A DNA stretch of 64,000 nucleotides from Devosia sp. 66-14 (GTDB lineage Bacteria; Pseudomonadota; Alphaproteobacteria; Rhizobiales; Devosiaceae): positions 239,043-303,042 of the forward strand of contig MKVB01000003.1 in the NCBI GenBank assembly GCA_001899085.1, in the 5' to 3' direction. The notes under the pieces were generated by a model. It did not search any database, had not been told where the DNA came from, and was given only the letters and a program-made list of their open reading frames with translations. Within the stretch, counting starts at the first letter, position 1, and every line of letters starts with the position of its first letter. A program made the position numbers and the translations under genes. Shown in pieces: positions 1 to 64,000 of the stretch.

Positions 1-301
1 ACGCCGTCCCCGCCTCGGTCAGCCCGACCAGCCGGGCGCGCCGGTCGCGCGGATCGGTCCTGACCGTCACCAGGTCCATGCGGCGCAACTCGTCGATCGA
101 TTGTCCGAGCGTTGCGGGGTGCATCACCAAGGCCTTGCGCAAGGCGGCGAGCGGCAGTTGCGGGCGTTCGGCGCAGATGCGGAGCACGGCAAGCTGCAGT
201 CCGGTAATGCCGAAGCGCTTCTTCAGGTCGGCGTGGAAGGCTTCGGTGGCACGCTCGAGCCGCACCCAGGCGACAATGGCGGAAAGCGCCTGCTGCTGCA
301 T
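1..301 (-). CDS. MarR-family transcriptional regulator (3' end cut by window edge)
   Basis: The first 100 residues of a MarR-type winged-helix repressor are present and the C-terminus lies outside the window. Visible features are an N-terminal dimerisation helix, an HTH with 'HPATLGQSIDELRRM', and the wing 'RTDPRDRRARLVGLTEAG', whose DxRxxR pattern is diagnostic of MarR. The ATG at 301 follows directly on the divergent spacer shared with pyrF. MarR proteins usually repress neighbouring or divergent genes in response to small phenolic ligands. The palindrome at 335-350 in the spacer is a possible operator. The target is not known. Confidence 0.85.
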   Translation of the reverse strand, partial: MQQQALSAIVAWVRLERATEAFHADLKKRFGITGLQLAVLRICAERPQLPLAALRKALVMHPATLGQSIDELRRMDLVTVRTDPRDRRARLVGLTEAGTA

Positions 302-334
302 GATTGATCTATGATTCCATCGTGTTGCGCGGAC

Positions 335-350
335 GCTATGGCGGCATAGC
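335..350. promoter_or_regulatory. Palindrome GCTATG-N4-CATAGC between marR-like gene and pyrF
   Basis: GCTATGGCGGCATAGC has perfect 6-bp arms around GCGG. It lies in the 125-bp divergent spacer, 34 bp upstream of the MarR start. It could be the MarR operator. The same pattern recurs at 41884, 43842 and 45227, so it may instead be a dispersed motif. Confidence 0.45.
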
Positions 351-426
351 ATCGCGCGCAAGCGGGCATTTCTGCTTGCCCGATTCGCCCGGCTATGGCA
401 CTGACCGGAAAATCCGGAGACATCTG

Positions 427-1125
427 ATGGCAGGCACACTGATCGTCGCACTCGATCTCGACACCCGAGACGAGGCGGAACGCTTGATCGCGCAACTGGG
501 CGATGCGGTCGACTTCTACAAGATCGGTTACCAGCTGTTCTATGGCGGCGACGGCCTCAACCTGGGCAAGGCGCTGCTGGCCGCCGGCAAGCGGGTGTTC
601 TTCGATCTGAAGATGCTCGATATCGACAATACCGTCGAAAAAGGTGTCGCGGCGATCGCGAGGACCGGGGCCACCATGGTCACGGTGCATGCCTATCCGC
701 AATGCATGCGCGCGGCCGTGCGCGGCGCGGCCGGCTCGGAGCTCTGTGTGCTCGGGGTGTCGGTGCTGACCTCGATGGACGACGCCGACCTCGCCGAGGC
801 CGGCTTCGCCCGCGACACGGCGGGGCTCGTGGCGCTCAGGGCCCAGCAGGCGCGCGACGCCGGCATTGGCGGTCTGGTCAGCTCGCCGCATGAGGCCGAG
901 ATGGTGCGGGCCATCGTGGGCGAGAAGCTCGCCATCGTCACCCCTGGCATCCGCCCGGCCGGCAGCGCGCATGGCGACCAGAAGCGGGTGACCGGCCCGG
1001 CCGAGGCGCTGGCCGCCGGCGCCACCCACCTGGTGGTGGGCCGGCCGATCACCGCGGCGGCGCATCCGCTGAGCGCCGCGCAGGCGATCCTCGCGGAGAT
1101 GGCCGGCGGCACCCGGCTGGCATGA
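427..1125 (+). CDS. pyrF: Orotidine 5'-phosphate decarboxylase
   Basis: This enzyme decarboxylates OMP to UMP, the last step of de novo pyrimidine synthesis, in the cytosol. The 232-aa protein is of normal length. It shows the active-site D60-x-K62-x2-D65 pattern ('FDLKMLDID') and the C-terminal phosphate-binding '[11 protein letters not shown]'. The ATG at 427 is chosen because the family begins directly with the first beta-strand ('TLIVALD'); the upstream extension in the same frame has no family resemblance. It is transcribed divergently from the MarR gene, and dapB follows after 48 bp. Confidence 0.96.
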
Positions 1126-1173
1126 CCGCGCCGGCTGGGCTATAGGCGTCGCACAGGTTCGGTAGGAGCAAGC

Positions 1174-1980
1174 ATGTCTGACCTCAAGGTCGCCATCGCC
1201 GGCGCAGGCGGCAAGATGGGCGCAGCCAATATCCGCGCCATCGCCGCAACCCCGGGGATTACTGTCGTATCCGCCTTCGACCGTGCCGGCGCGCCGGCCA
1301 TCGGCAAGGACGCAGGCGAACTGGCGGGTGTCGAGGCGCTCGGGGTTTCGATCACCGACGACGTGGCTGCGGCCCTCGATATCGCCGAGGCGATCATCGA
1401 TTTCAGCGCACCGGCCAATTCGGTGGCGCTGGCGAAACAAGCCGGCAGCCGCGGGCTGATCCACATCATCGGCACCACCGGGTGCAGCGAGGAAGACGAC
1501 GCGGCAATCGGTGCGGCGGCTGCGACGGCCCGCATCGTCAAGGCCGGCAATTTCTCGCTCGGGCTCAACCTGTTGCTGGGCCTGGTGCGGCAGGCGGCTG
1601 CGGCGCTGCCGGGCTTCGATATCGAAATCCTCGAGATGCACCACAACAAGAAGGTCGACGCCCCGTCGGGCACGGCGCTGATGCTCGGCGAGGCAGCCGC
1701 GCGCGGGCGCAACCTAGACCTGAAGACCCACTCGGTGCGGGTTCGCGACGGCCATACCGGGCCGCGCGAGGAGGGCAGCATCGGCTTTGCGACGCTGCGC
1801 GGCGGCAATGTCATCGGCGAGCACCGGGTGATCCTCGCCGGTCCGAGCGAGCGGATCGAGCTGAACCATATCGCCGACAACCGGGCGCTGTTTGCCGACG
1901 GCGCAGTGCGCGCGGCGCTGTGGGCCCGCGGCCAACAGCCGGGTCTTTATTCCATGGCCGACGTGCTCGGCTTCAACTGA
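1174..1980 (+). CDS. dapB: 4-hydroxy-tetrahydrodipicolinate reductase
   Basis: This NAD(P)H-dependent reductase of the diaminopimelate/lysine pathway makes tetrahydrodipicolinate for lysine and peptidoglycan. The 268-aa protein has the N-terminal dinucleotide motif 'GAGGKMG' (residues 10-16) and the family signature '[15 protein letters not shown]' near residues 153-167, which contains the catalytic His and Lys. gpmA follows 13 bp downstream, so the two are probably co-transcribed. Confidence 0.97.
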
Positions 1981-1993
1981 CAGGGATTTTTCG

Positions 1994-2608
1994 ATGACCG
2001 GAACGCTGATCCTCGTTCGCCACGGCCAGAGCGACTGGAACCTCAAGAACCTGTTTACCGGCTGGCGCAACCCCGACCTCACCGAGCAGGGCATCGGGGA
2101 AGCGCGCAACACCGGCAAAAAGCTCAAGCAAGCCGGCTACACGCCAGATGTCTATTTCACTTCGGCGCTGCGCCGGGCCCAGCACACGCTCGACCTGATC
2201 CTCGAGGAACTTGATATCACCGAGGTGACGATCACCCGCTCGAAATTGCTGAACGAGCGTGACTATGGCGATCTCAGCGGCCTTAACAAGGACGATGCGC
2301 GGGCCAAGTGGGGCGAGGAGCAGGTGCTGATCTGGCGCCGCTCGTTCGACGTGCCGCCGCCGGGCGGCGAAAGCCTCAAGGACACGGCGGCCCGCACCCT
2401 GCCCTATTATGACGCCGAGATCGTGCCGCTGCTGAAGGCCGGCAAGACCGTGCTGGTCGCCGCGCACGGCAATTCGCTGCGTTCGATCGTCATGGCGATC
2501 GAGAACCTGACGCCCGACGAGATCCTGAAGCGCGAGATCGCGACCGGCGAGCCGGTGATTTACAAGATCGGCGCGGACGGGAAGCTGGCGGAGAAGGTCG
2601 AGATCTAA
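1994..2608 (+). CDS. gpmA: 2,3-bisphosphoglycerate-dependent phosphoglycerate mutase
   Basis: This enzyme interconverts 3- and 2-phosphoglycerate in glycolysis and gluconeogenesis. The 204-aa protein belongs to the histidine phosphatase superfamily. The phosphohistidine motif 'VRHGQSDWN' places the catalytic His at residue 10, 'LNERDYG' is the mutase signature, and the second catalytic His lies in 'AAHGNSLR'. The short ~205-residue form is common in alphaproteobacteria. The start is the ATG 13 bp after dapB. A long palindromic element begins 18 bp after the stop. Confidence 0.95.
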
Positions 2609-2626
2609 CGATTGCCTGACTGAGAG

Positions 2627-2752
2627 AGACGGCCCCCTCCCATCCTCCCCCATAAAGGGGGAGGTGTCCTGCCGGTTCACTTGGCACGATCGAAGACCGA
2701 GCCTCGACTCTTCACCTCCCCCTTTATGGGGGAGGCCGGGAGGGGGCCGTCT
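2627..2752. repeat. 126-bp GC-rich palindromic element, copy 1 (family A)
   Basis: The ends AGACGGCCCCCTCCC and GGGAGGGGGCCGTCT are perfect inverted repeats, and a second nested pair is formed by CCTCCCCC and GGGGGAGG. The central stretch is nearly identical, in the opposite orientation, to the element at 50837-50961. It lies between the convergent gpmA and ada-like genes, where it could also end transcription. Confidence 0.85.
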
Positions 2753-2764
2753 GCTGCAGTCAGG

Positions 2765-3628
2765 TCACGCCCCCGCGACCCCCGACTCCCAGCCCAGGAT
2801 CGCCCGTTTGCGCGGCACGCCCCAGTGGTAGCCGGTGAGGGCGCCGCTGGTGCCGACAACCCGGTGGCACGGCACGACGAAGCTGATCGGGTTCTTGCCG
2901 ACGGCGGCGCCCACCGCCCGCGCGGCAGTAGGGCGGCCGATATGGTTGGCCACCCGCTGATAGGTGGTAGCCTTGCCCACCGGGATCTTCAGCAGGGTCT
3001 CCCAGACCTGTACCTCGAAGTCGGTACCGATCAGCACGACGCGCACCGGCTGTTCGGGGTCCCAGCGCGTCGGGTCGAACACCCGGGCGGCGATCGGCGC
3101 CACCGCCTTGTCATCACGACGGAAGCGGGCATTGGGCCAACGGTTGGCGAGATCCTCGAAGGCTTCCTCAACCGACATGTTCTCGTCGGCAAAGCCGATG
3201 CCGCTCAGCCCATACTCGGTCATGGTGAGCACCGCCGTGCCGAAGGGTGACGGCGCGGCACCCCAGATCATGTCGAGGCCTTCGCCGCGGGCGCGGAAGG
3301 CCCCGGGCGGCATCGCCTCATAAGTGACGAACAGGTCGTGCAGCCGGGAGGTCGAGGACAGTCCGACCTCATAGGTGGTGTCGAGCACGCTCTGCTGGTC
3401 GGCAAGGAGCTTTTTGGCGTGGTCGAGCGCCACCGCCTGGGCAAAGCTCTTCGGGCTCAGCCCGCACCAGCGGCGGAACAGGTCGGTCAGCTGCCGCTCG
3501 GTCAGCCCGAGCGCACGGGCAAAACGCGGCAGATCGGTTTCGTCGGGCAGCGTCTCGCTCAGATAGGCGATGGCTGCCTGGACGGTCTCGTAGTCCGAAT
3601 TGGCGATGATGGTTTCGTGCTTGCTCAT
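2765..3628 (-). CDS. AraC-type HTH / methylated-DNA-protein-cysteine methyltransferase (Ada-like, no zinc domain)
   Basis: The 287-aa protein fuses an N-terminal AraC-type HTH (about residues 10-100, 'LGLTERQLTDLFRRWCGLSPKSFAQ') to a C-terminal O6-alkylguanine-DNA alkyltransferase with the acceptor motif 'VVPCHRVVG' (Cys254). The metal-binding N-terminal domain of classical Ada is missing, so phosphotriester-activated regulation is not expected. The C-terminal domain should repair O6-methylguanine by suicidal transfer. An upstream extension of 10 codons is possible, but the ATG at 3628 fits the family better. Confidence 0.92.
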   Translation of the reverse strand: MSKHETIIANSDYETVQAAIAYLSETLPDETDLPRFARALGLTERQLTDLFRRWCGLSPKSFAQAVALDHAKKLLADQQSVLDTTYEVGLSSTSRLHDLFVTYEAMPPGAFRARGEGLDMIWGAAPSPFGTAVLTMTEYGLSGIGFADENMSVEEAFEDLANRWPNARFRRDDKAVAPIAARVFDPTRWDPEQPVRVVLIGTDFEVQVWETLLKIPVGKATTYQRVANHIGRPTAARAVGAAVGKNPISFVVPCHRVVGTSGALTGYHWGVPRKRAILGWESGVAGA

Positions 3629-3734
3629 GGTGGGCAGAACATAGTCACGCCGCGCCACCGTTGCGACCCGGTTTTGACGGTGCAGCGGATGACACTGGTA
3701 GACTGGAGGGGTCGGGCCTGAAGCGGCCGGACGT

Positions 3735-4223
3735 TCAGACCCGCGCCCGTTTCAGCGCGGTGCCGAAGGCCTTGGCGAAGCTCGACTTCTCGTCCTGGTT
3801 GAGGAACTGGCCGAGCATGATGTCACGGTCGCGGGTCCTCAGATGCAGCGCGACCGTCCGCTCGTTGTAGTCGCGGTCGACCACGAGCTTGACGAAATAG
3901 GGGTTGAACCGGCTCAGGGTCTCCTTGCCGGTGCCGTCGACCTGCTTCAGTTCGAGCTGGTCGGGCCAGAGCGTCACTTCCTCATAGCGCTTGCCGTCGC
4001 GCTGGCTCGCCCGCATCGCCCACCAGATCAGCGCCAGGTCGAGGCCAAGGAAACCGACGATCGGCCAGGCGCCCATCGAAAAGAAAATGATGCCGGGAAT
4101 GGTGGCGAGCACCGCCACCAGCACGATGACGACGCGAAAACCCTTGCGTCCCAGCGATCGATGGGGCGTCAGCTTTGCCGCGAAAAGCGGCCTCGCTTGC
4201 GTTTGGGTCGTCATCTTGGGCAT
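3735..4223 (-). CDS. DUF2244 domain-containing membrane protein
   Basis: This 162-aa protein has two adjacent hydrophobic segments (about residues 29-70, 'VVIVLVAVLATIPGIIFF' then 'IVGFLGLDLALIWWAM') and a soluble C-terminal domain typical of DUF2244, an alphaproteobacterial family of unknown function. It is divergent from nth with only 21 bp between starts, so the two promoters must overlap. The start could also be the ATG three codons inside, at 4214. Confidence 0.85.
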   Translation of the reverse strand: MPKMTTQTQARPLFAAKLTPHRSLGRKGFRVVIVLVAVLATIPGIIFFSMGAWPIVGFLGLDLALIWWAMRASQRDGKRYEEVTLWPDQLELKQVDGTGKETLSRFNPYFVKLVVDRDYNERTVALHLRTRDRDIMLGQFLNQDEKSSFAKAFGTALKRARV

Positions 4224-4244
4224 CACTATAGGCTCAGAATCAGG

Positions 4245-4925
4245 ATGACGGAAATGGCGCAGCAAAAAGTGAAGCGACTGCCGAAAGCAGATGTCGAAGC
4301 CATTTTCGGCGCTTTTGCGGCAGCGGAGCCCGAACCGAAGGGCGAACTCGACTACGTGAACCCCTTCACCCTCCTGGTCGCGGTGGTGCTGTCGGCCCAG
4401 GCGACCGATGCCGGCGTGAACAAGGCGACGAAGTTGCTGTTCCAGTTGGCGGATACGCCCGAGAAGATGGCGGCGCTCGGCGTTGCCGAGATCGAGGACA
4501 AGATCAAGACCATCGGGCTGTTCCGGAACAAGGCCAAGAACGTCTTTGCGCTGAGCCAGCAGCTGATCGAGAAATTCGATTCCAAGGTGCCGGAGACCCG
4601 CGAGGCGCTGGAGAGCCTGCCGGGCGTCGGGCGGAAGACGGCGAACGTGGTGCTCAACATCGCCTTCAAGCAGCCGACCATCGCGGTCGACACCCACCTG
4701 TTCCGGGTTGCCAACCGCACCGGGCTGGCGCCTGGCAAGACGCCGCTCGAAGTCGAGACCAGCCTGTTGAAAGTCGTGCCGGACCAGTACCTGCTGCACG
4801 CGCACCACTGGCTGATCCTGCATGGCCGCTACATCTGCAAGGCCCGTAAGCCCGATTGCTGGCGCTGCGTCATCCGCGAGTGGTGCCGGTTCGAGCCGAA
4901 AACGCCGGCGCCGAAGGGGAACTAG
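4245..4925 (+). CDS. nth: Endonuclease III
   Basis: This DNA glycosylase/AP lyase removes oxidised pyrimidines in base-excision repair. The 226-aa protein has the helix-hairpin-helix 'LPGVGRKTANVV' with its catalytic Lys, the catalytic Asp in 'AVDTHLFRV', and a C-terminal [4Fe-4S] cluster with Cys198, 205, 208 and 214 in the usual C-x6-C-x2-C-x5-C spacing. The ATG at 4254 is an alternative start three codons in. The gene ends inside a palindrome shared with the convergent gene. Confidence 0.96.
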   Translation: MTEMAQQKVKRLPKADVEAIFGAFAAAEPEPKGELDYVNPFTLLVAVVLSAQATDAGVNKATKLLFQLADTPEKMAALGVAEIEDKIKTIGLFRNKAKNVFALSQQLIEKFDSKVPETREALESLPGVGRKTANVVLNIAFKQPTIAVDTHLFRVANRTGLAPGKTPLEVETSLLKVVPDQYLLHAHHWLILHGRYICKARKPDCWRCVIREWCRFEPKTPAPKGN

Positions 4926-4949
4926 CGCCCCCTTGGCGATCGGCGCTAG
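4922..4949. terminator. Inverted repeat spanning both convergent stop codons
   Basis: CTAGCGCC and GGCGCTAG are perfect 8-bp arms separated by 12 bp. The TAG stop of nth and the TAG stop of the opposing DUF2214 gene are both inside the arms. It is probably a bidirectional termination hairpin, although no T-tract is present. Confidence 0.55.
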
Positions 4950-5398
4950 ACCCCATACCCGCGCGCCATCGCCGCGGCGAAACTCGGGATGAACACCAGA
5001 AGCGCTGCCTGCAGATAGAGAAAGCGACGGGACGCCGATATTTCGGCCGGCGGCGGGCTGAACCCGGCATCCGCCGTCGCTGCCTTGCGCCAGCGCAGGA
5101 TCGCCACCGTCGGCTGGATCGAGGCGAGGCCGACGCCGAGAAAGGCGATCATCTTGGCCCAGAACACCCAGTTGCCGACATAGTACTCCCAACCGGCCGA
5201 ACCGAAGATCACCCTGACAATGCCGACGACGATGGCCAGCATGGCCATTGCGCCATAGGCGCGATCGAGGCTGCCGAGCTGGGCGAGGCGCCTCGCCTCG
5301 ATCCCCGGGCGTAACAGGGCGAACTCGGCGGCGAAGATCGCCACCAGGGTGAACACGGCAAGATGGTGGGCAATGGCGAGGATCAGGTCGGTCATCAT
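4946..5398 (-). CDS. DUF2214 family membrane protein
   Basis: This 150-aa protein has about four transmembrane segments: 'LILAIAHHLAVFTLVAIFAAEF', 'AMAMLAIVVGIVRVIFG', 'VFWAKMIAFLGVGLASI' and 'FLYLQAALLVFIPSFAAAMA'. The pattern matches the DUF2214 family, whose function is unknown. A GGGAG-like ribosome site precedes the ATG at 5398. It is divergent from a TetR regulator 88 bp away, which is the likely controller. Confidence 0.82.
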   Translation of the reverse strand: MMTDLILAIAHHLAVFTLVAIFAAEFALLRPGIEARRLAQLGSLDRAYGAMAMLAIVVGIVRVIFGSAGWEYYVGNWVFWAKMIAFLGVGLASIQPTVAILRWRKAATADAGFSPPPAEISASRRFLYLQAALLVFIPSFAAAMARGYGV

Positions 5399-5443
5399 GT
5401 CGCTCCCGGTAAGACGAAAGGCGCCTCGACCCATGCGAGGCAG

Positions 5444-5496
5444 CATGTTAACACTGTTCTCATCGAGATAATCCCGCATGTGAGCAATGTCAACAT
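5444..5496. promoter_or_regulatory. Candidate TetR operator pair (GTTAAC / GTCAAC half-sites)
   Basis: ATGTTAACA lies at 5444-5452. ATGTCAACAT lies at 5487-5496 and overlaps the tetR start codon. Two similar AT-rich palindromic words in an otherwise GC-rich divergent spacer are typical of a TetR autoregulatory region. This assignment is inference. Confidence 0.35.
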
Positions 5497-6086
5497 CTGA
5501 GCCCCATGACCGCTACCATCATGGCGACCTGCGTCGCGCATTGGTCGAGGCGGCGCTGGAACTGCTGCTCGAAGGCGGCACCGAAGCGCTGGGGATGCGC
5601 GAGCTGGCGCGGCGGGGGGGCGTCTCCGCAGCGGCGCCGTACCGCCACTTTCGCGACAAGCAGGCCCTGATCCAGGCGGTGGCGGCGGCAGGCTTTGCGC
5701 TGTTCCTCGAAGCGATCGACAAGGCCAAGGCGGACGTTCCCGCCGAGGAGCAGTTCGGCGCCATGGCCGAGGCCTATGTGCAGTTCGCGCTGCGGTATCC
5801 GCGGCTCTACAGGCTGATGTTCTCGTCCGAACTGGGCAAGTTCGAGGACAAGGAGCTGCGCCGCGCCGCCGACGCCGCCTACGAAAGCCTGGCTGTCGCC
5901 GCGGCTCGGCAGGATCCCGAGGCGCCAGGCGAGGCGGCGATCAGCGCCTGGGCGTTCGTCCATGGATTGTCGATGCTGCTGCTCGACGAGCAACTGCTCG
6001 GCGTTTCCGCCGCCAATGCCGAGCCGCTGATCCGCAAACTGACCCGCCGGCAGGCCCGGCGGTTCGGAAACCCGCGCTCCGCCTGA
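5487..6086 (+). CDS. TetR/AcrR-family regulator with WHG-type C-terminal domain
   Basis: The 199-aa protein has an N-terminal TetR HTH ('ALGMRELARRGGVSAAAPYRHFRDKQALIQAVA', about residues 33-65) and a C-terminal domain of the WHG/TetR_C_33 kind ('AYVQFALRYPRLYRLMF', 'AWAFVHGLSMLLLDEQL'). It faces the DUF2214 membrane gene and probably represses it and itself. The ligand is unknown. Confidence 0.88.
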   Translation: MSTSEPHDRYHHGDLRRALVEAALELLLEGGTEALGMRELARRGGVSAAAPYRHFRDKQALIQAVAAAGFALFLEAIDKAKADVPAEEQFGAMAEAYVQFALRYPRLYRLMFSSELGKFEDKELRRAADAAYESLAVAAARQDPEAPGEAAISAWAFVHGLSMLLLDEQLLGVSAANAEPLIRKLTRRQARRFGNPRSA

Positions 6087-6161
6087 GGTTGACGTTGCGC
6101 GCGAGCGCAATCTCCTCTATTTCCGGCGCGGCTCGATTACCCATTCATCGAAGGATCGCCG

Positions 6162-7163
6162 ATGGCCGAGGCCCGGTTCGACGTACTCACCATCGGCAAT
6201 GCCATCGTCGACGTCATAGCGCCCATCGATCCCGGCTTCCTCGAACGCGAGGGGCTGTCGGAAGGCATCATGCACCTGGTCGATGCCGACCGGTCGGCCT
6301 ACCTCTACGAGCGCATGCCGGCGGAAAAGCGCCAGATCTCGGGCGGCAGCTCGGCCAACACCGCCGCCGGCGTCGCCTCGCTCGGCGGTCGCGCCTCGTT
6401 CGTCGGCAAGGTGGCCGACGACGAGCTGGGCGATGTGTTCGCCGACGACCTCCAGCGCATCGGCGTGCATTACGGCGTGTCGCGGCTCAGCAATGGCCCC
6501 GCCACCGCGCGCTCGATGATCCTGTTGTCGTCGGACGGCGAGCGGACGATGAACACCTATCTGGGTGCCTGCCACCAGCTGACCACCGCCGACATCAAGG
6601 AAGACGAGATCGGCGGCGCCACCGTCACCTATATGGAAGGCTTCCTGTGGGATCCGACCGAGGCGAAGAAGGCCTTCGTGATGGCGGCGCATTACGCCCA
6701 CAAGCATGAACGCGCCGCCTCGTTCACGCTCTCCGACCCGTTCTGCGTCAATCGCTACCGCGACGAGTTCCTCGACCTGATCCGCTCCAAGACCATGGAC
6801 ATCGTGTTCGGCAATGTCGAAGAACTGAAGTCGCTGTACCAGACGGACCTGCACGGCGCGGTGCAGGCGATCGCCAAGGATGCCGAACTGGCGGCGATCA
6901 CCATGGGCGCCGACGGGGCCATGGTGGTGCACCAGGGCGAGATCATTACCGTTCCGGCTTACGCGGTGAAGGAGGTGGTCGACGTCACCGGCGCCGGCGA
7001 CCTGTTCGCCTCCGGGTTCCTGCTCGCGATCGCACGGGAACGCGACTTCCGCACCGCACTGCAGGCCGGCTGCCTCGCCGCGAGTGAGGTGATTTCGCAT
7101 ATCGGCGCCCGGCCGGTGGCGGATCTCAAGGCGCTGGCAGCCGAGAAGAGCATCGGGATTTAG
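6162..7163 (+). CDS. Adenosine kinase-like PfkB-family sugar kinase
   Basis: The 333-aa ribokinase-fold protein has the N-terminal PfkB glycine region ('ISGGSSANTAAGVASLGG', about residues 62-79) and the C-terminal signature 'DVTGAGDLFASGFL' holding the catalytic Asp. Alphaproteobacterial members of this subgroup are annotated as adenosine kinase, making AMP from adenosine, but substrate cannot be told from sequence. It is a single gene followed by a palindromic element. Confidence 0.88.
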   Translation: MAEARFDVLTIGNAIVDVIAPIDPGFLEREGLSEGIMHLVDADRSAYLYERMPAEKRQISGGSSANTAAGVASLGGRASFVGKVADDELGDVFADDLQRIGVHYGVSRLSNGPATARSMILLSSDGERTMNTYLGACHQLTTADIKEDEIGGATVTYMEGFLWDPTEAKKAFVMAAHYAHKHERAASFTLSDPFCVNRYRDEFLDLIRSKTMDIVFGNVEELKSLYQTDLHGAVQAIAKDAELAAITMGADGAMVVHQGEIITVPAYAVKEVVDVTGAGDLFASGFLLAIARERDFRTALQAGCLAASEVISHIGARPVADLKALAAEKSIGI

Positions 7164-7184
7164 GGATCGGCCGGCACGCTTGGC

Positions 7185-7290
7185 GCCCCTCACCCCGGCC
7201 CTCTCCCCAGAGGGGCGAGGGGGCGTTGTGGCACTGCCGGTGCAAAGTGGGTCCCCTCGCCCCCCTGGGGAGAGGGCTAGGGTGAGGGGC
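7185..7290. repeat. 106-bp GC-rich palindromic element, copy 1 (family B)
   Basis: GCCCCTCACCC and GGTGAGGGGC form the outer inverted ends, with CTCTCCCCAG / CTGGGGAGAG-type inner pairs. The loop contains GTGGCACTGCCG, also present in the element at 36213-36330, so both belong to one family. It lies between convergent genes. Confidence 0.8.
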
Positions 7291-7300
7291 AGCCCCCCCA

Positions 7301-8266
7301 CTAAACCTTCCGCAATGCCACCCGCTCGATCGCGTGGCTCGAGCCCTTGGTCAGCACCAGGTCGGCACGGCTTCGGGTCGGCTGGATGTTGTCGCGCAGG
7401 TTCGGAAGGTTGATCTCCTTCCAGGCCCACATGCCGAAGGCTTCGGCTTCTTCGGTGCTCATCTTGGTGAAGCGGTGGAAGAAGCTCTTGGGGTCGGCGA
7501 AGGCAGTCTCGCGCAGGCGCCGGAAACGCTCCATGAACCAGGTGGTCAGGTCGTTCTCGTCGGCATCGATGAAGATCGAGAAATCGAGGAAGTCGGAGGC
7601 GAAGAGGATGGGCTTGCCGGATTTCGGCAGCTCGCCCGGCTGCAGGATGTTGAGCCCCTCGACGATCAGGATGTCCGGCCGGTCGATGGTGATGAACTCG
7701 CCATCGATGACGTCGTAGACGAGGTGCGAGTAGACCGGCACCTTCACATCCGGCTTGCCCGACTTGATGTCGGAAAGGAAGCGGATCAGCGCGCCGCGAT
7801 CGTAGCTTTCGGGAAAGCCCTTGCGGTCGGCGAGCTGCAACTCGTCGAGCCGGGCGTTCGAATAAAGGAAACCATCGGTGGTGACGAGGTCGACCTTGGG
7901 CGAGCTCGGCCAGCGGCTGAGCAGCGCCTTGAGGATGCGCGAGGTGGTGGACTTGCCAACCGCCACTGAGCCGGCGACGCCGATGATGTAGGGCACCTTG
8001 CGGCCATCGGCGCCGAGGAACTTGGTCGAGGCGCGATGCAGTTGCTGCGTCGCCTCGACATAGAGCGAGATCAGCCGGCTCAGCGGCAGGTAGATTTCCT
8101 CGGCCTCGGTGAACGAGATCGGGTCGGTGAGGGCACGCAGGCGCTTGACGTCGGCGGCGTCGAGCGTCATCGGCTCATCGGCGCGGAAGCCGCTCCACTC
8201 GGCCTTGCTGAAATAGTGGTACGGCGCGAGCTCGAGCTTCTTGACGCCCATCAGCCGGTCACTCAT
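7301..8266 (-). CDS. coaA: Type I pantothenate kinase
   Basis: This enzyme phosphorylates pantothenate, the first step of CoA biosynthesis. The 321-aa protein carries the P-loop '[15 protein letters not shown]' and '[10 protein letters not shown]', both typical of bacterial type I PanK (a CoA-feedback-inhibited family). The ATG at 8266 overlaps the hisE stop as TGATG, so coaA is the last gene of the his operon. A TTG one codon upstream is less likely. Confidence 0.96.
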
Positions 8267-8592
8267 CAAGATTGGGCCTTCCCGCGCGATGCCTTCTCTT
8301 CGAGGCCCGACTGCGCGGTGCGGCGCTCGAGCTGCGCCATCACGTCACTGAGCGGCACGCCGGCGGCGCGCAGCAGCACCAGCAGGTGGTAGATCACGTC
8401 GGAGGCTTCGCCTTCGGTGCCCTTCCGGTCCTTGGTGACCGAGGCGATGATGATCTCGGCGGCTTCCTCGCCGAACTTCTTGGCACAGCGCTCGACGCCG
8501 CCAGCGAGGAGCTTTGCCGTGTAGCTTTCATCGGGCGAGGCGCCAGCGCGGGCAGCGATGCGCTTATCCAGGTCCTCGAGGCTGAAGCTCAT
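8266..8592 (-). CDS. hisE: Phosphoribosyl-ATP pyrophosphatase
   Basis: This enzyme hydrolyses PR-ATP to PR-AMP, the second step of histidine synthesis. The 108-aa protein is a stand-alone HisE (not fused to HisI) with the MazG-fold acidic motif '[10 protein letters not shown]' and '[13 protein letters not shown]'. It overlaps hisF upstream and coaA downstream, each by one base in TGATG. Confidence 0.95.
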
Positions 8593-9398
8593 CAAATCTC
8601 TCCCGCATTGCTGTCGCGCCGCATCGGAATGCCGTGACGCTCCATATAGTCCTTGGCCTCGCCCACCGTGTAGGTGCCGAAGTGGAAGATCGAAGCGGCG
8701 AGCACTGCCGAGGCGTGCCCCTGCTTCACTCCATCGACCAGATCATCGAGCGAGCCGACGCCGCCCGAGGCGACCACCGGCACATGCACCGCATCGGCAA
8801 CGGCGCGGGTCAGCTTGAGGTCAAAGCCCGACTTGGTGCCGTCGCGATCCATCGAGGTGACCAGCAACTCGCCGGCGCCGCGTTCGACCATTCTGGCGGC
8901 GAACTCCACCGCGTCGAGCCCGGTCGGATTGCGCCCGCCATGGGTGTAGATCTCCCACTCGTCCATGTTCTGCTGACCCGGCGCCTGGATCTGCCGCCGG
9001 CGGGCATCGACCGAGACGACGATGCACTGGTCGCCGAACTTGTCGGCGGCGCGGGCGATGAAATCGGGATCGGTCACGGCAGCCGAGTTGATCGACACCT
9101 TGTCGGCGCCGGCGAGCAGGAGCTTTCGGATATCCTCGAGCTTCCTGATGCCGCCGCCGACCGTCACCGGCATGAAGCAATGCTCGGCGGTGCGCGCCAC
9201 CACGTCGAAAATGGTGTCGCGGTTCTCGTGGCTCGCGGTGATGTCGAGGAAGGTCAGTTCATCGGCGCCGGCGGCGTTGTAGGCGATGGCCGCTTCCACC
9301 GGATCGCCGGCATCGATCAGGTCGACGAACTGCACGCCTTTGACGACGCGGCCGTCTTTGACGTCGAGGCAGGGAATGATGCGGGTCTTCAAGCTCAT
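8592..9398 (-). CDS. hisF: Imidazole glycerol phosphate synthase, cyclase subunit
   Basis: This is a (beta/alpha)8 barrel that, with HisH, forms imidazole glycerol phosphate and AICAR. The 268-aa protein has the catalytic Asp in '[15 protein letters not shown]' and the second catalytic Asp in '[10 protein letters not shown]'. The ATG at 9398 is the family start. A longer reading frame upstream overlaps the small membrane gene and is not used. Confidence 0.96.
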
Positions 9399-9619
9399 TG
9401 GCGTGGATCCGAGGGCGGACGTCGCAGCTTCGCATAGATGGCGAAGCCGAAGGAGAACACCCAGAAAAAGAATGCAAACAGTCCGACGAGGCCGAACAGG
9501 GTGGGGAGGATGCCGGTGAAGCCGGCATAGAACAGCGCCAATATGGGCAGCAGCGCGATGGGATACCACCAGAGGCGGACGCGCTCGACCAGGACCGGCT
9601 TGTTCCGGAGCTCGGCCAT
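9395..9619 (-). CDS. Small two-TM membrane protein inside the his operon
   Basis: This 74-aa protein has two hydrophobic helices (about residues 17-40 and 42-62), a basic N-terminus '[20 protein letters not shown]' and a basic tail. It overlaps hisA upstream (TGATG) and hisF downstream (ATGA), so it is translationally coupled to both. I do not recognise the family. Its precise fit between two his genes argues that it is real and not a chance frame. Confidence 0.75.
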
Positions 9620-10353
9620 CAGCCGGATCGCCCTTTCAGCAGCGCCATTGCTTCACGTGAATCAATGCGCCCGTCATAGAGCGCCCGGCCGGAAATGGCG
9701 CCCTCGAGGATCTGGTAGCGCGGTTCGGTCATGGTGCGGATGTCGTCCATCGAGGCCAGCCCGCCCGAAGCGATCACCGGGATCGACACCGCTTCGGCCA
9801 GCTCCAGCGTCGAGGGCCAGTTGATGCCCTTGAGCACCCCGTCACGATCGATATCGGTGTAGATGATCGCCGCGACCCCTGCCCCCTCGAAACGCTGCCC
9901 GAGCTCGATCGCGGTGAGTTCGGAGGTCTCGGCCCAGCCTTCCACCGCCACCTTGCCGCCGCGCGCGTCGATGCCGACCGCCACCTGCCCGGGGAACAGG
10001 CGCGCCGCTTCACGGACCAGCGCCGGATCGCGTACCGCGATGGTGCCGAGGATGACGCGAGCGAGGCCGCGGTCGAGCCACTCCTCGATATGGGCGATCG
10101 AACGGATGCCGCCCCCCAGCTGCACCGGGAAGCTCACCGCGTCGAGGATGGCCTGCACGGCGTCGCCATTGACGCTGCGGCCGGCGAAGGCGCCGTTGAG
10201 ATCAACCACATGCAGGTATTCGAACCCCTGGTCCTCGAACGATCTGGCCTGCGCGGCCGGATCGTCGTTGAACACGGTCGCCTGCTGCATGTCGCCCAGC
10301 TTCAGGCGTACACACTGGCCATCCTTCAGGTCGATGGCAGGGAAGAGGATCAT
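9619..10353 (-). CDS. hisA: ProFAR isomerase
   Basis: This enzyme catalyses the Amadori isomerisation of ProFAR to PRFAR in histidine synthesis. The 244-aa barrel protein shares the half-barrel pattern of HisF, with '[16 protein letters not shown]' (catalytic Asp) and '[12 protein letters not shown]' (catalytic Asp). Its 3' end contains a parS-like sequence at 9649 that encodes 'DSREA'. The gap to hisH is 34 bp. Confidence 0.96.
9649..9664. other. parS-like site inside hisA
   Basis: TGCTTCACGTGAATCA matches canonical parS (TGTTTCACGTGAAACA) at 14 of 16 positions, including the whole TTCACGTGAA core. It lies 17.5 kb from the putative origin and includes a GAATC (GANTC) word. Confidence 0.45.
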
Positions 10354-10387
10354 GCGGAAAACTCCGAGTGCGCCGCGGGCCCGAGGC

Positions 10388-11038
10388 TCATGGCTTCCAC
10401 CCCAAAAAGTTGCGGATCAGGGTCAGCCCGAGCATCTGGCTTTTTTCCGGATGGAACTGGGTGCCCAGCATGTTGTCGCGGCCGACAATGGCGGTGACCG
10501 CTTGGCCGTAGTCGGCGCTTGCGACCAGGGTCTCCGGGCGGTCCACCGCCAGGTGATAGGAGTGGACGAAATAGGCATGCAGCCCGGCCGGGCCGTCGGG
10601 AATGCCTGACAGCAGCGGGTGGGCGCGGTGAAAGCTCAGGGTGTTCCAGCCCATATGCGGCACCTTGAGGTCGCCTTTCGGCGCCAGCCTCACCACCGCT
10701 CCGGGGATCCAGCCGAGACCCTTGGTGATGGTCTTTTCGCGGCCCTCGGTCGCCATCAGCTGCATGCCGACGCAGATGCCGAGGAACGGCACGCCGCCCC
10801 GGATCACCCGTTCCTCGAGCACCTCGACCATGCCGGTCACGGCGTCGAGGCCGGCGCGGCAGTCGGCGAAGGCGCCGACGCCCGGCAAGACGATGCGGTC
10901 GGCGCGGCGCACCGCCTCGACGTCGTCGGTGACGAGGATCTGGTCGTCGGTTCCGGCTTCCCGCGCGGCACGCTCGAAGGCCTTGGCGGCCGAGCGCAGG
11001 TTGCCCGAGCCGTAGTCGATAATGGTGACGGTGCTCAT
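10388..11038 (-). CDS. hisH: Imidazole glycerol phosphate synthase, glutaminase subunit
   Basis: This class I glutamine amidotransferase feeds ammonia to HisF. The 216-aa protein contains the nucleophile Cys in '[11 protein letters not shown]' and the His-x-Glu of the triad in 'TQFHPEKSQ'. Its ATG overlaps the stop of the upstream DUF2628 gene (ATGA). Confidence 0.97.
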
Positions 11039-11385
11039 CGGGTCTGCTGCTTCAAATAATCGACCAGGGCCAGGTCCTCACCGGCAGCGACGATCTCGGT
11101 ACGATACAGACCACCGCGCTTCGCCGTCTTCACCCGGCGGAAGCTCGCCGCCTCAAAGCCGATCAGGGTGGCAAACAGCAGGTAGAGCCAGAACGCCGCC
11201 TCGCCGCCGACCACCACGCCGAGCGCCGCGATGGCCAGCGTGCCGACGACCCAGAGCAGCAGCAGCAACCACAGCCCGTGGACCAGCGCATGTACTGGCG
11301 GCAGCAGGGCTGCGGACCAGGAGAAGCGATCGGCCACCGCAGTGGGCACATCGTTCGGGCGCTCGTAGACGGAATAGAGGGTCAC
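11035..11385 (-). CDS. DUF2628 domain membrane protein, first gene of the his operon
   Basis: This 116-aa protein has two or three hydrophobic segments in the middle ('[22 protein letters not shown]', '[17 protein letters not shown]') and a cytosolic tail. The N-terminal 'TLYSVYERP' is characteristic of DUF2628. The start is GTG at 11385, supported by a GAGGAT ribosome site a few bases upstream. It is coupled to hisH by a 4-bp overlap. Function is unknown. Confidence 0.82.
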
Positions 11386-11507
11386 GGTTATCCTCGTTGG
11401 GTCGGCGTGGTTGCGGGTTCGCCTTAGAGCAAAACCCGCACGGTTGGAAGATGAGGGAACCGGCCGCCCGCCATGCCGTTGGTTCAACAGGCTTCGAGGA
11501 GAGCTCT

Positions 11508-11666
11508 ATGACGCATGATTCACCCGACCCGCACGGCGATGGAACAATGGGCTCCAAACCGAGCCAGGGGATTTTCATCGGCTGGCTCGCCGTCGGTTTG
11601 CTCGTCCTGATGGCGGCTTTCACCATTGCCGTGATCAGCGCAGGCGCGACGCACGGCTTCAGCTGA
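11508..11666 (+). CDS. Small single-TM protein (52 aa)
   Basis: This short gene has a polar, acidic N-terminus ('MTHDSPDPHGDG'), a single transmembrane helix (about residues 23-45) and a strong ribosome site GAGGAGA seven bases upstream of ATG 11508. A clear hairpin terminator follows at 11702. I do not recognise a family. It is divergent from the DUF2628-his operon. Confidence 0.6.
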   Translation: MTHDSPDPHGDGTMGSKPSQGIFIGWLAVGLLVLMAAFTIAVISAGATHGFS

Positions 11667-11701
11667 CCGCTTGCACTTCGCAAGTCGTCGTGACAGCTTT
11701 T

Positions 11702-11728
11702 GAACCGGCCGCCCCCCGCGGCCGGTTC
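11702..11728 (+). terminator. Hairpin terminator after the small TM gene
   Basis: GAACCGGCCGC and GCGGCCGGTTC are perfect 11-bp arms around five C residues, preceded by TTTT. Placed 36 bp after the small gene, it most likely ends that transcript. Confidence 0.65.
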
Positions 11729-11754
11729 CTTGTCGCATGAGGCTCGGCTTCGCG

Positions 11755-12138
11755 ATGGCAGACGGTACCTATCTGGCGGTGTTTTACAGCAACAAGGCCG
11801 GGCCGAAATGGCAGGCGTGGCGCGCTCTTTCCGACGAGGAACGGCGTGCCAGGGACGCGGTCGGCCTCCCGGCCCTCGAGGCCTGGGACGAAAAGCACAA
11901 GGAAGCGATCGTCTATATGGGCGGGCCGCTGGGCAAGACCCTGCAGGTGACCGACGCGGGGACCGCCGCGGCGGTCAACGAGCTGACGGCGTTCGTGGTG
12001 GTGCGAGCGCCGTCACTGGCAGCGGCGGCCAGGATGTTCGAGGGCCACCCGCATATGAGCATCTTCCCGTGCCACGCCGTAGACGTGATGCCGCTGCTCG
12101 GGATGGACACCGACGACGAGGGCCGGCCGAAGCCCTAA
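11755..12138 (+). CDS. YCII-related protein
   Basis: This 127-aa soluble protein has the pattern of YCII-like/DGPF-type families ('ADGTYLAVFYSNKAGPKWQAW', 'IVYMGGPLGKT', 'AAARMFEGHPHMSIFP'), where an alpha/beta ferredoxin-like fold carries a conserved His. Role is unknown. An alternative start six codons upstream at 11737 is possible. It is convergent with hisB, three bases apart. Confidence 0.7.
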   Translation: MADGTYLAVFYSNKAGPKWQAWRALSDEERRARDAVGLPALEAWDEKHKEAIVYMGGPLGKTLQVTDAGTAAAVNELTAFVVVRAPSLAAAARMFEGHPHMSIFPCHAVDVMPLLGMDTDDEGRPKP

Positions 12139-12141
12139 GGA

Positions 12142-12741
12142 CTACAGCGTGCCCTTGGTCGAGGGGATCGCATCGGCGGCACGCGGATCGATCTCCACGG
12201 CCGAGCGCAGGGCCCGGGCCAGCGCCTTGAAGGCGCTCTCGGCGATATGGTGGTTATTGTCGCCGTAAAAGGTTTCGACGTGCAGCGTGATGCCGGCATT
12301 CATGGCGAAGGCCTGGAACCACTCACGGAACAGTTCGGTATCCATCTCGCCCACCTTGTCGCGAGTGAACTCCACCTTCCAGACGAGGAATGGCCGACCC
12401 GAGACGTCGAGGGCGACGCGGGTCAGCGTGCCATCCATCGGCAGATCGGACGAGGCGTAGCGGCGGATGCCCTTCTTGTTGCCGAGCGCCTGTTTCACCG
12501 CTTCGCCGAGCGCAATGCCGACATCCTCGGCAGTGTGGTGGAAATCGATATGCAGATCACCCTTGGCCCGCACCGTCATGTCGATCAGCGAGTGCTTGGA
12601 AAGCTGATCCAGCATGTGATCGAGAAAGCCGATGCCGGTCTGCATGTCGTGCTTGCCCGAGCCGTCGAGGTTCACCGAGACCTGGATGTCGGTCTCGTTG
12701 GTCTTTCGCTTGATCTCGGCGGTGCGCATCTTGGTCGTCAT
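12142..12741 (-). CDS. hisB: Imidazoleglycerol-phosphate dehydratase
   Basis: This enzyme dehydrates imidazole glycerol phosphate to imidazole acetol phosphate. The 199-aa protein is monofunctional. The metal-binding repeats are visible as '[17 protein letters not shown]', '[14 protein letters not shown]' and '[17 protein letters not shown]'. It is on the same strand as the other his genes but separated from hisH by two plus-strand genes and the DUF2628 gene. Confidence 0.96.
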
Positions 12742-13052
12742 CCTGGCAGTCCCTGGCGTGGCGCGGCGGCTGTAGCAGATAGCGCCAGAGGGGTGAAGAT
12801 GCGGTGAAGGGCGATGGCTTGCTCCAGCAACAGCCCGAGCGCGTGGCCACCCCCACCCTTGATCTCTCCCCCTTGTGGGGAGGGTAGCGCAGCTAGGCAA
12901 AGCCGTAGCGAAGCTGGGTGGGGGTGGCCACAGCACCGGTGGTCGCGGCCGACCTTGGTAACCTTCAGGAAACTACCCAACCGGCTAGCCCGGTTTGCAT
13001 TCGACGGGTCCGCCCCTAAATATGGCAGAACAGTTCTGGAGTTTTTCCCAAG
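12742..13052. other. Intergenic region between hisB and hslV
   Basis: This 311-bp divergent spacer holds the palindromic element at 12843-12931. The hslVU promoter must lie in the remaining ~120 bp next to ATG 13053. I looked for a heat-shock-type promoter and could not place one convincingly. Confidence 0.5.
12843..12931. repeat. 89-bp palindromic element, copy 1 (family C)
   Basis: GTGGCCACCCCCACCC and GGGTGGGGGTGGCCAC are perfect 16-bp inverted ends. The same ends are found at 48597-48716. The interior contains GTAGCGAAGCT/AGC(G)CAGCTA-type partial pairing. Confidence 0.85.
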
Positions 13053-13616
13053 ATGTCCAACGACAACGCGTTTCCCGGCTGGCACGGCACGACCATCGTC
13101 GCCGTGCGCAAGGGCAACAAGGTGGTGGTGGCCGGTGACGGACAGGTCTCGGTCGGCAACACCGTGATGAAGCATACCGCCAAGAAAGTCCGGCGCCTTG
13201 CCGATGGCAAGGTGATCGGCGGCTTTGCCGGCGCCACTGCCGACGCCTTCACGCTGTTCGAGCGGCTCGAAGCCAAGCTGATCCAGTATCCGGACCAGCT
13301 GATGCGCGCTTCGGTCGAGCTGGCCAAGGATTGGCGCACCGACCGCTACCTGCGCCGGCTCGAGGCGATGATGATCGTCGCCGACAAGGACGTGACGCTG
13401 GTGCTGACCGGCACTGGTGACGTGCTCACCCCCGACCACTCGACCATCGCCATCGGCTCAGGCGGCAACTACGCCTATTCGGCGGCGCTGGCGCTGAGCG
13501 AGAACACCGATCTCGATGCCGAGGAGATCGCCCGCAAGGCGATGAAGATCGCCGCCGAGGTGTGCATCTACACCAACGAGAACGTGACGCTCGAAGCGAT
13601 CGAGACCGACAAGTGA
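13053..13616 (+). CDS. hslV: ATP-dependent protease proteolytic subunit
   Basis: This proteasome-like peptidase pairs with HslU for heat-shock proteolysis. The 187-aa protein has the N-terminal threonine nucleophile in '[11 protein letters not shown]', exposed after removal of a short propeptide, and 'VVAGDGQVS'. A GNAT gene sits between it and hslU, coupled by a GTGA overlap. Confidence 0.97.
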
Positions 13617-14122
13617 GTTTTGCGGCGCGGCGGCTCGTCGCCTCCGATGCGGAGGCCTATCGCAGCCTTCGGATCGAAGGGCTGCAGGACTCGCCCGCCT
13701 CGTTCGGCTCGAGCCTTGCCGAGGAGATCGACAAGCCGGCTTCGGCCTGGGTCGATCGGCTCGGCAAGGGTTTCGTGTTCGGCCTGTTCGACGCCGACGC
13801 CCTGGTCGGCACTGCCGGCTTCTATCGCGAGGCGATGCAGAAATCGACACATCGCGGGCATCTGGTCGGGGTCTATGTCAGCCCCGGCTCACGCGGCCGC
13901 GGCGGCGCCGACCTGCTGATCGCCGCGGTGATCGCCGAAGCCCGCCAGCACGTGCTGCAGCTGCACCTGGCGGTGACGCAGGACAATGACAGGGCGCGCC
14001 GGCTCTACGAGCGGCACGGCTTTGTGACCTATGGTGAAGACCCGCGTGGCCTCAAGGTCGATGGCGTCTTCTACGATGACTATCTCATGGTGCTGCGCCT
14101 CGACGAGGGCAGCGGAAAGTGA
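13613..14122 (+). CDS. GNAT-family N-acetyltransferase
   Basis: This 169-aa GNAT protein has the acetyl-CoA loop '[16 protein letters not shown]' and the C-terminal '[17 protein letters not shown]'. The start is GTG at 13613, overlapping the hslV stop as GTGA. It lies inside the hslV-hslU transcript, with hslU 6 bp downstream. The substrate is unknown. Confidence 0.9.
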
Positions 14123-14128
14123 CGGATT

Positions 14129-15439
14129 ATGAGTGACAGCAATTTCTCCCCGCGCGAGATCGTCTCCGAGCTCGATCGCTACATTGTCGGCCAGCATGAC
14201 GCCAAGCGCGCCGTCGCCGTGGCGCTGCGCAACCGCTGGCGCCGGCAGCAGCTGCCGGACGATCTGCGCGCCGAGGTGACCCCCAAAAACATCCTGATGA
14301 TCGGGCCCACCGGTGTCGGCAAGACCGAGATCAGCCGGCGGCTGGCCAAGCTCGCCCAGGCGCCGTTCATCAAGGTCGAGGCCACCAAGTTCACCGAGGT
14401 CGGCTATGTCGGCCGCGACGTCGAGCAGATCGTGCGCGATCTGGTCGAAGCCGGCATCTCGCTGCTGCGCGACAAGAAGCGCGCCGAGGTCCAGGCGCAG
14501 GCACATCACAATGCCGAAGAGCGGGTGCTCGACGCGCTGGTCGGCTCGTCCGCCTCGCCCTCGACCCGCGACAGCTTCCGCCACAAGCTCCGCACCAACG
14601 AGCTCGACGACAAGGAAATCGAGATCGAGATGCAGCCGACCGGCAATCCCGGCGGCTTCGACATCCCCGGCATGCCGGGCGCCAATATCGGCGTGATCAA
14701 TATCCAGGACATGCTGGGCAAGGCCTTTGGCGGCCGCGGGGTGAAGCGCAAGGTCAAGGTGAAGGACGCGCACCAGCCGCTGCTCGCCGAGGAAGCCGAC
14801 AAGCTGCTCGACCAGGACCAGCTCAACAAGGAAGCGGTCGACCTGGTCGAAAACCACGGCATCGCCTTCATCGACGAGATCGACAAGATCGTGAACCGCG
14901 AAGGCGGCTATGGCGGTGGCGTCAGCCGTGAAGGCGTACAGCGCGACCTGCTGCCGCTGATCGAAGGCACCACGGTTTCGACCAAGTACGGCCCGGTGAA
15001 GACCGACCACATCCTGTTCATCGCCTCGGGCGCCTTCCATGTGGCCAAGCCCTCGGACCTGCTGCCCGAGCTGCAGGGCCGCCTGCCGATCCGCGTCGAA
15101 CTCAAGGCGCTGACCCGGCAGGACCTGATCGGCATCCTCAACGACACCGATGCGAGCCTGATCAAGCAGTATGTGGCGCTGATGAAGACCGAGGGGCTGA
15201 CCCTCGATTTCACCGCCGACGCGATCGAGGCGATTGCCGACGCGGCGGTGCATGTCAACTCGACGGTCGAGAATATCGGCGCCCGCCGGCTCTCCACCAT
15301 TCTCGAGCGGCTGGTCGAGGACATCTCCTTCGATGCGCCCGACAAGGCCGGCGAGACCATCCGCATCGACAAGGGGTATGTCGATGAGCGGATCGGCAAG
15401 ATGGCGGCCGACACCGACCTCAGCCGGTTCGTGCTCTAG
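14129..15439 (+). CDS. hslU: ATP-dependent protease ATPase subunit
   Basis: This AAA+ unfoldase feeds HslV. The 436-aa protein has Walker A 'GPTGVGKT' at residues 59-66, the pore motif 'GYVGRD', Walker B '[10 protein letters not shown]', and the C-terminal 'DLSRFVL' tail that docks into HslV. A terminator hairpin follows at 15464. Confidence 0.98.
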
Positions 15440-15463
15440 CCCGCCGCACATCGATACAGTACC

Positions 15464-15490
15464 AAGGCCGGGATCCGTTCCCGGCCTTTT
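15464..15490 (+). terminator. Rho-independent terminator after hslU
   Basis: AAGGCCGGGA pairs with TCCCGGCCTT and is followed by TTTT. It lies 25 bp after the hslU stop and partly in the leader of the next gene. Confidence 0.8.
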
Positions 15491-15507
15491 CTGTTGGAGC
15501 CTCGCCT

Positions 15508-16701
15508 TTGACCGTCGCCACGACCAGCTCGCCGATCCCCGCCGTCCTGGCGCGCGCTGACGTCCAGTCGCTGCAATCCTCGCTGATCCGCGACGTCGCC
15601 AATGCCGGGATGGGACGCACCGACGTGCTGCCGTTCTGGTTCGGCGAGTCCGACCAGCCAACGCCGCGCTTCATCCGCGAGGCGGCGATGGCGTCACTGG
15701 AGCAAGGCGAAACCTTCTACTCGCAGAATCTCGGCCGGCCTTACCTGCGTGAGGCCATAGCCGGCTATCTGAGCGACCTGCACGCGACAGCGGTGGCGCC
15801 GGGGCGTGTCGCCGCAGTCGGGTCGGGGGTCTCGGGGCTGATGATCGCGGCGCAGATGGTGCTGTCACCCGGCGACCGGGTGGTGGCCGTGACGCCGCTC
15901 TGGCCCAATATCGTCGAGATCCCGAGAATTCTCGGCGCCGAGGTGACGCGAGTGCCGCTGACGATCCGGAATGGCCGGTGGTCGCTCGATCTCGACCGCC
16001 TGCTCGCGGCGCTGACCCCGGACACAAGGCTCGCCATCATCAACTCGCCGAACAACCCTACCGGCTGGACCATCGAGGAAACCGAAGTCGACGCGGTGCT
16101 GGCGCATTGTCGCAAAAACGGCATCTGGGTGCTGAGCGACGATGTCTACGAGCGGCTGGTGCATGATCCCAGGCGCCGTTCGGCGCCGTCGTTTCTCCGC
16201 CGCTATGAGGCAGGCGACCGCATCATATCGGTCAACAGCTTCTCCAAGGCCTGGTCGATGACCGGCTGGCGCGTCGGCTGGCTGGCGGCACCGGAAACGC
16301 TGTCGAACGATCTCACCAAGGTCATCGAGTACAACACCTCGTGCATCCTCGAGCCGGTGCAGCGGGCAGCTGCGGCGGCGCTGAGCGCGGGCGAACCGAC
16401 GGTCGCCAAGCTCCGGGCCGAGCTCACGGCGTCGCGGACCCTGCTGGTCGAAGAATTGAGCCGCATTGCCGGCGTCAGCGTCCCCGATGCCGGCGGCGCG
16501 ATGTATGTATTCTTCCGCATCGAGGGGTTTGCCGACACGCTGGCGCTGGCCAAGCGCCTGGTCGAGGAGGCCGGGCTCGGTCTCGCACCCGGCGGCGCCT
16601 TCGGCCCGGAAGGCGACGGGTGGCTGCGCTGGTGCCACGCGGTGGACCCGGAAAAGCTCCGGGAGGGGGTAAAGCGGCTCAGGGGATTTCTGGGGCGCTG
16701 A
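15508..16701 (+). CDS. Class I/II pyridoxal-phosphate aminotransferase
   Basis: This 397-aa fold-type I aminotransferase has 'NSPNNPTGW', 'VLSDDVYERLVHD' and the PLP-lysine region 'SVNSFSKAWSMTGWRVGWL'. The closest description is an aspartate-aminotransferase-like enzyme, and the amino donor cannot be assigned. The start is TTG at 15508, with GGAG nine bases upstream. The next in-frame ATG would remove about 30 residues of the expected N-terminal arm. Confidence 0.88.
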   Translation: MTVATTSSPIPAVLARADVQSLQSSLIRDVANAGMGRTDVLPFWFGESDQPTPRFIREAAMASLEQGETFYSQNLGRPYLREAIAGYLSDLHATAVAPGRVAAVGSGVSGLMIAAQMVLSPGDRVVAVTPLWPNIVEIPRILGAEVTRVPLTIRNGRWSLDLDRLLAALTPDTRLAIINSPNNPTGWTIEETEVDAVLAHCRKNGIWVLSDDVYERLVHDPRRRSAPSFLRRYEAGDRIISVNSFSKAWSMTGWRVGWLAAPETLSNDLTKVIEYNTSCILEPVQRAAAAALSAGEPTVAKLRAELTASRTLLVEELSRIAGVSVPDAGGAMYVFFRIEGFADTLALAKRLVEEAGLGLAPGGAFGPEGDGWLRWCHAVDPEKLREGVKRLRGFLGR

Positions 16702-16780
16702 GCTTTAGCGACATACCTGCGCTCTCTCTGCTCCCCTCCCCTCAAGGGGGAGGGAGGTCGACAGCGCAAGCGGATCCCGG

Positions 16781-18520
16781 TCAAGGATTAGCCAGCTGCC
16801 CAAACTGGGCGCCGTGCAATCGGGCATAGGCGCCGTTCCGGCCGAGCAGCTCGGTGTGGGTGCCCTGCTCGACGATGCCCTCGCTGCTCACCACGACGAT
16901 GCGGTCGGCATTGCGGATGGTGGCCAGCCGGTGCGCCACCACCAGCGTCGTGCGCCCTTCCGACAGCGCGGCGAGCGCCTGCTGGATGGCATACTCGGTG
17001 GCGGTGTCGAGCGCCGAGGTGGCCTCGTCGAGAATGAGGATCGGCGGGTTCTTAAGGAAGATGCGGGCGATGGCGAGGCGTTGCTTCTGGCCCCCCGACA
17101 GCTTGACCCCGCGTTCTCCGGTCGGCGTATCGAGTCCATCGGGCAAGGACAGCACGAACTCGTCGAGCGCGGCGCGGCGCAGCGCATCCATGATCTCGGC
17201 GTCGCTGGCGCCGAGACGGCCATAGGCGACGTTCTCGCGGATGGTCGAGCCGAACAGGAACACATCCTGCTGCACGATGCCGATCTGGCCGCGGAGCGAG
17301 GCCTGGGTCATGTCGCGGATATCGATGCCGTCGATGGTGATCGCCCCGGCGGTGACGTCGTAGAAGCGCGGCAGCAGCGAGCAGATGGTGGTCTTGCCGG
17401 CGCCCGAGGGGCCGACAAAGGCAACGGTCTCGCCGGCTTTGATGCTGAGGTTGAGCCCCTCGAGCACCTTGTCCTTTGATGCCGGATCCCCCGAATAGGC
17501 AAAGCTCACGTCCTTGTAGACGATGTCGCCGCGGAGGCTCGCCACCGCTTTGGCGCCGGGCCGATCGGCAGTATCGGGTTCGGTGTCGATCAACGTGGTG
17601 AAGCGGCGGAAGCCGGCAATGCCCTTGGGGTAGCTCTCGAGCACCGAAGTGATCTTGTCGATCGGGCGGAAGAAGACGTTGACCAGGAGAAGGAAGCTGA
17701 CGAAGCCGCCATAGCTCAGCTCCCCGGCGATGACGAACCAGGTGCCGGCAACCATCACCACCAGCTGTACGAAGCGGGTGCTGAAATAGCTCAGCGCAAT
17801 CGAGGCGGTCATGATGGCATAGGCGCTGAGCTTGGTGGCGCGGTAGCCCTCGTTGTTCTTGGCGAACAGGCCGCGCTCATAGTCCTCGTTGGCGAAAGCC
17901 TTCACCACGCGGATGCCGCCGACGCTCTCCTGCACGCGGGTGTTGAAGTCGCCGACCTGCCGGAACAGCTGCTGCCAGGTGGAGGTCATGCGCGAGCCGT
18001 ACTTGCTCACCAGCCAGGTCATCAGCGGCACGATGATGGTGGTGATGAGGGCCAGTTGCCAATGCACGGTGAACATCAGGATGAAGGCACCGACGAAGGT
18101 CATCACCGCGATGAACAGGTCCTCCGGGCCGTGATGGGCCACCTCCCCCACCTCTTCCAGATCCTTGGTGACGTGGGTGATCAGCTGGCCGGTCTTGTTG
18201 TTGTCGAAATAGCGGAAGCTCAACTTCTGGATGTGGTCGAAGGCCTGCCGGCGCATATCGGTCTCGATCGAAATGCCGAGCGCATGGCCCCAGTAGTTGA
18301 CGACGGCGGAGAGCACGGTGTTGAGCGCGAACACCCCCAGCAGCAGCGCCGCCGTTGCGGCGATCAGCCCCCAGTTCTGCCCCGGCAGCAGGTCGTCGAC
18401 GAAGAGTTTTACCGCCAGCGGGAAGCCCAGCTCGAGGATGCCGGCGAGCACCGCGCAGCCGAAATCGAGAAAGAACAGGTGCTTGTAGGGTGCGTAATAG
18501 GCAAAGAACCGGCGCAGCAT
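16781..18520 (-). CDS. ABC exporter, fused membrane and ATPase domains
   Basis: This 579-aa half-transporter has six transmembrane helices (about residues 15-310) and an ATPase domain with Walker A 'GPSGAGKTT', signature 'LSGGQKQRLAIARI', Walker B 'ILILDEATSAL' and the switch His in 'VVAHRLATI'. Such MsbA/lipid- or multidrug-type exporters work as dimers in the inner membrane. The cargo is not evident. A parS-like site lies 78 bp upstream of the start. Confidence 0.93.
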   Translation of the reverse strand: MLRRFFAYYAPYKHLFFLDFGCAVLAGILELGFPLAVKLFVDDLLPGQNWGLIAATAALLLGVFALNTVLSAVVNYWGHALGISIETDMRRQAFDHIQKLSFRYFDNNKTGQLITHVTKDLEEVGEVAHHGPEDLFIAVMTFVGAFILMFTVHWQLALITTIIVPLMTWLVSKYGSRMTSTWQQLFRQVGDFNTRVQESVGGIRVVKAFANEDYERGLFAKNNEGYRATKLSAYAIMTASIALSYFSTRFVQLVVMVAGTWFVIAGELSYGGFVSFLLLVNVFFRPIDKITSVLESYPKGIAGFRRFTTLIDTEPDTADRPGAKAVASLRGDIVYKDVSFAYSGDPASKDKVLEGLNLSIKAGETVAFVGPSGAGKTTICSLLPRFYDVTAGAITIDGIDIRDMTQASLRGQIGIVQQDVFLFGSTIRENVAYGRLGASDAEIMDALRRAALDEFVLSLPDGLDTPTGERGVKLSGGQKQRLAIARIFLKNPPILILDEATSALDTATEYAIQQALAALSEGRTTLVVAHRLATIRNADRIVVVSSEGIVEQGTHTELLGRNGAYARLHGAQFGQLANP

Positions 18521-18597
18521 GAAACTTGTCCGCAGTAGTCAGAATATCAGGGCGTAGCGCTTAGGCCGGTTCAGCCGAACTGTCCACCCGCCGACGA

Positions 18598-18613
18598 TGT
18601 TCCACGTGAATCC
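18598..18613. other. parS-like site upstream of the ABC exporter
   Basis: TGTTCCACGTGAATCC matches canonical parS at 13 of 16 positions. It is identical to the intergenic site at 29017 and contains GAATC. Confidence 0.45.
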
Positions 18614-18650
18614 GTCAATTGCCTGCGGCTGCAGATGAAAAGTGCCTTCT

Positions 18651-18908
18651 TCACGGTCGAAGGTCGGGCGCAGACCGGCCCGCCGTCCCCGGCGTCAGCA
18701 GCCCCGCCACCGCCGCCACCGAAGTGATGCCGGCGACTTCTTCACCGGTGAGCTGGCGACCCAGTTCAGCCTCCACCTCGAGCACCAGCCGCGCATGTGC
18801 GAGGCTTGACCAGGCGGCGAGGCTGTTCATGTCATCGGTGACGGAGACCGTCCCCTGGATGTCGAGGGCCTCGGCCACGAGGGCAGCAGCACGTAACTCA
18901 GCGGTCAT
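18651..18908 (-). CDS. Acyl carrier protein-like protein
   Basis: This 85-aa four-helix carrier protein has a putative 4'-phosphopantetheine Ser in 'NSLAAWSSLAHARLVLEVEAELG', followed by the helix III/IV region 'LTGEEVAGITSVAAVAGLL'. It resembles stand-alone carriers of specialised pathways more than fatty-acid AcpP, which has a DSL motif. It overlaps the upstream GNAT gene by 11 bp. No ketosynthase or ligase partner is nearby. Confidence 0.7.
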   Translation of the reverse strand: MTAELRAAALVAEALDIQGTVSVTDDMNSLAAWSSLAHARLVLEVEAELGRQLTGEEVAGITSVAAVAGLLTPGTAGRSAPDLRP

Positions 18909-19476
18909 GACGATCTCCCTGTGCCAGGCCGGTCCAATCTTCGCGCCGCAGCTCCAGCTCTACCGCAGGCCGGCCCTGGCCGGTCGACGGATCGCGGTCG
19001 TGGGTGGTGCCATTTCCCGTAGCCCGAAAGCCGAGCCGGCGATAGTTGAAGATGGAGGGCGCATTGCGGGCATCGATCGTTGCGACGAAGCGCTCGGTGC
19101 CATGGGCGAAAAAGTGACTGAGCAGCCGGGCCCGCACCTCGACCACGACGCCGCGCCCCCACCACGCCCGATCGTGCACCGCCACATGGCAATAGGCCAG
19201 CCCGTCGCGGAGGCGCACCACCAGGTGCAGGCCGATGATCTCGCCGCCGGCTTTGCTGACGATGGCATGAGCGAAGCGCGTACGACCGTTCGGCCGGGGC
19301 CCGCGAAACCACCACTGCAGCAGCGAATACGGACGCGGCGACAGGAACAACCCCTCGAGCAGCTCGGGGTCGCGCCGCCAGCGCCGCGTCAGCAGGAATG
19401 TCCGCAGACGCCCAAAGCGGCGCAGATGGAAGCGTTCGGTTTCGAGGTCGCAGTCGAGTTCGCTTCGTCGGCCCAT
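18898..19476 (-). CDS. GNAT-family N-acetyltransferase
   Basis: The protein (192 aa from ATG 19476) has GNAT features: the acetyl-CoA region 'VHDRAWWGRGVVVEVRARLL' and the C-terminal 'NAPSIFNYRRLGFRATG'. A GTG at 19512 is an alternative start that adds 12 basic residues. It sits between the slipin and carrier-protein genes on the same strand and overlaps the latter, which suggests shared expression. A role acylating from the carrier protein is possible but speculative. Confidence 0.72.
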   Translation of the reverse strand: MGRRSELDCDLETERFHLRRFGRLRTFLLTRRWRRDPELLEGLFLSPRPYSLLQWWFRGPRPNGRTRFAHAIVSKAGGEIIGLHLVVRLRDGLAYCHVAVHDRAWWGRGVVVEVRARLLSHFFAHGTERFVATIDARNAPSIFNYRRLGFRATGNGTTHDRDPSTGQGRPAVELELRREDWTGLAQGDRHDR

Positions 19477-19552
19477 CGGGCGTGCCGCGCCTCCCTTGCC
19501 TGGGCCCCGCACCGGCTTCAGATAGCGCAGCGGGTCGGGCGCGGCAAACTCT

Positions 19553-19578
19553 GTCGCCGGGAGTTTCCCCCCGGCGAC
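19553..19578 (-). terminator. Hairpin between slipin and GNAT genes
   Basis: GTCGCCGGG and CCCGGCGAC are perfect 9-bp arms with an 8-base loop, starting 8 bp after the slipin stop. There is no strong T-tract, so it may be a partial terminator or an mRNA stabiliser. Confidence 0.45.
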
Positions 19579-19585
19579 CGGCTTG

Positions 19586-20734
19586 TCATTCGTCGCGGAG
19601 CCTGACGAGGTCGTTCATCAGGCCCGCCGTGCCGTTATGGACGGTCAGGCGCTCGACCTTGCCGGCAATCTCCGACAAGGCCTCGAGCTCCTTGAGCCGC
19701 AGCATGACCGGGTTCTCGGCCATCACCCGCGCGGTGTTGAGCAGCGAACGCGTCGCGTTCGTTTCCTCACGCCGGCGGATGACGTTCGCCTCGGCTTCCT
19801 TCTCGGCCGCGACAACCTTGTTGAGGATGTCGCGCATTTCACCCGGCAGCACCACGTCCTTGACCGCGATCTCGCCGACCGAGAGACCGATCGCCGCCAT
19901 GTCGGTGCGCACCCGCTCCACCGCCTCGGCCTCGGCGGTCACCTTGTCGGCAAGGATCTCGTCGAGTGTCTTGGCGCCGAGCGACTTGCGGAACGCAAAC
20001 TGCACGGCCCGGTAGAGCGCATCGGCGTAGTCCTTGACGGTGGTCGCGGCCTTTACCGCATCCACCACCTGGTACTCAGCCGCGAGGTTCACCCGCAGCG
20101 TGACGCGGTCGCGGGTCAGGATCTCCTGGCCCGCCACGTCAAGCGACTGTCGGCGCAGGTCCACCAGCTTGACGGTCGGCTTCTGGGCCACGGCCCAGAA
20201 CAGGTGAGTCCCCGCCTCGAGCAGGCGCACATAGGCGCCGTCGACGAACAGCAGACCAACCTGGCCCTCGCTGACGGCAAAGCCATGCACCGCGCCGAGC
20301 TGGACGAGGGAAAGCAGGCGCTTGCCCAATGTCGCCGGCACGGCAAGATCCTCGCCGATGGCGAAGCGCTCGGCCGTCCAGGCACCGGCGTCGGTCCAGT
20401 AAACCGCCCGCTCGGACTGCTTCAGCACGGCATGGAGCCGCTGATCCCTCGAGATCACCAGCACCTCGTCGGCGCCGGCGCGGAACTCGGTCAGGTGCCG
20501 AGCCACCACGTCGCCATGCGCGCGGAACAGCACCTTGTCGTACTGAGAGACGAATTCCGGCCGAGCGAGATCGTGCCATTCGATCTCGAGGCGGCCGCGG
20601 TCAGCCCGCAGCCGATGCTCGCCCGGGGAGAGGATCCCACGGAACTTGCCCTTGTACAGCGCTACGACGCGCTGGTTTTCCTTGACGATCAGGCGCTTGA
20701 TGCCAAGCAGCCGATCCAGAATTTCAGTCACCAT
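19586..20734 (-). CDS. Slipin family (SPFH/band 7) protein
   Basis: This 382-aa SPFH-domain protein has an N-terminal non-canonical region (about 1-180), then a band-7 core ('KLVDLRRQSLDVAGQEILTRDRVTLRVNLAAEYQVVDAVKA', 'GEIAVKDVVLPGEMRDILNKVVAAEKEAEANVIRRREET') and a coiled C-terminal helix. No strong transmembrane segment is visible, unlike typical slipins. GGAGGA precedes the ATG. Two tRNA-like sequences lie upstream on the same strand. Slipins of this long form are, as I recall, found in some bacterial RNA-repair loci, but no rtcB is in this window. Confidence 0.85.
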   Translation of the reverse strand: MVTEILDRLLGIKRLIVKENQRVVALYKGKFRGILSPGEHRLRADRGRLEIEWHDLARPEFVSQYDKVLFRAHGDVVARHLTEFRAGADEVLVISRDQRLHAVLKQSERAVYWTDAGAWTAERFAIGEDLAVPATLGKRLLSLVQLGAVHGFAVSEGQVGLLFVDGAYVRLLEAGTHLFWAVAQKPTVKLVDLRRQSLDVAGQEILTRDRVTLRVNLAAEYQVVDAVKAATTVKDYADALYRAVQFAFRKSLGAKTLDEILADKVTAEAEAVERVRTDMAAIGLSVGEIAVKDVVLPGEMRDILNKVVAAEKEAEANVIRRREETNATRSLLNTARVMAENPVMLRLKELEALSEIAGKVERLTVHNGTAGLMNDLVRLRDE

Positions 20735-21124
20735 GGTCGTCCTCCTGATACGTCTCTAGGTCATGACCTGAGCTCGTCCTTCACGTGCTGGGGCGCCATT
20801 GCCCCGTTGATCCCCGATGCCGCACCACGCGGCGCCGGTGGAATTGCAGAGAGTTCCGGGGCGGCCGACCGACGCGGGTAGCGAGCAGGCCGGCGAGCGG
20901 GATGTCGATGGAAATGGCGAAGCCGTGGCGCAAGCAGCTGCGCGGGCCGGGCCAGAACCATGTTCATCCTTCAGCCGGTGCCGGGGCACCCCTCGAAGGG
21001 CGGTTCCGACCTGGCAGGCGAGAAAGCCGAAGCCGCCCCGTCGCCATGGTCGGCCCGCAGGACCGACCCCAGAACCCTTAGTCTCAGTAACCAGCACCCT
21101 GAGCTGGCGGCCCCGTTGGAGGAC
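20735..21124. other. Unexplained leader between tRNA-like sequences and slipin
   Basis: This is about 390 bp with no convincing gene. A frame of ~113 codons on the minus strand has an atypical composition and no recognisable domain. If transcription starts at the tRNA-like pair, this would be a long untranslated leader for the slipin mRNA. Confidence 0.4.
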
Positions 21125-21197
21125 CGTGATGGAGGGAGTTGAACCCTCGACCGTCGGATTATCAGTCCGATGCTCTACCCGTCTGAGCTACATCAGT
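21125..21197 (-). tRNA. tRNA-Ile(GAT)-like sequence with weak acceptor stem
   Basis: Read on the minus strand, the D-arm (GCTC/GAGC, GG in the loop), the anticodon arm TCGGA-CTGATAA-TCCGA (anticodon GAT, U33 present), a 5-nt variable loop and the T-arm GAGGG-TTCAACT-CCCTC all fit. Only five of seven acceptor pairs form, the two outermost being mismatched, and no adjacent CCA is encoded. It may be a tRNA-like RNA or a decayed tRNA rather than a decoder. Confidence 0.5.
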
Positions 21198-21270
21198 GGA
21201 GCACATGATGGGAATCGAACCCACGACCTCCGGATCGCTCCGGCGCTCTGCCTGACTGAGCCACATGCGC
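21197..21270 (-). ncRNA. tRNA-like RNA with collapsed anticodon arm and encoded CCA
   Basis: On the minus strand the acceptor GCGCATG/CATGTGC pairs fully (one G-T), followed by U and encoded CCA. The D-arm (GCTC-AGTCAGGCA-GAGC) and T-arm (GTGGG-TTCGATT-CCCAT) are intact. The anticodon arm is CCGGA-GCGA-TCCGG, with a loop of only four bases, so it cannot read codons normally. Its last CCA base is the first base of the next tRNA-like sequence. Confidence 0.5.
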
Positions 21271-21504
21271 GTCCCGGCTCCGGTCACCGGCGGTACACGA
21301 GGGCGCAGCGCGGCCCGTGCCAGGCGAGATTTTGAGGAACTCGACCCTTTGCCAGTCACCGGCGCGTTGCCGGGAGCGGGCGTTTAGGCCTGTTGCTTTG
21401 GCGGAGCAAGCATCATTGTAGGCGTAACTTGCGGTACGGGGCTATCGCGACATTTATGCAACAACAATGGTGCTGCGTACTTGCGGTTACGCAAAACCGC
21501 GGCA

Positions 21505-21864
21505 CTATTTCAGCCGACGCGCCACTTCATTGCTGAGAAAGCCCAGGTCCTCGGGCGCCAGCCGGCCGATATCGCGCGCCAGGCGGTTGGCGAGCTCGGT
21601 CGCTTCGGGCGCCATGCCGGCGGTATCGATGGTGATTTTGGGGTCGCTCATCTCGGCGAGGCGCTGCAACTCCTCGGCGTCGTCCCAGATGACGTTGAAA
21701 TAGGCGATGATCTTCTGCAGCAGCGCGAAGGTCGGCTTGCCGCGACGGCCATGCTCGAGCGCGCTGAGATAGGCACTGGACACGCGCAGCGCCCTGGCCA
21801 TGTCCTTGAGGGTCACGCCACGCTCTTCGCGCATGGCCCGCAGTTTGAGGCCCAGTGGTGTCAT
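21505..21864 (-). CDS. XRE-type helix-turn-helix regulator
   Basis: This 119-aa protein has an N-terminal HTH_3 domain ('LRAMREERGVTLKDMARALRVSSAYLSALEHGRRGKPT', residues about 8-45) and a helical C-terminus. Its ATG overlaps the stop of the Smr gene upstream (ATGA), so the two are co-translated. The target is unknown. Confidence 0.88.
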   Translation of the reverse strand: MTPLGLKLRAMREERGVTLKDMARALRVSSAYLSALEHGRRGKPTFALLQKIIAYFNVIWDDAEELQRLAEMSDPKITIDTAGMAPEATELANRLARDIGRLAPEDLGFLSNEVARRLK

Positions 21865-22451
21865 CGGTAGTCCCGCTCCCGCCTGAGACGCACATAGAAG
21901 GCCCCGTCGCCGCCATGCCCCTGTGCCGCCGTATCCCAGCCGGCGACCAGCGGCGCGAGGTTGGGCTCGGACAGCCACATCGGCAGCATGGCCCGCAGCA
22001 CGCCGCGCTCGACGATCACCGCCGCATCGTCGCCGAGCTTCTTCAGGCCCTTGCCGGTGATCACCAGCAAAGTGCGGTCGCCGCGCGCCGAACGGGCGTG
22101 AATGAAGCGGGTGAGCGCCGCATGGGCCTCGACCTGGCGCATGCCGTGCAGGTCGATGGTGCCGTCGATCTCTTCGCGGCCGCGCTGCAGGCGCTGCTTC
22201 AGGTTGGGTTCGATCCCCGGACGCGGTGCCTTGCGACCCGGCCGTCCGTCGGATTTGTATGGCGCCATAGCAGGCAGCAGACGGTGGGGTTTGGGAACAG
22301 GCGGCGCCGGGATCGGCAGCGGCTCGGACTCGAGATTGACGAGGACCCCTTGCGGACGAGGCGGCCGCAACGGCGAAACTGTCTGCGACACTTCGAGCCA
22401 AAGGTGCCAGTCGGGGAGCTGGCCCTTTCCATCCGACCGGCGCTTGGCCAT
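21861..22451 (-). CDS. Smr/MutS2-domain protein
   Basis: This 196-aa protein has a proline-rich N-terminal half and a C-terminal Smr domain with 'GTIDLHGMRQVEAHAAL' (the LDxHG-type motif) and 'LLVITGKGLK'. Smr domains bind or nick branched nucleic acids, and in SmrB cleave mRNA on collided ribosomes. Which activity applies here is not clear. It is first in an Smr-XRE pair. Confidence 0.9.
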   Translation of the reverse strand: MAKRRSDGKGQLPDWHLWLEVSQTVSPLRPPRPQGVLVNLESEPLPIPAPPVPKPHRLLPAMAPYKSDGRPGRKAPRPGIEPNLKQRLQRGREEIDGTIDLHGMRQVEAHAALTRFIHARSARGDRTLLVITGKGLKKLGDDAAVIVERGVLRAMLPMWLSEPNLAPLVAGWDTAAQGHGGDGAFYVRLRRERDYR

Positions 22452-22475
22452 CGCATCGCCCCCGAGCGCGGCCTG

Positions 22476-23192
22476 CTATTCGAGCTGGCTGGTCGCGACG
22501 AGCTTCCAGTTCGGATCGCGCGACTTGGGGTTGCGCGCAAAGGTCCACTCGTCGGCGATATTGGTGACCTGGTCGGCATTGCCTTCGAGCAGGTTGCCAT
22601 CCTTGTCGCGGGTGGCCGAGACCACCTCGGCGTGGAAGCGGATGGTGACGTTGGCGGCGCGCTTGTCGAGCTCGGCATCCGAGATCTCGATCTTGGGCAG
22701 GCCGACAAAGGTGAAATCGACCTTGTGGCCGGCCGCCTCGCGGTCCTTGATGACCCGCTCGAAGCCGTCATAGACGTCCTTCTCGAGCAGGTTCTTCAGC
22801 GTCTGGCGGTCGCCGGCGGCGAAGGCGGTGACGATCATCTCATAGGCGGACTTGGCGCCTTCGAGGAAGCTCTTGGGCGAGAAACTGCCATCGGCATCGG
22901 CGATCGCCTTGAGCCCGGCGGCCACCTTGTCGTCGCCATGGGCAAACTGGGTGATCTCGGCCTCGAGCTTGCGGGCAGCGCGCGCCAGGTCCTCATCGGT
23001 CTCCGGGGCCGGGCGTGGCCGCATCGGCACGACGTTCTCGTCCCCTGCCTTTGCCGGCGCCGCCTCGCGCTGGCGCTGCAAGGGCGTGCGCTCGCGACCC
23101 GTGCGGGTGCCCAGCACCTGACGCAGGCGGAACAGCACGACGATCGCCAGACCAATGACGATGAGCGTGGGGATATCGAAGAATTCATCCAT
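22476..23192 (-). CDS. Tim44-like domain protein
   Basis: This 238-aa protein has one N-terminal transmembrane helix ('IPTLIVIGLAIVVLFRLRQVLG'), a charged linker and a Tim44/TimA domain ('FLEGAKSAYEMIVTAFAAGDRQTLKNLLEKDVYDGF', '...VTNIADEWTFARN'). Alphaproteobacterial TimA proteins are inner-membrane relatives of mitochondrial Tim44. It is divergent from fxsA and secB, which fits a membrane/export theme. Confidence 0.9.
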   Translation of the reverse strand: MDEFFDIPTLIVIGLAIVVLFRLRQVLGTRTGRERTPLQRQREAAPAKAGDENVVPMRPRPAPETDEDLARAARKLEAEITQFAHGDDKVAAGLKAIADADGSFSPKSFLEGAKSAYEMIVTAFAAGDRQTLKNLLEKDVYDGFERVIKDREAAGHKVDFTFVGLPKIEISDAELDKRAANVTIRFHAEVVSATRDKDGNLLEGNADQVTNIADEWTFARNPKSRDPNWKLVATSQLE

Positions 23193-23251
23193 CAGACGTG
23201 CTACTCGCGCCAGAGAAAGGGGGGCGCCCGGCTCGCGGAGCCAGGAATGTG

Positions 23252-23265
23252 CCCTATATATAGGG
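23252..23265. promoter_or_regulatory. 14-bp perfect palindrome in the timA-fxsA divergent promoter
   Basis: CCCTATATATAGGG is a perfect palindrome 60 bp from the timA start and 56 bp from the fxsA start. Its TATA centre may serve as overlapping -10 elements or an operator. Confidence 0.4.
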
Positions 23266-23320
23266 AAACGCTCAGCCGGAAACCAGTTCACGTTTGGCTG
23301 AGGGGGCCGCCGAGGCCTTT

Positions 23321-23806
23321 ATGACGCAGCGCTTTCGAAAGGGTTACCCATTGGGCCGCCTGTTGTTCCTGTTCTTCCTTCTGCTGCCGCTGATCGAGAT
23401 CGCCTGCTTCGTGGTGATCGGCAATGCCATCGGGCTATGGCCGACGCTGGCCGGCGTGGTGCTGTCCGCCCTGTTGGGCGCATTGGTGATCCGCACCCGG
23501 GGCCTGTCGCTGCTCAACGAGCTGCGCTCGACCGTCGGCAGCGGCGAGTTGCCGGCGCGGTCGATCGCCGATGCGATGATGGTCGGGCTTGCCGGACTGC
23601 TGCTGCTGCTGCCCGGCTATTTTTCCGACCTCATCGGAATCCTGTTGCTGATCCCGCCGGTTCGTTCGGCGCTCTACGCCTTCCTGCGGTCGCGGGTCAC
23701 GGTGGTGACCACCAGCAGCGGCCCCGCCCCCGGACCCGGCTTCACCCAGCGGCGTGTCGACGACGGCACGATCGACCTCGATTCCGATGAGTGGCGGCCG
23801 CGCTGA
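23321..23806 (+). CDS. fxsA: FxsA family membrane protein
   Basis: This 161-aa protein has about four transmembrane segments ('LLFLFFLLLPLIEIACFVVIG', 'WPTLAGVVLSALLGALVIR', 'AGLLLLLPGYFSDLIGILLLIPPVR') and a Gly/Pro-rich C-terminal tail. The 'E-I-x-x-F' and 'PG-x-x-(S/T)-D' patterns are typical of FxsA, known in E. coli for suppressing F exclusion of phage T7. Cellular role is unknown. secB follows 74 bp downstream. Confidence 0.88.
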   Translation: MTQRFRKGYPLGRLLFLFFLLLPLIEIACFVVIGNAIGLWPTLAGVVLSALLGALVIRTRGLSLLNELRSTVGSGELPARSIADAMMVGLAGLLLLLPGYFSDLIGILLLIPPVRSALYAFLRSRVTVVTTSSGPAPGPGFTQRRVDDGTIDLDSDEWRPR

Positions 23807-23880
23807 GGCCGGCAATGCTTGTGGCTCGGGGCCAAAGGTGCTAGCCAGCGCGCCACCGAAAGCTCGAGGAATTTTCGACT

Positions 23881-24378
23881 ATGGCTGACCAGACCCCGCC
23901 CGAGGCCGCACCCGCGAACGCCGCTACGGCGCCCAGCTACAGCCTTGTTGGGCAGTATACCCGCGACCTGAGCTTCGAGAACCCGGGTGCACCGGGCTCG
24001 GTCATGCTCGGCGGCCCCAACCCCAATTTCACCGTCGGCATCAATGTCGGCGTCAAGAAGCAGGCCGACGACCTCTACGCGGTGGAAATCAGCCTCAACG
24101 CCAAGGCCGAACGCGACAAGACCGTGCTGTTCAATGTCGAGCTGGTCTATGGCGGCGTGTTCCGGGTCAAGAACGTGCCCGAGCAGCAATTGCCGGCCCT
24201 GCTGATGGTCGAGTGCCCGCGGATGATCTTCCCGTTCGCCCGCCATGTGCTGGCGACCATCGTCCAGCTCGGCGGCTTCCCGCCGCTGATGATGGAGCCG
24301 GTGGATTTCCAGGCGCTCTACATCCAGAACGTGCGTAACCTGCAGGCGCAACAGGCCGCCAATACGCAGCCCAACTGA
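23881..24378 (+). CDS. secB: Protein-export chaperone SecB
   Basis: This cytosolic tetrameric chaperone keeps preproteins unfolded and hands them to SecA. The 165-aa protein has the conserved core 'YTRDLSFENPGAP', 'LVYGGVFRVKNVP', and 'CPRMIFPFARHVLATIVQLGGFPPLMMEPVDF'. Its position next to the fxsA/dnaQ cluster near the origin is common in this group. Confidence 0.97.
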   Translation: MADQTPPEAAPANAATAPSYSLVGQYTRDLSFENPGAPGSVMLGGPNPNFTVGINVGVKKQADDLYAVEISLNAKAERDKTVLFNVELVYGGVFRVKNVPEQQLPALLMVECPRMIFPFARHVLATIVQLGGFPPLMMEPVDFQALYIQNVRNLQAQQAANTQPN

Positions 24379-24384
24379 CGCGGC

Positions 24385-25095
24385 CTACTCGGCCGCCACC
24401 AGCTCGGTGGGATAGTTGGACCACAGCGCGTCGGCGCCCAACGTGCCGACCAGCTTCAGATGCGCGGCGAACTCGATATCGCTCAACCGTGACGGCAGTG
24501 GCATCGGCCGCTGCCGCGCCGGTGCGATGGTGACACTGATACCGGCCTCGACATGCGTTTCGGCGACCAGCGCCAGCGCCACCTGCCGCCCCCCGATCAG
24601 TTCCAGATAGACGTCGGCGAGGATCTCGCTGTCGAGCAAAGCGCCGTGCAGCACGCGCTTGGAATTGTCGATGCCGTAATGCTTGCACAGCGCATCGAGG
24701 CTGACGCGAGCGCCCGGATGACGCTCGCGCGCCACCATCACGGTGTCGATGACCTCATTGGTCAGGCTGGGCCGGCCGAGCTTTTCGAGCTCGTAGTTGA
24801 GAAAGCCCATGTCGAAGGGTGCGTTGTGGATCACCAGCGTGCCGTCGCCGATGAACTCCAGGAACGCGTCCACCTCGGCGCGAAACAGCGGCTTGTCGCG
24901 CAGGAACTCGGTGGACAGCCCATGCACCCGGAACGCCTCGTCCGGCACATCGCGTTCCGGGTTGAGGTAGATGTGGAAGTGCCGGCCGGTCGGGATGTGA
25001 TTGATCAGCTCGACGCAGCCGATCTCGACGATGCGGTCGCCGCTCACCGGGGAGAGGCCGGTGGTTTCAGTGTCGAGGACGATCTCGCGGGTCAT
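24385..25095 (-). CDS. dnaQ: DNA polymerase III epsilon subunit
   Basis: This is the 3'-5' proofreading exonuclease of the replicase. The 236-aa protein has the DEDDh motifs: Exo I 'VLDTETTGL' (D8, E10), Exo II '[12 protein letters not shown]', and Exo III '[14 protein letters not shown]'. The stop of coaE overlaps its ATG (ATGA). It is convergent with secB, 6 bp apart. Confidence 0.96.
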
Positions 25096-25688
25096 CTGGC
25101 CTGAGCTTCTTGACGCAGCCTCTGCACCAGCCTGGCAACCGCTTCGCGGGTCGCTTCGATGGTGTCCGAGGTGTCGATTATGTAGGTGGCGCGTTTCACC
25201 TTTTCAGCTTGCGGCAGCTGTCGGGCAAGGATGGCCTCAAGCTTTTCCACCGTCATCCCCGGTCGGGCCAAGGCGCGTCGGCGCTGCTCGGCCGCATCGA
25301 CGACGGTGACGATAATGGCGTCGAGGCCCCAATCGACGCCGTTCTCGAACAATAGCGGGATGTCGACCACCGCCATCGGTTCCCCGACGACCGCCGCGTC
25401 CGAGAGAAAATCCCGGATCCGCGCCCGCACCAGCGGATGGACGATCGCCTCGAGCTGTTGCAGGCGCCCCGGGTGCCCGATCAGCTGGCGGCTGAGCTTG
25501 TCGCGATCGATGATGCCGCCGACGGCAACACCGGGAAACGCCGCCTCGACCGGCGCCACCGCAGCCCCGCGATAGAGTTCGTGCACCGCCTCGTCGGAGG
25601 AAAAGGTCGGTATCCCGAGATCAGCGAAGGCCTTGAGCACGGTGGACTTGCCCGTGGCGATCGAACCGGTGAGACCCAGCTTCAGCAT
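25092..25688 (-). CDS. coaE: Dephospho-CoA kinase
   Basis: This enzyme catalyses the last step of CoA synthesis. The 198-aa protein has the P-loop '[12 protein letters not shown]' at the N-terminus and 'VDIPLLFE', typical of CoaE. Overlaps with aroE (TGATG) and dnaQ (ATGA) place it in the maf-aroE-coaE-dnaQ operon. Confidence 0.95.
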
Positions 25689-26521
25689 CAGAGCGTCGCC
25701 TCGACCTTTGCCCGCAGCGCCGAAGTGACTTCCGGGCGCACTCCGAACCAGGCCGCAAAGCCCGGAACCGCCTGATGCAGCAGCATGCCCAGACCATCGA
25801 CCGTGCGAAGCCCGAGGGCCCGGGCGTCGGCGAGCAGCGGGGTGGTCAGCGGCACGTAGACGATATCGGTGACCAAGGCGGTGCCGGGCAGCAACCCGAG
25901 ATCGAGGGCCTCGAAGCGGGTGTCGTGCATACCGATCGAAGTGGTGTTGACCAGGAGGCCGGCGCCCGCGGCGTAATCGGCGTAATCGGTGAGACCGCCG
26001 GCAATGAACGGGCCGCCGATCTCCCGCGCCAACGCCGCGGCCTTTTCCGGTGTGCGGTTCAGCAGCACGATCTCGGGCACCCCCTGCTCGCGCAGCGCCA
26101 CGAGGATGGCTCGCGCCGCACCGCCCGCGCCGAGCACGACGGCTCGCCCGAGACCCGCAGCCCAGCCTGGCGCGTTCTGGTCGAGATTGCCGAGAAAGCC
26201 CATATAGTCGGTGTTGAACCCATGGATTCGGCCATCGGGCTGGCGCACCAGGGTATTGGCCGCGCCGATGGTCCGCGCCAGCGGATCGACGCTGTCGCAG
26301 AGGGCGAACACTGCTTCCTTGTGCGGGATGGTGACATTGCCGCCGACGAACTCGCCCTGCCGCAACCGCTCGATGAAGGCGGGCAAGGCATCGGGGGCGA
26401 CATCGATCGCCTCGTAGCTGCCGTCGATGCCGTGCTCGGCCAGCCAGCTGCCATGGATCAGCGGCGAGCGGGAATGCTTGATCGGGTGGCCGATGACGAA
26501 GGCTTTTTTCACGTGAATCAC
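25688..26521 (-). CDS. aroE: Shikimate dehydrogenase
   Basis: This NADPH-dependent enzyme of the aromatic amino-acid pathway is 277 aa. Substrate-binding 'GHPIKHSRSPLIHG' and 'NVTIPHKEAV' (catalytic Lys) are visible, as is the nucleotide loop 'GAGGAARAI'. No ATG fits the N-terminus. The GTG at 26521 overlaps the maf stop as GTGA, and a second GTG at 26512 is also possible. Both lie in the parS-like sequence at 26505. Confidence 0.93.
   Translation of the reverse strand: MIHVKKAFVIGHPIKHSRSPLIHGSWLAEHGIDGSYEAIDVAPDALPAFIERLRQGEFVGGNVTIPHKEAVFALCDSVDPLARTIGAANTLVRQPDGRIHGFNTDYMGFLGNLDQNAPGWAAGLGRAVVLGAGGAARAILVALREQGVPEIVLLNRTPEKAAALAREIGGPFIAGGLTDYADYAAGAGLLVNTTSIGMHDTRFEALDLGLLPGTALVTDIVYVPLTTPLLADARALGLRTVDGLGMLLHQAVPGFAAWFGVRPEVTSALRAKVEATL
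26505..26520. other. parS-like site at the maf/aroE junction
   Basis: TTTTTCACGTGAATCA contains the full TTCACGTGAA core and a GAATC. It covers the maf stop and the candidate aroE GTG starts, so the DNA serves both coding and possible ParB binding. Confidence 0.45.
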
Positions 26522-27111
26522 TGAGTGAGAGTTGCTGGCGCATGCTGACGCAAGGCCTCCAGCAGTGGCAACAGCGGCAGCCCAAGAATGGTGAAATAGT
26601 CGCCGTCGATCCGCTCGAACAGCTGGATAGAGGGGCCCTCGAGGCGGTAGGCGCCGACCGAAGCCAGCACAGCGGCGCCTTCGAGCGCCAGCACCTGATC
26701 GCGTTCCGCAGCGCCGAAGCGCCGCATGGTGAGACTGGCGCTCGACGTGCCCGACCACAATAGCTGCCCGGCTTCGGCCAGCGCCAGGCCGGCGTGGAGG
26801 AAATGCGTGCGCCCGGCCAACCGATCGAGCTGGGCGGCGGCGGCGATCAGGTTCCCAGGCTTGTGCAGAAGCTCGCCCTCGACGGCAAGCACCTGATCGG
26901 CGCCGATGACGACGCCTCGTCTCGCGAGGGACACCGAAAGGGCCTTGGCTTCGGCCAGCCGGCGCGCCACTGCCGGCGCATCGCCGCCTTTCCCCAGCAC
27001 TTCGGCCTCGAGGCGACGCTCGTCGATTTGTGCTGGACTCGTCTCGAATCGAAGCCCGGCCCCGGCCAGCAGGGCCTTTCGCGTCGCGCTCTGGGAAGCA
27101 AGGATCAGCAT
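26518..27111 (-). CDS. Maf-family nucleotide pyrophosphatase
   Basis: This 197-aa protein has the Maf N-terminus 'ILASQSATRKALLAGAGLRFE' and the motif 'VVIGADQVLAVEG' with the catalytic Asp. Maf enzymes hydrolyse non-canonical NTPs such as dTTP/UTP or modified nucleotides, a house-cleaning role, and are also linked to septum inhibition. It is the first gene of the leftward operon and borders the putative origin. Confidence 0.94.
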   Translation of the reverse strand: MLILASQSATRKALLAGAGLRFETSPAQIDERRLEAEVLGKGGDAPAVARRLAEAKALSVSLARRGVVIGADQVLAVEGELLHKPGNLIAAAAQLDRLAGRTHFLHAGLALAEAGQLLWSGTSSASLTMRRFGAAERDQVLALEGAAVLASVGAYRLEGPSIQLFERIDGDYFTILGLPLLPLLEALRQHAPATLTQ

Positions 27112-27119
27112 GCCGTCGG

Positions 27120-27128
27120 TTTTCCACA
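27120..27128 (+). other. DnaA-box-like 9-mer
   Basis: TTTTCCACA differs from TTATCCACA at one position. It is just upstream of the maf start. Confidence 0.45.
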
Positions 27129-27240
27129 CTGTCCTTGTTGGCTCAAGAGCGCTGGCAGTGGAAAAACCCGCCGGCCGATCAGCGGGCCGGGTTCTCCCCG
27201 CTGGGACGGAATCCTTCAACAGCCCGGCCCGGGCGGACCG

Positions 27241-27255
27241 TTAACAAAAGCTTAA
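27241..27255. promoter_or_regulatory. CtrA-type site TTAA-N7-TTAA
   Basis: TTAACAAAAGCTTAA matches the consensus TTAA-N7-TTAA exactly. In Caulobacter, CtrA binding to such sites in the origin blocks replication initiation. Confidence 0.65.
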
Positions 27256-27264
27256 TGTGAGCTA

Positions 27265-27273
27265 TGGGGATAA
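27265..27273 (-). other. DnaA-box-like 9-mer
   Basis: On the minus strand TTATCCCCA differs from TTATCCACA at one position. It lies 10 bp from the CtrA-type site. Confidence 0.45.
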
Positions 27274-27309
27274 ACGGTTGCGGATGGCGCCCCGTCATCA
27301 ACAGGCTCG

Positions 27310-27324
27310 TTAACGGTTCGTTAG
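27310..27324. promoter_or_regulatory. Second CtrA-type site, TTAA-N7-TTAG
   Basis: TTAACGGTTCGTTAG has one mismatch from the CtrA consensus. It is 69 bp from the first site and in the same spacer. Confidence 0.5.
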
Positions 27325-27500
27325 CGATTGTGACATGGTTAAGACTTAGTGAACGGGGCGACTCCGGGCGCGGCGGCTTTCGTTCACAGACGATGATTCA
27401 CAGCCTCCATCCGAGGGGTCGGCCGCGCGCTTCTGTCGCCGCGTCTGTCGTTGTGGGCAAAGCGGAATTCCTGCAAAACACCGCCATGATAATGATGATT

Positions 27501-27516
27501 AAGAATCTAGATTCTT
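27501..27516. promoter_or_regulatory. 16-bp perfect palindrome with two GANTC sites, upstream of hemE
   Basis: AAGAATCTAGATTCTT is fully self-complementary and holds GAATC and GATTC. It ends 16 bp before the hemE ATG, in the most AT-rich part of the spacer. It could be an operator for heme synthesis or an origin element. Confidence 0.6.
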
Positions 27517-27532
27517 TCTGGTTGGTTGGGCG

Positions 27533-28567
27533 ATGACCGAGACGCTGGTGGTGAAACCACTGCTCGAGACGGTGCTCGGACGGCGCCAGCAGCGGCTGCC
27601 GATCTGGATCATGCGGCAGGCCGGCCGCTACCTGCCCGAGTACCGCGAGCTTCGCGCCAGGGCCGGCAGCTTCCTCGAGCTCTGCTACAACCCCGAACTG
27701 GCTGCGGAAGTAACGCTGCAACCGCTCAGGCGGTTCGACCTCGATGCGGCAATCCTCTTCTCCGACATTCTGGTGATCCCCGATGGGCTCGGCCAGGAGG
27801 TTCGCTTCGAGGCCGGTGAAGGCCCGATCCTGGTGCCCGTGACCAGCGACACGGTCTCGGCGCTGGATTCCCAAGGGGCTTTGGAAAAGCTAGGCCCCAT
27901 CATCGAGACCGTTCGCCGGGTTCGTGCCGGGCTTGGCCCCGAAAAGACGCTGATCGGCTTTTGTGGTTCGCCCTGGACCGTTGCCACCTACATGATCGGG
28001 GGGCGCGGTTCGTCCGATCAGGCCGCGGCGCGCGTCTTCGCGCTGACCCAGCCCGAGGCCTTTGCGCGGCTCATCGATATCCTCGTCGAAGCCAGCATCG
28101 GTTACCTCGCGGCGCAGCTGCGGGCCGGCGCCGACGTGGTGCAGCTGTTCGAGAGCTGGGCGCTGAATCTCGATGAGGTGGCGTTCCGCAACTGGGTGAT
28201 CGAGCCGAACCGACGGATCGTCGAAGGGCTGAGGAAGCTTATTCCGGGAGCACCGGTGATCGGCTTTCCGCGGGGCGCGGCCGGCAACCTGCCGGCCTAC
28301 GCGAAGGCCACCGGGGTGAACGTACTGGGGCTCGACTATGCGACGCCGCTCGGCTTTGCCGCCGAGCTGCCGGCGGGGCTCGGCGTGCAGGGCAACCTCG
28401 ACCCGCTGCGTCTGCTGGCCGGCGGCGAGCAGATGGACAATCGGGTGCGCGAGATCGTTGCAGGCTTCCGCGACCGGCCGCATATCTTCAATCTGGGGCA
28501 CGGGATCGTGCCGGAAACGCCGATCGGCCATGTCCAACGGCTGATCGCAGTGGCGCGGGGAGCCTGA
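27533..28567 (+). CDS. hemE: Uroporphyrinogen decarboxylase
   Basis: This enzyme converts uroporphyrinogen III to coproporphyrinogen III in heme synthesis. The 344-aa protein carries the signature 'PIWIMRQAGRYLPEYRE' near the N-terminus, the active-site Asp in 'FSDILVIPD', and 'GFCGSPWTVATYMIGG'. hemJ follows after 4 bp. Its promoter is inside the putative origin, as in Caulobacter. Confidence 0.97.
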   Translation: MTETLVVKPLLETVLGRRQQRLPIWIMRQAGRYLPEYRELRARAGSFLELCYNPELAAEVTLQPLRRFDLDAAILFSDILVIPDGLGQEVRFEAGEGPILVPVTSDTVSALDSQGALEKLGPIIETVRRVRAGLGPEKTLIGFCGSPWTVATYMIGGRGSSDQAAARVFALTQPEAFARLIDILVEASIGYLAAQLRAGADVVQLFESWALNLDEVAFRNWVIEPNRRIVEGLRKLIPGAPVIGFPRGAAGNLPAYAKATGVNVLGLDYATPLGFAAELPAGLGVQGNLDPLRLLAGGEQMDNRVREIVAGFRDRPHIFNLGHGIVPETPIGHVQRLIAVARGA

Positions 28568-28571
28568 CGGA

Positions 28572-28997
28572 ATGGAATGGGTCAAGGCGCTGCACATCCT
28601 GTCGGTGATCGCCTGGATGGCCGGGATGCTCTATCTGCCGCGGCTGTTCGTCTACCACGCCGATGCCGAGAAGGGGTCAGTGCAGTCGGAAACCTTCAAG
28701 GTGATGGAGCGCCGGCTTTATCGCGGCATCACCACGCCGGCGATGATCGCCACCTGGGTGTTCGGGCTGTGGCTGGCCTTCGGGTTCGGTATCGTCGATT
28801 TCTCGCAGGGCTGGATGTGGCTCAAAGCGCTGATGGTGATCGTGCTGAGCGGCATCCACGGCTTTTACGGCCGGGTGCTGCGGGACTTCGCCAACGACCG
28901 GAACACCCGGCCCGCGAAGTTCTTCCGCATGATCAACGAAGTGCCGTTCGTGATCGCCATCGTCATCGTCATCGCGGTGGTGGTGAAGCCGTTCTGA
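28572..28997 (+). CDS. hemJ: Protoporphyrinogen IX oxidase, HemJ type
   Basis: This 141-aa membrane protein has four transmembrane helices and the conserved His in 'VKALHILSVIAWMAGMLYLPRLFVYH', plus 'WLKALMVIVLSGIHG'. HemJ oxidises protoporphyrinogen IX in bacteria lacking HemG/HemY. The pairing with hemE supports this role. Confidence 0.93.
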   Translation: MEWVKALHILSVIAWMAGMLYLPRLFVYHADAEKGSVQSETFKVMERRLYRGITTPAMIATWVFGLWLAFGFGIVDFSQGWMWLKALMVIVLSGIHGFYGRVLRDFANDRNTRPAKFFRMINEVPFVIAIVIVIAVVVKPF

Positions 28998-29016
28998 GCG
29001 CGAGACCGAGCTCTGG

Positions 29017-29032
29017 TGTTCCACGTGAATCC
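29017..29032. other. parS-like site between hemJ and rho
   Basis: TGTTCCACGTGAATCC is identical to the site at 18598. It is intergenic, about 1.5 kb from the putative origin, and contains GAATC. Confidence 0.5.
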
Positions 29033-29173
29033 GCATTCCGCTTGAATGTGGCGAAGGTTTTAGCTATCTGAAGCGCATTGCCTGATCGATGGGCGCCTCC
29101 CCGGCGCTTTCCGGGCGAACCCCCCTCTCCGTACATCCCCGCCACTTACGATTGCCCAAGGGTCTTCCGCGCA

Positions 29174-30439
29174 ATGGAAAATATGAAGCTCAGCGAGCTC
29201 AAGGCCAAGACGCCTGCCGAATTGCTTGAATTCGCCGAGACTTACGAGGTCGAGAATGCCTCGACCATGCGTAAGCAGGAACTGATGTTCGCCATCCTCA
29301 AGGAGCTGGCGGCGCGCGAAGTCGACATCACCGGCGAAGGGGTGGTCGAGGTGCTGCCGGATGGCTTCGGCTTCCTGCGCTCGCCGGACGCCAACTACCT
29401 GCCCGGCCCCGACGACATCTACGTCTCCCCCTCGCAGATCCGCCGCTTCTCGCTGCGGACCGGCGACACGGTCGAAGGCCAGATCCGGTCTCCCAAGGAA
29501 GGCGAGCGCTACTTCGCGCTGCTGAAGGTCAACACCATCAATTTCGAGGACCCCGAGAAGGTCCGCCACAAGATCAATTTCGACAACCTGACGCCGCTCT
29601 ACCCCGATGAGCGGCTGCGCCTCGAGCTGCCGGACCCGACGGTCAAGGACAAGAGCGCCCGGATCATGGATCTGGTGGCGCCGCTCGGCAAAGGTCAGCG
29701 TGCCCTTATTGTTGCGCCGCCGCGTACTGGTAAGACCGTACTGTTGCAGAATATTGCACAGTCGATCGCTATCAATCATCCCGAGTGCTACCTGATCGTG
29801 CTGCTGATCGACGAGCGGCCGGAGGAAGTCACCGACATGCAGCGCTCGGTGCGCGGCGAGGTGATCTCCTCGACCTTCGACGAGCCGGCGTCGCGCCACG
29901 TCCAGGTCGCCGAGATGGTGATCGAGAAGGCGAAACGCCTCGTCGAACACAAGCGCGATGTGGTGATCCTGCTCGATTCGATCACCCGCCTCGGCCGTGC
30001 CTACAACACCGTGGTGCCGAGCTCGGGCAAGGTGCTGACCGGCGGTGTGGACGCCAACGCACTGCAGCGCCCCAAGCGGTTCTTCGGTGCCGCCCGCAAC
30101 ATCGAAGACGGCGGCTCGCTCACCATCATCTCGACGGCGCTGATCGATACCGGCAGCCGCATGGATGAAGTGATCTTCGAAGAGTTCAAGGGCACGGGTA
30201 ACTCGGAAATCGTCCTCGATCGCAAGGTCTCGGACAAGCGGGTGTTCCCGGCGATGGATGTCACCAAGTCTGGCACCCGCAAGGAAGAGCTGCTGGTCGA
30301 GCCGGATATCTTGAGGAAGATGTACGTGCTGCGCCGCATCCTCAACCCGATGGGCACGGTCGACGCCATGGAGTTCCTGATGGACAAGATCCGTCAGACC
30401 AAGACGAACTCCGATTTCTTCGACTCGATGAACACCTAA
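29174..30439 (+). CDS. rho: Transcription termination factor Rho
   Basis: This hexameric RNA helicase ends transcripts. The 421-aa protein has an N-terminal Rho_N helical domain ('[19 protein letters not shown]'), an RNA-binding cold-shock domain ('[29 protein letters not shown]'), Walker A 'APPRTGKT', Walker B '[13 protein letters not shown]' and the R-loop '[11 protein letters not shown]'. The ATG at 29174 is the family start. Longer upstream frames lie in the leader. Confidence 0.97.
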
Positions 30440-30451
30440 GATCGAGCTTTG

Positions 30452-31771
30452 ATGCGCGACGACGACACCATCGTCGCCCTCTCCTCCGGCGCCGTTCCCT
30501 CGGGCGTGGCGGTCATTCGACTGTCGGGCCCGCAGGCCGGACCGGTGTTGAGCGAGATGCTCGGCGCCCTGCCCGCCCCGCGCCAGCTGAAGCTGGCCGA
30601 TATCCGGATCGCCGGAGAGACGCTTGACCGTGGTCTCGTCGCCTGGATGCCGGGACCGCAGAGCTTTACCGGCGAGGATTGTGCCGAACTGCAGGTGCAT
30701 GGCTCGCCGGCGGTGGTGCGGGTCCTGCTCCGCAAACTCAGTTCACAACCAGGCATCAGGCTGGCCGAGGCCGGAGAGTTCACCCGACGCGCCTTCGAGA
30801 ACGGCAAGCTCGATTTGGTGGAGGCTCAGGGCCTCGGCGATCTGATCGAGGCCGAGACCGAGAACCAGCGCGCCCTCGCCTACGCGCGGATGGAAGGCGG
30901 ACTGACCCGGCAGGTCGAAGGCTGGCGCGAGCAACTGCTGGATCTGAGGGCCGAGATCGAGGCGCAGATCGACTTCTCGGACGAAGGGGATGTCGGGGCA
31001 CTTCCCGCTGGTTTTGGCGCCGAGGTCGCGGCGTTGCGCGATGCTGTCGCAGCGGTGCTGGCGACACGCGGCCAGGGGCGGATTCTCCGCAGCGGCTTTC
31101 GGGTGGTGCTGGCCGGGCCGCCCAATGCCGGCAAGTCGAGCCTGTTGAACGCCCTGTCGCGCTCCGATGTGGCGATCGTCTCCGATGAGCCGGGCACGAC
31201 GCGCGACCTCAAGGAAGTGCCGCTCGATATCCGGGGGCAGCTGGTCATCCTGGTGGACAGCGCCGGGATCCGCGACACGACCTCGAAAGCCGAGGCGATC
31301 GGCGTAGAAAGGGCCAGGCAGGCCATCCTCAGCGCCGACCAGGTGCTGTGGCTGCGGGCCCCTGACGTCGAGCCCGCTGGAGATGAGCCGGATCTCGGAG
31401 CAGAGACCGACCGGCGGGCGCCGGTGATCGTCGTCGGCACAAAGAGCGATCTTGGCGTTGTGCCGGGCGCCGACCTCACCGTATCGGTGAACACCGGTGC
31501 CGGCATCGATGCCTTGCTTGACCAGCTCTACGAAGCGTCGGGTGCCGGTTCGGTCCAGGCATCGGAACTGCTGGTCAGCTATGAACGGGATCGTGAAGCC
31601 CTGGAGGCGGCGGCGATCAGCCTGCAGCAGGTAGCGGATCATCTTGGGAGCTCGGAGCTAGCGGCGGAGGACCTGCGCCAAGCCTCTTTTGCGCTCGAAA
31701 GACTGCTGGGGAGGATGGATGCCGAATCGGTGCTGGACCGGTTGTTCAGCGCCTTCTGCATCGGCAAATGA
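30452..31771 (+). CDS. mnmE: tRNA modification GTPase MnmE
   Basis: With MnmG this enzyme installs the cmnm5/nm5 group on U34 of tRNAs. The 439-aa protein has an N-terminal THF-binding domain, the G domain with 'AGPPNAGKSSLLN' and 'DSAGIRDT', and the C-terminal 'FSAFCIGK' with the conserved Cys. The ATG at 30452 is 12 bp after the rho stop. Confidence 0.96.
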   Translation: MRDDDTIVALSSGAVPSGVAVIRLSGPQAGPVLSEMLGALPAPRQLKLADIRIAGETLDRGLVAWMPGPQSFTGEDCAELQVHGSPAVVRVLLRKLSSQPGIRLAEAGEFTRRAFENGKLDLVEAQGLGDLIEAETENQRALAYARMEGGLTRQVEGWREQLLDLRAEIEAQIDFSDEGDVGALPAGFGAEVAALRDAVAAVLATRGQGRILRSGFRVVLAGPPNAGKSSLLNALSRSDVAIVSDEPGTTRDLKEVPLDIRGQLVILVDSAGIRDTTSKAEAIGVERARQAILSADQVLWLRAPDVEPAGDEPDLGAETDRRAPVIVVGTKSDLGVVPGADLTVSVNTGAGIDALLDQLYEASGAGSVQASELLVSYERDREALEAAAISLQQVADHLGSSELAAEDLRQASFALERLLGRMDAESVLDRLFSAFCIGK

Positions 31772-31784
31772 TTCACGTGGAACA
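31769..31784. other. parS-like site after mnmE
   Basis: TGATTCACGTGGAACA is the reverse complement of TGTTCCACGTGAATCA (also at 54912). It overlaps the mnmE stop codon and contains GATTC. Confidence 0.6.
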
Positions 31785-31805
31785 TTGCGGTAGAGGTTCG
31801 GGCGT

Positions 31806-31821
31806 TGATTCACGTGAAACA
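31806..31821. other. parS-like site upstream of mnmG
   Basis: TGATTCACGTGAAACA matches canonical parS at 15 of 16 positions. It lies 37 bp after the previous site, in the mnmE-mnmG spacer. Confidence 0.75.
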
Positions 31822-31857
31822 TTGGACTAGACCCGCGCTCCAAAGGATCTCCCAGAG

Positions 31858-33720
31858 ATGAGCGATTTCGGCGTCATTGTTGTAGGTGGTGGTCACGCAG
31901 GCAGTGAGGCAGCGGCAGCCGCGGCGCGTCTCGGTGTGCCCACGGCGCTGATCACCCACAAGTTCGCCACCATCGGCGAAATGAGCTGCAACCCGGCGAT
32001 CGGCGGCCTGGGCAAGGGCCATCTGGTGCGCGAGATCGACGCCATGGACGGGCTGATGGGCCGAGTCGCCGACGCGGCAGGCATCCAGTTCCGGGTGCTG
32101 AACCGCCGTAAGGGCGCCGCGGTTCGCGGGCCTCGGGCACAGGCGGATCGCAAGCTTTACCGGCAGGCCATGCAGGCGGCGATCCTCGCCCAGCCCAACC
32201 TCACGGTGATCGAAGGCGAGGTCGATGACCTGATCGTCACCGATGGCCGGATCGCGGGCGCGGTGCTGCTCGACGGGCGTCGCTTCGCGGCAAAGGCCGT
32301 GGTGCTGACCACCGGGACGTTCCTTCGTGGGCTGATCCACCGGGGCGAGGAAACAGTGCCGGCCGGCCGGGTGGGCGAGAAGCCAGTGCTCGGGCTGTCG
32401 ACGCGGCTCGAGGCGCTGGGTCTGACGCTGGGCCGGCTGAAGACCGGAACGCCGGCGCGGCTCGATGCGACATCCATTGATTTCTCGGGTCTCGAGGAGC
32501 AGCGCGGCGATGATCCGCCCGAGCCATTCTCGGCGCTGACCAGCGCGATCACTACACGGCAGATCAGCTGCTATATCACCCGCACGACGTCCGATACGCA
32601 TCGGATCATCTCGGAGAACCTGCACCGCTCGGCGATGTACTCGGGGCGGATCAAGAGTCGCGGCCCGCGTTACTGTCCGTCGATCGAGGACAAGGTGGTC
32701 CGCTTCGCCGACCGGGACAGCCATCAGATCTTTCTCGAGCCTGAGGGGTTGGACGACAACACGATCTATCCGAACGGTTTGTCCACCTCGTTGCCGGCCG
32801 AGGTGCAGGAGGCGTTCCTCAAGTCGATGCCAGGGCTCGAGAATGTCCGGATCATTCGACCGGGTTACGCGATCGAGTACGACTATGTCGATCCGCGCGA
32901 GCTTCGACCGACGCTCGAGTTGCGGCGGCTGCCCGGGCTGTACCTCGCCGGGCAGATCAACGGCACTACGGGCTATGAAGAAGCGGCCGCGCAGGGCCTC
33001 TATGCGGGGGCCAATGCCGGCCTGGCCGCGAAGGGTGCCGCGACGCTGCAGCTGTCGCGAACCGAGAGCTATCTCGGCGTGATGGTCGACGACCTGGTGA
33101 CGCGCGGCGTCAGCGAACCCTATCGGATGTTCACGTCGCGGGCCGAGTTCCGGCTGCATCTGCGCAGCGACAATGCCGATCAGCGACTGACCCGGATCGC
33201 TGCCGCTGCCGGGCTCGTCGGCGAGGTGAGGCTGCAGCAGTTCGAGGCGCGTTCGGCAGCCCTGAGCGCCGGGCGGGCGACGCTCGATCGATTGCGGACG
33301 ACACCGACTGCGGCGCGCAAGGCGGGTCTGGCGGTAAATGCCGATGGCCACGAGCGTAGCGCCTTCGAGCTGCTGTCCTATCCGGACGTCGAGGGAGCGC
33401 ATCTGGTGCCGCTCTGGCCGGAGATCGCCGAGATTGCCCCTGCCATCCTCGACCAGTTGACGGTCGATGCGCAGTACGCCGTCTATCTGCAGCGCCAGCA
33501 GGCTGACATTGCGGCGATGAAGCGCGATGAGAGCCGCGAGATTCCTGATTGGCTCGACTACGCCGCGCTTCCTGGATTGTCGATGGAGCTGCGACAGAAG
33601 CTCGGGCAGCACCGGCCGGCGACCATTGCCCAGGCGCAGGCGATCGATGGCGTGACGCCGGCCGCGATCACGCTCATCCTGTCGGTGGTTCGGCGCGGCA
33701 GTTTGCGTCAGGCGGGCTGA
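31858..33720 (+). CDS. mnmG: tRNA uridine-5-carboxymethylaminomethyl enzyme MnmG (GidA)
   Basis: This FAD-dependent partner of MnmE is 620 aa, the usual length. The FAD loop '[19 protein letters not shown]' is at the N-terminus, '[25 protein letters not shown]' is the signature, and '[17 protein letters not shown]' contains the second family motif. Its stop overlaps the rsmG start (TGATG). Confidence 0.98.
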
Positions 33721-34370
33721 TGGGCGAGCTCTCGCCCTACTCTGACGGGTTTGCCCGGCCGGAGGCGGCAGTACGCCGCGACCTGGAATCGTTTGCTGCG
33801 CTGCTGAAGAAATGGAACGCGGTGCAGAATCTTGTTTCACGTGAAACAGAGAATGCCCTGTGGTCGCGACATGTCGTCGATTCGCTCCAGATCCTGCCGC
33901 TGTTCCGCCCGAGCGACACGCTGTTTCTCGACGTGGGCTCCGGCGGTGGACTGCCAGCGCTGCCTCTGGCCATCGCCCTCAAGGGCGGGCCGGCGCGCTT
34001 CACCCTCGTTGAACCGATCGGCAAGAAGGTCGCCTTTCTGCGCCAGGTCATCCGGGAGCTCGGGCTGCCGGCCGCTGTCCACGCCGGACGCACCGACGAC
34101 TTTGATTCACGTGAAACACTCGGTGACGGCGCCAGCTTCGACGTGATCACCTCGAGGGCGCTCGCCGCGCTGCCGTTGCTGCTCGAACTTATCCACCCCT
34201 TCTTTGGGCCGGAAACCCGCGCGATCCTGCATAAGGGCCGGGATCACGCTGTGGAGGTCGAGGAAAGTCGTTTGGCGTGGGACTTTGACGTGGTAATAAC
34301 CAAGAGCGCCACCGACGAGGCCGGCGTATTGCTGGAGATCAGCAATTTGCGACGGAAATCAACTCGTTAG
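33720..34370 (+). CDS. rsmG: 16S rRNA (guanine527-N7)-methyltransferase
   Basis: This enzyme methylates G527 of 16S rRNA. The 216-aa SAM-dependent protein has motif I 'FLDVGSGGGLPALPLAI', and 'ITSRALAALPLLL'. Two parS sequences lie in the coding region and encode 'VSRET' (33833) and 'DSRET' (34104). parA follows 23 bp later. Confidence 0.96.
   Translation: MGELSPYSDGFARPEAAVRRDLESFAALLKKWNAVQNLVSRETENALWSRHVVDSLQILPLFRPSDTLFLDVGSGGGLPALPLAIALKGGPARFTLVEPIGKKVAFLRQVIRELGLPAAVHAGRTDDFDSRETLGDGASFDVITSRALAALPLLLELIHPFFGPETRAILHKGRDHAVEVEESRLAWDFDVVITKSATDEAGVLLEISNLRRKSTR
33833..33848. other. Perfect parS inside rsmG
   Basis: TGTTTCACGTGAAACA is the canonical parS in full (16 of 16). It is 6.3 kb from the putative origin. 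Confidence 0.92.
34104..34119. other. Near-perfect parS inside rsmG
   Basis: TGATTCACGTGAAACA, 15 of 16 positions, is identical to the site at 31806. Confidence 0.78.
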
Positions 34371-34393
34371 CGGAAACGCTCGGAGGCCGTGCC

Positions 34394-35194
34394 TTGGCTC
34401 CTCGAATCCTGACCCTCGCCAATCAGAAGGGTGGGGTCGGCAAGACCACTACCGCGATCAACCTGGCTACGGCGCTCGCTGCCATCGGCGAGCGCGTGCT
34501 GATCGTCGATCTCGATCCGCAGGGTAACGCCTCGACGGGCCTCGGCATTTCGCGCGTCGACCGTGACGTCTCGAGCTACGACCTGCTGATGGGCGATGCC
34601 AAAGTGGCCGCCGCGGCAGTTATGACCAGCGTGCCGAACGTCGCCATCGTGCCGTCGACGCTCGATCTGCTCGGCGTCGAGCTCACCATCGCCCAGCAGG
34701 CTGACCGTGCCTTCCGGTTGCGCGATGCTTTCCGGGCGATGAGCGACCTGACCATTAACGGCCAGGCGGTCAGCTATGTGCTGATCGACTGCCCCCCGTC
34801 GCTCAACCTCCTCACCATCAACGCGCTGGTCGCTGCCGACGCCGTGTTGGTGCCTCTGCAGTGCGAGTTCTTTGCGCTCGAGGGTATGAGCCAACTGCTT
34901 CAAACCATTGAACAAATTCGTACCACCCTGAATCCGCGACTGTCGATACAGGGTGTTGTGATGACGATGTTCGATCGCCGCAACAATCTCAGCGAACAGG
35001 TCCTGGCCGACGTCCGTTCGGAGATGGGGTCGCTGGTCTACGACACGGTAATACCGCGCAATGTCCGGCTGTCCGAGGCGCCATCCTATGGTAAGCCGGC
35101 GCTGCTCTATGACCTCAAATGTGCCGGCAGCCAGGCTTACCTGCGCCTTGCTACCGAAGTGATCCGGCGTGAGCGCCAGCTCATGGCCGCATAA
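34394..35194 (+). CDS. parA: Chromosome partitioning ATPase ParA
   Basis: This Walker-type ATPase moves ParB-parS complexes over the nucleoid. The 266-aa protein has the deviant Walker A 'KGGVGKTT' (residues 12-19), 'VLIVDLDPQGNAST' and 'VLIDCPPSLNLLT'. The start is TTG at 34394, supported by CGGAGG seven bases upstream; no ATG fits. It is of the short chromosomal type, without an N-terminal HTH. Confidence 0.96.
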   Translation: MAPRILTLANQKGGVGKTTTAINLATALAAIGERVLIVDLDPQGNASTGLGISRVDRDVSSYDLLMGDAKVAAAAVMTSVPNVAIVPSTLDLLGVELTIAQQADRAFRLRDAFRAMSDLTINGQAVSYVLIDCPPSLNLLTINALVAADAVLVPLQCEFFALEGMSQLLQTIEQIRTTLNPRLSIQGVVMTMFDRRNNLSEQVLADVRSEMGSLVYDTVIPRNVRLSEAPSYGKPALLYDLKCAGSQAYLRLATEVIRRERQLMAA

Positions 35195-35204
35195 GGAAGT
35201 TGGA

Positions 35205-36080
35205 ATGAACGAGAAACCATCACGGCTCGGGCGTGGCCTCGCGGCGCTGATCGGCGATATGGCGACGATGGAAGGGGCGCGCCTGGCTGATGGCAGCAGC
35301 TCGAAGCGCCTGCCGGTCGACTTCCTGATTGCCAACCGCGCCAACCCGCGTCGCGACTTCGACCCGGATCAGTTGGAGGAACTGACCAGCTCGATCCGCG
35401 AGAAGGGCGTGATGCAGCCTCTGCTGGTGCGGCCGACCAATGATCCGAACCAGTTCGAGATCATCGCCGGCGAGCGCCGCTGGCGCGCTTCGCAGCGGGC
35501 TGGCCTCAACGACGTGCCGGTGATCATCCGTGACGTCGACGACAAGGAGGCGCTCGAACTCGCGATCATCGAGAACGTCCAGCGCGTCGACCTCAACCCG
35601 CTCGAGGAAGCCATGGGCTACGGCCAGCTGATCGAGCAGTTCGACTACACCCAGAACGACCTGGCCCAGGTGATCGGCAAGTCGCGCTCGCATGTCGCCA
35701 ATACGCTGCGGCTGCTGAAGCTGCCGGACGATGTCCGCGGCATGCTGGCGAGCGGCGAGTTGACGGCGGGCCATGCGCGCACGCTGATCACGGCCGACGA
35801 TCCGGTGGCGCTGGCCAAACGCATCGTGGGCGGCGGGCTTTCGGTGCGCGAAGCTGAAGCGATGACGCAACGCGAGATCAACGCCCCGAAAAAACGGCCG
35901 GCAGCGGCGCCGGAGCAAAAAGATGCCGATACTGCCGCGCTCGAGAAGCGGCTCTCGGATGTGCTCGGCCTGCACGTGGCGATCGACCACAAGGATCAGG
36001 GTGGCCGGCTCGAGATCCGCTATCGGACGCTCGAACAGCTCGACGGTATCTGCATGAAGCTGACCGGTTACGGGGTGTAG
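35205..36080 (+). CDS. parB: Chromosome partitioning protein ParB
   Basis: This CTPase/DNA-binding protein loads at parS and spreads. The 291-aa protein has the N-terminal ParA-stimulating 'SRLGRGLAALIGD', the CTP-binding 'IIAGERRWRASQRAG' and 'ENVQRVDLNPLEEA', the HTH 'NDLAQVIGKSRSHVANTLRLLKLP', and a C-terminal dimerisation domain. It is in an operon with parA. Confidence 0.97.
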   Translation: MNEKPSRLGRGLAALIGDMATMEGARLADGSSSKRLPVDFLIANRANPRRDFDPDQLEELTSSIREKGVMQPLLVRPTNDPNQFEIIAGERRWRASQRAGLNDVPVIIRDVDDKEALELAIIENVQRVDLNPLEEAMGYGQLIEQFDYTQNDLAQVIGKSRSHVANTLRLLKLPDDVRGMLASGELTAGHARTLITADDPVALAKRIVGGGLSVREAEAMTQREINAPKKRPAAAPEQKDADTAALEKRLSDVLGLHVAIDHKDQGGRLEIRYRTLEQLDGICMKLTGYGV

Positions 36081-36091
36081 CGCCGGGCCGG

Positions 36092-36107
36092 TGTTTCACG
36101 TGGAGCG
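36092..36107. other. parS-like site after parB
   Basis: TGTTTCACGTGGAGCG keeps the left half of parS perfectly and diverges in the right half (13 of 16). Confidence 0.6.
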
Positions 36108-36136
36108 TTGGCACGCTGCCTTGCGGCAAGTGGAAG

Positions 36137-36160
36137 AGGGCGCGTTCAGCGCCCTTTTTT
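36137..36160 (+). terminator. Rho-independent terminator of parAB
   Basis: AGGGCGC and GCGCCCT pair around GTTCA and are followed by six T residues, 57 bp after the parB stop. Confidence 0.9.
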
Positions 36161-36212
36161 GTCGGCGCGAAGAGACATCTCTGCCGGTGCTTCTGACAGC
36201 AGCGCCTGTGCC

Positions 36213-36330
36213 CTTGGCGCGCCTCACCCTAACCCTCTCCCCAAAGGGGCGAGGGGACGCGTGTGGCACTGCCGTTGAGCCAACCGCCCCCTCGCCCCTC
36301 TGGGGAGAGGGCGGGGTGAGGGGCGCCAAG
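36213..36330. repeat. 118-bp GC-rich palindromic element, copy 2 (family B)
   Basis: CTTGGCGCGCCTCACCC and GGTGAGGGGCGCCAAG form the inverted ends, and the loop contains GTGGCACTGCCG as in 7185-7290. Confidence 0.82.
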
Positions 36331-36367
36331 CGCACAGGATTTCCGCTCCACCCTTCGCCAAGGAGGG

Positions 36368-36383
36368 TGTTTCACGTGGAACT
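36368..36383. other. parS-like site near holA end
   Basis: TGTTTCACGTGGAACT is 14 of 16 to canonical parS. It is the rightmost of the dense cluster 31769-36383. Confidence 0.65.
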
Positions 36384-36406
36384 ATGGCACTAAGTCGTTG
36401 ATGTCC

Positions 36407-37426
36407 CTAACGTTCTGCGGCCATCGTGCAAACGGCAAGCAGCGCTCGACGGCTCAGAGTATCGGCCAGTCCATAGCGTTTGCGGCTGTCGGCGACAGCG
36501 AGTTGCAGACGGTCGAGGGCGGCGCTGAGCGCGTCGTCGGTCCAGAGGCGAAGCTGGCGCTCGATCGAGGAGCGGCGCGAGAAATGCGGTTTGGGCCGGG
36601 CGCTATCGAGCACGGCCCCCGGCGACTTGCCGGCATCCACCTCGACGCGCCAGCGGCGCAAGGTGGTGAAGTGACCAAGAGCGCTGGCCAGGATCTGCTG
36701 GGAGTTGACGCTCTGGGCGATGGCTCGCTCCAGCGCCGTATCGAGGTCGGCGGCGTGGCCGGTGCCGGTGGCGTCGACGACTTCATCGAGCACCAGCGCG
36801 GCGTTGTCGGCGCAGAGCGTCAGCACGTCCTCGCGGGTCAGCAACTTGCTGCCGGACGCAAACAGCACCAGTTTTTCGAGTTCCCGGCGGCTGATTTCAC
36901 GATCATTGCCGAGGCTGTCGCGGATCGCTGCGACGGTGTCCTGGTCGGCACGGATGCCGGCCTTGGAGAAGGTTTCGGAGATCAACCGGCCGAGCGATTC
37001 GTCGTTGTCGGGGTAGCAGGGCAGGGCGCGGCCCAACCGTGCGGCCTCGACCAGGGCGCGCAGCGGGTCCTTGGGCGTGAGGTTGCCGGCTTCGAGAATG
37101 ATGATGGAACCGGGATCGTCGCGCAGCTCGGTGAGCGGCATCACCAGTGATTTGCCGGCGCCGCGCACCCGGATGACGCGGCGATCGCCGAACAGCGAGG
37201 TGGTCTTGGCTTCGACGGCCAGCCGCGACGGGTCGGCGTCCAGTTCGGCGCCGTCGAGCACCACCAGGTTCATGCTGTCGGCATCATTGCCGGCATAGCG
37301 GCGGGCGAGGCGCTGGCCGGTTTCGCGCACCAGGCCGGTGTCCGGACCGTAGGCGAGGATGATGCCGGCTTCGAGGTCGGGTCGATCGACGAAGCGGGAA
37401 ACCTCGTGCGCCTTCAGCGCGCCCAT
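36407..37426 (-). CDS. holA: DNA polymerase III delta subunit
   Basis: This clamp-loader subunit opens the beta clamp. The 339-aa protein has the N-terminal HolA pattern 'ILAYGPDTGLVRETGQRLARR', 'VVLDGAELDADPSRLAVEAKTTSLFGDRRVIRVRGAG' and a helical C-terminal collar. Its ATG overlaps the lptE stop (TGATG). Confidence 0.94.
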   Translation of the reverse strand: MGALKAHEVSRFVDRPDLEAGIILAYGPDTGLVRETGQRLARRYAGNDADSMNLVVLDGAELDADPSRLAVEAKTTSLFGDRRVIRVRGAGKSLVMPLTELRDDPGSIIILEAGNLTPKDPLRALVEAARLGRALPCYPDNDESLGRLISETFSKAGIRADQDTVAAIRDSLGNDREISRRELEKLVLFASGSKLLTREDVLTLCADNAALVLDEVVDATGTGHAADLDTALERAIAQSVNSQQILASALGHFTTLRRWRVEVDAGKSPGAVLDSARPKPHFSRRSSIERQLRLWTDDALSAALDRLQLAVADSRKRYGLADTLSRRALLAVCTMAAER

Positions 37427-37959
37427 CAGCCGGCCGACTGAACGAGAGCGCCGAGCAGGGTCAGCCGAACCGTCTCGGCCAGTTCGCGTGCGGCGCGCTC
37501 GATCGCTTCGCGCTGGGCCTCCGACGCGGCCAGCGCCTGGCTGTCGGTGGTGTAGAGCGCCGCAGCCGAGCGGCTGGTCGACAGGATGATCGAGCCGTCG
37601 GCAGCGACCAGCTCGATGCGGGCGGTGACCGTCGCTTCGCGCTGCTCCGAGGGCCGCGTGACGTTCGAGCGGGTGAGCTTGCGCGTGGCGTTCGAGGTGG
37701 TGATCCGAACCGTGGGGCTGGCCGGGTCGGTGGCCTTGCCGAAGCGCAGCGCCAGTTCCTGGTAGATCACCTGTTCGGCGCGGCTGTTGGGCTTGGCATA
37801 GTTCAGCGGGTGCCGCTCGGTGCCGATACCACGCTCGCCATAGACCGGGGTGAGCCCGGTGCAGCCCGCCAGCGCCGTGGCGCCGAGCAGGCTCAGCGCC
37901 ACAAAGGCGTAACGGAACAAAGGCCTGGACCGGGCTGATCGCGCTCTAGACAACCACAT
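37426..37959 (-). CDS. lptE: LPS-assembly lipoprotein LptE
   Basis: This outer-membrane lipoprotein plugs LptD during LPS insertion. The protein (177 aa from ATG 37959) has a signal peptide with lipobox 'ATALAGC' and then the LptE-like 'GLTPVYG' start of the mature chain. The leuS-lptE-holA order is standard in alphaproteobacteria. The start codon lies inside the 3' end of leuS (14-bp overlap); a TTG at 37953 is an alternative. Confidence 0.88.
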
Positions 37960-40579
37960 TGACGATCCTGTCGGGGACGATGACCAGCTTCTTGGGGGGC
38001 TTGCCATCCAGCATGCGGGCAACCGCATCGAGTGACAAGACTTCTTTCTCAACCAGCTCCCGGGCGGCGCCGACCGGCACGGTGATCTCGCCGCGGCGCT
38101 TGCCATTGACCTGCACCGGCAGCACCACGGTGGTTTCAACCAGCAACGACTGGTCAGCCACCGGCCAGGGGGCGTCGACGACCAGGCCCGTCTTACCGAG
38201 CGCCGACCAGCAGGTTTCGGCCAGATGCGGCATCATCGGCGCGACGAGCTGCACCAGGCGCTCCACTGCCTCGCGGAAGGCGTCGCGTTGGGCCGGGGAA
38301 ATGCCGGATGCCACCGACTGGGAGAACTTGGCGATGGCGTTCGACAGCTCGTAGATCTGCGCGACGGCGCGGTTGAAGCGCAGCCCTTCGATCTCGCCGC
38401 CGACATTGGCGACGGTCCGATGGACCACCCGGCGGAGCTCGAGCACGCCGGCATCGCCGTCGCCCTTGAGACGCGCGGCGATATCGTCTTCGAGGTCGAG
38501 GAAGTCGCCGACCAGCTTCCAGACGCGCTGCAGGAAGCGGCTGGCGCCTTCGATGCCGGCCTCGGTCCACTGCACGTCGCGCTCGGGCGGGGAGTCGGAC
38601 AGCATGAACCAGCGGGCGGTGTCGGCGCCATAAGTCGAAACGATCTCGTCGGGGTCGACGACGTTCTTCTTGGATTTGCTCATCTTTTCGATCGAGCCGA
38701 TGGCGACGGCCTCGCCGGTCTGCCGCATCACGGCGCGACGTTCACCGTCGACCTGATCGATCCGGATGTCGGCCGGCGACACCCACTCGCCGTTCGGACC
38801 GGTACCCAGCTGGTAGGTCTCGTGCACCACCATGCCCTGGGTGAACAGGCCCTTGAACGGCTCCTCGATGTTGAGGTGGCCGGTCTGCTTCATGGCGCGG
38901 GTGAAGAAGCGCGAATAGAGCAGGTGCAGGATCGCGTGCTCAACGCCGCCGATATACTGGTCGACCGGCAGCCAGGTGTTGGCGATGCCGGGCACCGTCG
39001 GGGTCGCGGCATGCGGATCGGTGAAGCGGGCGAAGTACCAGGAACTGTCGACGAACGTGTCCATGGTGTCGGTCTCGCGCGTCGCCGGCCCACCGCATTT
39101 CGGGCAGTCGACATGCTTCCAGCTCGGATGGTGATCGAGCGGGTTGCCCGGCCGATCGAAGCTCACGTCCTCGGGGAGGACGACCGGCAGGTCTTTGTCG
39201 GGCACCGGCACGACGCCGCAGTTCTCGCAATGGATCACCGGGATCGGGCAGCCCCAGTAGCGCTGGCGCGACACGCCCCAGTCGCGCAGGCGATAGTTCA
39301 CCTCGACCTTGCCCTGCGGCAGATTGTCGACGGTCCGCTCGGCGAAATGTCCGGCGATCGCCTTCTTGGCGGCATCGATCTCGAGGCCGTCGAGGAACTC
39401 GGAGTGGTAGATGCGGCCGGGGCCGTTATACGCCTCGGAATCGACTTCGAACGTCGCCGGATCGGCGCCTTCGGGCAGCACGACCGGGAGCACCGGCAAG
39501 TCGTAGCGGCGGGCGAAGTCGAGGTCGCGCTGGTCATGCGCGGGGCAGCCGAAAATGGCGCCGGTGCCATAGTCCATCAGCACGAAATTGGCGATGTAGA
39601 CCGGCAGCGTGGCGCCGGGCTTCACCGGGTGTTTCACGTGCAGCCCGGTGAAGATGCCGAGTTTTTCCGCCTTGTCGATGGTCTCGGTGGCGGTGCCGTG
39701 ACGGCGGGTCTCGGCGATGAAGGCCGCGATCTCCGGATTGTCAGCGAGGCTCTGGGCCAGCGGATGATCAGCCGAAATGGCGATGAACGAGGCGCCGAAG
39801 ATGGTATCCGGGCGGGTGGTGAACACCTCGACGGAGGTGAACTTCTGCCATTGCTCGGTCAGCTCGAACAGCAGCCGCAGGCCCTCGGACTTGCCGATCC
39901 AGTTGCGCTGCATGACGCGCACCTTCTCGGGCCAGTGGTCGAGGGTGTCGAGCGCCTCCAGCAACTCCTCGGCGAAATCGGAGACCTTGAAGGCCCACTG
40001 GTTGAGTTCACGCTGTTCCACAACGGCACCGGAGCGCCAGCCGCGGCCATCGACCACCTGCTCGTTGGCGAGCACGGTCATGTCGACGGGGTCCCAGTTG
40101 ACCTTGGATTTCTTGCGGGTGACGAGGCCCTCGCGCAGGAAGTCGAGGAACAGCTTCTGCTGCTTGGAATAGTATTCGACGTCGCAGGTGGCGAACTCGC
40201 GACTCCAGTCGATGCCGAGCCCGATCGACTTCAGCTGCTTCCGCATCGCGGCGATGTTGGCGTAAGTCCAGCTCTTGGGGTGGACCTTGTTCTGCATGGC
40301 GGCGTTCTCGGCCGGCAGGCCGAAGGCGTCCCAGCCCATCGGATGCAGCACGTTGCGGCCCGTCGCACGCATATAGCGCGCCAGCACGTCGCCCATGGTA
40401 TAGTTGCGCACGTGGCCCATGTGGATGCGCCCCGAGGGGTAGGGGAACATCTCGAGCACGTAGTAGGGCTTGCGGCTATCGTCGTGTTTGACCTCGAAGG
40501 ACTTGTTGTCCTCCCAGGCCTTCTGCCAGCGTGGCTCTTCGACACGCGGATTGTAGCGCTCGGTCGTTCTACCAGTCAC
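37946..40579 (-). CDS. leuS: Leucyl-tRNA synthetase
   Basis: This enzyme charges tRNA-Leu. The 877-aa class I synthetase has the HIGH motif as '[17 protein letters not shown]', the '[12 protein letters not shown]' loop, the CP1 editing domain with '[19 protein letters not shown]' (conserved Asp), and zinc-type Cys clusters ('[25 protein letters not shown]'). It is first in the leuS-lptE-holA operon. Confidence 0.98.
39630..39645. other. Weak parS-like site inside leuS
   Basis: TGTTTCACGTGCAGCC has a perfect left half only. It is 12 kb from the putative origin and may be chance. Confidence 0.3.
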
Positions 40580-40679
40580 TTCGGGAAGTCCTTAAAGCCG
40601 CGGATTACGTTGCGTTCACTAGGGTTTTTGGCTACCGGACCTTCATCAGAATTCCGTTAACCGGTCAACAGAGAGGGCC

Positions 40680-41345
40680 ATGCAGAACGCCCCGGAAAGT
40701 CTCGAAATCATCCGCGCCCGGATCGAGCGGGCACACCAGCGTTTCGGCCCGCCGCCGGATCGGGTGGAACTGGTCGCTGTCTCCAAGACCTTCGATGCCG
40801 CAGCAATCCGGCCGTTTCTTGACGCTGGCCAAAGGGTGTTCGGTGAGAACCGGGTGCAGGAAGCCAAGGAGAAATGGCCCGAGCTGCGGGCATCCTATGA
40901 TGGCATAGAATTGCACCTGATCGGCCCGCTGCAGACCAACAAGGCGCGCGAGGCGGTGGCGCTGTTCGATGTGATCCAGACCGTCGACCGCGACAAGCTG
41001 GCGGGTATCCTCGCCGAGGAGATGAAGCGGGCAGGCCGGCGCCTGCAGGTGTTCGTGCAGGTCAATATCGGGCTCGAGGAACAGAAAGCGGGCATCGCGC
41101 CGTCGGACGCAGCCGCCTTTGTCGGCCGATGCAAGGACCTCCATGGTCTCGATGTCATCGGGCTGATGTGCATTCCGCCCGAGGGCGACCCGGCCGGGCC
41201 GTATTTCGCGCATCTAGCGTCGCTGGCTCGCGATGCCGGGGTCGAAAAGCTGTCGATGGGGATGAGCAGCGATTTCGAGACGGCGATCGCCATGGGCGCG
41301 ACCCATGTGCGGGTCGGCAGCGCGCTGTTCGGGCACCGGGGGTGA
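40680..41345 (+). CDS. yggS: YggS-family PLP homeostasis protein
   Basis: This 221-aa fold-type III PLP-binding protein keeps vitamin B6 and amino-acid pools in balance without a known catalytic reaction. The PLP Lys is K36 in 'LVAVSKTF'. 'FGENRVQEAKEKW' and 'SMGMSSDFETAIAMGATHVRVGSALFG' are family signatures. An HD protein overlaps its stop (GTGA). Confidence 0.95.
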   Translation: MQNAPESLEIIRARIERAHQRFGPPPDRVELVAVSKTFDAAAIRPFLDAGQRVFGENRVQEAKEKWPELRASYDGIELHLIGPLQTNKAREAVALFDVIQTVDRDKLAGILAEEMKRAGRRLQVFVQVNIGLEEQKAGIAPSDAAAFVGRCKDLHGLDVIGLMCIPPEGDPAGPYFAHLASLARDAGVEKLSMGMSSDFETAIAMGATHVRVGSALFGHRG

Positions 41346-41875
41346 GTGCCGGCCGGCTCAGCCTCGCCGAGGCGGAGCAGCTGGTGGCCGAACGGCTGGG
41401 CGCCACCCCGAGGGCCGCGCATTCGCGCTTCGTCGGCCTGCTGCTGCAGCACCTGGCGGTCGAGCTCGGCGCCGATGCCGGGCTGTGGCGACTCGTCGGG
41501 CTGGTGCATGATCTCGACTATTTCGCCGTCGACGGCGACTGGAGCCGGCATGGCGTGCTGGCGGCGGACTGGCTGCAGGGCCGCCTGCCGCCCGAGGCCC
41601 TGGCGGCGATCGCGGCGCATGACCACCGCACCGGGATCGAGAGCACGACGCCGCTGGCGCAGTGCCTGCGGCTTGCCGATGGTCTGGCGGTGCTCGATGA
41701 GGCTGCCGGACGCGAGGCAACGCTCGCGGCCCTCGGCGCCGGCGCCATCGAGCATATCGTCGCCAGCCGGCCGTTCCTCGTGGCAATCATCGCCGGCACC
41801 GCCGCGCGACAAGGGCTGGACCTTGCGACGCTCGGTGCCATTCTGGCAGCGTTGCCGCGCCAGGCACAGCCCTGA
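41342..41875 (+). CDS. HD-domain hydrolase
   Basis: This 177-aa protein has the HD metal site: 'AAHSRFVGLLLQHLAVELG', 'LVGLVHDLDYFAVDG' (the HD pair) and 'AAIAAHDHRTG'. Such proteins are phosphohydrolases, but the substrate is not predictable. The GTG start overlaps the yggS stop. Confidence 0.85.
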   Translation: MSAGRLSLAEAEQLVAERLGATPRAAHSRFVGLLLQHLAVELGADAGLWRLVGLVHDLDYFAVDGDWSRHGVLAADWLQGRLPPEALAAIAAHDHRTGIESTTPLAQCLRLADGLAVLDEAAGREATLAALGAGAIEHIVASRPFLVAIIAGTAARQGLDLATLGAILAALPRQAQP

Positions 41876-41883
41876 CGTATCTG

Positions 41884-41899
41884 CTATGACGCCATAATG
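41884..41899. promoter_or_regulatory. GCTATG-N4-CATAAT motif upstream of the PLD-like gene
   Basis: GCTATGACGCCATAAT has core TATGACGCCATA, the reverse complement of the core at 43844 (TATGGCGTCATA). It lies 215 bp upstream of the PLD-like start and is the left member of three copies bracketing the cassette. Confidence 0.5.
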
Positions 41900-42114
41900 T
41901 CATCGATCTAGCTGACGAGTCACAATAGTTTTCCGATAAATACTTTGCCGTCGCCTCGTGCGGTTCAGGCGTAAGCTTTTGTGACGGCACTTCTCGTCGA
42001 AACGACTTCGTGATAACCTGAACACCTCTACCGATACTTTTGTTTCACACGTCTTCGTCCTGGAGGTGCGTCCGCCATGGTGGCGGCCGTTCACTTGTGC
42101 TTGGGGGCAATCGA

Positions 42115-43818
42115 ATGGCTGGAGAGTTTCAGGTCAAGGGGAAGAACGCAGCGGCGCCGTTCACGCTGAAGGTGCACCGCGGCGATGGGATGGCGCTGCT
42201 GGCGATGAACTGGCGCAACGGGCAGCCCCCCAACGATTTCGTTGGTTTCGCCATCGAGTATCGGGTGCCTGGCGGCACGCGGTTCCTCGCGGTACACAAC
42301 CGTATCGCTTTTCCAGGGCCGGATGGGGCGCTGAACCCCAACACTCTGTCGTCGCGGCTGTCGCCGATCCAGAAGTTCCGGTGGGTGCACTTCCCGTTCA
42401 CGGCGGAGATTCCCGGCGCCTACACCTACATGGTGACGCCGGTCTTCATGGATGAAGGCGGGCAACTGAGCTACGGCGCGCCGCAGACCGCTGATATCGA
42501 GCTCAGACGCGACACCTATCCGGGCGTGCTGAACGTCGCCTACACCCGCGGCTTCGTCTCGTCGCAGGCCTTTGTCGACCGCTATGAGAAGCATGGGCCG
42601 ATCTCGACCCTGCTGCCCGAGAACGCCGACGACGGCCTGACCTTCACGCCGACGCATCCGAAAACCCGGGATGCGCTCAACTGGATGGGGTTCGAGGCGC
42701 GACACGCCATCTATGAGACGCTCGACGAAGCGATCGCCGATCCGACGGCCAAGGTATTCGTCGTGGCCTACGACCTGAGCGAAAAAGGGTTCGTCGACAA
42801 GCTCCGGCAACTGGGCAACCGACTCAAGATCATCATCGACGACGATGGCGACCACGGTGACGCCCACTCGGGCGAGAGCCAGTCAGCCGCCATCCTCACA
42901 GCCTCGGCGGGGGCCGCCAACGTCAAGCGGCAGAGCATGGGCAAGCTTCAGCACAACAAGATGATCGTGGTCGACGGCGACCATGTGAAGAAGGCCATCG
43001 GCGGGTCGACCAATTTCAGCTGGCGCGGCTTCTATGTGCAGTCGAACAACGCCATGATCTTTGCCGGCCCGGCGCCGGTGCAGGTGTTCCGAGAGGCCTT
43101 CGAGGATTTCTGGACGGAGGCGGGGTTCGCCACCAGCCGGTCGGCCGAATGGCGCGATCTTGGAATCGCCGGCGTCGACGTCAAGGCGACGTTCTCGCCG
43201 CACGCACCGGGCAACGCCCAGCTCGGCCGGATCGCCGACGATATCGACAGCACCAAATCAAGCCTGCTGTTCTCGCTGGCCTTCCTGTGGCAGACGCCGG
43301 GGGTGATCCGCGATGCGGTCGGACGGGTCCGCGACAACGCCAAGCGCTTCGTCTACGGCATTTCGGACAAGAAGGTCGGCGGGCTCGATGTGCAGAAGCC
43401 GGACGGCAATCCGCCGGCAGTGTTTCCGACCGCGCTGCTGAAGGGCAAGACCCCGGCGCCGTTCAGGGCGGAGCCGGTCGGCGGTGGCGGTAACCGCATG
43501 CACCACAAGTTCGTGGTGATCGACTTCGACAAGCCGACCGCCCGCGTCTATCTCGGCTCCTACAACTTCTCGATCGCCGCCGACCAGACCAATGGCGAGA
43601 ACCTGATCCTGGCGCGCGACCGGCGGATCGCCGTGTCCTACATGGTCGAGGCGCTCAGGATGTTCGACCACTACCATTTCCGTATCGCCCAGAAGGAAGC
43701 CAAGGCTGCCGGCACCGAGCTGAAGCTGAAACTGCCGCCGGCCGCCGGCCAGGATGCGTGGTGGGTCCGGGACTATACCGATGCCCGGCGCATCAAGGAT
43801 CGGCAGATGTTTTCGTAG
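42115..43818 (+). CDS. Phospholipase D-like protein with two HKD motifs
   Basis: This 567-aa protein has an N-terminal beta-rich region of about 130 residues, then two PLD-type motifs: 'LQHNKMIVVDGDHVKKAIGG' with 'STNFSW' (about residue 279) and 'MHHKFVVID' with 'YLGSYNFS' (about residue 462). Both HxKx4D sets are intact, so it should be catalytically competent on phosphodiesters; lipid or nucleic-acid substrate is unclear. There is no signal peptide. ATG 42115 has GGGGG upstream. Confidence 0.85.
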   Translation: MAGEFQVKGKNAAAPFTLKVHRGDGMALLAMNWRNGQPPNDFVGFAIEYRVPGGTRFLAVHNRIAFPGPDGALNPNTLSSRLSPIQKFRWVHFPFTAEIPGAYTYMVTPVFMDEGGQLSYGAPQTADIELRRDTYPGVLNVAYTRGFVSSQAFVDRYEKHGPISTLLPENADDGLTFTPTHPKTRDALNWMGFEARHAIYETLDEAIADPTAKVFVVAYDLSEKGFVDKLRQLGNRLKIIIDDDGDHGDAHSGESQSAAILTASAGAANVKRQSMGKLQHNKMIVVDGDHVKKAIGGSTNFSWRGFYVQSNNAMIFAGPAPVQVFREAFEDFWTEAGFATSRSAEWRDLGIAGVDVKATFSPHAPGNAQLGRIADDIDSTKSSLLFSLAFLWQTPGVIRDAVGRVRDNAKRFVYGISDKKVGGLDVQKPDGNPPAVFPTALLKGKTPAPFRAEPVGGGGNRMHHKFVVIDFDKPTARVYLGSYNFSIAADQTNGENLILARDRRIAVSYMVEALRMFDHYHFRIAQKEAKAAGTELKLKLPPAAGQDAWWVRDYTDARRIKDRQMFS

Positions 43819-43841
43819 CGCGCCTTCGCTCGGGCGCAGCT

Positions 43842-43857
43842 GCTATGGCGTCATAGC
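43842..43857. promoter_or_regulatory. Perfect GCTATG-N4-CATAGC palindrome after the PLD-like gene
   Basis: GCTATGGCGTCATAGC is followed after 3 bp by another GCTATG half-site. It is the middle copy of the three around the cassette. Confidence 0.55.
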
Positions 43858-43930
43858 AACGCTATGCTCGGGTTTTCGCCCAAGGTGTCGGCCCAAGGCT
43901 GTGATCACCGGACGGCGGCAGACTGCTGCA

Positions 43931-43950
43931 TGTCATCCGCGCAGATGACA
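43931..43950. promoter_or_regulatory. Inverted repeat TGTCATC-N6-GATGACA
   Basis: Perfect 7-bp arms lie 55 bp upstream of the small membrane gene. It could be an operator or a short hairpin. Confidence 0.35.
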
Positions 43951-44005
43951 GCCCGAGCCACGGCCTGGTGCCACGCTGCCTGCCATTCAGGCGACGGAGG
44001 CACGA

Positions 44006-44194
44006 ATGGACATCTTCAGTCTGGCTGCAGGCAAGCTCGTCGAACGGTCGCCGCAGCAGCCGATGAGTGCCCGGGAAGAGCAGCTCTATTATGAGCGGAT
44101 GGGACGGCCTCGCCTTCCGAGAGATCTGGCGACGTCGCTGGCCACGCTGGCCGGGGCCGTGCTGGTACTTCTGGTTGGCGCCCATGTGTTCTGA
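44006..44194 (+). CDS. Small membrane protein (62 aa)
   Basis: This short protein has a polar N-terminal half ('SPQQPMSAREEQLYYERMGRPRLP') and one C-terminal transmembrane helix ('LATSLATLAGAVLVLLVGAHVF'). A CGGAGG ribosome site lies seven bases before the ATG. It sits between the PLD-like gene and the LuxR-type regulator. I do not recognise a family. Confidence 0.6.
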   Translation: MDIFSLAAGKLVERSPQQPMSAREEQLYYERMGRPRLPRDLATSLATLAGAVLVLLVGAHVF

Positions 44195-44231
44195 CCCATG
44201 CTATGCTGGAGGAGCACCGGAGGTCGCGGGG

Positions 44232-45197
44232 ATGGTCGACGACGAAGCTGATAAAGCTGCGATCCTCAGGATGATCCGGACGGAGACGGATGCCTGGCTG
44301 CGGCGGGACTTCGACGCGCTGGCCGACTGTTGGGTGCATTCACCACAGAGCCGGCGCCTGCATGCCTTTGCTTCCGTCGGGGTCAGCGTGGACGAGGGCT
44401 GGGAGGTGATTGCGGCGCATATCCGCAACGTCATGGCGCGGCACCCCGAGCCGAACGCCTTCGAGGGCCGCGTGCGGTGGGAGCGCATCAACATCGTCGT
44501 CAACGGCGACATGGGCTGGGTCACCTATGACCAGCTCGGTCTCGATGACGCCACCGACGTGAAGCGGCTGCTCAAGGTGGTGCATCGCGACGCCGGCGCC
44601 TGGAAGATCGCCTGTCTCTCGGTAATGCAGAGCGTCGCTGTTCACTCGGGCTGTCCGCTCATCGAGGTGGACGCGGCGTCGCGGGTTTTGTGGATGAACC
44701 AGCTGGCCGAGGAGCGCATCCGCGAGCATGCAGGCCTGGTGGTGTCTGCCGGGCGTCTTCAGACGCGACAGCGCAGCAGCCGGCCCGCCCTGCGCGAGGC
44801 GCTGCGGCTGGCGTTCAGCGAACTGGGCAGCCAGGTGCCGCTGAACGTATCCGGCAAGCAGGATTGGGCGGTGCCGCTTGGGGACGACGATTTCTCGGTG
44901 CCGCTGTTCTGCTGGGTGCAGTTGGAAGACGGCAAGGTGATGGTGTCGTTCGACGATGCTGAAACCGTGGCACGCCGGATCGCGCGGGCGCAGGCCGTCT
45001 ACGGACTTTCGCCTGGGCAAGCGCGTGTGGCCGCCTTGATCGTCGAGGGTCGCGAGCTTGCGGTAGCAGCGGACCTGCTCAAGATCAGCATCAACACGGC
45101 GCGCACCCACCTGCAGCGCGCCTTCGACAAGACCGGCGCGCATAGTCAACCGGCCCTGGTGCGGCGGCTGCTGAGTGCCGATCCGCTGCGCCGGTAG
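44232..45197 (+). CDS. NTF2/SnoaL-like domain fused to LuxR-type HTH regulator
   Basis: The 321-aa protein starts with a SnoaL/NTF2-like domain (residues about 5-135, 'ILRMIRTETDAWLRRDFDALADCW', 'INIVVNGDMGWVTYDQLG'), followed by a PAS-like middle ('CPLIEVDAASRVLWMNQLAEERI') and a C-terminal LuxR HTH (about 258-315, 'YGLSPGQARVAALIVEGRELAVAADLLKISINTARTHLQRAFDKTG'). GGAGG precedes ATG 44232. The NTF2-like pocket may bind a small molecule. Targets may be the flanking palindromes. Confidence 0.82.
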   Translation: MVDDEADKAAILRMIRTETDAWLRRDFDALADCWVHSPQSRRLHAFASVGVSVDEGWEVIAAHIRNVMARHPEPNAFEGRVRWERINIVVNGDMGWVTYDQLGLDDATDVKRLLKVVHRDAGAWKIACLSVMQSVAVHSGCPLIEVDAASRVLWMNQLAEERIREHAGLVVSAGRLQTRQRSSRPALREALRLAFSELGSQVPLNVSGKQDWAVPLGDDDFSVPLFCWVQLEDGKVMVSFDDAETVARRIARAQAVYGLSPGQARVAALIVEGRELAVAADLLKISINTARTHLQRAFDKTGAHSQPALVRRLLSADPLRR

Positions 45198-45226
45198 CTG
45201 CGTCGCCGAACGCCACCAAGAATAAT

Positions 45227-45242
45227 GTGACGCCATATTACC
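45227..45242. promoter_or_regulatory. TGTGACGCCATATTAC motif after the LuxR-type gene
   Basis: The core TGTGACGCCATA differs at one base from TATGACGCCATA at 41885. It is the right member of the three copies. Confidence 0.42.
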
Positions 45243-45272
45243 GCGGTGTTTTGGGCCCGTTTCGCCCAGGGA

Positions 45273-48200
45273 TCAAATCGCCGGCAGGTCGAACATCGTC
45301 AGTTCGGCACCGGCAAGCTCGAGCGTCGAGGCGAGCTGATCCGTGCCGTTCAGCTCCAGCCGGACCGGAGGGTCGGTGAAGACCAGCATTATCGGGCGCG
45401 TGCGTTTGGAGATTACGCGCACGACGTCGCCGGACAGCTCGATCTCGAGGCCGTCCTGGGTGAGTGGCGCGCCATGCTCGAGGCCGGCGACGAGGAGGAC
45501 CGAGATCGCGGCGGCATCGATGTCGGACGGCATCGCGGCGCCCAGCCGGGCCGCCTGGTGGAAGGCGAGCGGCAAGACGGCGCCGGCGCGGAGAAAGACC
45601 GGGATCTCCTCGAAGGGAGCGTCGACCCGGTGGGTCTCGCCGCCCTCATACCAGCGGTTGTGGAACAGGTGCCACCAGCGTCCCTCGGGGAGATAGACCT
45701 GCCGCGCGACCTCGCCTTCACGAATGATCGGAGCGACGAGCAGGTCGCGGCCGAACATGTACTGGTCCCAGAGCGGCGCTGCCCGGCTGTCGTCCTGAAA
45801 GTCCAGCAGCATGGCGCGCAGCAGCGGCTGTTTTTCGGCGACACACCAGGCCGCCTCGCGCCGGAGGTAGGGCATCAGCGACATGCGCAGGTTGGCATAG
45901 AAGCGCTAGCCGGTCAGGGCCCGCTCATCGCCGGAGCGCTCGGCGATGTTCCAGGGGGTGCGGTCCTGGTTGAACTCGGCCTTGCTCTCGGCGTGGTACT
46001 GCATGATCGGGCAAAAGCACGCCATGGCCGCCGAACGTACATAGAGCTCGGCGCTCGGCACTTCGCCCGAGAAGCCCCCGAGGTCCCAGCCCCAGAAGAT
46101 CACCCCCGACATGCCGGCCGATAGGCCGGCGAGGATCGAGCGCTTGAACGCGTCCCAGGTCGAACGCTCGTCGCCGGCCCAATGGGCCGGGAAGGTCTGG
46201 GCGCCGGTATAGCCGGCACGCGAGAAGCAGATGCCGCCATTCTGCTGGGCGAAGCGGTAATAGGCCGAGATGTACTCGCGCGGGTAGGCGTTGCGATGCT
46301 CGAGCCCGGTGCGGCCATCGGCGAAAACCAGGTCCTTGCCCCAGACCATCTCGCCGCCATCGGTCTTGAAGCCGTCGACGCCGAGCTCGTCGATCAGATA
46401 CTGGCGCTTCGAAAACCACCAGTCGCGACCGGCGGGGTTGCTGAAATCCAGCAGCAGGCTGTCCTTGAACCAGCCTTCGGGCAGCCGGAGCGGCGTCCCG
46501 TCCGGGTGCTGCACGCCAAATCCTTCGGCGAAGAAGTGGTTTTCGTCATTGCGCTTCTGCAGGTGCTTCAGCGCCGCCGACTGCTTGATGATGGGGATCT
46601 GCCACAGGATCAGCCGCAAGTGGTTGTCGTGCAGGTGCTCGGCCAGGCCCTTGGGATTTGGCCAGCGGCCCCACCCGGGAAATGAGAAGTCCGCGTAACT
46701 GAAGGCTTCGGCGCCAGGCTTTTCGGCGTACTGGGCGTCATTGAAGATGTAGAAGGTAGCTTCGTCGGACCAGGCCTCGATGACGAGGACGGTGGCGGGG
46801 ATATCGTGCTCGAGGGTGAGTGCGACCTGCTTTCGCACTTCCGCCTCGCTGTCCCAGTTGTTGGAGGACATCCAGGGGCCGAGGGCCCAGGCGGGGACGG
46901 GTTCGGGATCGCCGGTCAGCGCCATGAACTGGCTGACCTGCTCGGCGACGGAACCCGAAAGCAGGTCGATGGTCAGCCTATCGGCTTCGACGCCGAAGCG
47001 CGTCTCCTCGGGAGCGGCGAGGTCGAACCAGGAATAGGAATCGGTGGCGAGATGGAGCCCGAAGCCGGCGTCGGTATAGCCGACCGGCATCGGCATATAG
47101 GTCCTCAGCCCCTGTTCCTTGTACTGATTGTAGACGAACTGGTCGACGCGATTGCCGGCCTGATTGAGCGCGTTGTAGCGCTCGCCAAAGCCGTACCAGC
47201 CGCAGGGCGGATGGCTGAGGGTGGCGGAAATCTCGCGGATGCTGCCGTCTCGCGCCTCGAGCCAGGAGACATCGGTGAGGGTCGCCGGGCCCAGTTGCAG
47301 GGGGAGCGTGGTGTCGCCCGTGCCCGGGGTGATTTCGATCCGCCCGTTCGAAACGCCGATAGAGGCCGGGTCGCTGCCCGCCCGGCGGCGCCGAAGCGTC
47401 TCGTAGGCAAACGGTCCCACGACCACCTCGGGATGGGCCGCAAAGCGGATGCGATATGCCACCTCCGATCCGGCCGGAGTGCGGGGCAGGGCGAACTCCC
47501 AGCAGTCACCTCGAAAGCTGCCGGCAATGGCGGTTCTGCCGACCACGAGTTCCAGCGGTTCGGCGGCCGAGAGCGGCGAGGCCTGGGCCCGGACGATGAC
47601 CTCGTCAGTGTCGGTGACGAGTTTGGGGAAGCGTTCTTCGAGCAGCGGCTCGTAGCGATTGCCGTTGCCCTCGGGGGCATGGCGGATGAAGCGGGTTTCG
47701 AGCTGGCCGAGGGTCTTGAGGCGTTGTGCGACAATGGGGGTCGGGGTGTCGACCAGCAGTTTTCGGCTTTTGGCGTAGCTGCCCTGCTCGGCGTAGTACC
47801 AGGCCAGCAGCTGGCGATCGGCCGGGGTGGCGCTCGCGAGGCGCTCGGCGCTGGTGAGGGTGCGGACCGCATCGACCAGTACCAGGTCCTCGCAGTCGAA
47901 CAGCCCGAACGGTACCGCGGCGAGCAGCACGTCGAACTCGAGCGACGCCCTGTCGGAGGACGACATCAGCGCGCCGAGCCGCACATGGTTGGCATAGACG
48001 TGGTTCTTCACCCGGCCGACGAGACGGGTGGTGCTCTCGTCGCGCGACAAGTGGTTGGTTTCGCGCAAAGCCGCCGCCCAGAGGGCGACCACCCAGGTGT
48101 CGGTGGCCTGGTTCTGGTTAGGCGAGAGCTCGCGCTCGAGGCGCGTGGTGATCGAGGTGCGGAGCGCGGTGGCCGTTGAGGAACTGAGCAGCGCGAGGTC

Positions 48201-48383
48201 GCCGGTGAGCGCGGCGAGGTAGAGGGCGAGCGCGGCTTCGACCGGATCGCTGGGATCGGCGTCGGCGAGGCGGGCGGCAATCTGTGGCGCGGCTGCCGCG
48301 GGGTCGCGCAGCAGTTCTGCATAGAGCTCGAGGAACCAGGGGTGGCGGGTGGCGAGGGCGGGTTCGCGAGCGTCGGTTGTCAT
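45273..48383 (-). pseudogene. GH31 alpha-glycosidase broken by an in-frame amber codon
   Basis: From ATG 48383 there are 825 codons, then TAG at 45908-45906, then 210 more in-frame codons to the true stop. GH31 features are intact before the TAG: nucleophile region 'GVDGFKTDGGEM', acid/base 'HWAGDERSTW', and 'WGWDLGGFSGE'. The C-terminal beta domain follows the TAG ('RFYANLRMSLMPYLRREAAW', 'LWDQYMFGRDLLVAPI'). Reading continues in one frame, so a single base change or error explains it. It is the last gene of the sugar import operon, consistent with an alpha-glucosidase or alpha-xylosidase. Confidence 0.85.
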
Positions 48384-48400
48384 GGCTGGTTCCGGTCTGG

Positions 48401-48503
48401 CACCCCTCCCCCTTGAGGGGAGGGGCTGGGGGTGGTGAGGCGATCCCCGGTGCTGACTGCGCCACCCCCACCCCCTATCCCCTCCCCTCAAGGGGGAGGG
48501 GTG
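48401..48503. repeat. 103-bp palindromic element, copy 1 (family D)
   Basis: CACCCCTCCCCCTTGAGGGG and CCCCTCAAGGGGGAGGGGTG form perfect inverted ends. The related element is at 51909-52006. Confidence 0.82.
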
Positions 48504-48596
48504 CGATAGGCCGGTTCAGGTGGTAGTGGCCGAGAGCCCGGTGGCTCCCGGCCTTGCCCTTTGGGAGGCAAACTGGGTGACGGGAGTGCCGGTGTT

Positions 48597-48716
48597 TGTG
48601 GCCACCCCCACCCTTGATCCCTCCCCACAAGGGGGAGGGAGACGCAAGAACTGAGGCCGTCCAGCCATCGCCTCCCTCCCCCTTGTGGGGAGGGAATGAG
48701 GGTGGGGGTGGCCACA
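48597..48716. repeat. 120-bp palindromic element, copy 2 (family C)
   Basis: TGTGGCCACCCCCACCCT and AGGGTGGGGGTGGCCACA are perfect inverted ends, the same as at 12843-12931, with an inner CCTCCCTCCCCCTTGTGGGG pair. Confidence 0.85.
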
Positions 48717-48729
48717 AGCTCGATGCGCC

Positions 48730-49965
48730 TTACAGCAGCCCCTCGATCGCTGCCTTGGCATCCTTCAGCGCCTGTTCCGGGGTCTTCTGGCCGAGCTTGG
48801 CGGCTTCGAGTTCCTTGCCCACGGCGTCGGTCAGCTGATTCCAGTTGCCGACCACCGGCGGGACCACTGCGGTATCGAGCGCCTGGAACACCACTTCGCG
48901 GCTCTCGGGGACCGGCTGGTCGAGATAACCCTGTACGGCGGCCGGATCGGACACGGCGGGGAGTTCCCAGCCGGCGGCGATGCGGAGGTCGACGGCGGCC
49001 TTGGATGAGGTCAGGAACTTGATCCACTGATAGGCTTCGGCCGAGTGGGCGCTGTTGGCCGAAACAGCGACGCCGTTGGCGAAGAAGTGGTGCGCCTTGT
49101 TGGTCTTGCCCGGCTCCAGCGCGATGTCCCAGTTGAACTTGGCGTTGGCGGCAAAGTCGCCGAGCAGCCAGATGCCGGTGCGGAGCATGGCGATCTTGCC
49201 GGCCTTGAACAGATCCTCGGAGGATTGGCCGGCCATTTCGACATCTGACGGGGTGACCTTGTAGGTCGACACCTTGTCGATCATCCAGGACAGCGTCTCG
49301 ATGTTCTCAGGCGAGTCGATGGTGACGGTCTTCTTGTCGGGCGACAGGATCGAGCCGCCATTCTGGGCGATGGTCTTGTAGAATTCCCAGAACTGGATCG
49401 GGGCGAAATCGCCCCACACACCCTTGGCCGGATCGGTCAGCTTCTGGGCTGCGGCAAGCTCGTCCGTCCAGGTCCAGTGGGCGGTCGGGTAGGCGACGCC
49501 GGCGGCGTCGAACAGGTCCTTGTTGTAGAACAGCACGACGTTGGAGAAGCTCTCGACCAGGCCGTACTGCTTGCCGCCCTCGGCGAAAGCCGCGAGCGCC
49601 GTCGGGTTGTAGACCGAGGTCGAAAAGCCGGTATCGGCTGATATCAGCGGGGTGAGGTCGGTGAGCGCCCCCTTTTCCGCATAGGTGACAAAGTTCTCGA
49701 AGTTGAGCTCGAAGGCGTCGGGGGCCTGCTTGGCGGCAACGAGGGTCTGCAGCTTGGTGAAATAGGCGTCCCAGGCGGCGGTCTCGTAGGTGACCTTGAT
49801 GCCGGGATGCTCGGCCTCGAAAGCGGCGATGGTGGCGTCGAGTTCCTTCAGGTAGTTCGGCGCGGCCGAGAAGGTCATGTACTTGATGGTCACGTCTTCG
49901 GCGAGCGCCGGGGTGGTGATGAGGGCGGTGGCAAGCAGCAGCCCGGTGAAAGTTCTACGCAGCAT
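48730..49965 (-). CDS. ABC sugar transporter, periplasmic solute-binding protein
   Basis: This 411-aa protein has a Sec signal peptide ('RTFTGLLLATALITTPALAED') and a family 1 sugar-binding fold ('NYLKELDATIAAFEAEHPGIKVTYETAAWDAYFTKL', 'AFELNFENFVTYAEKGALTDLTPLI'). GGAGGAGAAA precedes the ATG at 49965. It follows the two permease genes, 32 bp downstream. The co-encoded GH31 enzyme suggests an alpha-linked oligosaccharide ligand. Confidence 0.92.
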   Translation of the reverse strand: MLRRTFTGLLLATALITTPALAEDVTIKYMTFSAAPNYLKELDATIAAFEAEHPGIKVTYETAAWDAYFTKLQTLVAAKQAPDAFELNFENFVTYAEKGALTDLTPLISADTGFSTSVYNPTALAAFAEGGKQYGLVESFSNVVLFYNKDLFDAAGVAYPTAHWTWTDELAAAQKLTDPAKGVWGDFAPIQFWEFYKTIAQNGGSILSPDKKTVTIDSPENIETLSWMIDKVSTYKVTPSDVEMAGQSSEDLFKAGKIAMLRTGIWLLGDFAANAKFNWDIALEPGKTNKAHHFFANGVAVSANSAHSAEAYQWIKFLTSSKAAVDLRIAAGWELPAVSDPAAVQGYLDQPVPESREVVFQALDTAVVPPVVGNWNQLTDAVGKELEAAKLGQKTPEQALKDAKAAIEGLL

Positions 49966-49997
49966 GGTCTTTTCTCCTCCTTGAGACCGTTGGTTGG

Positions 49998-50828
49998 TTA
50001 CTTGAGCCCGGTGTGGGACAGGCCCTTGATGATGAAGCGCTGGGCGAAGACGTAGACGGCGATGATCGGCAGCGTGGCGATCACCGCGCCGGCCATCAGC
50101 ACGTTCCAGTCGGTGGTCCAGCGGCCCTGTAGCGCGCTGAGGCCCAGCGGCAGGGTCATCATCGAGGTGTCGGTGGTGATGATCAGCGGCCACAGGAAAC
50201 TGTTCCAGCTGGCCATGAAGGCAAACACCGCGAGGGTGGCGAGCGCCGGCCGCGCCAGGTGGATGGCGATGGTGAAGAAGATCCTGATGTAGCCGGCGCC
50301 ATCGATGAAGGCGGCTTCCTCGATCTCCCTCGGCAGTCGCAGGAAGAACTGTCGAAGCAGGAACGTGCCGAAGGCGCCGAAGCTCGAAGGCAGGATCAGC
50401 GCCTGGTAGGAATTGGTCCAGCCGAGCCAGTTCATGATGATGAAGAGCGGGGTAAGGGTCACCTGCTGCGGGATCATCAGCGTCGCCAGATAGGCGTAGA
50501 ACAGCACGGTGCGGCCGCGGAATTCGATGCGCGCGAAGGCGTAGCCGCTCATGGCGCAGAACAGCACCATCAGGGCGGTCGAGGTGACCGAGACGACAAT
50601 CGAATTGAACAGGAACAGGCCGACCGGGGCGCTGTCGAACACCTTGGTGTAATTGTCGAGGGTTGCCGGGTCGGGCACCCAGTTGGGCGGAGTGACGAAG
50701 GTCGCTCCGGCGGTCTTCAGCGAGGTGGAGACCATCCAGGCGAAGGGCAACAGCATGACCACCGCGCCGGCGATCAGGATGGCATAGGTGGCGAGGTCGG
50801 TCGCGCGAAGCGGAGGCCGCTTGCGCAT
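49998..50828 (-). CDS. ABC sugar transporter permease, MalG/AraQ type
   Basis: This 276-aa protein has six transmembrane helices and the EAA loop 'EEAAFIDGAGYIRIFFTIAIHLARPALATL' that contacts the ATPase. The short 'RKRPPLRATDLATYAIL' N-terminus supports ATG 50828. A palindromic element separates it from the partner permease. Confidence 0.93.
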   Translation of the reverse strand: MRKRPPLRATDLATYAILIAGAVVMLLPFAWMVSTSLKTAGATFVTPPNWVPDPATLDNYTKVFDSAPVGLFLFNSIVVSVTSTALMVLFCAMSGYAFARIEFRGRTVLFYAYLATLMIPQQVTLTPLFIIMNWLGWTNSYQALILPSSFGAFGTFLLRQFFLRLPREIEEAAFIDGAGYIRIFFTIAIHLARPALATLAVFAFMASWNSFLWPLIITTDTSMMTLPLGLSALQGRWTTDWNVLMAGAVIATLPIIAVYVFAQRFIIKGLSHTGLK

Positions 50829-50836
50829 ACTGATAG

Positions 50837-50961
50837 AGACGGCCCCCTCCCGGCCTCCCCCATGAAGGGGGAGGTGAAGAGTCGAGGCTCTGTCTTCGAT
50901 CGTGCCAAGTGCACTGGCAGGCACCTCCCCCTTCATGGGGGAGGCCGGGAGGGGGCCGTCT
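50837..50961. repeat. 125-bp palindromic element, copy 2 (family A)
   Basis: The ends AGACGGCCCCCTCCC and GGGAGGGGGCCGTCT match those at 2627-2752, and the interior (including TCTTCGATCGTGCCAAGTG) is about 90% identical to the reverse complement of that copy. It is inserted between two co-directional permease genes. Confidence 0.88.
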
Positions 50962-50982
50962 TGGCCAGCAAGGAACACCGGC

Positions 50983-51867
50983 TCAGCCATCGGACCGATC
51001 CAGTTTCTTCTGCAACAGGTTCTGCGCGATGGTGACCGCGAAGATCAGGGCGAACAGCACCCAGGAGATGGCCGAGGCGTAGCCCATCTTGTAGTAGCTG
51101 AAGGCGTTCTTGTAGATCAGCTCGACCATCACCGAGGTGGCGCCGGCCGGGCCGCCCTGGGTCATGATCCAGACCTGGTCGAACACCTGGAACGACGAGA
51201 TCAGCGAGATGGTGGTGACGAAGAAGGTGGTCGGCGCCAGCATCGGGAAGGTGATGGCCCAGAAGCGTTGCCAGGGTGTGGCGCCGTCTAGGGCCGCCGC
51301 TTCGTAGAGCGGCTCGGGGATATCCTGCAGGCCGGCGAGATAGATCACCGTGACGAAGCCGATATCCTTCCAGACCGAGGTGAGGATGACGCCGGTCATC
51401 GCCCAGGCCGGGTCGAACAGCCAGCCGGGGCCTTTGATGCCGATGGCGCCGAGCGCGAAATTGATCAGCCCGTATTGCGGGTTGAGCAGCCATTTCCAGA
51501 TCAGCGAGACCGCGACCCAGGAGGTGACGACCGGCACGAAGTAGATCGCCCTGAAGACCACGCGCCCGCGGATGCGGCGGTTGAGCAGCAAGGCGAGGCC
51601 GAGCGCGATGATCACCACCGAGGGCAGGTAGCCGAGGATGAAGGTCAGGGTGTTGCGCAGCGCCCCGAGCACCGCCGGATCGGCAAGCGCAGTGAGGTAG
51701 TTGTCGATGCCGACCCAGTGGATTTCGCCGATCAGGTCCCACTGCGAGAAGCTGAGCACCAGCGAGGACAGCACCGGCGCCATCAGGAACACCACCATGC
51801 CGGCGAGGCTGGGCAGCAGCAGCACGGCGAGCGCGAGGTACTTGGAGCGGCCGGCGGCGGGGCTCAT
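50983..51867 (-). CDS. ABC sugar transporter permease, MalF/UgpA type
   Basis: This 294-aa protein has six transmembrane helices and the EAA motif 'YEAAALDGATPWQRFWAITFPMLAP'. It is first in the importer operon after the LacI regulator. No ATPase gene is in the cluster, so a shared MsmK/UgpC-type ATPase encoded elsewhere would be needed. Confidence 0.93.
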   Translation of the reverse strand: MSPAAGRSKYLALAVLLLPSLAGMVVFLMAPVLSSLVLSFSQWDLIGEIHWVGIDNYLTALADPAVLGALRNTLTFILGYLPSVVIIALGLALLLNRRIRGRVVFRAIYFVPVVTSWVAVSLIWKWLLNPQYGLINFALGAIGIKGPGWLFDPAWAMTGVILTSVWKDIGFVTVIYLAGLQDIPEPLYEAAALDGATPWQRFWAITFPMLAPTTFFVTTISLISSFQVFDQVWIMTQGGPAGATSVMVELIYKNAFSYYKMGYASAISWVLFALIFAVTIAQNLLQKKLDRSDG

Positions 51868-51908
51868 GTAGGGCTCCCGCCAACTGACACCGGTCTGGCA
51901 GTTCTCGC

Positions 51909-52006
51909 CTCCCTCCCCCTTGAGGGGAGGGATTGAGGGAGGGGGTGGTGCGGTGACCTACTGATGGACCCCCACCCCCACCCCCTCCCCTCAAGGGGGA
52001 GGGGAG
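51909..52006. repeat. 98-bp palindromic element, copy 2 (family D)
   Basis: CTCCCTCCCCCTTGAGGGGA and CCCCTCAAGGGGGAGGGGAG are inverted ends related to 48401-48503. It lies between the lacI-type gene and the first permease. Confidence 0.78.
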
Positions 52007-52030
52007 CGGCGAAGCTGCATTGCGCGGCGC

Positions 52031-53053
52031 TCATCTCGTCCCTCGCTGGCCGACGCTGTCGCGTTCGACGATAGCGACGTCGACAAAGCTGTCGCGCGGG
52101 GCGTCGGTCTTGTTGAGGATGGCGCTGATCAGCCGGCCGGCGAGCTGGCCTTTGCCGAGGATCGACTGATCGACGGTGGTCAGCGCGGGGTAGACCATGC
52201 GCGAGATCGAGAGGTTATCGAACCCCATCACCGAATAATCCTCGGGGATGCGCCTGCCGAGCCGATGGAGCCCGGCCAGCAGGCCCGCCGCGATGAGGTC
52301 GGCGGTGCAGAAGGCGGCGGTGGCGCCGCGCAGCGCCACAAGCTGCTCGGCGGCCTTGGCGCCCCAGTCGAAGGTGACGGAGCCGGAAAGGATGCGGCTC
52401 GGATCGAAGCCGATGCCGGCTTCGATGAGCGCCCGCTTGTAGCCATCGACGCGGCGCTCGATGACGCCGTCGGTGCGGATCACGCCGGTGACCAGCGCGA
52501 TGTCCGCGTGGCACTTGCCGATCAGGTATCGCGTCGCCTGGTAAGCGGCGGCTTCGTCATCGACGCCGAGGCGGTAGAAGCTCGGATCGTCGATATAGCT
52601 GTCGATCAGCAGGGTCGGCAGGGCAAGTTCGCGCAGCCGCTGGTACAGGGCCTCGCGGTAGACGCCGAGGACGATCAGGGCGTCCATGTTCCAGTGCGAC
52701 AACGTGTCGAGCTGGGCGTTGCCCTCCCCGACGCCCGACAGCATCATGTAGTAGCCGTTGGCGCGCAGCGCGCTTTCGATGCCGGAGATCATCTCGGCAT
52801 AGAAGGGGTTGTCGAGCAGCAGCTGGTTCTGGTTCTCGGTGAACGGGATGATCACCCCGACCATGCGCGAGGCGTTGGAAACGAGGCTGCGGGCACTCAT
52901 GTTGGGGCGGTAGCCGAGCGTCTTGACCGCCGCCATGATGCGTTCGACCGTCTCGTCGGACGCCTTGGCGCGACGCCCATTGATGACGTTGGAAACCGTC
53001 ATCGGCGAGACGTTCGCGGCAAGCGCGATATCCTTGATGGTGGCCCGTGCCAA
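52031..53053 (-). CDS. LacI-family transcriptional regulator
   Basis: This 340-aa protein has an N-terminal LacI HTH ('ATIKDIALAANVSPMTVSNVINGR') with hinge helix ('NMSARSLVSNASRMVGVIIP') and a periplasmic-binding-like ligand domain. The start is TTG at 53053 with GGGAGG nine bases upstream. It heads the sugar import cluster and probably represses it and itself. Two matching operators lie just upstream. Confidence 0.92.
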   Translation of the reverse strand: MARATIKDIALAANVSPMTVSNVINGRRAKASDETVERIMAAVKTLGYRPNMSARSLVSNASRMVGVIIPFTENQNQLLLDNPFYAEMISGIESALRANGYYMMLSGVGEGNAQLDTLSHWNMDALIVLGVYREALYQRLRELALPTLLIDSYIDDPSFYRLGVDDEAAAYQATRYLIGKCHADIALVTGVIRTDGVIERRVDGYKRALIEAGIGFDPSRILSGSVTFDWGAKAAEQLVALRGATAAFCTADLIAAGLLAGLHRLGRRIPEDYSVMGFDNLSISRMVYPALTTVDQSILGKGQLAGRLISAILNKTDAPRDSFVDVAIVERDSVGQRGTR

Positions 53054-53069
53054 AGCTGCAATCCTCCCA

Positions 53070-53085
53070 GGTTTTGCGTTAAACC
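53070..53085. promoter_or_regulatory. LacI-type operator 1
   Basis: GGTTTTGCGTTAAACC has 5-bp inverted arms and a central CG, as LacI-family operators do. It lies 17 bp upstream of the TTG start. Confidence 0.65.
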
Positions 53086-53140
53086 TTGAAGCTCGTGATG
53101 CCGCGCGTCGATTCTGAGTGACCGATCTGCGCGAGAGCTT

Positions 53141-53156
53141 GGTTTTACGTTAAACC
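53141..53156. promoter_or_regulatory. LacI-type operator 2
   Basis: GGTTTTACGTTAAACC differs from operator 1 at one base. The 71-bp centre-to-centre spacing would suit looping by a tetramer. Confidence 0.65.
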
Positions 53157-53453
53157 GACCCTTTCATAGGCGCCGGCGGCGAGGCTGTCAATCGCAGCGA
53201 ACCGTTGCCGGCGACGCCGGTGCGGTCGGGGCGCCCGCCGGATCTGCCGCGACCTGGTGCTGGCTCGTTGTCGCTGTCAGCGAATTGTCAGCTTCCCGTC
53301 AGGATGGCGTCGATAAAGAGTGAGGCGGCGATGAAACTAAACGGTGTCAAATCACGTTTCTCGTCTTACGGCGGTTTCACGTCGTTTTGATTGGCGGGTC
53401 GCAGGGCCCGGCAATAACTCACCAGTTTGAAGCCAATGGCTTGGGGTACCAAC

Positions 53454-54137
53454 ATGAACAGACGGCGCATTCTGATTGTCGACGACGATGCCGACCTCCG
53501 GAAGACCTTGATCGATCAGCTGACGCACTATCGCGAATTCGATCTGGTGGAGGCGGAGTCGGCGTCGGATGCGCTGGGCAAGGTCCGGGGTGCGCATGTC
53601 GACCTGATGCTGCTCGATGTCGGCCTGCCCGACATGGACGGCCGCGAGGCGGTCAAGATCCTGCGGCGCGAAGGGTTCAAGAGCCCGATCATCATGCTGA
53701 CCGCGCAGGACAGCGATTCCGACGAGATCCTGGGGCTCGAGTCGGGCGCCAACGACTACGTCACCAAGCCGTTCCGGTTCTCGGTGCTGCTGGCGCGCAT
53801 TCGCGCCTCGCTGCGCCAGCACGACCAGAGCGAGGACGTGGTGTTCACCATCGGGCCCTACAGCTTCCAGCCGGCAGCCAAGCTGCTCGAAGCGCCTGAC
53901 GGGGCCAAGGTGCGGCTGACCGACAAGGAAACCTCGATCCTCAAGTATCTGTACCGCCAGGGTCCCAAGACCATCACCCGCGAGATCCTGCTCAAGGAAG
54001 TGTGGGGCTACAACAACCGGGTCACCACGCACACGCTCGAAACCCACATCTACCGGCTGCGCCAGAAGATCGAGCGCGACCCCTCCAATGCGCGGCTCCT
54101 GGTGACGGAAGACGGCGGCTACCGGCTGGTGCCGTAA
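53454..54137 (+). CDS. cenR: OmpR-type response regulator, CenR-like
   Basis: The 227-aa protein has a receiver domain ('ILIVDDDADLRKTLI', phospho-Asp in 'LMLLDVGLPDMDG', Lys in 'DYVTKPFRFS') and a winged-helix output ('TDKETSILKYLYRQ', 'VWGYNNRVTTHTLETHIYRLRQKIE'). The pattern matches CenR, an essential cell-envelope regulator in alphaproteobacteria. The cognate kinase is not adjacent. A hairpin terminator follows. Confidence 0.85.
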   Translation: MNRRRILIVDDDADLRKTLIDQLTHYREFDLVEAESASDALGKVRGAHVDLMLLDVGLPDMDGREAVKILRREGFKSPIIMLTAQDSDSDEILGLESGANDYVTKPFRFSVLLARIRASLRQHDQSEDVVFTIGPYSFQPAAKLLEAPDGAKVRLTDKETSILKYLYRQGPKTITREILLKEVWGYNNRVTTHTLETHIYRLRQKIERDPSNARLLVTEDGGYRLVP

Positions 54138-54167
54138 CGTCGAGGCCCGAGGACAGGCAGTGCATAA

Positions 54168-54197
54168 CTTTTGCCGCGTGGGCTGACGCGGCAAAAG
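54168..54197. terminator. Hairpin terminator after the cenR-like gene
   Basis: CTTTTGCCGCGT and ACGCGGCAAAAG are perfect 12-bp arms around GGGCTG. The A/T ends could support termination in either direction. Confidence 0.75.
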
Positions 54198-54298
54198 GGA
54201 TTCCTGACAGCGGCAAGAAATGCTCTATATCGAGGGCCGCGGCACAAGCGGGCGCTGAGGCGTCCGGAATGTGGCCAGCGGTCCGGGAATAGGGCGGG

Positions 54299-54754
54299 AT
54301 GCAACTCGACGACGCGGCGACGATTCTGGGACGTGCGGATTTCTTCGAAATCTGCGACGCCGAGCAGCGGCGATTGCTTGCGTTCGCCTCGGAACGGAAG
54401 AAATTCCGGCCGGGCAGCGTCATCTATGCGTCGGGCGACCAGCCTGAAGGGGCGCACGTGCTGGTCTCCGGCACGGTGTCCAGCACGCAGGACGGGGCCG
54501 AGAACAACCCATTTCTGATCCACGAGGTCGGCGCAGTGCTGGGGGCGATGGCGCTGGTCATCGCCAAACCGCGACCGGTAACGATCAAGGCGATCGATGC
54601 GGTCGAAACGCTGTTCGTGCCGCGGACCGCCTTCATGAAGCTGGCGAACCAGTATCCGGACCTGGCGGGCCGCGCCGCCGACCGCATCCGGCGTGAACTG
54701 TCCAGCTATCTCGGGGCCATCGAAGGCTCGCGCGGACGCTTCAGCAAGGGGTAA
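54299..54754 (+). CDS. Stand-alone cyclic-nucleotide-binding domain protein
   Basis: This 151-aa protein consists of one cNMP-binding domain ('FFEICDAEQRRLLAFASERKKFRPGSVIYASGDQPEGAHVLVSG', 'VGAVLGAMALVIAKPRPVTIKAIDAVETLFVPRTAF') and a short helical tail. It lacks the HTH of Crp/Fnr proteins and the phosphate-binding RAA/S motif is not obvious, so ligand binding is uncertain. It follows the cenR-like gene but is separated by a terminator. Confidence 0.8.
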   Translation: MQLDDAATILGRADFFEICDAEQRRLLAFASERKKFRPGSVIYASGDQPEGAHVLVSGTVSSTQDGAENNPFLIHEVGAVLGAMALVIAKPRPVTIKAIDAVETLFVPRTAFMKLANQYPDLAGRAADRIRRELSSYLGAIEGSRGRFSKG

Positions 54755-54770
54755 GGCGCTCAACCTCGGT

Positions 54771-54862
54771 GTCATCCCCGCGAAGGCGGGGACCCAGTGC
54801 GATCTCTCAGCCTCAGCGGGTGCGGCAGCACCCCACCAGGTTCCCGCCGGCGCGGGAATGAC
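54771..54862. repeat. 92-bp palindromic element (family E, GTCATCCCCGC type)
   Basis: GTCATCCCCGCGAAGGCGGGGAC and a matching reversed end GTTCCCGCCGGCGCGGGAATGAC are two imperfect palindromes in inverted arrangement. Such units are widespread REP-like repeats in proteobacteria. Confidence 0.75.
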
Positions 54863-54911
54863 GGCGGTGGTGTGCCGAAATCCCGTGCTTAGCCGGAGTG
54901 ACGGCCCCCTC

Positions 54912-54927
54912 TGTTCCACGTGAATCA
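54912..54927. other. parS-like site at the end of the RidA gene
   Basis: TGTTCCACGTGAATCA (14 of 16) is the reverse complement of the site at 31769. It overlaps the ridA-like stop codon and contains GAATC. Confidence 0.45.
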
Positions 54928-55314
54928 GTCCGGAATCACCGCCTCGGCTTCGATCTCGACCAGCCAGTCGGGGTCGACGAAGGCGGTGACCTGCATCAGC
55001 GTGGTCACCGGGCGGATGGTGGCGAAGGCTTCGGCGTGGGCGCGGGCGGCATCTTTCCACAGGCCGATGTCGGTCAGAATGATGCGGGTGCGGGTCACGT
55101 GCTCGAGGCTCGAGCCGGCATCGGCGAGGGCCTTGGCGATGATCTCGAGGCAGCGCCTGGTCTGGCCGCAGACGTCGCCGACCGCGGCGGTGCCGCCTTC
55201 CGCCCTGATCGGCGCGGTGCCGCCGACCACCACGATGTTGCCGACGCGGACGGCGCGGGAAAAGCCGATCACCGGTTCGAGGTAGGAGCCGGAGCTGACG
55301 AGTTGGCGGGACAT
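54925..55314 (-). CDS. RidA family protein
   Basis: This 129-aa protein of the YjgF/RidA fold typically deaminates reactive enamine/imine intermediates. 'VGNIVVVGGTAPI' and 'DAGSSLEHVTRTRIILTDI' match. The usual C-terminal 'VEIEAEAVI' is present. The conserved Arg near the middle of catalytic RidA is seen in 'RTRIIL'. It is 25 bp downstream of xth on the same strand. Confidence 0.88.
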   Translation of the reverse strand: MSRQLVSSGSYLEPVIGFSRAVRVGNIVVVGGTAPIRAEGGTAAVGDVCGQTRRCLEIIAKALADAGSSLEHVTRTRIILTDIGLWKDAARAHAEAFATIRPVTTLMQVTAFVDPDWLVEIEAEAVIPD

Positions 55315-55339
55315 TGGATGCTCCTGTTGCCGGCGGGTC

Positions 55340-56158
55340 TCAGGCGAAACGCGCGATGACCGGGACGTGGTCGGAGGGCTTGTCGCTCCAGCCGCGGGCC
55401 GGCTTGACGATCTCGGCACCCGCGGTGTGCGCGGCGATATCGGCCGTGGTCCAGATGTGGTCGAGGCGGCGACCCTTGTTGGTGGCCTGCCAATCCTTGG
55501 CGCGGTAGCTCCACCACGAGTAGAGCTTTTCCTCGGCCGGGAAATACTTGCGCACGATGTCGACCCAGCCGTGCCCGCCGGCGAGCAGGGCGTTGAGCGC
55601 CTCGGTCTCGATGGGCGTGTGGCTGACCACGTCGAGCAGCTGCTTGTGGCTCCATACGTCATGTTCCAGCGGGGCGATGTTGAAGTCGCCGCAGATCAGC
55701 TGGCGTTCCCTGAAATGGTCCTCGCCGAACCAGGTCTTGAGTTCACTCAGAAAACCGAGCTTGTGCTTGAACTTGGGGTTGAGTTCGGGGTCGGCGAGAT
55801 CGCCGCCGGCCGGAATGTAGAAATTGTGGACCGTCACCGGGCCGGTGCTCGAGCCGGGACCGAAGCCGACCAGCGCCGAGACGTGCCGGCTCTCTTCGAT
55901 CTCGCAGAAGACCCGGGAGGAGATGTCGGTCAGCGGGTGCTTCGAGACGATGGCGACGCCGTGATAGCCCTTCTGGCCGTGCACGGCATGGTGCGGATAG
56001 CCGGCAGCGGTGAACTCGTTGCGCGGGAACTGGTCATTGAGGCACTTGATCTCCTGCAGGCACAGCACGTCAGGGTCGTACTGGCGCAGGAAATCCAGCA
56101 CGATCGGCAGCCGCAGGCGAACCGAGTTGATGTTCCAGGTGGCAAAGCTCGTCGGCAT
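55340..56158 (-). CDS. xth: Exodeoxyribonuclease III
   Basis: This AP endonuclease/3'-5' exonuclease belongs to base-excision repair. The 272-aa protein has the EEP-fold motifs 'TWNINSVRLRL', 'LCLQEIKC', 'GDFNIAP', and the catalytic 'SDHVPVIA' at the C-terminus. The ATG at 56158 fits the family start 'FATWNINSVR'. Confidence 0.95.
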   Translation of the reverse strand: MPTSFATWNINSVRLRLPIVLDFLRQYDPDVLCLQEIKCLNDQFPRNEFTAAGYPHHAVHGQKGYHGVAIVSKHPLTDISSRVFCEIEESRHVSALVGFGPGSSTGPVTVHNFYIPAGGDLADPELNPKFKHKLGFLSELKTWFGEDHFRERQLICGDFNIAPLEHDVWSHKQLLDVVSHTPIETEALNALLAGGHGWVDIVRKYFPAEEKLYSWWSYRAKDWQATNKGRRLDHIWTTADIAAHTAGAEIVKPARGWSDKPSDHVPVIARFA

Positions 56159-56191
56159 GGAAAAAGGCGCCTCGGTTTGAGAGAGGCGCCT
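56159..56191 (-). terminator. Rho-independent terminator after lolA
   Basis: On the minus strand AGGCGCCTC-N-GAGGCGCCT pairs and is followed by five T residues, between lolA and xth. Confidence 0.82.
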
Positions 56192-56241
56192 CTTATGCAG
56201 AGCAGGGCAGGGAGCGTAAAGCCGGAAACGGCGCTCGACGC

Positions 56242-56886
56242 TCAGGCGTCGGGCGGTGCGGACTTCGCGCGGAACGTCGGGTCGATGTAGAAGTACGACT
56301 TGGGAATCGTCACGTCCTTTTCGACATCGTAGAGCGAGAAGGTGAGCTCGGCGCCGGAGGGCTCGGTAAGCGTCCACTGCTTCATCTCGAGGCTCTCGGT
56401 ATCGAATACCAGGGCGACGCGGACCACGCCCTTGGGGGTGTCGTCCTGCAGGGTGACGGAGAAATAGTCATCGGACTGGGCCACGGCGACGATGTTGGCC
56501 TTGAACAGGTCGATGTTGGAATCGAGGAACTGGCGCAGCGGCACCTTGTCCTGCGGATAGGCGTACTGGGTCTTCTCCTTGCGGTCGACGACGTAGAAGC
56601 CGCGTCCGACCGAGACGATCTGCTCATAGGAGGGGGGATTGTAGCGGAACAGGATCTTGCCCGGCCGCTCGAGGAAGAAGGTCCCCTCGATGCGCTGGCC
56701 GCGGGTGTCGATCTGCAGGAACCGGCCGACCATGGTCTTGATCTGCGAGTTGTGCTGGTTGATCCGGGTGATCAGGTCGCGCTCGGCGTCGGTAAGGGCC
56801 CGCGGCGCGGCGGCGCCCTGTTCCTGCGCAAGCGCGGGGAAGGCGGCGAGCAGAGCGGCGAAGGCGAGGAAGCTGCGACGGATCAT
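56242..56886 (-). CDS. lolA: Outer-membrane lipoprotein carrier LolA
   Basis: This periplasmic chaperone ferries lipoproteins from LolCDE to the outer membrane. The 214-aa protein has a signal peptide ('RRSFLAFAALLAAFPALAQE') and a LolA-type fold ('TMVGRFLQIDTRGQRIEGTFFLERPGKILFRYNPP', 'VPLRQFLDSNIDLFKANI'). Confidence 0.92.
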   Translation of the reverse strand: MIRRSFLAFAALLAAFPALAQEQGAAAPRALTDAERDLITRINQHNSQIKTMVGRFLQIDTRGQRIEGTFFLERPGKILFRYNPPSYEQIVSVGRGFYVVDRKEKTQYAYPQDKVPLRQFLDSNIDLFKANIVAVAQSDDYFSVTLQDDTPKGVVRVALVFDTESLEMKQWTLTEPSGAELTFSLYDVEKDVTIPKSYFYIDPTFRAKSAPPDA

Positions 56887-57081
56887 CCTGGTGACGTTCC
56901 CTTGATGGTCTGGAGCCGCTCACCGTTTCGGCGAAACGTCAGCTGGCTCCAGGTCTTTGATCTGGCGTTCCCGAACCGCCGGGACCGCAAGTCCCGCCCG
57001 GAAGCACCGTGCTGGAGCATGCCTGTAGATAGGAATTGCGGCAACAGCTGGAAAGTTCCTGATCACGGCTCGGTGTGATCC

Positions 57082-57405
57082 TTAGCGATCCTTCTTGCCG
57101 CGGGCGATCTCTGTGGCGAGTGCAGCAAGCTTTTGGGTCCAGAAGCCGCGGAAGCGCTCCAGCCAGTCGTCGATGTCGCGCAGCGGCGTGGCGTCGAGCC
57201 GATAGACCCGCCGCGTGCCCTCGGGGCGCACCGTGGCGAAGCCGGACTCGCGCAGCACCTTCAAATGCTGGCTGACCCCGGCCTGGCTGATGCCGAACTC
57301 CGCGCCGATCACCTCCACCACCTCGCCCGAGGCGTGCTCGCGCTCGGCGAGCAGCTCGAGAATGCGGCGGCGGACTGGATCGCCGAGAACGTCGAACGCG
57401 TGCAT
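57082..57405 (-). CDS. ArsR-family transcriptional regulator
   Basis: This 107-aa winged-helix protein has 'LGDPVRRRILELLAE' and recognition helix 'ISQAGVSQHLKVLRESGFATVRPEGTRRVYRL'. It lacks the metal-binding Cys of ArsR/SmtB. Its ATG overlaps the SRPBCC stop (TGATG), the common ArsR-SRPBCC pairing, here with the regulator second. Confidence 0.92.
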   Translation of the reverse strand: MHAFDVLGDPVRRRILELLAEREHASGEVVEVIGAEFGISQAGVSQHLKVLRESGFATVRPEGTRRVYRLDATPLRDIDDWLERFRGFWTQKLAALATEIARGKKDR

Positions 57406-58052
57406 CACATCTCCGGGGGCGCGGCCTCGCCGGTGTAGAACTGCCGCGTCGCCTCGGCGGCCGTCAATGCCTGCTGACGGTTCTCACCGGCCGCGATCGC
57501 GGCAGCGCCCCAACCATCGCTGGCGGTACGGATGAAGATCTTGGCCTCGGGCTGCTCGTGCCAGCCGGCCACCGCTTCCTGCGGCAGATCGGCGCCAGGC
57601 TCGGCCAGGTGCCGGGCGAGCCCCATGAAGCCGAGATCCCAGCCGACGCCGACAGCGCCGGGGCCGAACATATCCCAATGCGGGTCGATGAATGCAATGT
57701 GCTCGAGCTCGAGGCGGGCCCGGTCGCCTTCGGCGGCGAGCCGGACGATGATCCAGCTGATGCCGCCGCCGAATTCCCAGGTGGCGGCGATCTTTCGCTG
57801 CGGCTCGCATTCGGTGATGGTGCCGCCGGCATTGTTTTCGACCTGGAAGCGGCCGCCGAGCCTGAGTTCGCCGCTGACCGGGGAGAACCAGCGACGCAGC
57901 CGATCGGCGTTGGTGAGCGCATCCCAGAGATCGGCGAGGTCAGTGTCGTAGACACAGCTGGCGACCACCGCCTTGGCGGGTTTGCCGTCGCGCTCGAGGT
58001 TGCGCACCGAGCGGGACATGGCGTTGACATGGGCGGTGAGATCGAAAGGCAT
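57405..58052 (-). CDS. SRPBCC (AHSA1-like) family protein
   Basis: This 215-aa START-like protein has 'YDTDLADLWDALTNADRLRRWFSPVSGELRLGGRF' and the Aha1-type 'TWEFGGGISWIIVRL'. The family binds hydrophobic ligands in a helix-grip pocket. It is coupled with an ArsR-type regulator. The ligand is unknown. Confidence 0.9.
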   Translation of the reverse strand: MPFDLTAHVNAMSRSVRNLERDGKPAKAVVASCVYDTDLADLWDALTNADRLRRWFSPVSGELRLGGRFQVENNAGGTITECEPQRKIAATWEFGGGISWIIVRLAAEGDRARLELEHIAFIDPHWDMFGPGAVGVGWDLGFMGLARHLAEPGADLPQEAVAGWHEQPEAKIFIRTASDGWGAAAIAAGENRQQALTAAEATRQFYTGEAAPPEM

Positions 58053-58079
58053 TGTCGCGTCCTCCTGTATCAGGTGGCG

Positions 58080-58089
58080 CTTATATAAG
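58080..58089. promoter_or_regulatory. CTTATATAAG palindrome, candidate ArsR-type operator
   Basis: This 10-bp perfect palindrome lies in an AT-rich patch about 28 bp upstream of the SRPBCC ATG, where the promoter is expected. Confidence 0.4.
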
Positions 58090-58174
58090 GTTCTGCTAAT
58101 ATTATGTCCAGCCCCCCGGGTTCGGCCCGACATTAGGGCTAAGGTAATCGCGGGTCGTTCGGTGCGGAAAGGGC

Positions 58175-58277
58175 ACCCCCCACCTGTCCCTCCCCCGCAA
58201 GGGGGGAGGAGACCAAAACACCAATGTCGGAGTTGGCGTCTCCCTCCCCGTTGCGGGGAGGGGACAGAGGTGGGGGT
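58175..58277. repeat. 103-bp palindromic element (family F)
   Basis: ACCCCCCACCTGTCCCTCCCC and GGGGAGGGGACAGAGGTGGGGGT are near-perfect inverted ends, downstream of ftsK. Confidence 0.8.
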
Positions 58278-58354
58278 ATCTTCCCGCGCCGGCTTTTCAG
58301 CTGCGTTGTCGGCACATGCGATAGCTCCGCCCGCCAAGCCGGCGGAGGATTGCG

Positions 58355-61024
58355 TCAGTAGCCGTCGGCGTTGTTGCCGACGAGGATTTCGCGCTTGCCG
58401 GCGTGGTTGGGGGAGGAGATGACGCCTTCCTTTTCCATGCGCTCGATGAGCGTGGCAGCCTTGTTGTAGCCAACCGCCAGGCGGCGCTGGATGTAGGAGG
58501 TCGACACCTTCTTGTCGGTCAGCACCACGTTGACGGCCTTGTCGTAGAGCTCGTCGCCCGAGCCGCCGTAATCGTCGCCGCCGCCGGCGGCGGACGCGCC
58601 GCCCTCGTCCATCTCGTCCTCGTCGGCGACGATGGCATCGAGGTAGTCAGGTGCACCCTGCGACTTCAGGTGATTGACCACGGCCTCCACTTCGCTGTCG
58701 GCGACGAACGGGCCGTGCAGGCGCCGGATGCGGCCGCCGCCGGCCATGTAGAGCATGTCGCCGTTGCCGAGCAGCTGCTCGGCGCCCTGTTCGCCGAGGA
58801 TGGTGCGGCTGTCGATCTTGGATGTCACCATGAACGAGATACGGGTGGGGAAGTTGGCCTTGATGGTGCCGGTGATGACGTCGACCGAGGGACGCTGCGT
58901 GGCGGTGATGACGTGGATGCCGGCGGCACGGGCCATCTGCGCCAGGCGCTGCACCGAGCCTTCGATCTCCTTGCCGGCGACCATCATCAGGTCGGCCATT
59001 TCGTCGATGATGATGACGATGAACGGCAGCGGCTCGAGGTTGAACTCCTCACTCTCGAAGATCGCCTCGCCGGTCTCGCGGTCGAAGCCGGTCTGCACGG
59101 TGCGGGTGATCACCTCGCCCTTGGCCTTGCTCTCACTGACGCGCTGGTTGAAGCCGTCGATGTTGCGCACACCGATCTTCGACATCTTGCGATAGCGGTC
59201 TTCCATCTCGCGGACGGCCCATTTGAGGGCGACGACAGCTTTTGACGGGTCCGTAACGACTGGAGTCAGCAGGTGCGGGATGCCGTCATAGATCGAGAGT
59301 TCCAGCATCTTGGGATCGATCATGATCAGCCGGCACTGCTCCGGGGTCATCTGGTAGAGCAGGCTGAGGATGAAGGTGTTGATACCGACCGACTTACCCG
59401 AGCCGGTGGTACCGGCGATGAGCAGGTGCGGCATGCGGGCGAGGTCGGCGATGATCGGTTCGCCGCCGATGGTCTTGCCCAGGCAGATCGGCAGCTTGCC
59501 CTTCATCTTCTCGAAGTCGGACGAGGCCAGCATTTCGCGCAGGTACACCGTCTCGCGCACCTCGTTGGGCAGCTCGATACCGATGGCGTTGCGGCCGGGG
59601 ACCACGGCGACGCGCACCGAGATAGCGCTCATCGAGCGGGCGATGTCATCGGCCAGCGAAATGACGCGGGACGACTTGATGCCGGGGGCGGGTTCGAGTT
59701 CGTACAGCGTGACGACCGGGCCGGGGCGGACATTGATGATGTCGCCCTTGACGCCGAAATCGGCGAGCACGGATTCGAGCTTGCGGGCCATGGCTTCGAG
59801 GCGCTCGGGAGCGTGCTCGGGGCTGGCGCCCTTGTGCTTGGGCGGGGTCAGCAGGTTCAGCTCGGGCAGCTCGAAGCCATGCGGTTCGTCAAGGAACGAG
59901 CCCTGGGCTTCACGGGCGGCGCGCATGCCGGGTTGCGGCCGGGGCGCCGGAGCGGCAACGCGCGGCGAAACCACCGGCGCGGCCTGATGCGCGGCGGGAA
60001 CGTGCGGCATCGGGGCGGGGCTGCGCGAGGCGGCCATCGGGCCGCGCAGCGGGGTCTGCATCTCCCAGCGCGGCATGTCGGGTTCTTCGTCCGGCTCGGG
60101 CGGATAGTCGTCGAAAGGCGGCTCGTCATGTGCCGCGACGATCGAGCGGCGCTCGACGGTGAGCGCAGGTTCGGCGCGGACAGCAGGTGCGGACGCCGCG
60201 TTGGCGTTGAGGCTCGGCTCCACGGCTTCGCCGCGCCAGGCCTCGGCTTCGGCCTCGGCAGCCCGGCGCTGGGCGATGCCGGCCCGGGCCCGGCGCACTG
60301 CCGAGCGGGCCGAGAAACCCAGATGCACGGCATAGCCGAGGATCACGTCGAAAATCGAATCGCGTTCGGGCTCGTCGTCATCGACCGGCGCAGCGGCGGC
60401 GGCGCCCTTGGCGCCGGCCGGCTTGGCCTTTGCCTTGCCCTTGGGCAGCTCGGGCAGGGTAACCTTGCCCAGGCCCATGGCGATCCAGAACAGCGCCAGG
60501 GTGGGAGCGGCGATGATGATGGCGAACAGCACGGCGGTGACCGGCTGCGGCGAGGCGCCGGTGGCGAGCACCGCCAGATTGGTGAAGCTCTGGCCGACGA
60601 GGCCGCCCAGCCCGGTGGGCAAGGGCCAGCTCTCGGGCGCGATGATGAAGGCAAACAGACCGCAGCTCAGTACGCTCGCGGCGACCCAGGCAGCAAGCCG
60701 CAGGCCCATGCGGGTCGCGACTCGATGCCGAATCAACCCCCAGCCCCAGAGCGAGGGCGGTACCAGCAGGGTCAGGATGCCGAGGCCAAACACCTGGAAC
60801 GCCATGTCGGCGATGACCGCGCCGGGGAAGCCGAGCCAGTTCCGGGCCGGCTCGCCCGAAGCGTAAGAGAGGCTGGGGTCATCAACCGACCAGGTGGCGA
60901 GGGACACCAGGACGAGGGCCACCACCCCCAGGATGATCGCACCCATCAGGCGAACGGGAATGCGGATGGCTATGGCGGGGGCGGTCTCTCGACGGGCGTC
61001 TTCGAGCAGGTGCTGTGCCGGCAT
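58355..61024 (-). CDS. ftsK: DNA translocase FtsK
   Basis: This septal translocase clears the terminus DNA at division. The protein (889 aa from ATG 61024; GTG 61036 adds four residues) has four N-terminal transmembrane helices, a Pro/Ala-rich linker (about 190-400), the motor with Walker A '[14 protein letters not shown]' and Walker B '[11 protein letters not shown]', and a C-terminal gamma winged helix ('[30 protein letters not shown]'). Confidence 0.95.
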
Positions 61025-61296
61025 CGTCTGGTACACTCTACAAACTGAACGCTGGACCGGCGGCAGACGGCGCGCCGATCGGAGGTTGATCCTAGGGGGT
61101 TAGGGTTAATCCGGTGCTAACTGGGAGAGCGCTGGCGCCGTGGCTTTGCTCACCATTCGCCCTCTCCCGTTGTGACAAGATCTAACCTCAGGCGGCGCGG
61201 TTCGGGCTCGACCAACCGTCCGAGCAGCGGTGTCCCGGCATTCGCCTGGATACCAGCCGGTCGGGGATGCATCCTATCAAAGACGGAAAGGTCCGA

Positions 61297-61405
61297 AGGG
61301 GCCCTCCCCGTTTTCGGGGGCGTTCGGAGAGGGCCGTCGGTTTGGTGGACCAGCCGCGGCCGGTTGCTGAGGAGGTTTCAGCGACCGGCCGCGCTTGGGG
61401 GGTCC
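61297..61405. other. Tandem strong hairpins, possible structured RNA
   Basis: The first hairpin pairs GGCCCTC with GAGGGCC around an inner CCCCG-TTTT-CGGGG. The second pairs GCGGCCGGTTGCTGA with TCAGCGACCGGCCGC (one G-T) around GGAGGTT, enclosed by GGACC/GGTCC. No known RNA family is recognised. It would be upstream of ftsK if transcribed leftwards. Confidence 0.4.
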
Positions 61406-61554
61406 GCCGCACGGGGACAGATACACCTTAGGACAGGGGTCGTTTGGCCTACGTGATGTCAACGTGAGCATGGCCGGTTAGCCGAAAGTTGGGGGGCGCG
61501 ACCGTCGCCGGCGCCGGCAGCAGTCCATCGTGGGCGCCCAGCCTCTTGAAAATG

Positions 61555-61568
61555 ACTGACCAGTCAGT
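61555..61568. promoter_or_regulatory. TetR operator 1
   Basis: ACTGACCAGTCAGT has perfect 6-bp arms (ACTGAC/GTCAGT) and is upstream of the tetR-hlyD-ABC operon. Confidence 0.65.
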
Positions 61569-61575
61569 TATTAGT

Positions 61576-61597
61576 TTACTGACCGCGCAGTCAGTAA
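61576..61597. promoter_or_regulatory. TetR operator 2
   Basis: TTACTGAC-N6-GTCAGTAA has perfect 8-bp arms sharing the ACTGAC half-site with operator 1. It lies 12 bp before the tetR ATG. Confidence 0.68.
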
Positions 61598-61609
61598 GGC
61601 TAACCAGTG

Positions 61610-62275
61610 ATGAACAAAACCGTTGCAGAGCGAGGACCGAAGTTTCGCCGGCGGGCCGAGGCGCGGCCGGACGAAGTGCTCGATGCAGCGCTGGAGCTGT
61701 TCATCGACAAGGGCTTCGCTGCGACGCGCGTCGAGGACATCGCCAGGCGCGCCGGGCTGAGCAAGGGCACGGTCTATCTCTACTTCCCGTCCAAGGAAGC
61801 GCTGCTCGAGGGGCTGGTCCGGCGGGCGATCCTGCCGATCGCCGATTCGGCGCTGACGGCGCTGCACGACTACGAGGGCGATCCCCGCATCGTGCTCAAC
61901 ATGGTGCTGACCATGCTGGCCGGGCGGATCAGCGATCCCAAGGTGATGGCGATGCCAAAGCTGATCTTTCGCGAAGCGATGGGCTTTCCCGGGCTCGCGG
62001 AGATGTACCGGCGCGAGGTGCTGGATCGGGTCATTCCGGCCGTCGAAGGGCTGATCCGGCGCGGCATCGAGCAGGGCTATCTCAGGCCGGTGGATCCCAG
62101 CCTCACCATTCGCTCGATCATCGGGCCGCTGATGCTGCACGTGGCGATGGCCGAGCTCTTCGGCATCATGCCCGAGGGCGGGCTGCACATGGACAAGCTG
62201 GTCGAAAACCACCTGAGCATCCTGTTCGACGGGCTGAGCGCGCCGCCGAGCGCCAAGCAGTGGTCGAGCAGCTGA
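61610..62275 (+). CDS. TetR/AcrR-family regulator of an efflux operon
   Basis: This 221-aa protein has the HTH 'FAATRVEDIARRAGLSKGTVYLYFPSKEALLEGLV' and a TetR C-terminal domain with 'PKLIFREAMGFPGLAEMYRREVLDRV'. It is the first gene of an operon with HlyD-type and ABC genes, 7-10 bp apart. The two ACTGAC palindromes in front imply autoregulation. The start could also be GTG at 61607. Confidence 0.92.
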   Translation: MNKTVAERGPKFRRRAEARPDEVLDAALELFIDKGFAATRVEDIARRAGLSKGTVYLYFPSKEALLEGLVRRAILPIADSALTALHDYEGDPRIVLNMVLTMLAGRISDPKVMAMPKLIFREAMGFPGLAEMYRREVLDRVIPAVEGLIRRGIEQGYLRPVDPSLTIRSIIGPLMLHVAMAELFGIMPEGGLHMDKLVENHLSILFDGLSAPPSAKQWSSS

Positions 62276-62282
62276 GGAGACG

Positions 62283-63233
62283 ATGATGGACGGTTTTCTC
62301 GCCTGGCTGGTCGGGCTTGTGGCCCTGGTGATCCCGGGGTTCGGCGCCACCGAGCCGCCGCACTACAACGGCTATGTCGAGGCACGCTATGTCTACGCTT
62401 CGGCGAGCACCGCCGGGCCACTCGAGACCATATCGGTGCGCGAGGGAGACACGGTGCTGGCCGGCGACCTGCTGTTCAGGCTGCGCTCCGAACAGCAGGT
62501 GGCCCTGCTGCAGGGCTCCGAGGCGCGGGTGGCGGCGGCGGAAGCCGGGCTGAAGAACCTCACCACCGGCAGCCGGGCCGATGAACTCGACGTCATCCAG
62601 GCGAGCCTGCAGAAGGCCCAGGCGGATATGAGCCTCGCCCAGGACAGCGCGACGCGCAGCGACAAGCTGTTCGCGCAGGGGCTGGTGCCGCAATCCAAGC
62701 TCGACCAGGATCGGGCGACGCTCGCCAGTGCCGAAGCGGCGGTGCGCCAGCTCGAAGCGCAGCTCAAGGTCGCCGAACTGCCGGCCCGCAGCGAGCAGCA
62801 GGTGCAGGCGGAGGCCAATCTCACCGCAGCGCAGGCCGATGCCGAGAAGGCCAATGCCGATCTCGCCGACCGGACCATCACGGCGCCCGCGGCAGGGCGG
62901 ATCGAGCGGGTATTCTTCGATGCCGGCGAGATCGTCGCGGCGGGAACGCCGGTAGTGTCGATCCTGCCGGAGGGTGCGCTGAAGGTGAAGTTCTACGTGC
63001 CGGAGGCGGCGCGGGCCAGCTTTGCCATGGGCGACAAGCTGGCGGTGAGCTGCGATGGCTGCCCGGACGGGCTCAGCGCCAGCATCAGCTTTTTTGCCTC
63101 GGATCCGCAGTTCACCCCGCCGGTGATCTACTCGCGCGACGAGCGGCAGCGGCTGAGCTACCTGATCGAGGCGACGCTGGATGGCGCGAGCCTCCACCCC
63201 GGCCAGCCGGTGACGGTGGAGCGGCAGCCGTGA
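62283..63233 (+). CDS. HlyD-family membrane fusion protein
   Basis: The 316-aa periplasmic adaptor is anchored by one N-terminal helix ('FLAWLVGLVALVIPGF'), with a split biotinyl/lipoyl domain ('GPLETISVREGDTVLAGDLLFRL' and 'ITAPAAGRIERVFFDAGEIVAAGTPVVSI') and a long coiled-coil hairpin (about residues 75-200). This is the YbhG-like partner of ABC-2 exporters. It overlaps the next gene (GTGA). Confidence 0.92.
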   Translation: MMDGFLAWLVGLVALVIPGFGATEPPHYNGYVEARYVYASASTAGPLETISVREGDTVLAGDLLFRLRSEQQVALLQGSEARVAAAEAGLKNLTTGSRADELDVIQASLQKAQADMSLAQDSATRSDKLFAQGLVPQSKLDQDRATLASAEAAVRQLEAQLKVAELPARSEQQVQAEANLTAAQADAEKANADLADRTITAPAAGRIERVFFDAGEIVAAGTPVVSILPEGALKVKFYVPEAARASFAMGDKLAVSCDGCPDGLSASISFFASDPQFTPPVIYSRDERQRLSYLIEATLDGASLHPGQPVTVERQP

Positions 63234-64000
63234 GCGAGCCGCTGGTCATCGACGTGCATGGCCTGACCAAGAATTTCGGGCCCAAGCGCGTGGTCGACCA
63301 TTTCGACATCCAGGTGCCGAAGGGGGCGATCTACGGCTTTCTCGGACCGAACGGCTCGGGCAAGACCACCACCATCCGGATGCTGTGCGGGCTGCTGACG
63401 CCGGATGAAGGCGAAGGGACCTGCCTCGGTTTCGACGTGCGCAAACAGGCCGAGCAGATCAAGGAGCAGGTCGGCTACATGACGCAGAAGTTCTCGTATT
63501 ACGAGGACCTGTCGATCCGCGAGAACCTCGATTTCGTGGCGCGGATGTATCGGCTCGACCGCAGGAAGCAGCGGGTCGACCAGGCCCTTGCCGATCTGGG
63601 CCTTGCCGACCGGCAAAAGCAGCTGGCCGGCTCGTTGTCGGGCGGCTGGAAGCAGCGGCTGGCGCTGGCGGCATGTCTGCTGCACGAGCCCAAGCTCCTG
63701 CTGCTCGACGAGCCCACCGCGGGGGTCGATCCCAAGGCGCGGCGCGACTTCTGGGATGAAATCCGGCGGCTTTCGGCGCTGGGCGTCACCGTGCTGGTCT
63801 CGACCCATTACATGGACGAGGCGGTGCAGTGCGACTTCATCACCTACATCGCCTATGGCAAGAAGCTGATCGACGGGCCTTCGGCCAAGATCCCGGAAAT
63901 GGTGGGGCTCGAGACCTGGCGCGTCGAAGGGCCTGACCTCGCCGGGCTCGAGGACCGGCTGCTCAAGGAGCCGGGCGTGGTGCAGGTGGCGCGGTTCGGC
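63230..64000 (+). CDS. ABC-2 exporter ATP-binding protein (3' end cut by window edge)
   Basis: The first 257 residues are present. Walker A 'GPNGSGKTTTIRML', signature 'LSGGWKQRLALAA', Walker B 'LLLLDEPTAGVDP' and switch 'VSTHYMDEA' are all visible. The GTG at 63230 overlaps the hlyD stop. It resembles the YbhF-type ATPase that works with ABC-2 permeases for drug export; the permease genes would be beyond the edge. Confidence 0.92.
   Translation, partial: MSEPLVIDVHGLTKNFGPKRVVDHFDIQVPKGAIYGFLGPNGSGKTTTIRMLCGLLTPDEGEGTCLGFDVRKQAEQIKEQVGYMTQKFSYYEDLSIRENLDFVARMYRLDRRKQRVDQALADLGLADRQKQLAGSLSGGWKQRLALAACLLHEPKLLLLDEPTAGVDPKARRDFWDEIRRLSALGVTVLVSTHYMDEAVQCDFITYIAYGKKLIDGPSAKIPEMVGLETWRVEGPDLAGLEDRLLKEPGVVQVARFG

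Follow-up and report, generated by a model that had tools for sequence, protein, structure and literature searches.

The maf-hemE spacer

The window, meaning the whole 64-kb stretch of DNA analysed, covers positions 239043-303042 of contig C3 of Devosia sp. 66-14 (genome G000; 5.72 Mb, 13 contigs). It contains a 421-bp intergenic spacer (27112..27532, no strand), which polarity switch and site clustering mark as the putative chromosomal origin. On the left the spacer is bordered by maf (Maf-like protein, PF02545; 26518..27111, minus strand), which starts at 27111 and reads leftward. On the right is hemE (uroporphyrinogen decarboxylase, PF01208; 27533..28567, plus strand), which starts at 27533 and reads rightward. 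Among named records this hemE comes nearest to those of Devosia (at most 87% identity), in a search that may omit the genome itself and very close records. The limits of the spacer and the flip in gene direction given in an earlier note on this DNA are exact. Hallmarks of hemE-linked alphaproteobacterial origins include more than 300 bp directly upstream of hemE, which amounts to 421 bp here, and above-average AT content, which is 42.3% in the spacer and 34.4% in the window. The AT-rich end claimed earlier is also present, with 57.3% AT in the last 75 bp.

The spacer length is largely kept among relatives. maf lies 408-502 bp from the hemE match in 25 of 30 hemE loci of the genus and family, own locus included. 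This range leaves out G018, G004, G006, G029, and G009, in which maf is absent within 1.5 kb, while all five are kept in the motif counts. Among 18 same-genus relatives, G008 (broken hemE match) and G013 (no hemE match) contribute no spacer to the counts.

The AT-rich end comprises the block GAATTCCTGCAAAACACC (27465..27482, plus strand), an unwinding region or hemE promoter that is found 62-95 bp before hemE across the family. With up to 4 mismatches it occurs in 32 of 38 Devosiaceae loci and in 0 of 38 reversed-sequence controls; a looser form occurs in 6 of 89 loci outside Devosiaceae and in 2 reversed controls. The end beside hemE may be the hemE promoter, instead of or besides an unwinding region. 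It also contains a 16-bp perfect palindrome, AAGAATCTAGATTCTT (27501..27516, no strand), read from the sequence. The DnaA-trio has no match in the AT-rich stretch before hemE when compared by eye. Four further blocks failed the conservation control (Devosiaceae loci vs reversed): CGTTAACGG (34 vs 17), CGACTCCGG (26 vs 19), TTCTGTCGCC (16 vs 9), and CGTTGTGG (36 vs 37).

Papers are cited here by PMC number and from excerpts. COG1806 (ppsR, PF03618) is the far flank of the hemE-linked origin in Caulobacter and Rickettsia (PMC1914354). maf stands in its place in the Devosiaceae spacer, because ppsR is absent: PF03618 has no match in the 37 Devosiaceae genomes (G000-G036). Of 24 genomes from other families of the order, 22 have it; in 18 of these 22 it sits no more than about 0.7 kb from the hemE match on a shared contig, and in the remaining four it is on another contig. 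In 25 of 30 named non-Devosiaceae loci maf is 1.1-1.5 kb from hemE, leaving room for ppsR. Most simply, ppsR would have been lost and maf would have become the neighbour of the origin.

CtrA-type and DnaA-type sites

CtrA: An exact CtrA-type site, TTAA-N7-TTAA, occurs at 27241..27255 (plus strand) and is conserved in relatives. Two copies with one mismatch follow on the same strand, at 27310..27324 and 27339..27353, the latter being exact in the aligned relatives G017 and G001. The earlier note was right about the exact site, but it counted a single one-mismatch copy. The spacer thus has the several conserved CtrA-type sites of the Caulobacter Cori type, one exact and two with one mismatch. 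It holds three of the four CtrA-type sites (up to 1 mismatch) of the window, for which shuffles give a mean of 0.86, with 2 of 100 shuffles reaching 4. In 484 kb of the own contig (19 sites in total) it is the only 421-bp stretch with three.

Within 420 bp before hemE, 16 of 17 loci of the genus have exact sites (24 in total, against a shuffle mean of 0.0), as do 19 of 21 loci from the rest of Devosiaceae (25 in total; shuffles average 0.1). Adding G034, which is without one, and G021, which has one, brings the total to 36 of 40 Devosiaceae loci, vs 12 of 89 outside the family; this survey took in all 80 named loci, and its order part leaves out G038 (no hemE match), G042 (51 bases upstream), and G044 (hemE at the contig edge). 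The idea that exact CtrA-type sites are restricted to Devosiaceae was dropped, as 6 of the 68 named loci from outside the family carry one, and so do 6 of its 21 order-mates; together these are the 12. Several of these non-Devosiaceae spacers are AT-rich, where chance sites are likelier. All three Cohaesibacter loci (L122, L124, L140) have exact CtrA-type sites before hemE, perhaps as an independent gain.

An alignment of 13 genus spacers places the CtrA-type sites and the DnaA-type 9-mers at 27120 and 27265 in conserved blocks, which G016, G010, and G005 keep less well. The genome encodes a CtrA protein (425.7 bits; family cut-off 350). CtrA control of the origin, as put forward in the earlier note, gains support from this gene and from the family-wide conservation of the sites, which would be where CtrA binds and represses.

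DnaA: The spacer contains two 9-mers one mismatch from the DnaA box TTATCCACA, as previously noted, namely TTTTCCACA at 27120 (plus strand) and TTATCCCCA at 27265..27273 (minus strand). An exact TTATCCACA is absent from the spacer. TTTTCCACA is part of the conserved block TTTTCCACACTGTCC (27120..27134, plus strand), which 24 of 38 Devosiaceae loci share when up to 3 mismatches are allowed, vs 0 of 38 reversed controls. TTATCCCCA falls within a block conserved in relatives as GTGGGGATAAC (up to 2 mismatches; 24 of 38 loci, 1 of 38 reversed controls). The number of one-mismatch 9-mers in the window is near chance (6 vs a shuffle mean of 2.87; 6 of 100 shuffles reach 6). What makes the sites notable is that two of them fall together with three CtrA-type sites; the spacer is the only 421-bp stretch with two DnaA-type sites in 484 kb of the own contig (21 sites in total).

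The family has few strong boxes. Exact DnaA boxes number 2 in 38 Devosiaceae loci, vs 6 in 14 Rhizobiaceae-type and 5 in 7 Sphingomonad loci, and one-mismatch boxes number 55, 37, and 19, respectively; this group comparison of CtrA and DnaA sites uses a hand-picked, hand-grouped 30 of the 68 named non-Devosiaceae loci, with 4 duplicate Devosia loci dropped. A further 9-mer, TGATTCACA (27394..27402, plus strand), is present as claimed and was read from the sequence. It overlaps a GANTC and is an approximate match to the consensus of the Caulobacter G-box. The strict IHF site WATCAANNNNTTR does not occur in the spacer. The 6-kb stretch holding dnaA contains neither CtrA-type nor DnaA-type sites.

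GANTC sites

GANTC, the CcrM-type site, occurs five times in the spacer by pattern match (no strand): at 27209..27213, 27360..27364, and 27395..27399, the last overlapping TGATTCACA, and at 27503..27507 and 27510..27514, both in the palindrome AAGAATCTAGATTCTT. The cluster of four described earlier (27360-27514) stands, with a fifth site at 27209 raising the total. The density of one per 300 bp then given as expectation does not hold, since the window has one per 853 bp. The window has about a quarter of the GANTC sites expected (75 vs 316 from shuffles), so the cluster is rarer than had been supposed (five in 421 bp, Poisson P = 1.6e-4 at window density).

The genome encodes a CcrM-type methyltransferase with N6_N4_Mtase and RAMA domains, the domain pair of CcrM. 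CcrM control of initiation may be a candidate reading of the observed GANTC cluster. In Caulobacter, methylation is reported not to be required for initiation control, and the same paper cites extra chromosomes under CcrM over-expression (PMC3973325). GcrA (PF07750) has no match in the own genome, though the Caulobacter control matched; CtrA and the CcrM-type enzyme are present in the own genome.

Replication polarity and partition genes

Octamers: In bacteria whose FtsK reads GGGNAGGG octamers, these are oriented from the origin towards the terminus. The nearest single-contig relative is G014, of the same genus (one 5.03-Mb contig; hemE 90% identical), and was sampled in 40 spread and 20 local 20-kb stretches. 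In G014 the octamer polarity switches near hemE and again opposite hemE. The 40 stretches have 101 forward and 30 reverse octamers in 2.22-4.85 Mb vs 41 and 118 elsewhere (LLR 39.7). A free two-break fit is best at 2.00 and 4.85 Mb (LLR 40.7; 0 of 1000 permutations as good), and a half-split of the same stretches is best at 2.225 Mb.

Breaks were compared on all 60 stretches, with the terminus fixed opposite hemE at 4.733 Mb. With all octamers the best break is at 2.232 Mb (LLR 38.8), while the spacer (2.217 Mb) reaches 37.3 and dnaA (2.538 Mb) 29.2. Without GGGGAGGG it is at 2,213,688 (2.214 Mb; LLR 58.1), with 55.9 for the spacer and 33.4 for dnaA. The best break is thus 15 kb from the spacer with all octamers and 3 kb with the filtered set, and dnaA is 321 kb away. 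The filtered counts omit GGGGAGGG as a repeat-like variant seen as paired repeats, a choice made after seeing the data. In G014 it occurs in pairs about 50-85 bp apart at many places (e.g. C1:31548 and 31631), and it is probably a dispersed repeat.

For the own genome, being in 13 contigs, polarity and skew are drawn on the contig of the spacer. Octamers there count 18/30 to the left and 45/31 to the right of the spacer (P = 0.027), or 6/14 and 22/5 when filtered (P = 7e-4). The break is coarse; it is best at 248,919, 17 kb from the spacer, with near-ties over 205-270 kb. At the coarse resolution of ten stretches each, octamers differ between the hemE arms in all four further Devosiaceae (unfiltered Fisher P: G035, 1.6e-5; G024, 0.015; G019, 6.8e-5; G028, 4.9e-5), the first three being one contig each and G028 two contigs. 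In the 10 relatives with both genes placed, dnaA is 50-348 kb from hemE.

GC skew: The skew steps up across the spacer in the own contig (0.006 to 0.060) and in G014 (-0.054 to -0.009). A skew minimum elsewhere, for example near dnaA, had been named in the earlier note as evidence against an origin here. In G014 the best free two-segment fit to raw GC skew does miss the spacer (3.6-4.85 Mb, not hemE), but the half-chromosome contrast (best at 2.225 Mb) and the octamers pick it, and dnaA fits worse. The polarity switch expected of a hemE-linked origin is thus given by the octamers, and raw GC skew by itself is ambiguous as an origin locator in G014. In G035 the skew difference between the arms has the opposite sign to that expected. 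TA skew in G014 gives no clear break. A strict dif-like pattern (E. coli-like) has no match in 8 genomes, so the terminus is placed solely by octamer polarity.

Taken in the hemE direction, GC skew averages above zero on either arm of the own contig, G014, G035, G024, G019, G028, and G054. The whole-sample mean is 0.020-0.047 in the six relatives, a pattern that a single physical strand enriched in G around the whole chromosome would give (t-test P = 4e-8 in G014 and 0.01-0.03 in G035, G019, and G028; not significant in G024 and G054). This positive offset is one cause of the messy raw GC skew.

Partition: ParA and ParB are encoded 7-9 kb from the spacer, by the gene calls parA (34394..35194, plus strand) and parB (35169..36080, plus strand; longest frame, start codon uncertain). 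A perfect parS, GTTTCACGTGAAAC, is found by pattern match at 33834..33847 (no strand) as the sole exact copy in the window. Allowing up to 2 mismatches, there are 13 parS-like sites in the window and 16 in G014. Those of G014 are all found from -55 to +46 kb relative to the spacer, and none occurs in those of the 60 stretches that were sampled farther out.

Comparison with known origins

Caulobacter crescentus: Like the spacer, Cori is intergenic and beside hemE, and contains several CtrA-type sites by weak DnaA-type boxes, GANTC, and a parS within 8 kb (PMC1914354, PMC4468827, PMC3973325). In contrast, the spacer is flanked by maf instead of COG1806, has no strict IHF site, and has an approximate G-box. 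A CtrA-rich, DnaA-weak contrast is described for Cori (PMC4468827). The Devosiaceae spacer has the same contrast, and the spacer of the window is therefore classed as working like Cori, but not as a Cori member, since the IHF site was not found in it.

Rhizobiaceae: Rhizobiaceae-type bacteria, S. meliloti included, belong to the same taxonomic order as Devosiaceae, and the Rhizobiaceae-type hemE loci sampled likewise have an intergenic region before hemE with GANTC above shuffles. Their DnaA boxes are stronger and more numerous, and an exact CtrA-type site is present in 1 of 14 loci, whereas 35 of 38 Devosiaceae loci have one. The Sinorhizobium meliloti origin is set apart by description, being reported without CtrA motifs (PMC4433202).

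Rickettsiales and Hyphomonas: The predicted origins of Wolbachia, Ehrlichia, Anaplasma, and Rickettsia resemble the spacer in being about 400 bp long and beside hemE, and DnaA, CtrA, and IHF sites are predicted in most (PMC1914354). Unlike the spacer, their far flank is COG1253 or COG1806, and their genomes are AT-rich, where chance sites come easier. Hyphomonas neptunium belongs to another order than Devosiaceae. There, CtrA binds next to the origin by ChIP-seq, a likeness drawn by description (PMC7200025).

The literature searched on Devosia and replication origins or CtrA yielded no study of a Devosia origin. A paper that mentions Devosia ran Ori-Finder on many chromosomes, so a computed Devosia prediction may exist (PMC9756655). 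A family of Hyphomicrobiales with conserved CtrA-type sites at its origin offers one more case for asking whether direct control of replication by CtrA arose several times or disappeared in rhizobia, and natural contrasts are available within the same order.

Interpretation of the spacer

The maf-hemE spacer is very probably the chromosomal replication origin of Devosia sp. 66-14, judging from sequence comparison. The proposal made earlier is borne out by octamer polarity, the local skew step, the parS cluster, and conservation. DnaA would assemble on a few weak boxes (27120, 27265, 27394) and open the AT-rich end beside hemE. Phosphorylated CtrA would occupy the three CtrA-type sites (27241-27353), located between DnaA-type boxes, and keep DnaA away in cells barred from replicating, the mechanism put forward for Cori in Caulobacter. 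ParB bound to the parS sites close by would then separate the new origins. The exclusion of DnaA by phosphorylated CtrA on the three sites is reasonably likely.

The spacer features could instead belong to hemE expression, with the block at 27465-27482 followed by GATAAT as promoter and the palindrome at 27501-27516 as operator, and the octamer and skew breaks are placed no more finely than about 3-20 kb. Such a role in place of initiation is improbable, as no other 421-bp stretch in 484 kb clusters CtrA-type and DnaA-type sites and the spacer length is kept at 408-502 bp wherever maf was placed next to hemE (25 of 30 loci). In Caulobacter and Rickettsia, too, the origin lies on this side of hemE (PMC1914354). 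Still less credible, and very improbable, is an origin near dnaA or elsewhere with the hemE spacer as a relic. The free two-segment GC-skew fit in G014 does bypass hemE, but dnaA scores 22 log units below the spacer when the octamers are filtered and 8 below when they are not. Between hemE and dnaA, G014 has the polarity expected beyond hemE (28/10 filtered, 73/53 unfiltered), and the 6 kb around dnaA is devoid of both site types.

A different doubt concerns the CtrA step. The spacer may be the origin while its CtrA-type sites serve hemE or maf transcription only, with no CtrA control of initiation. In S. meliloti, CtrA does not bind the origin (PMC4433202), and loss of CtrA binding to Cori has no more than a mild effect on the cell cycle under laboratory conditions (PMC4468827). 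The S. meliloti origin is, however, the one reported without CtrA motifs, whereas the sites here are kept family-wide near DnaA-type boxes, and a purely transcriptional role is accordingly considered rather unlikely.

GANTC within parS sites

Eight parS-like sites of the window contain GANTC (9650, 18599, 26506, 29018, 31770, 31807, 34104, and 54913). Among parS-like sites with a CACGTG core, GANTC is present in 8 of 12 in the window and 11 of 14 in G014 (11 of 16 of all G014 parS-like sites), vs 8-12% of random parS variants. It is also present in 31 of 31 such sites in 29 Devosiaceae hemE loci and in 35 of 36 in 68 named other loci (34 loci with any such site), counts that are non-independent, as one site is often seen again in related genomes and the hemE loci all cover a single place. 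Across 61 genomes of the order, the changed base at GTTTCACGTGAANC is T in 37, G in 2, and C in 1 of the matches listed (hand count), 10 of the 37 T coming from one genome. The bias among these matches has a binomial P of 7e-15 vs one third, if they are independent. Perfect parS without GANTC is likewise common in genomes of the order. Among 115 genomes drawn from across the class, 6 have the exact variant GTTTCACGTGAATC, including the own genome and one other of the order.

These data allow a tentative and somewhat doubtful proposal, that in Hyphomicrobiales, and most strongly in Devosiaceae, many origin-proximal parS sites are built to contain GANTC. Fork passage would leave such parS hemimethylated, and the methylation state could couple ParB loading or origin segregation to replication. 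If true, together with a CtrA-site-rich origin, initiation and segregation of one family would be under both cell-cycle regulators. The overlap may also be explained without methylation, if ParB tolerates T best at the changed base, but three sites with a neighbouring base also changed still read GANTC.

In the literature searched, the excerpts of PMC9040568, PMC11514494, and PMC5172544 included, no description of the overlap was found. They do report GANTC sites about 500 bp from plasmid parS sites (PMC9040568), one GANTC near predicted parS sites that may serve partition of a repABC module (PMC11514494), and GANTCs measured at the Caulobacter parS locus (PMC5172544). The hemE loci of Mesorhizobium and Aminobacter have a GANTC-bearing parS-like site within the hemE coding sequence itself (about position 2818, e.g. 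L117 and L128).
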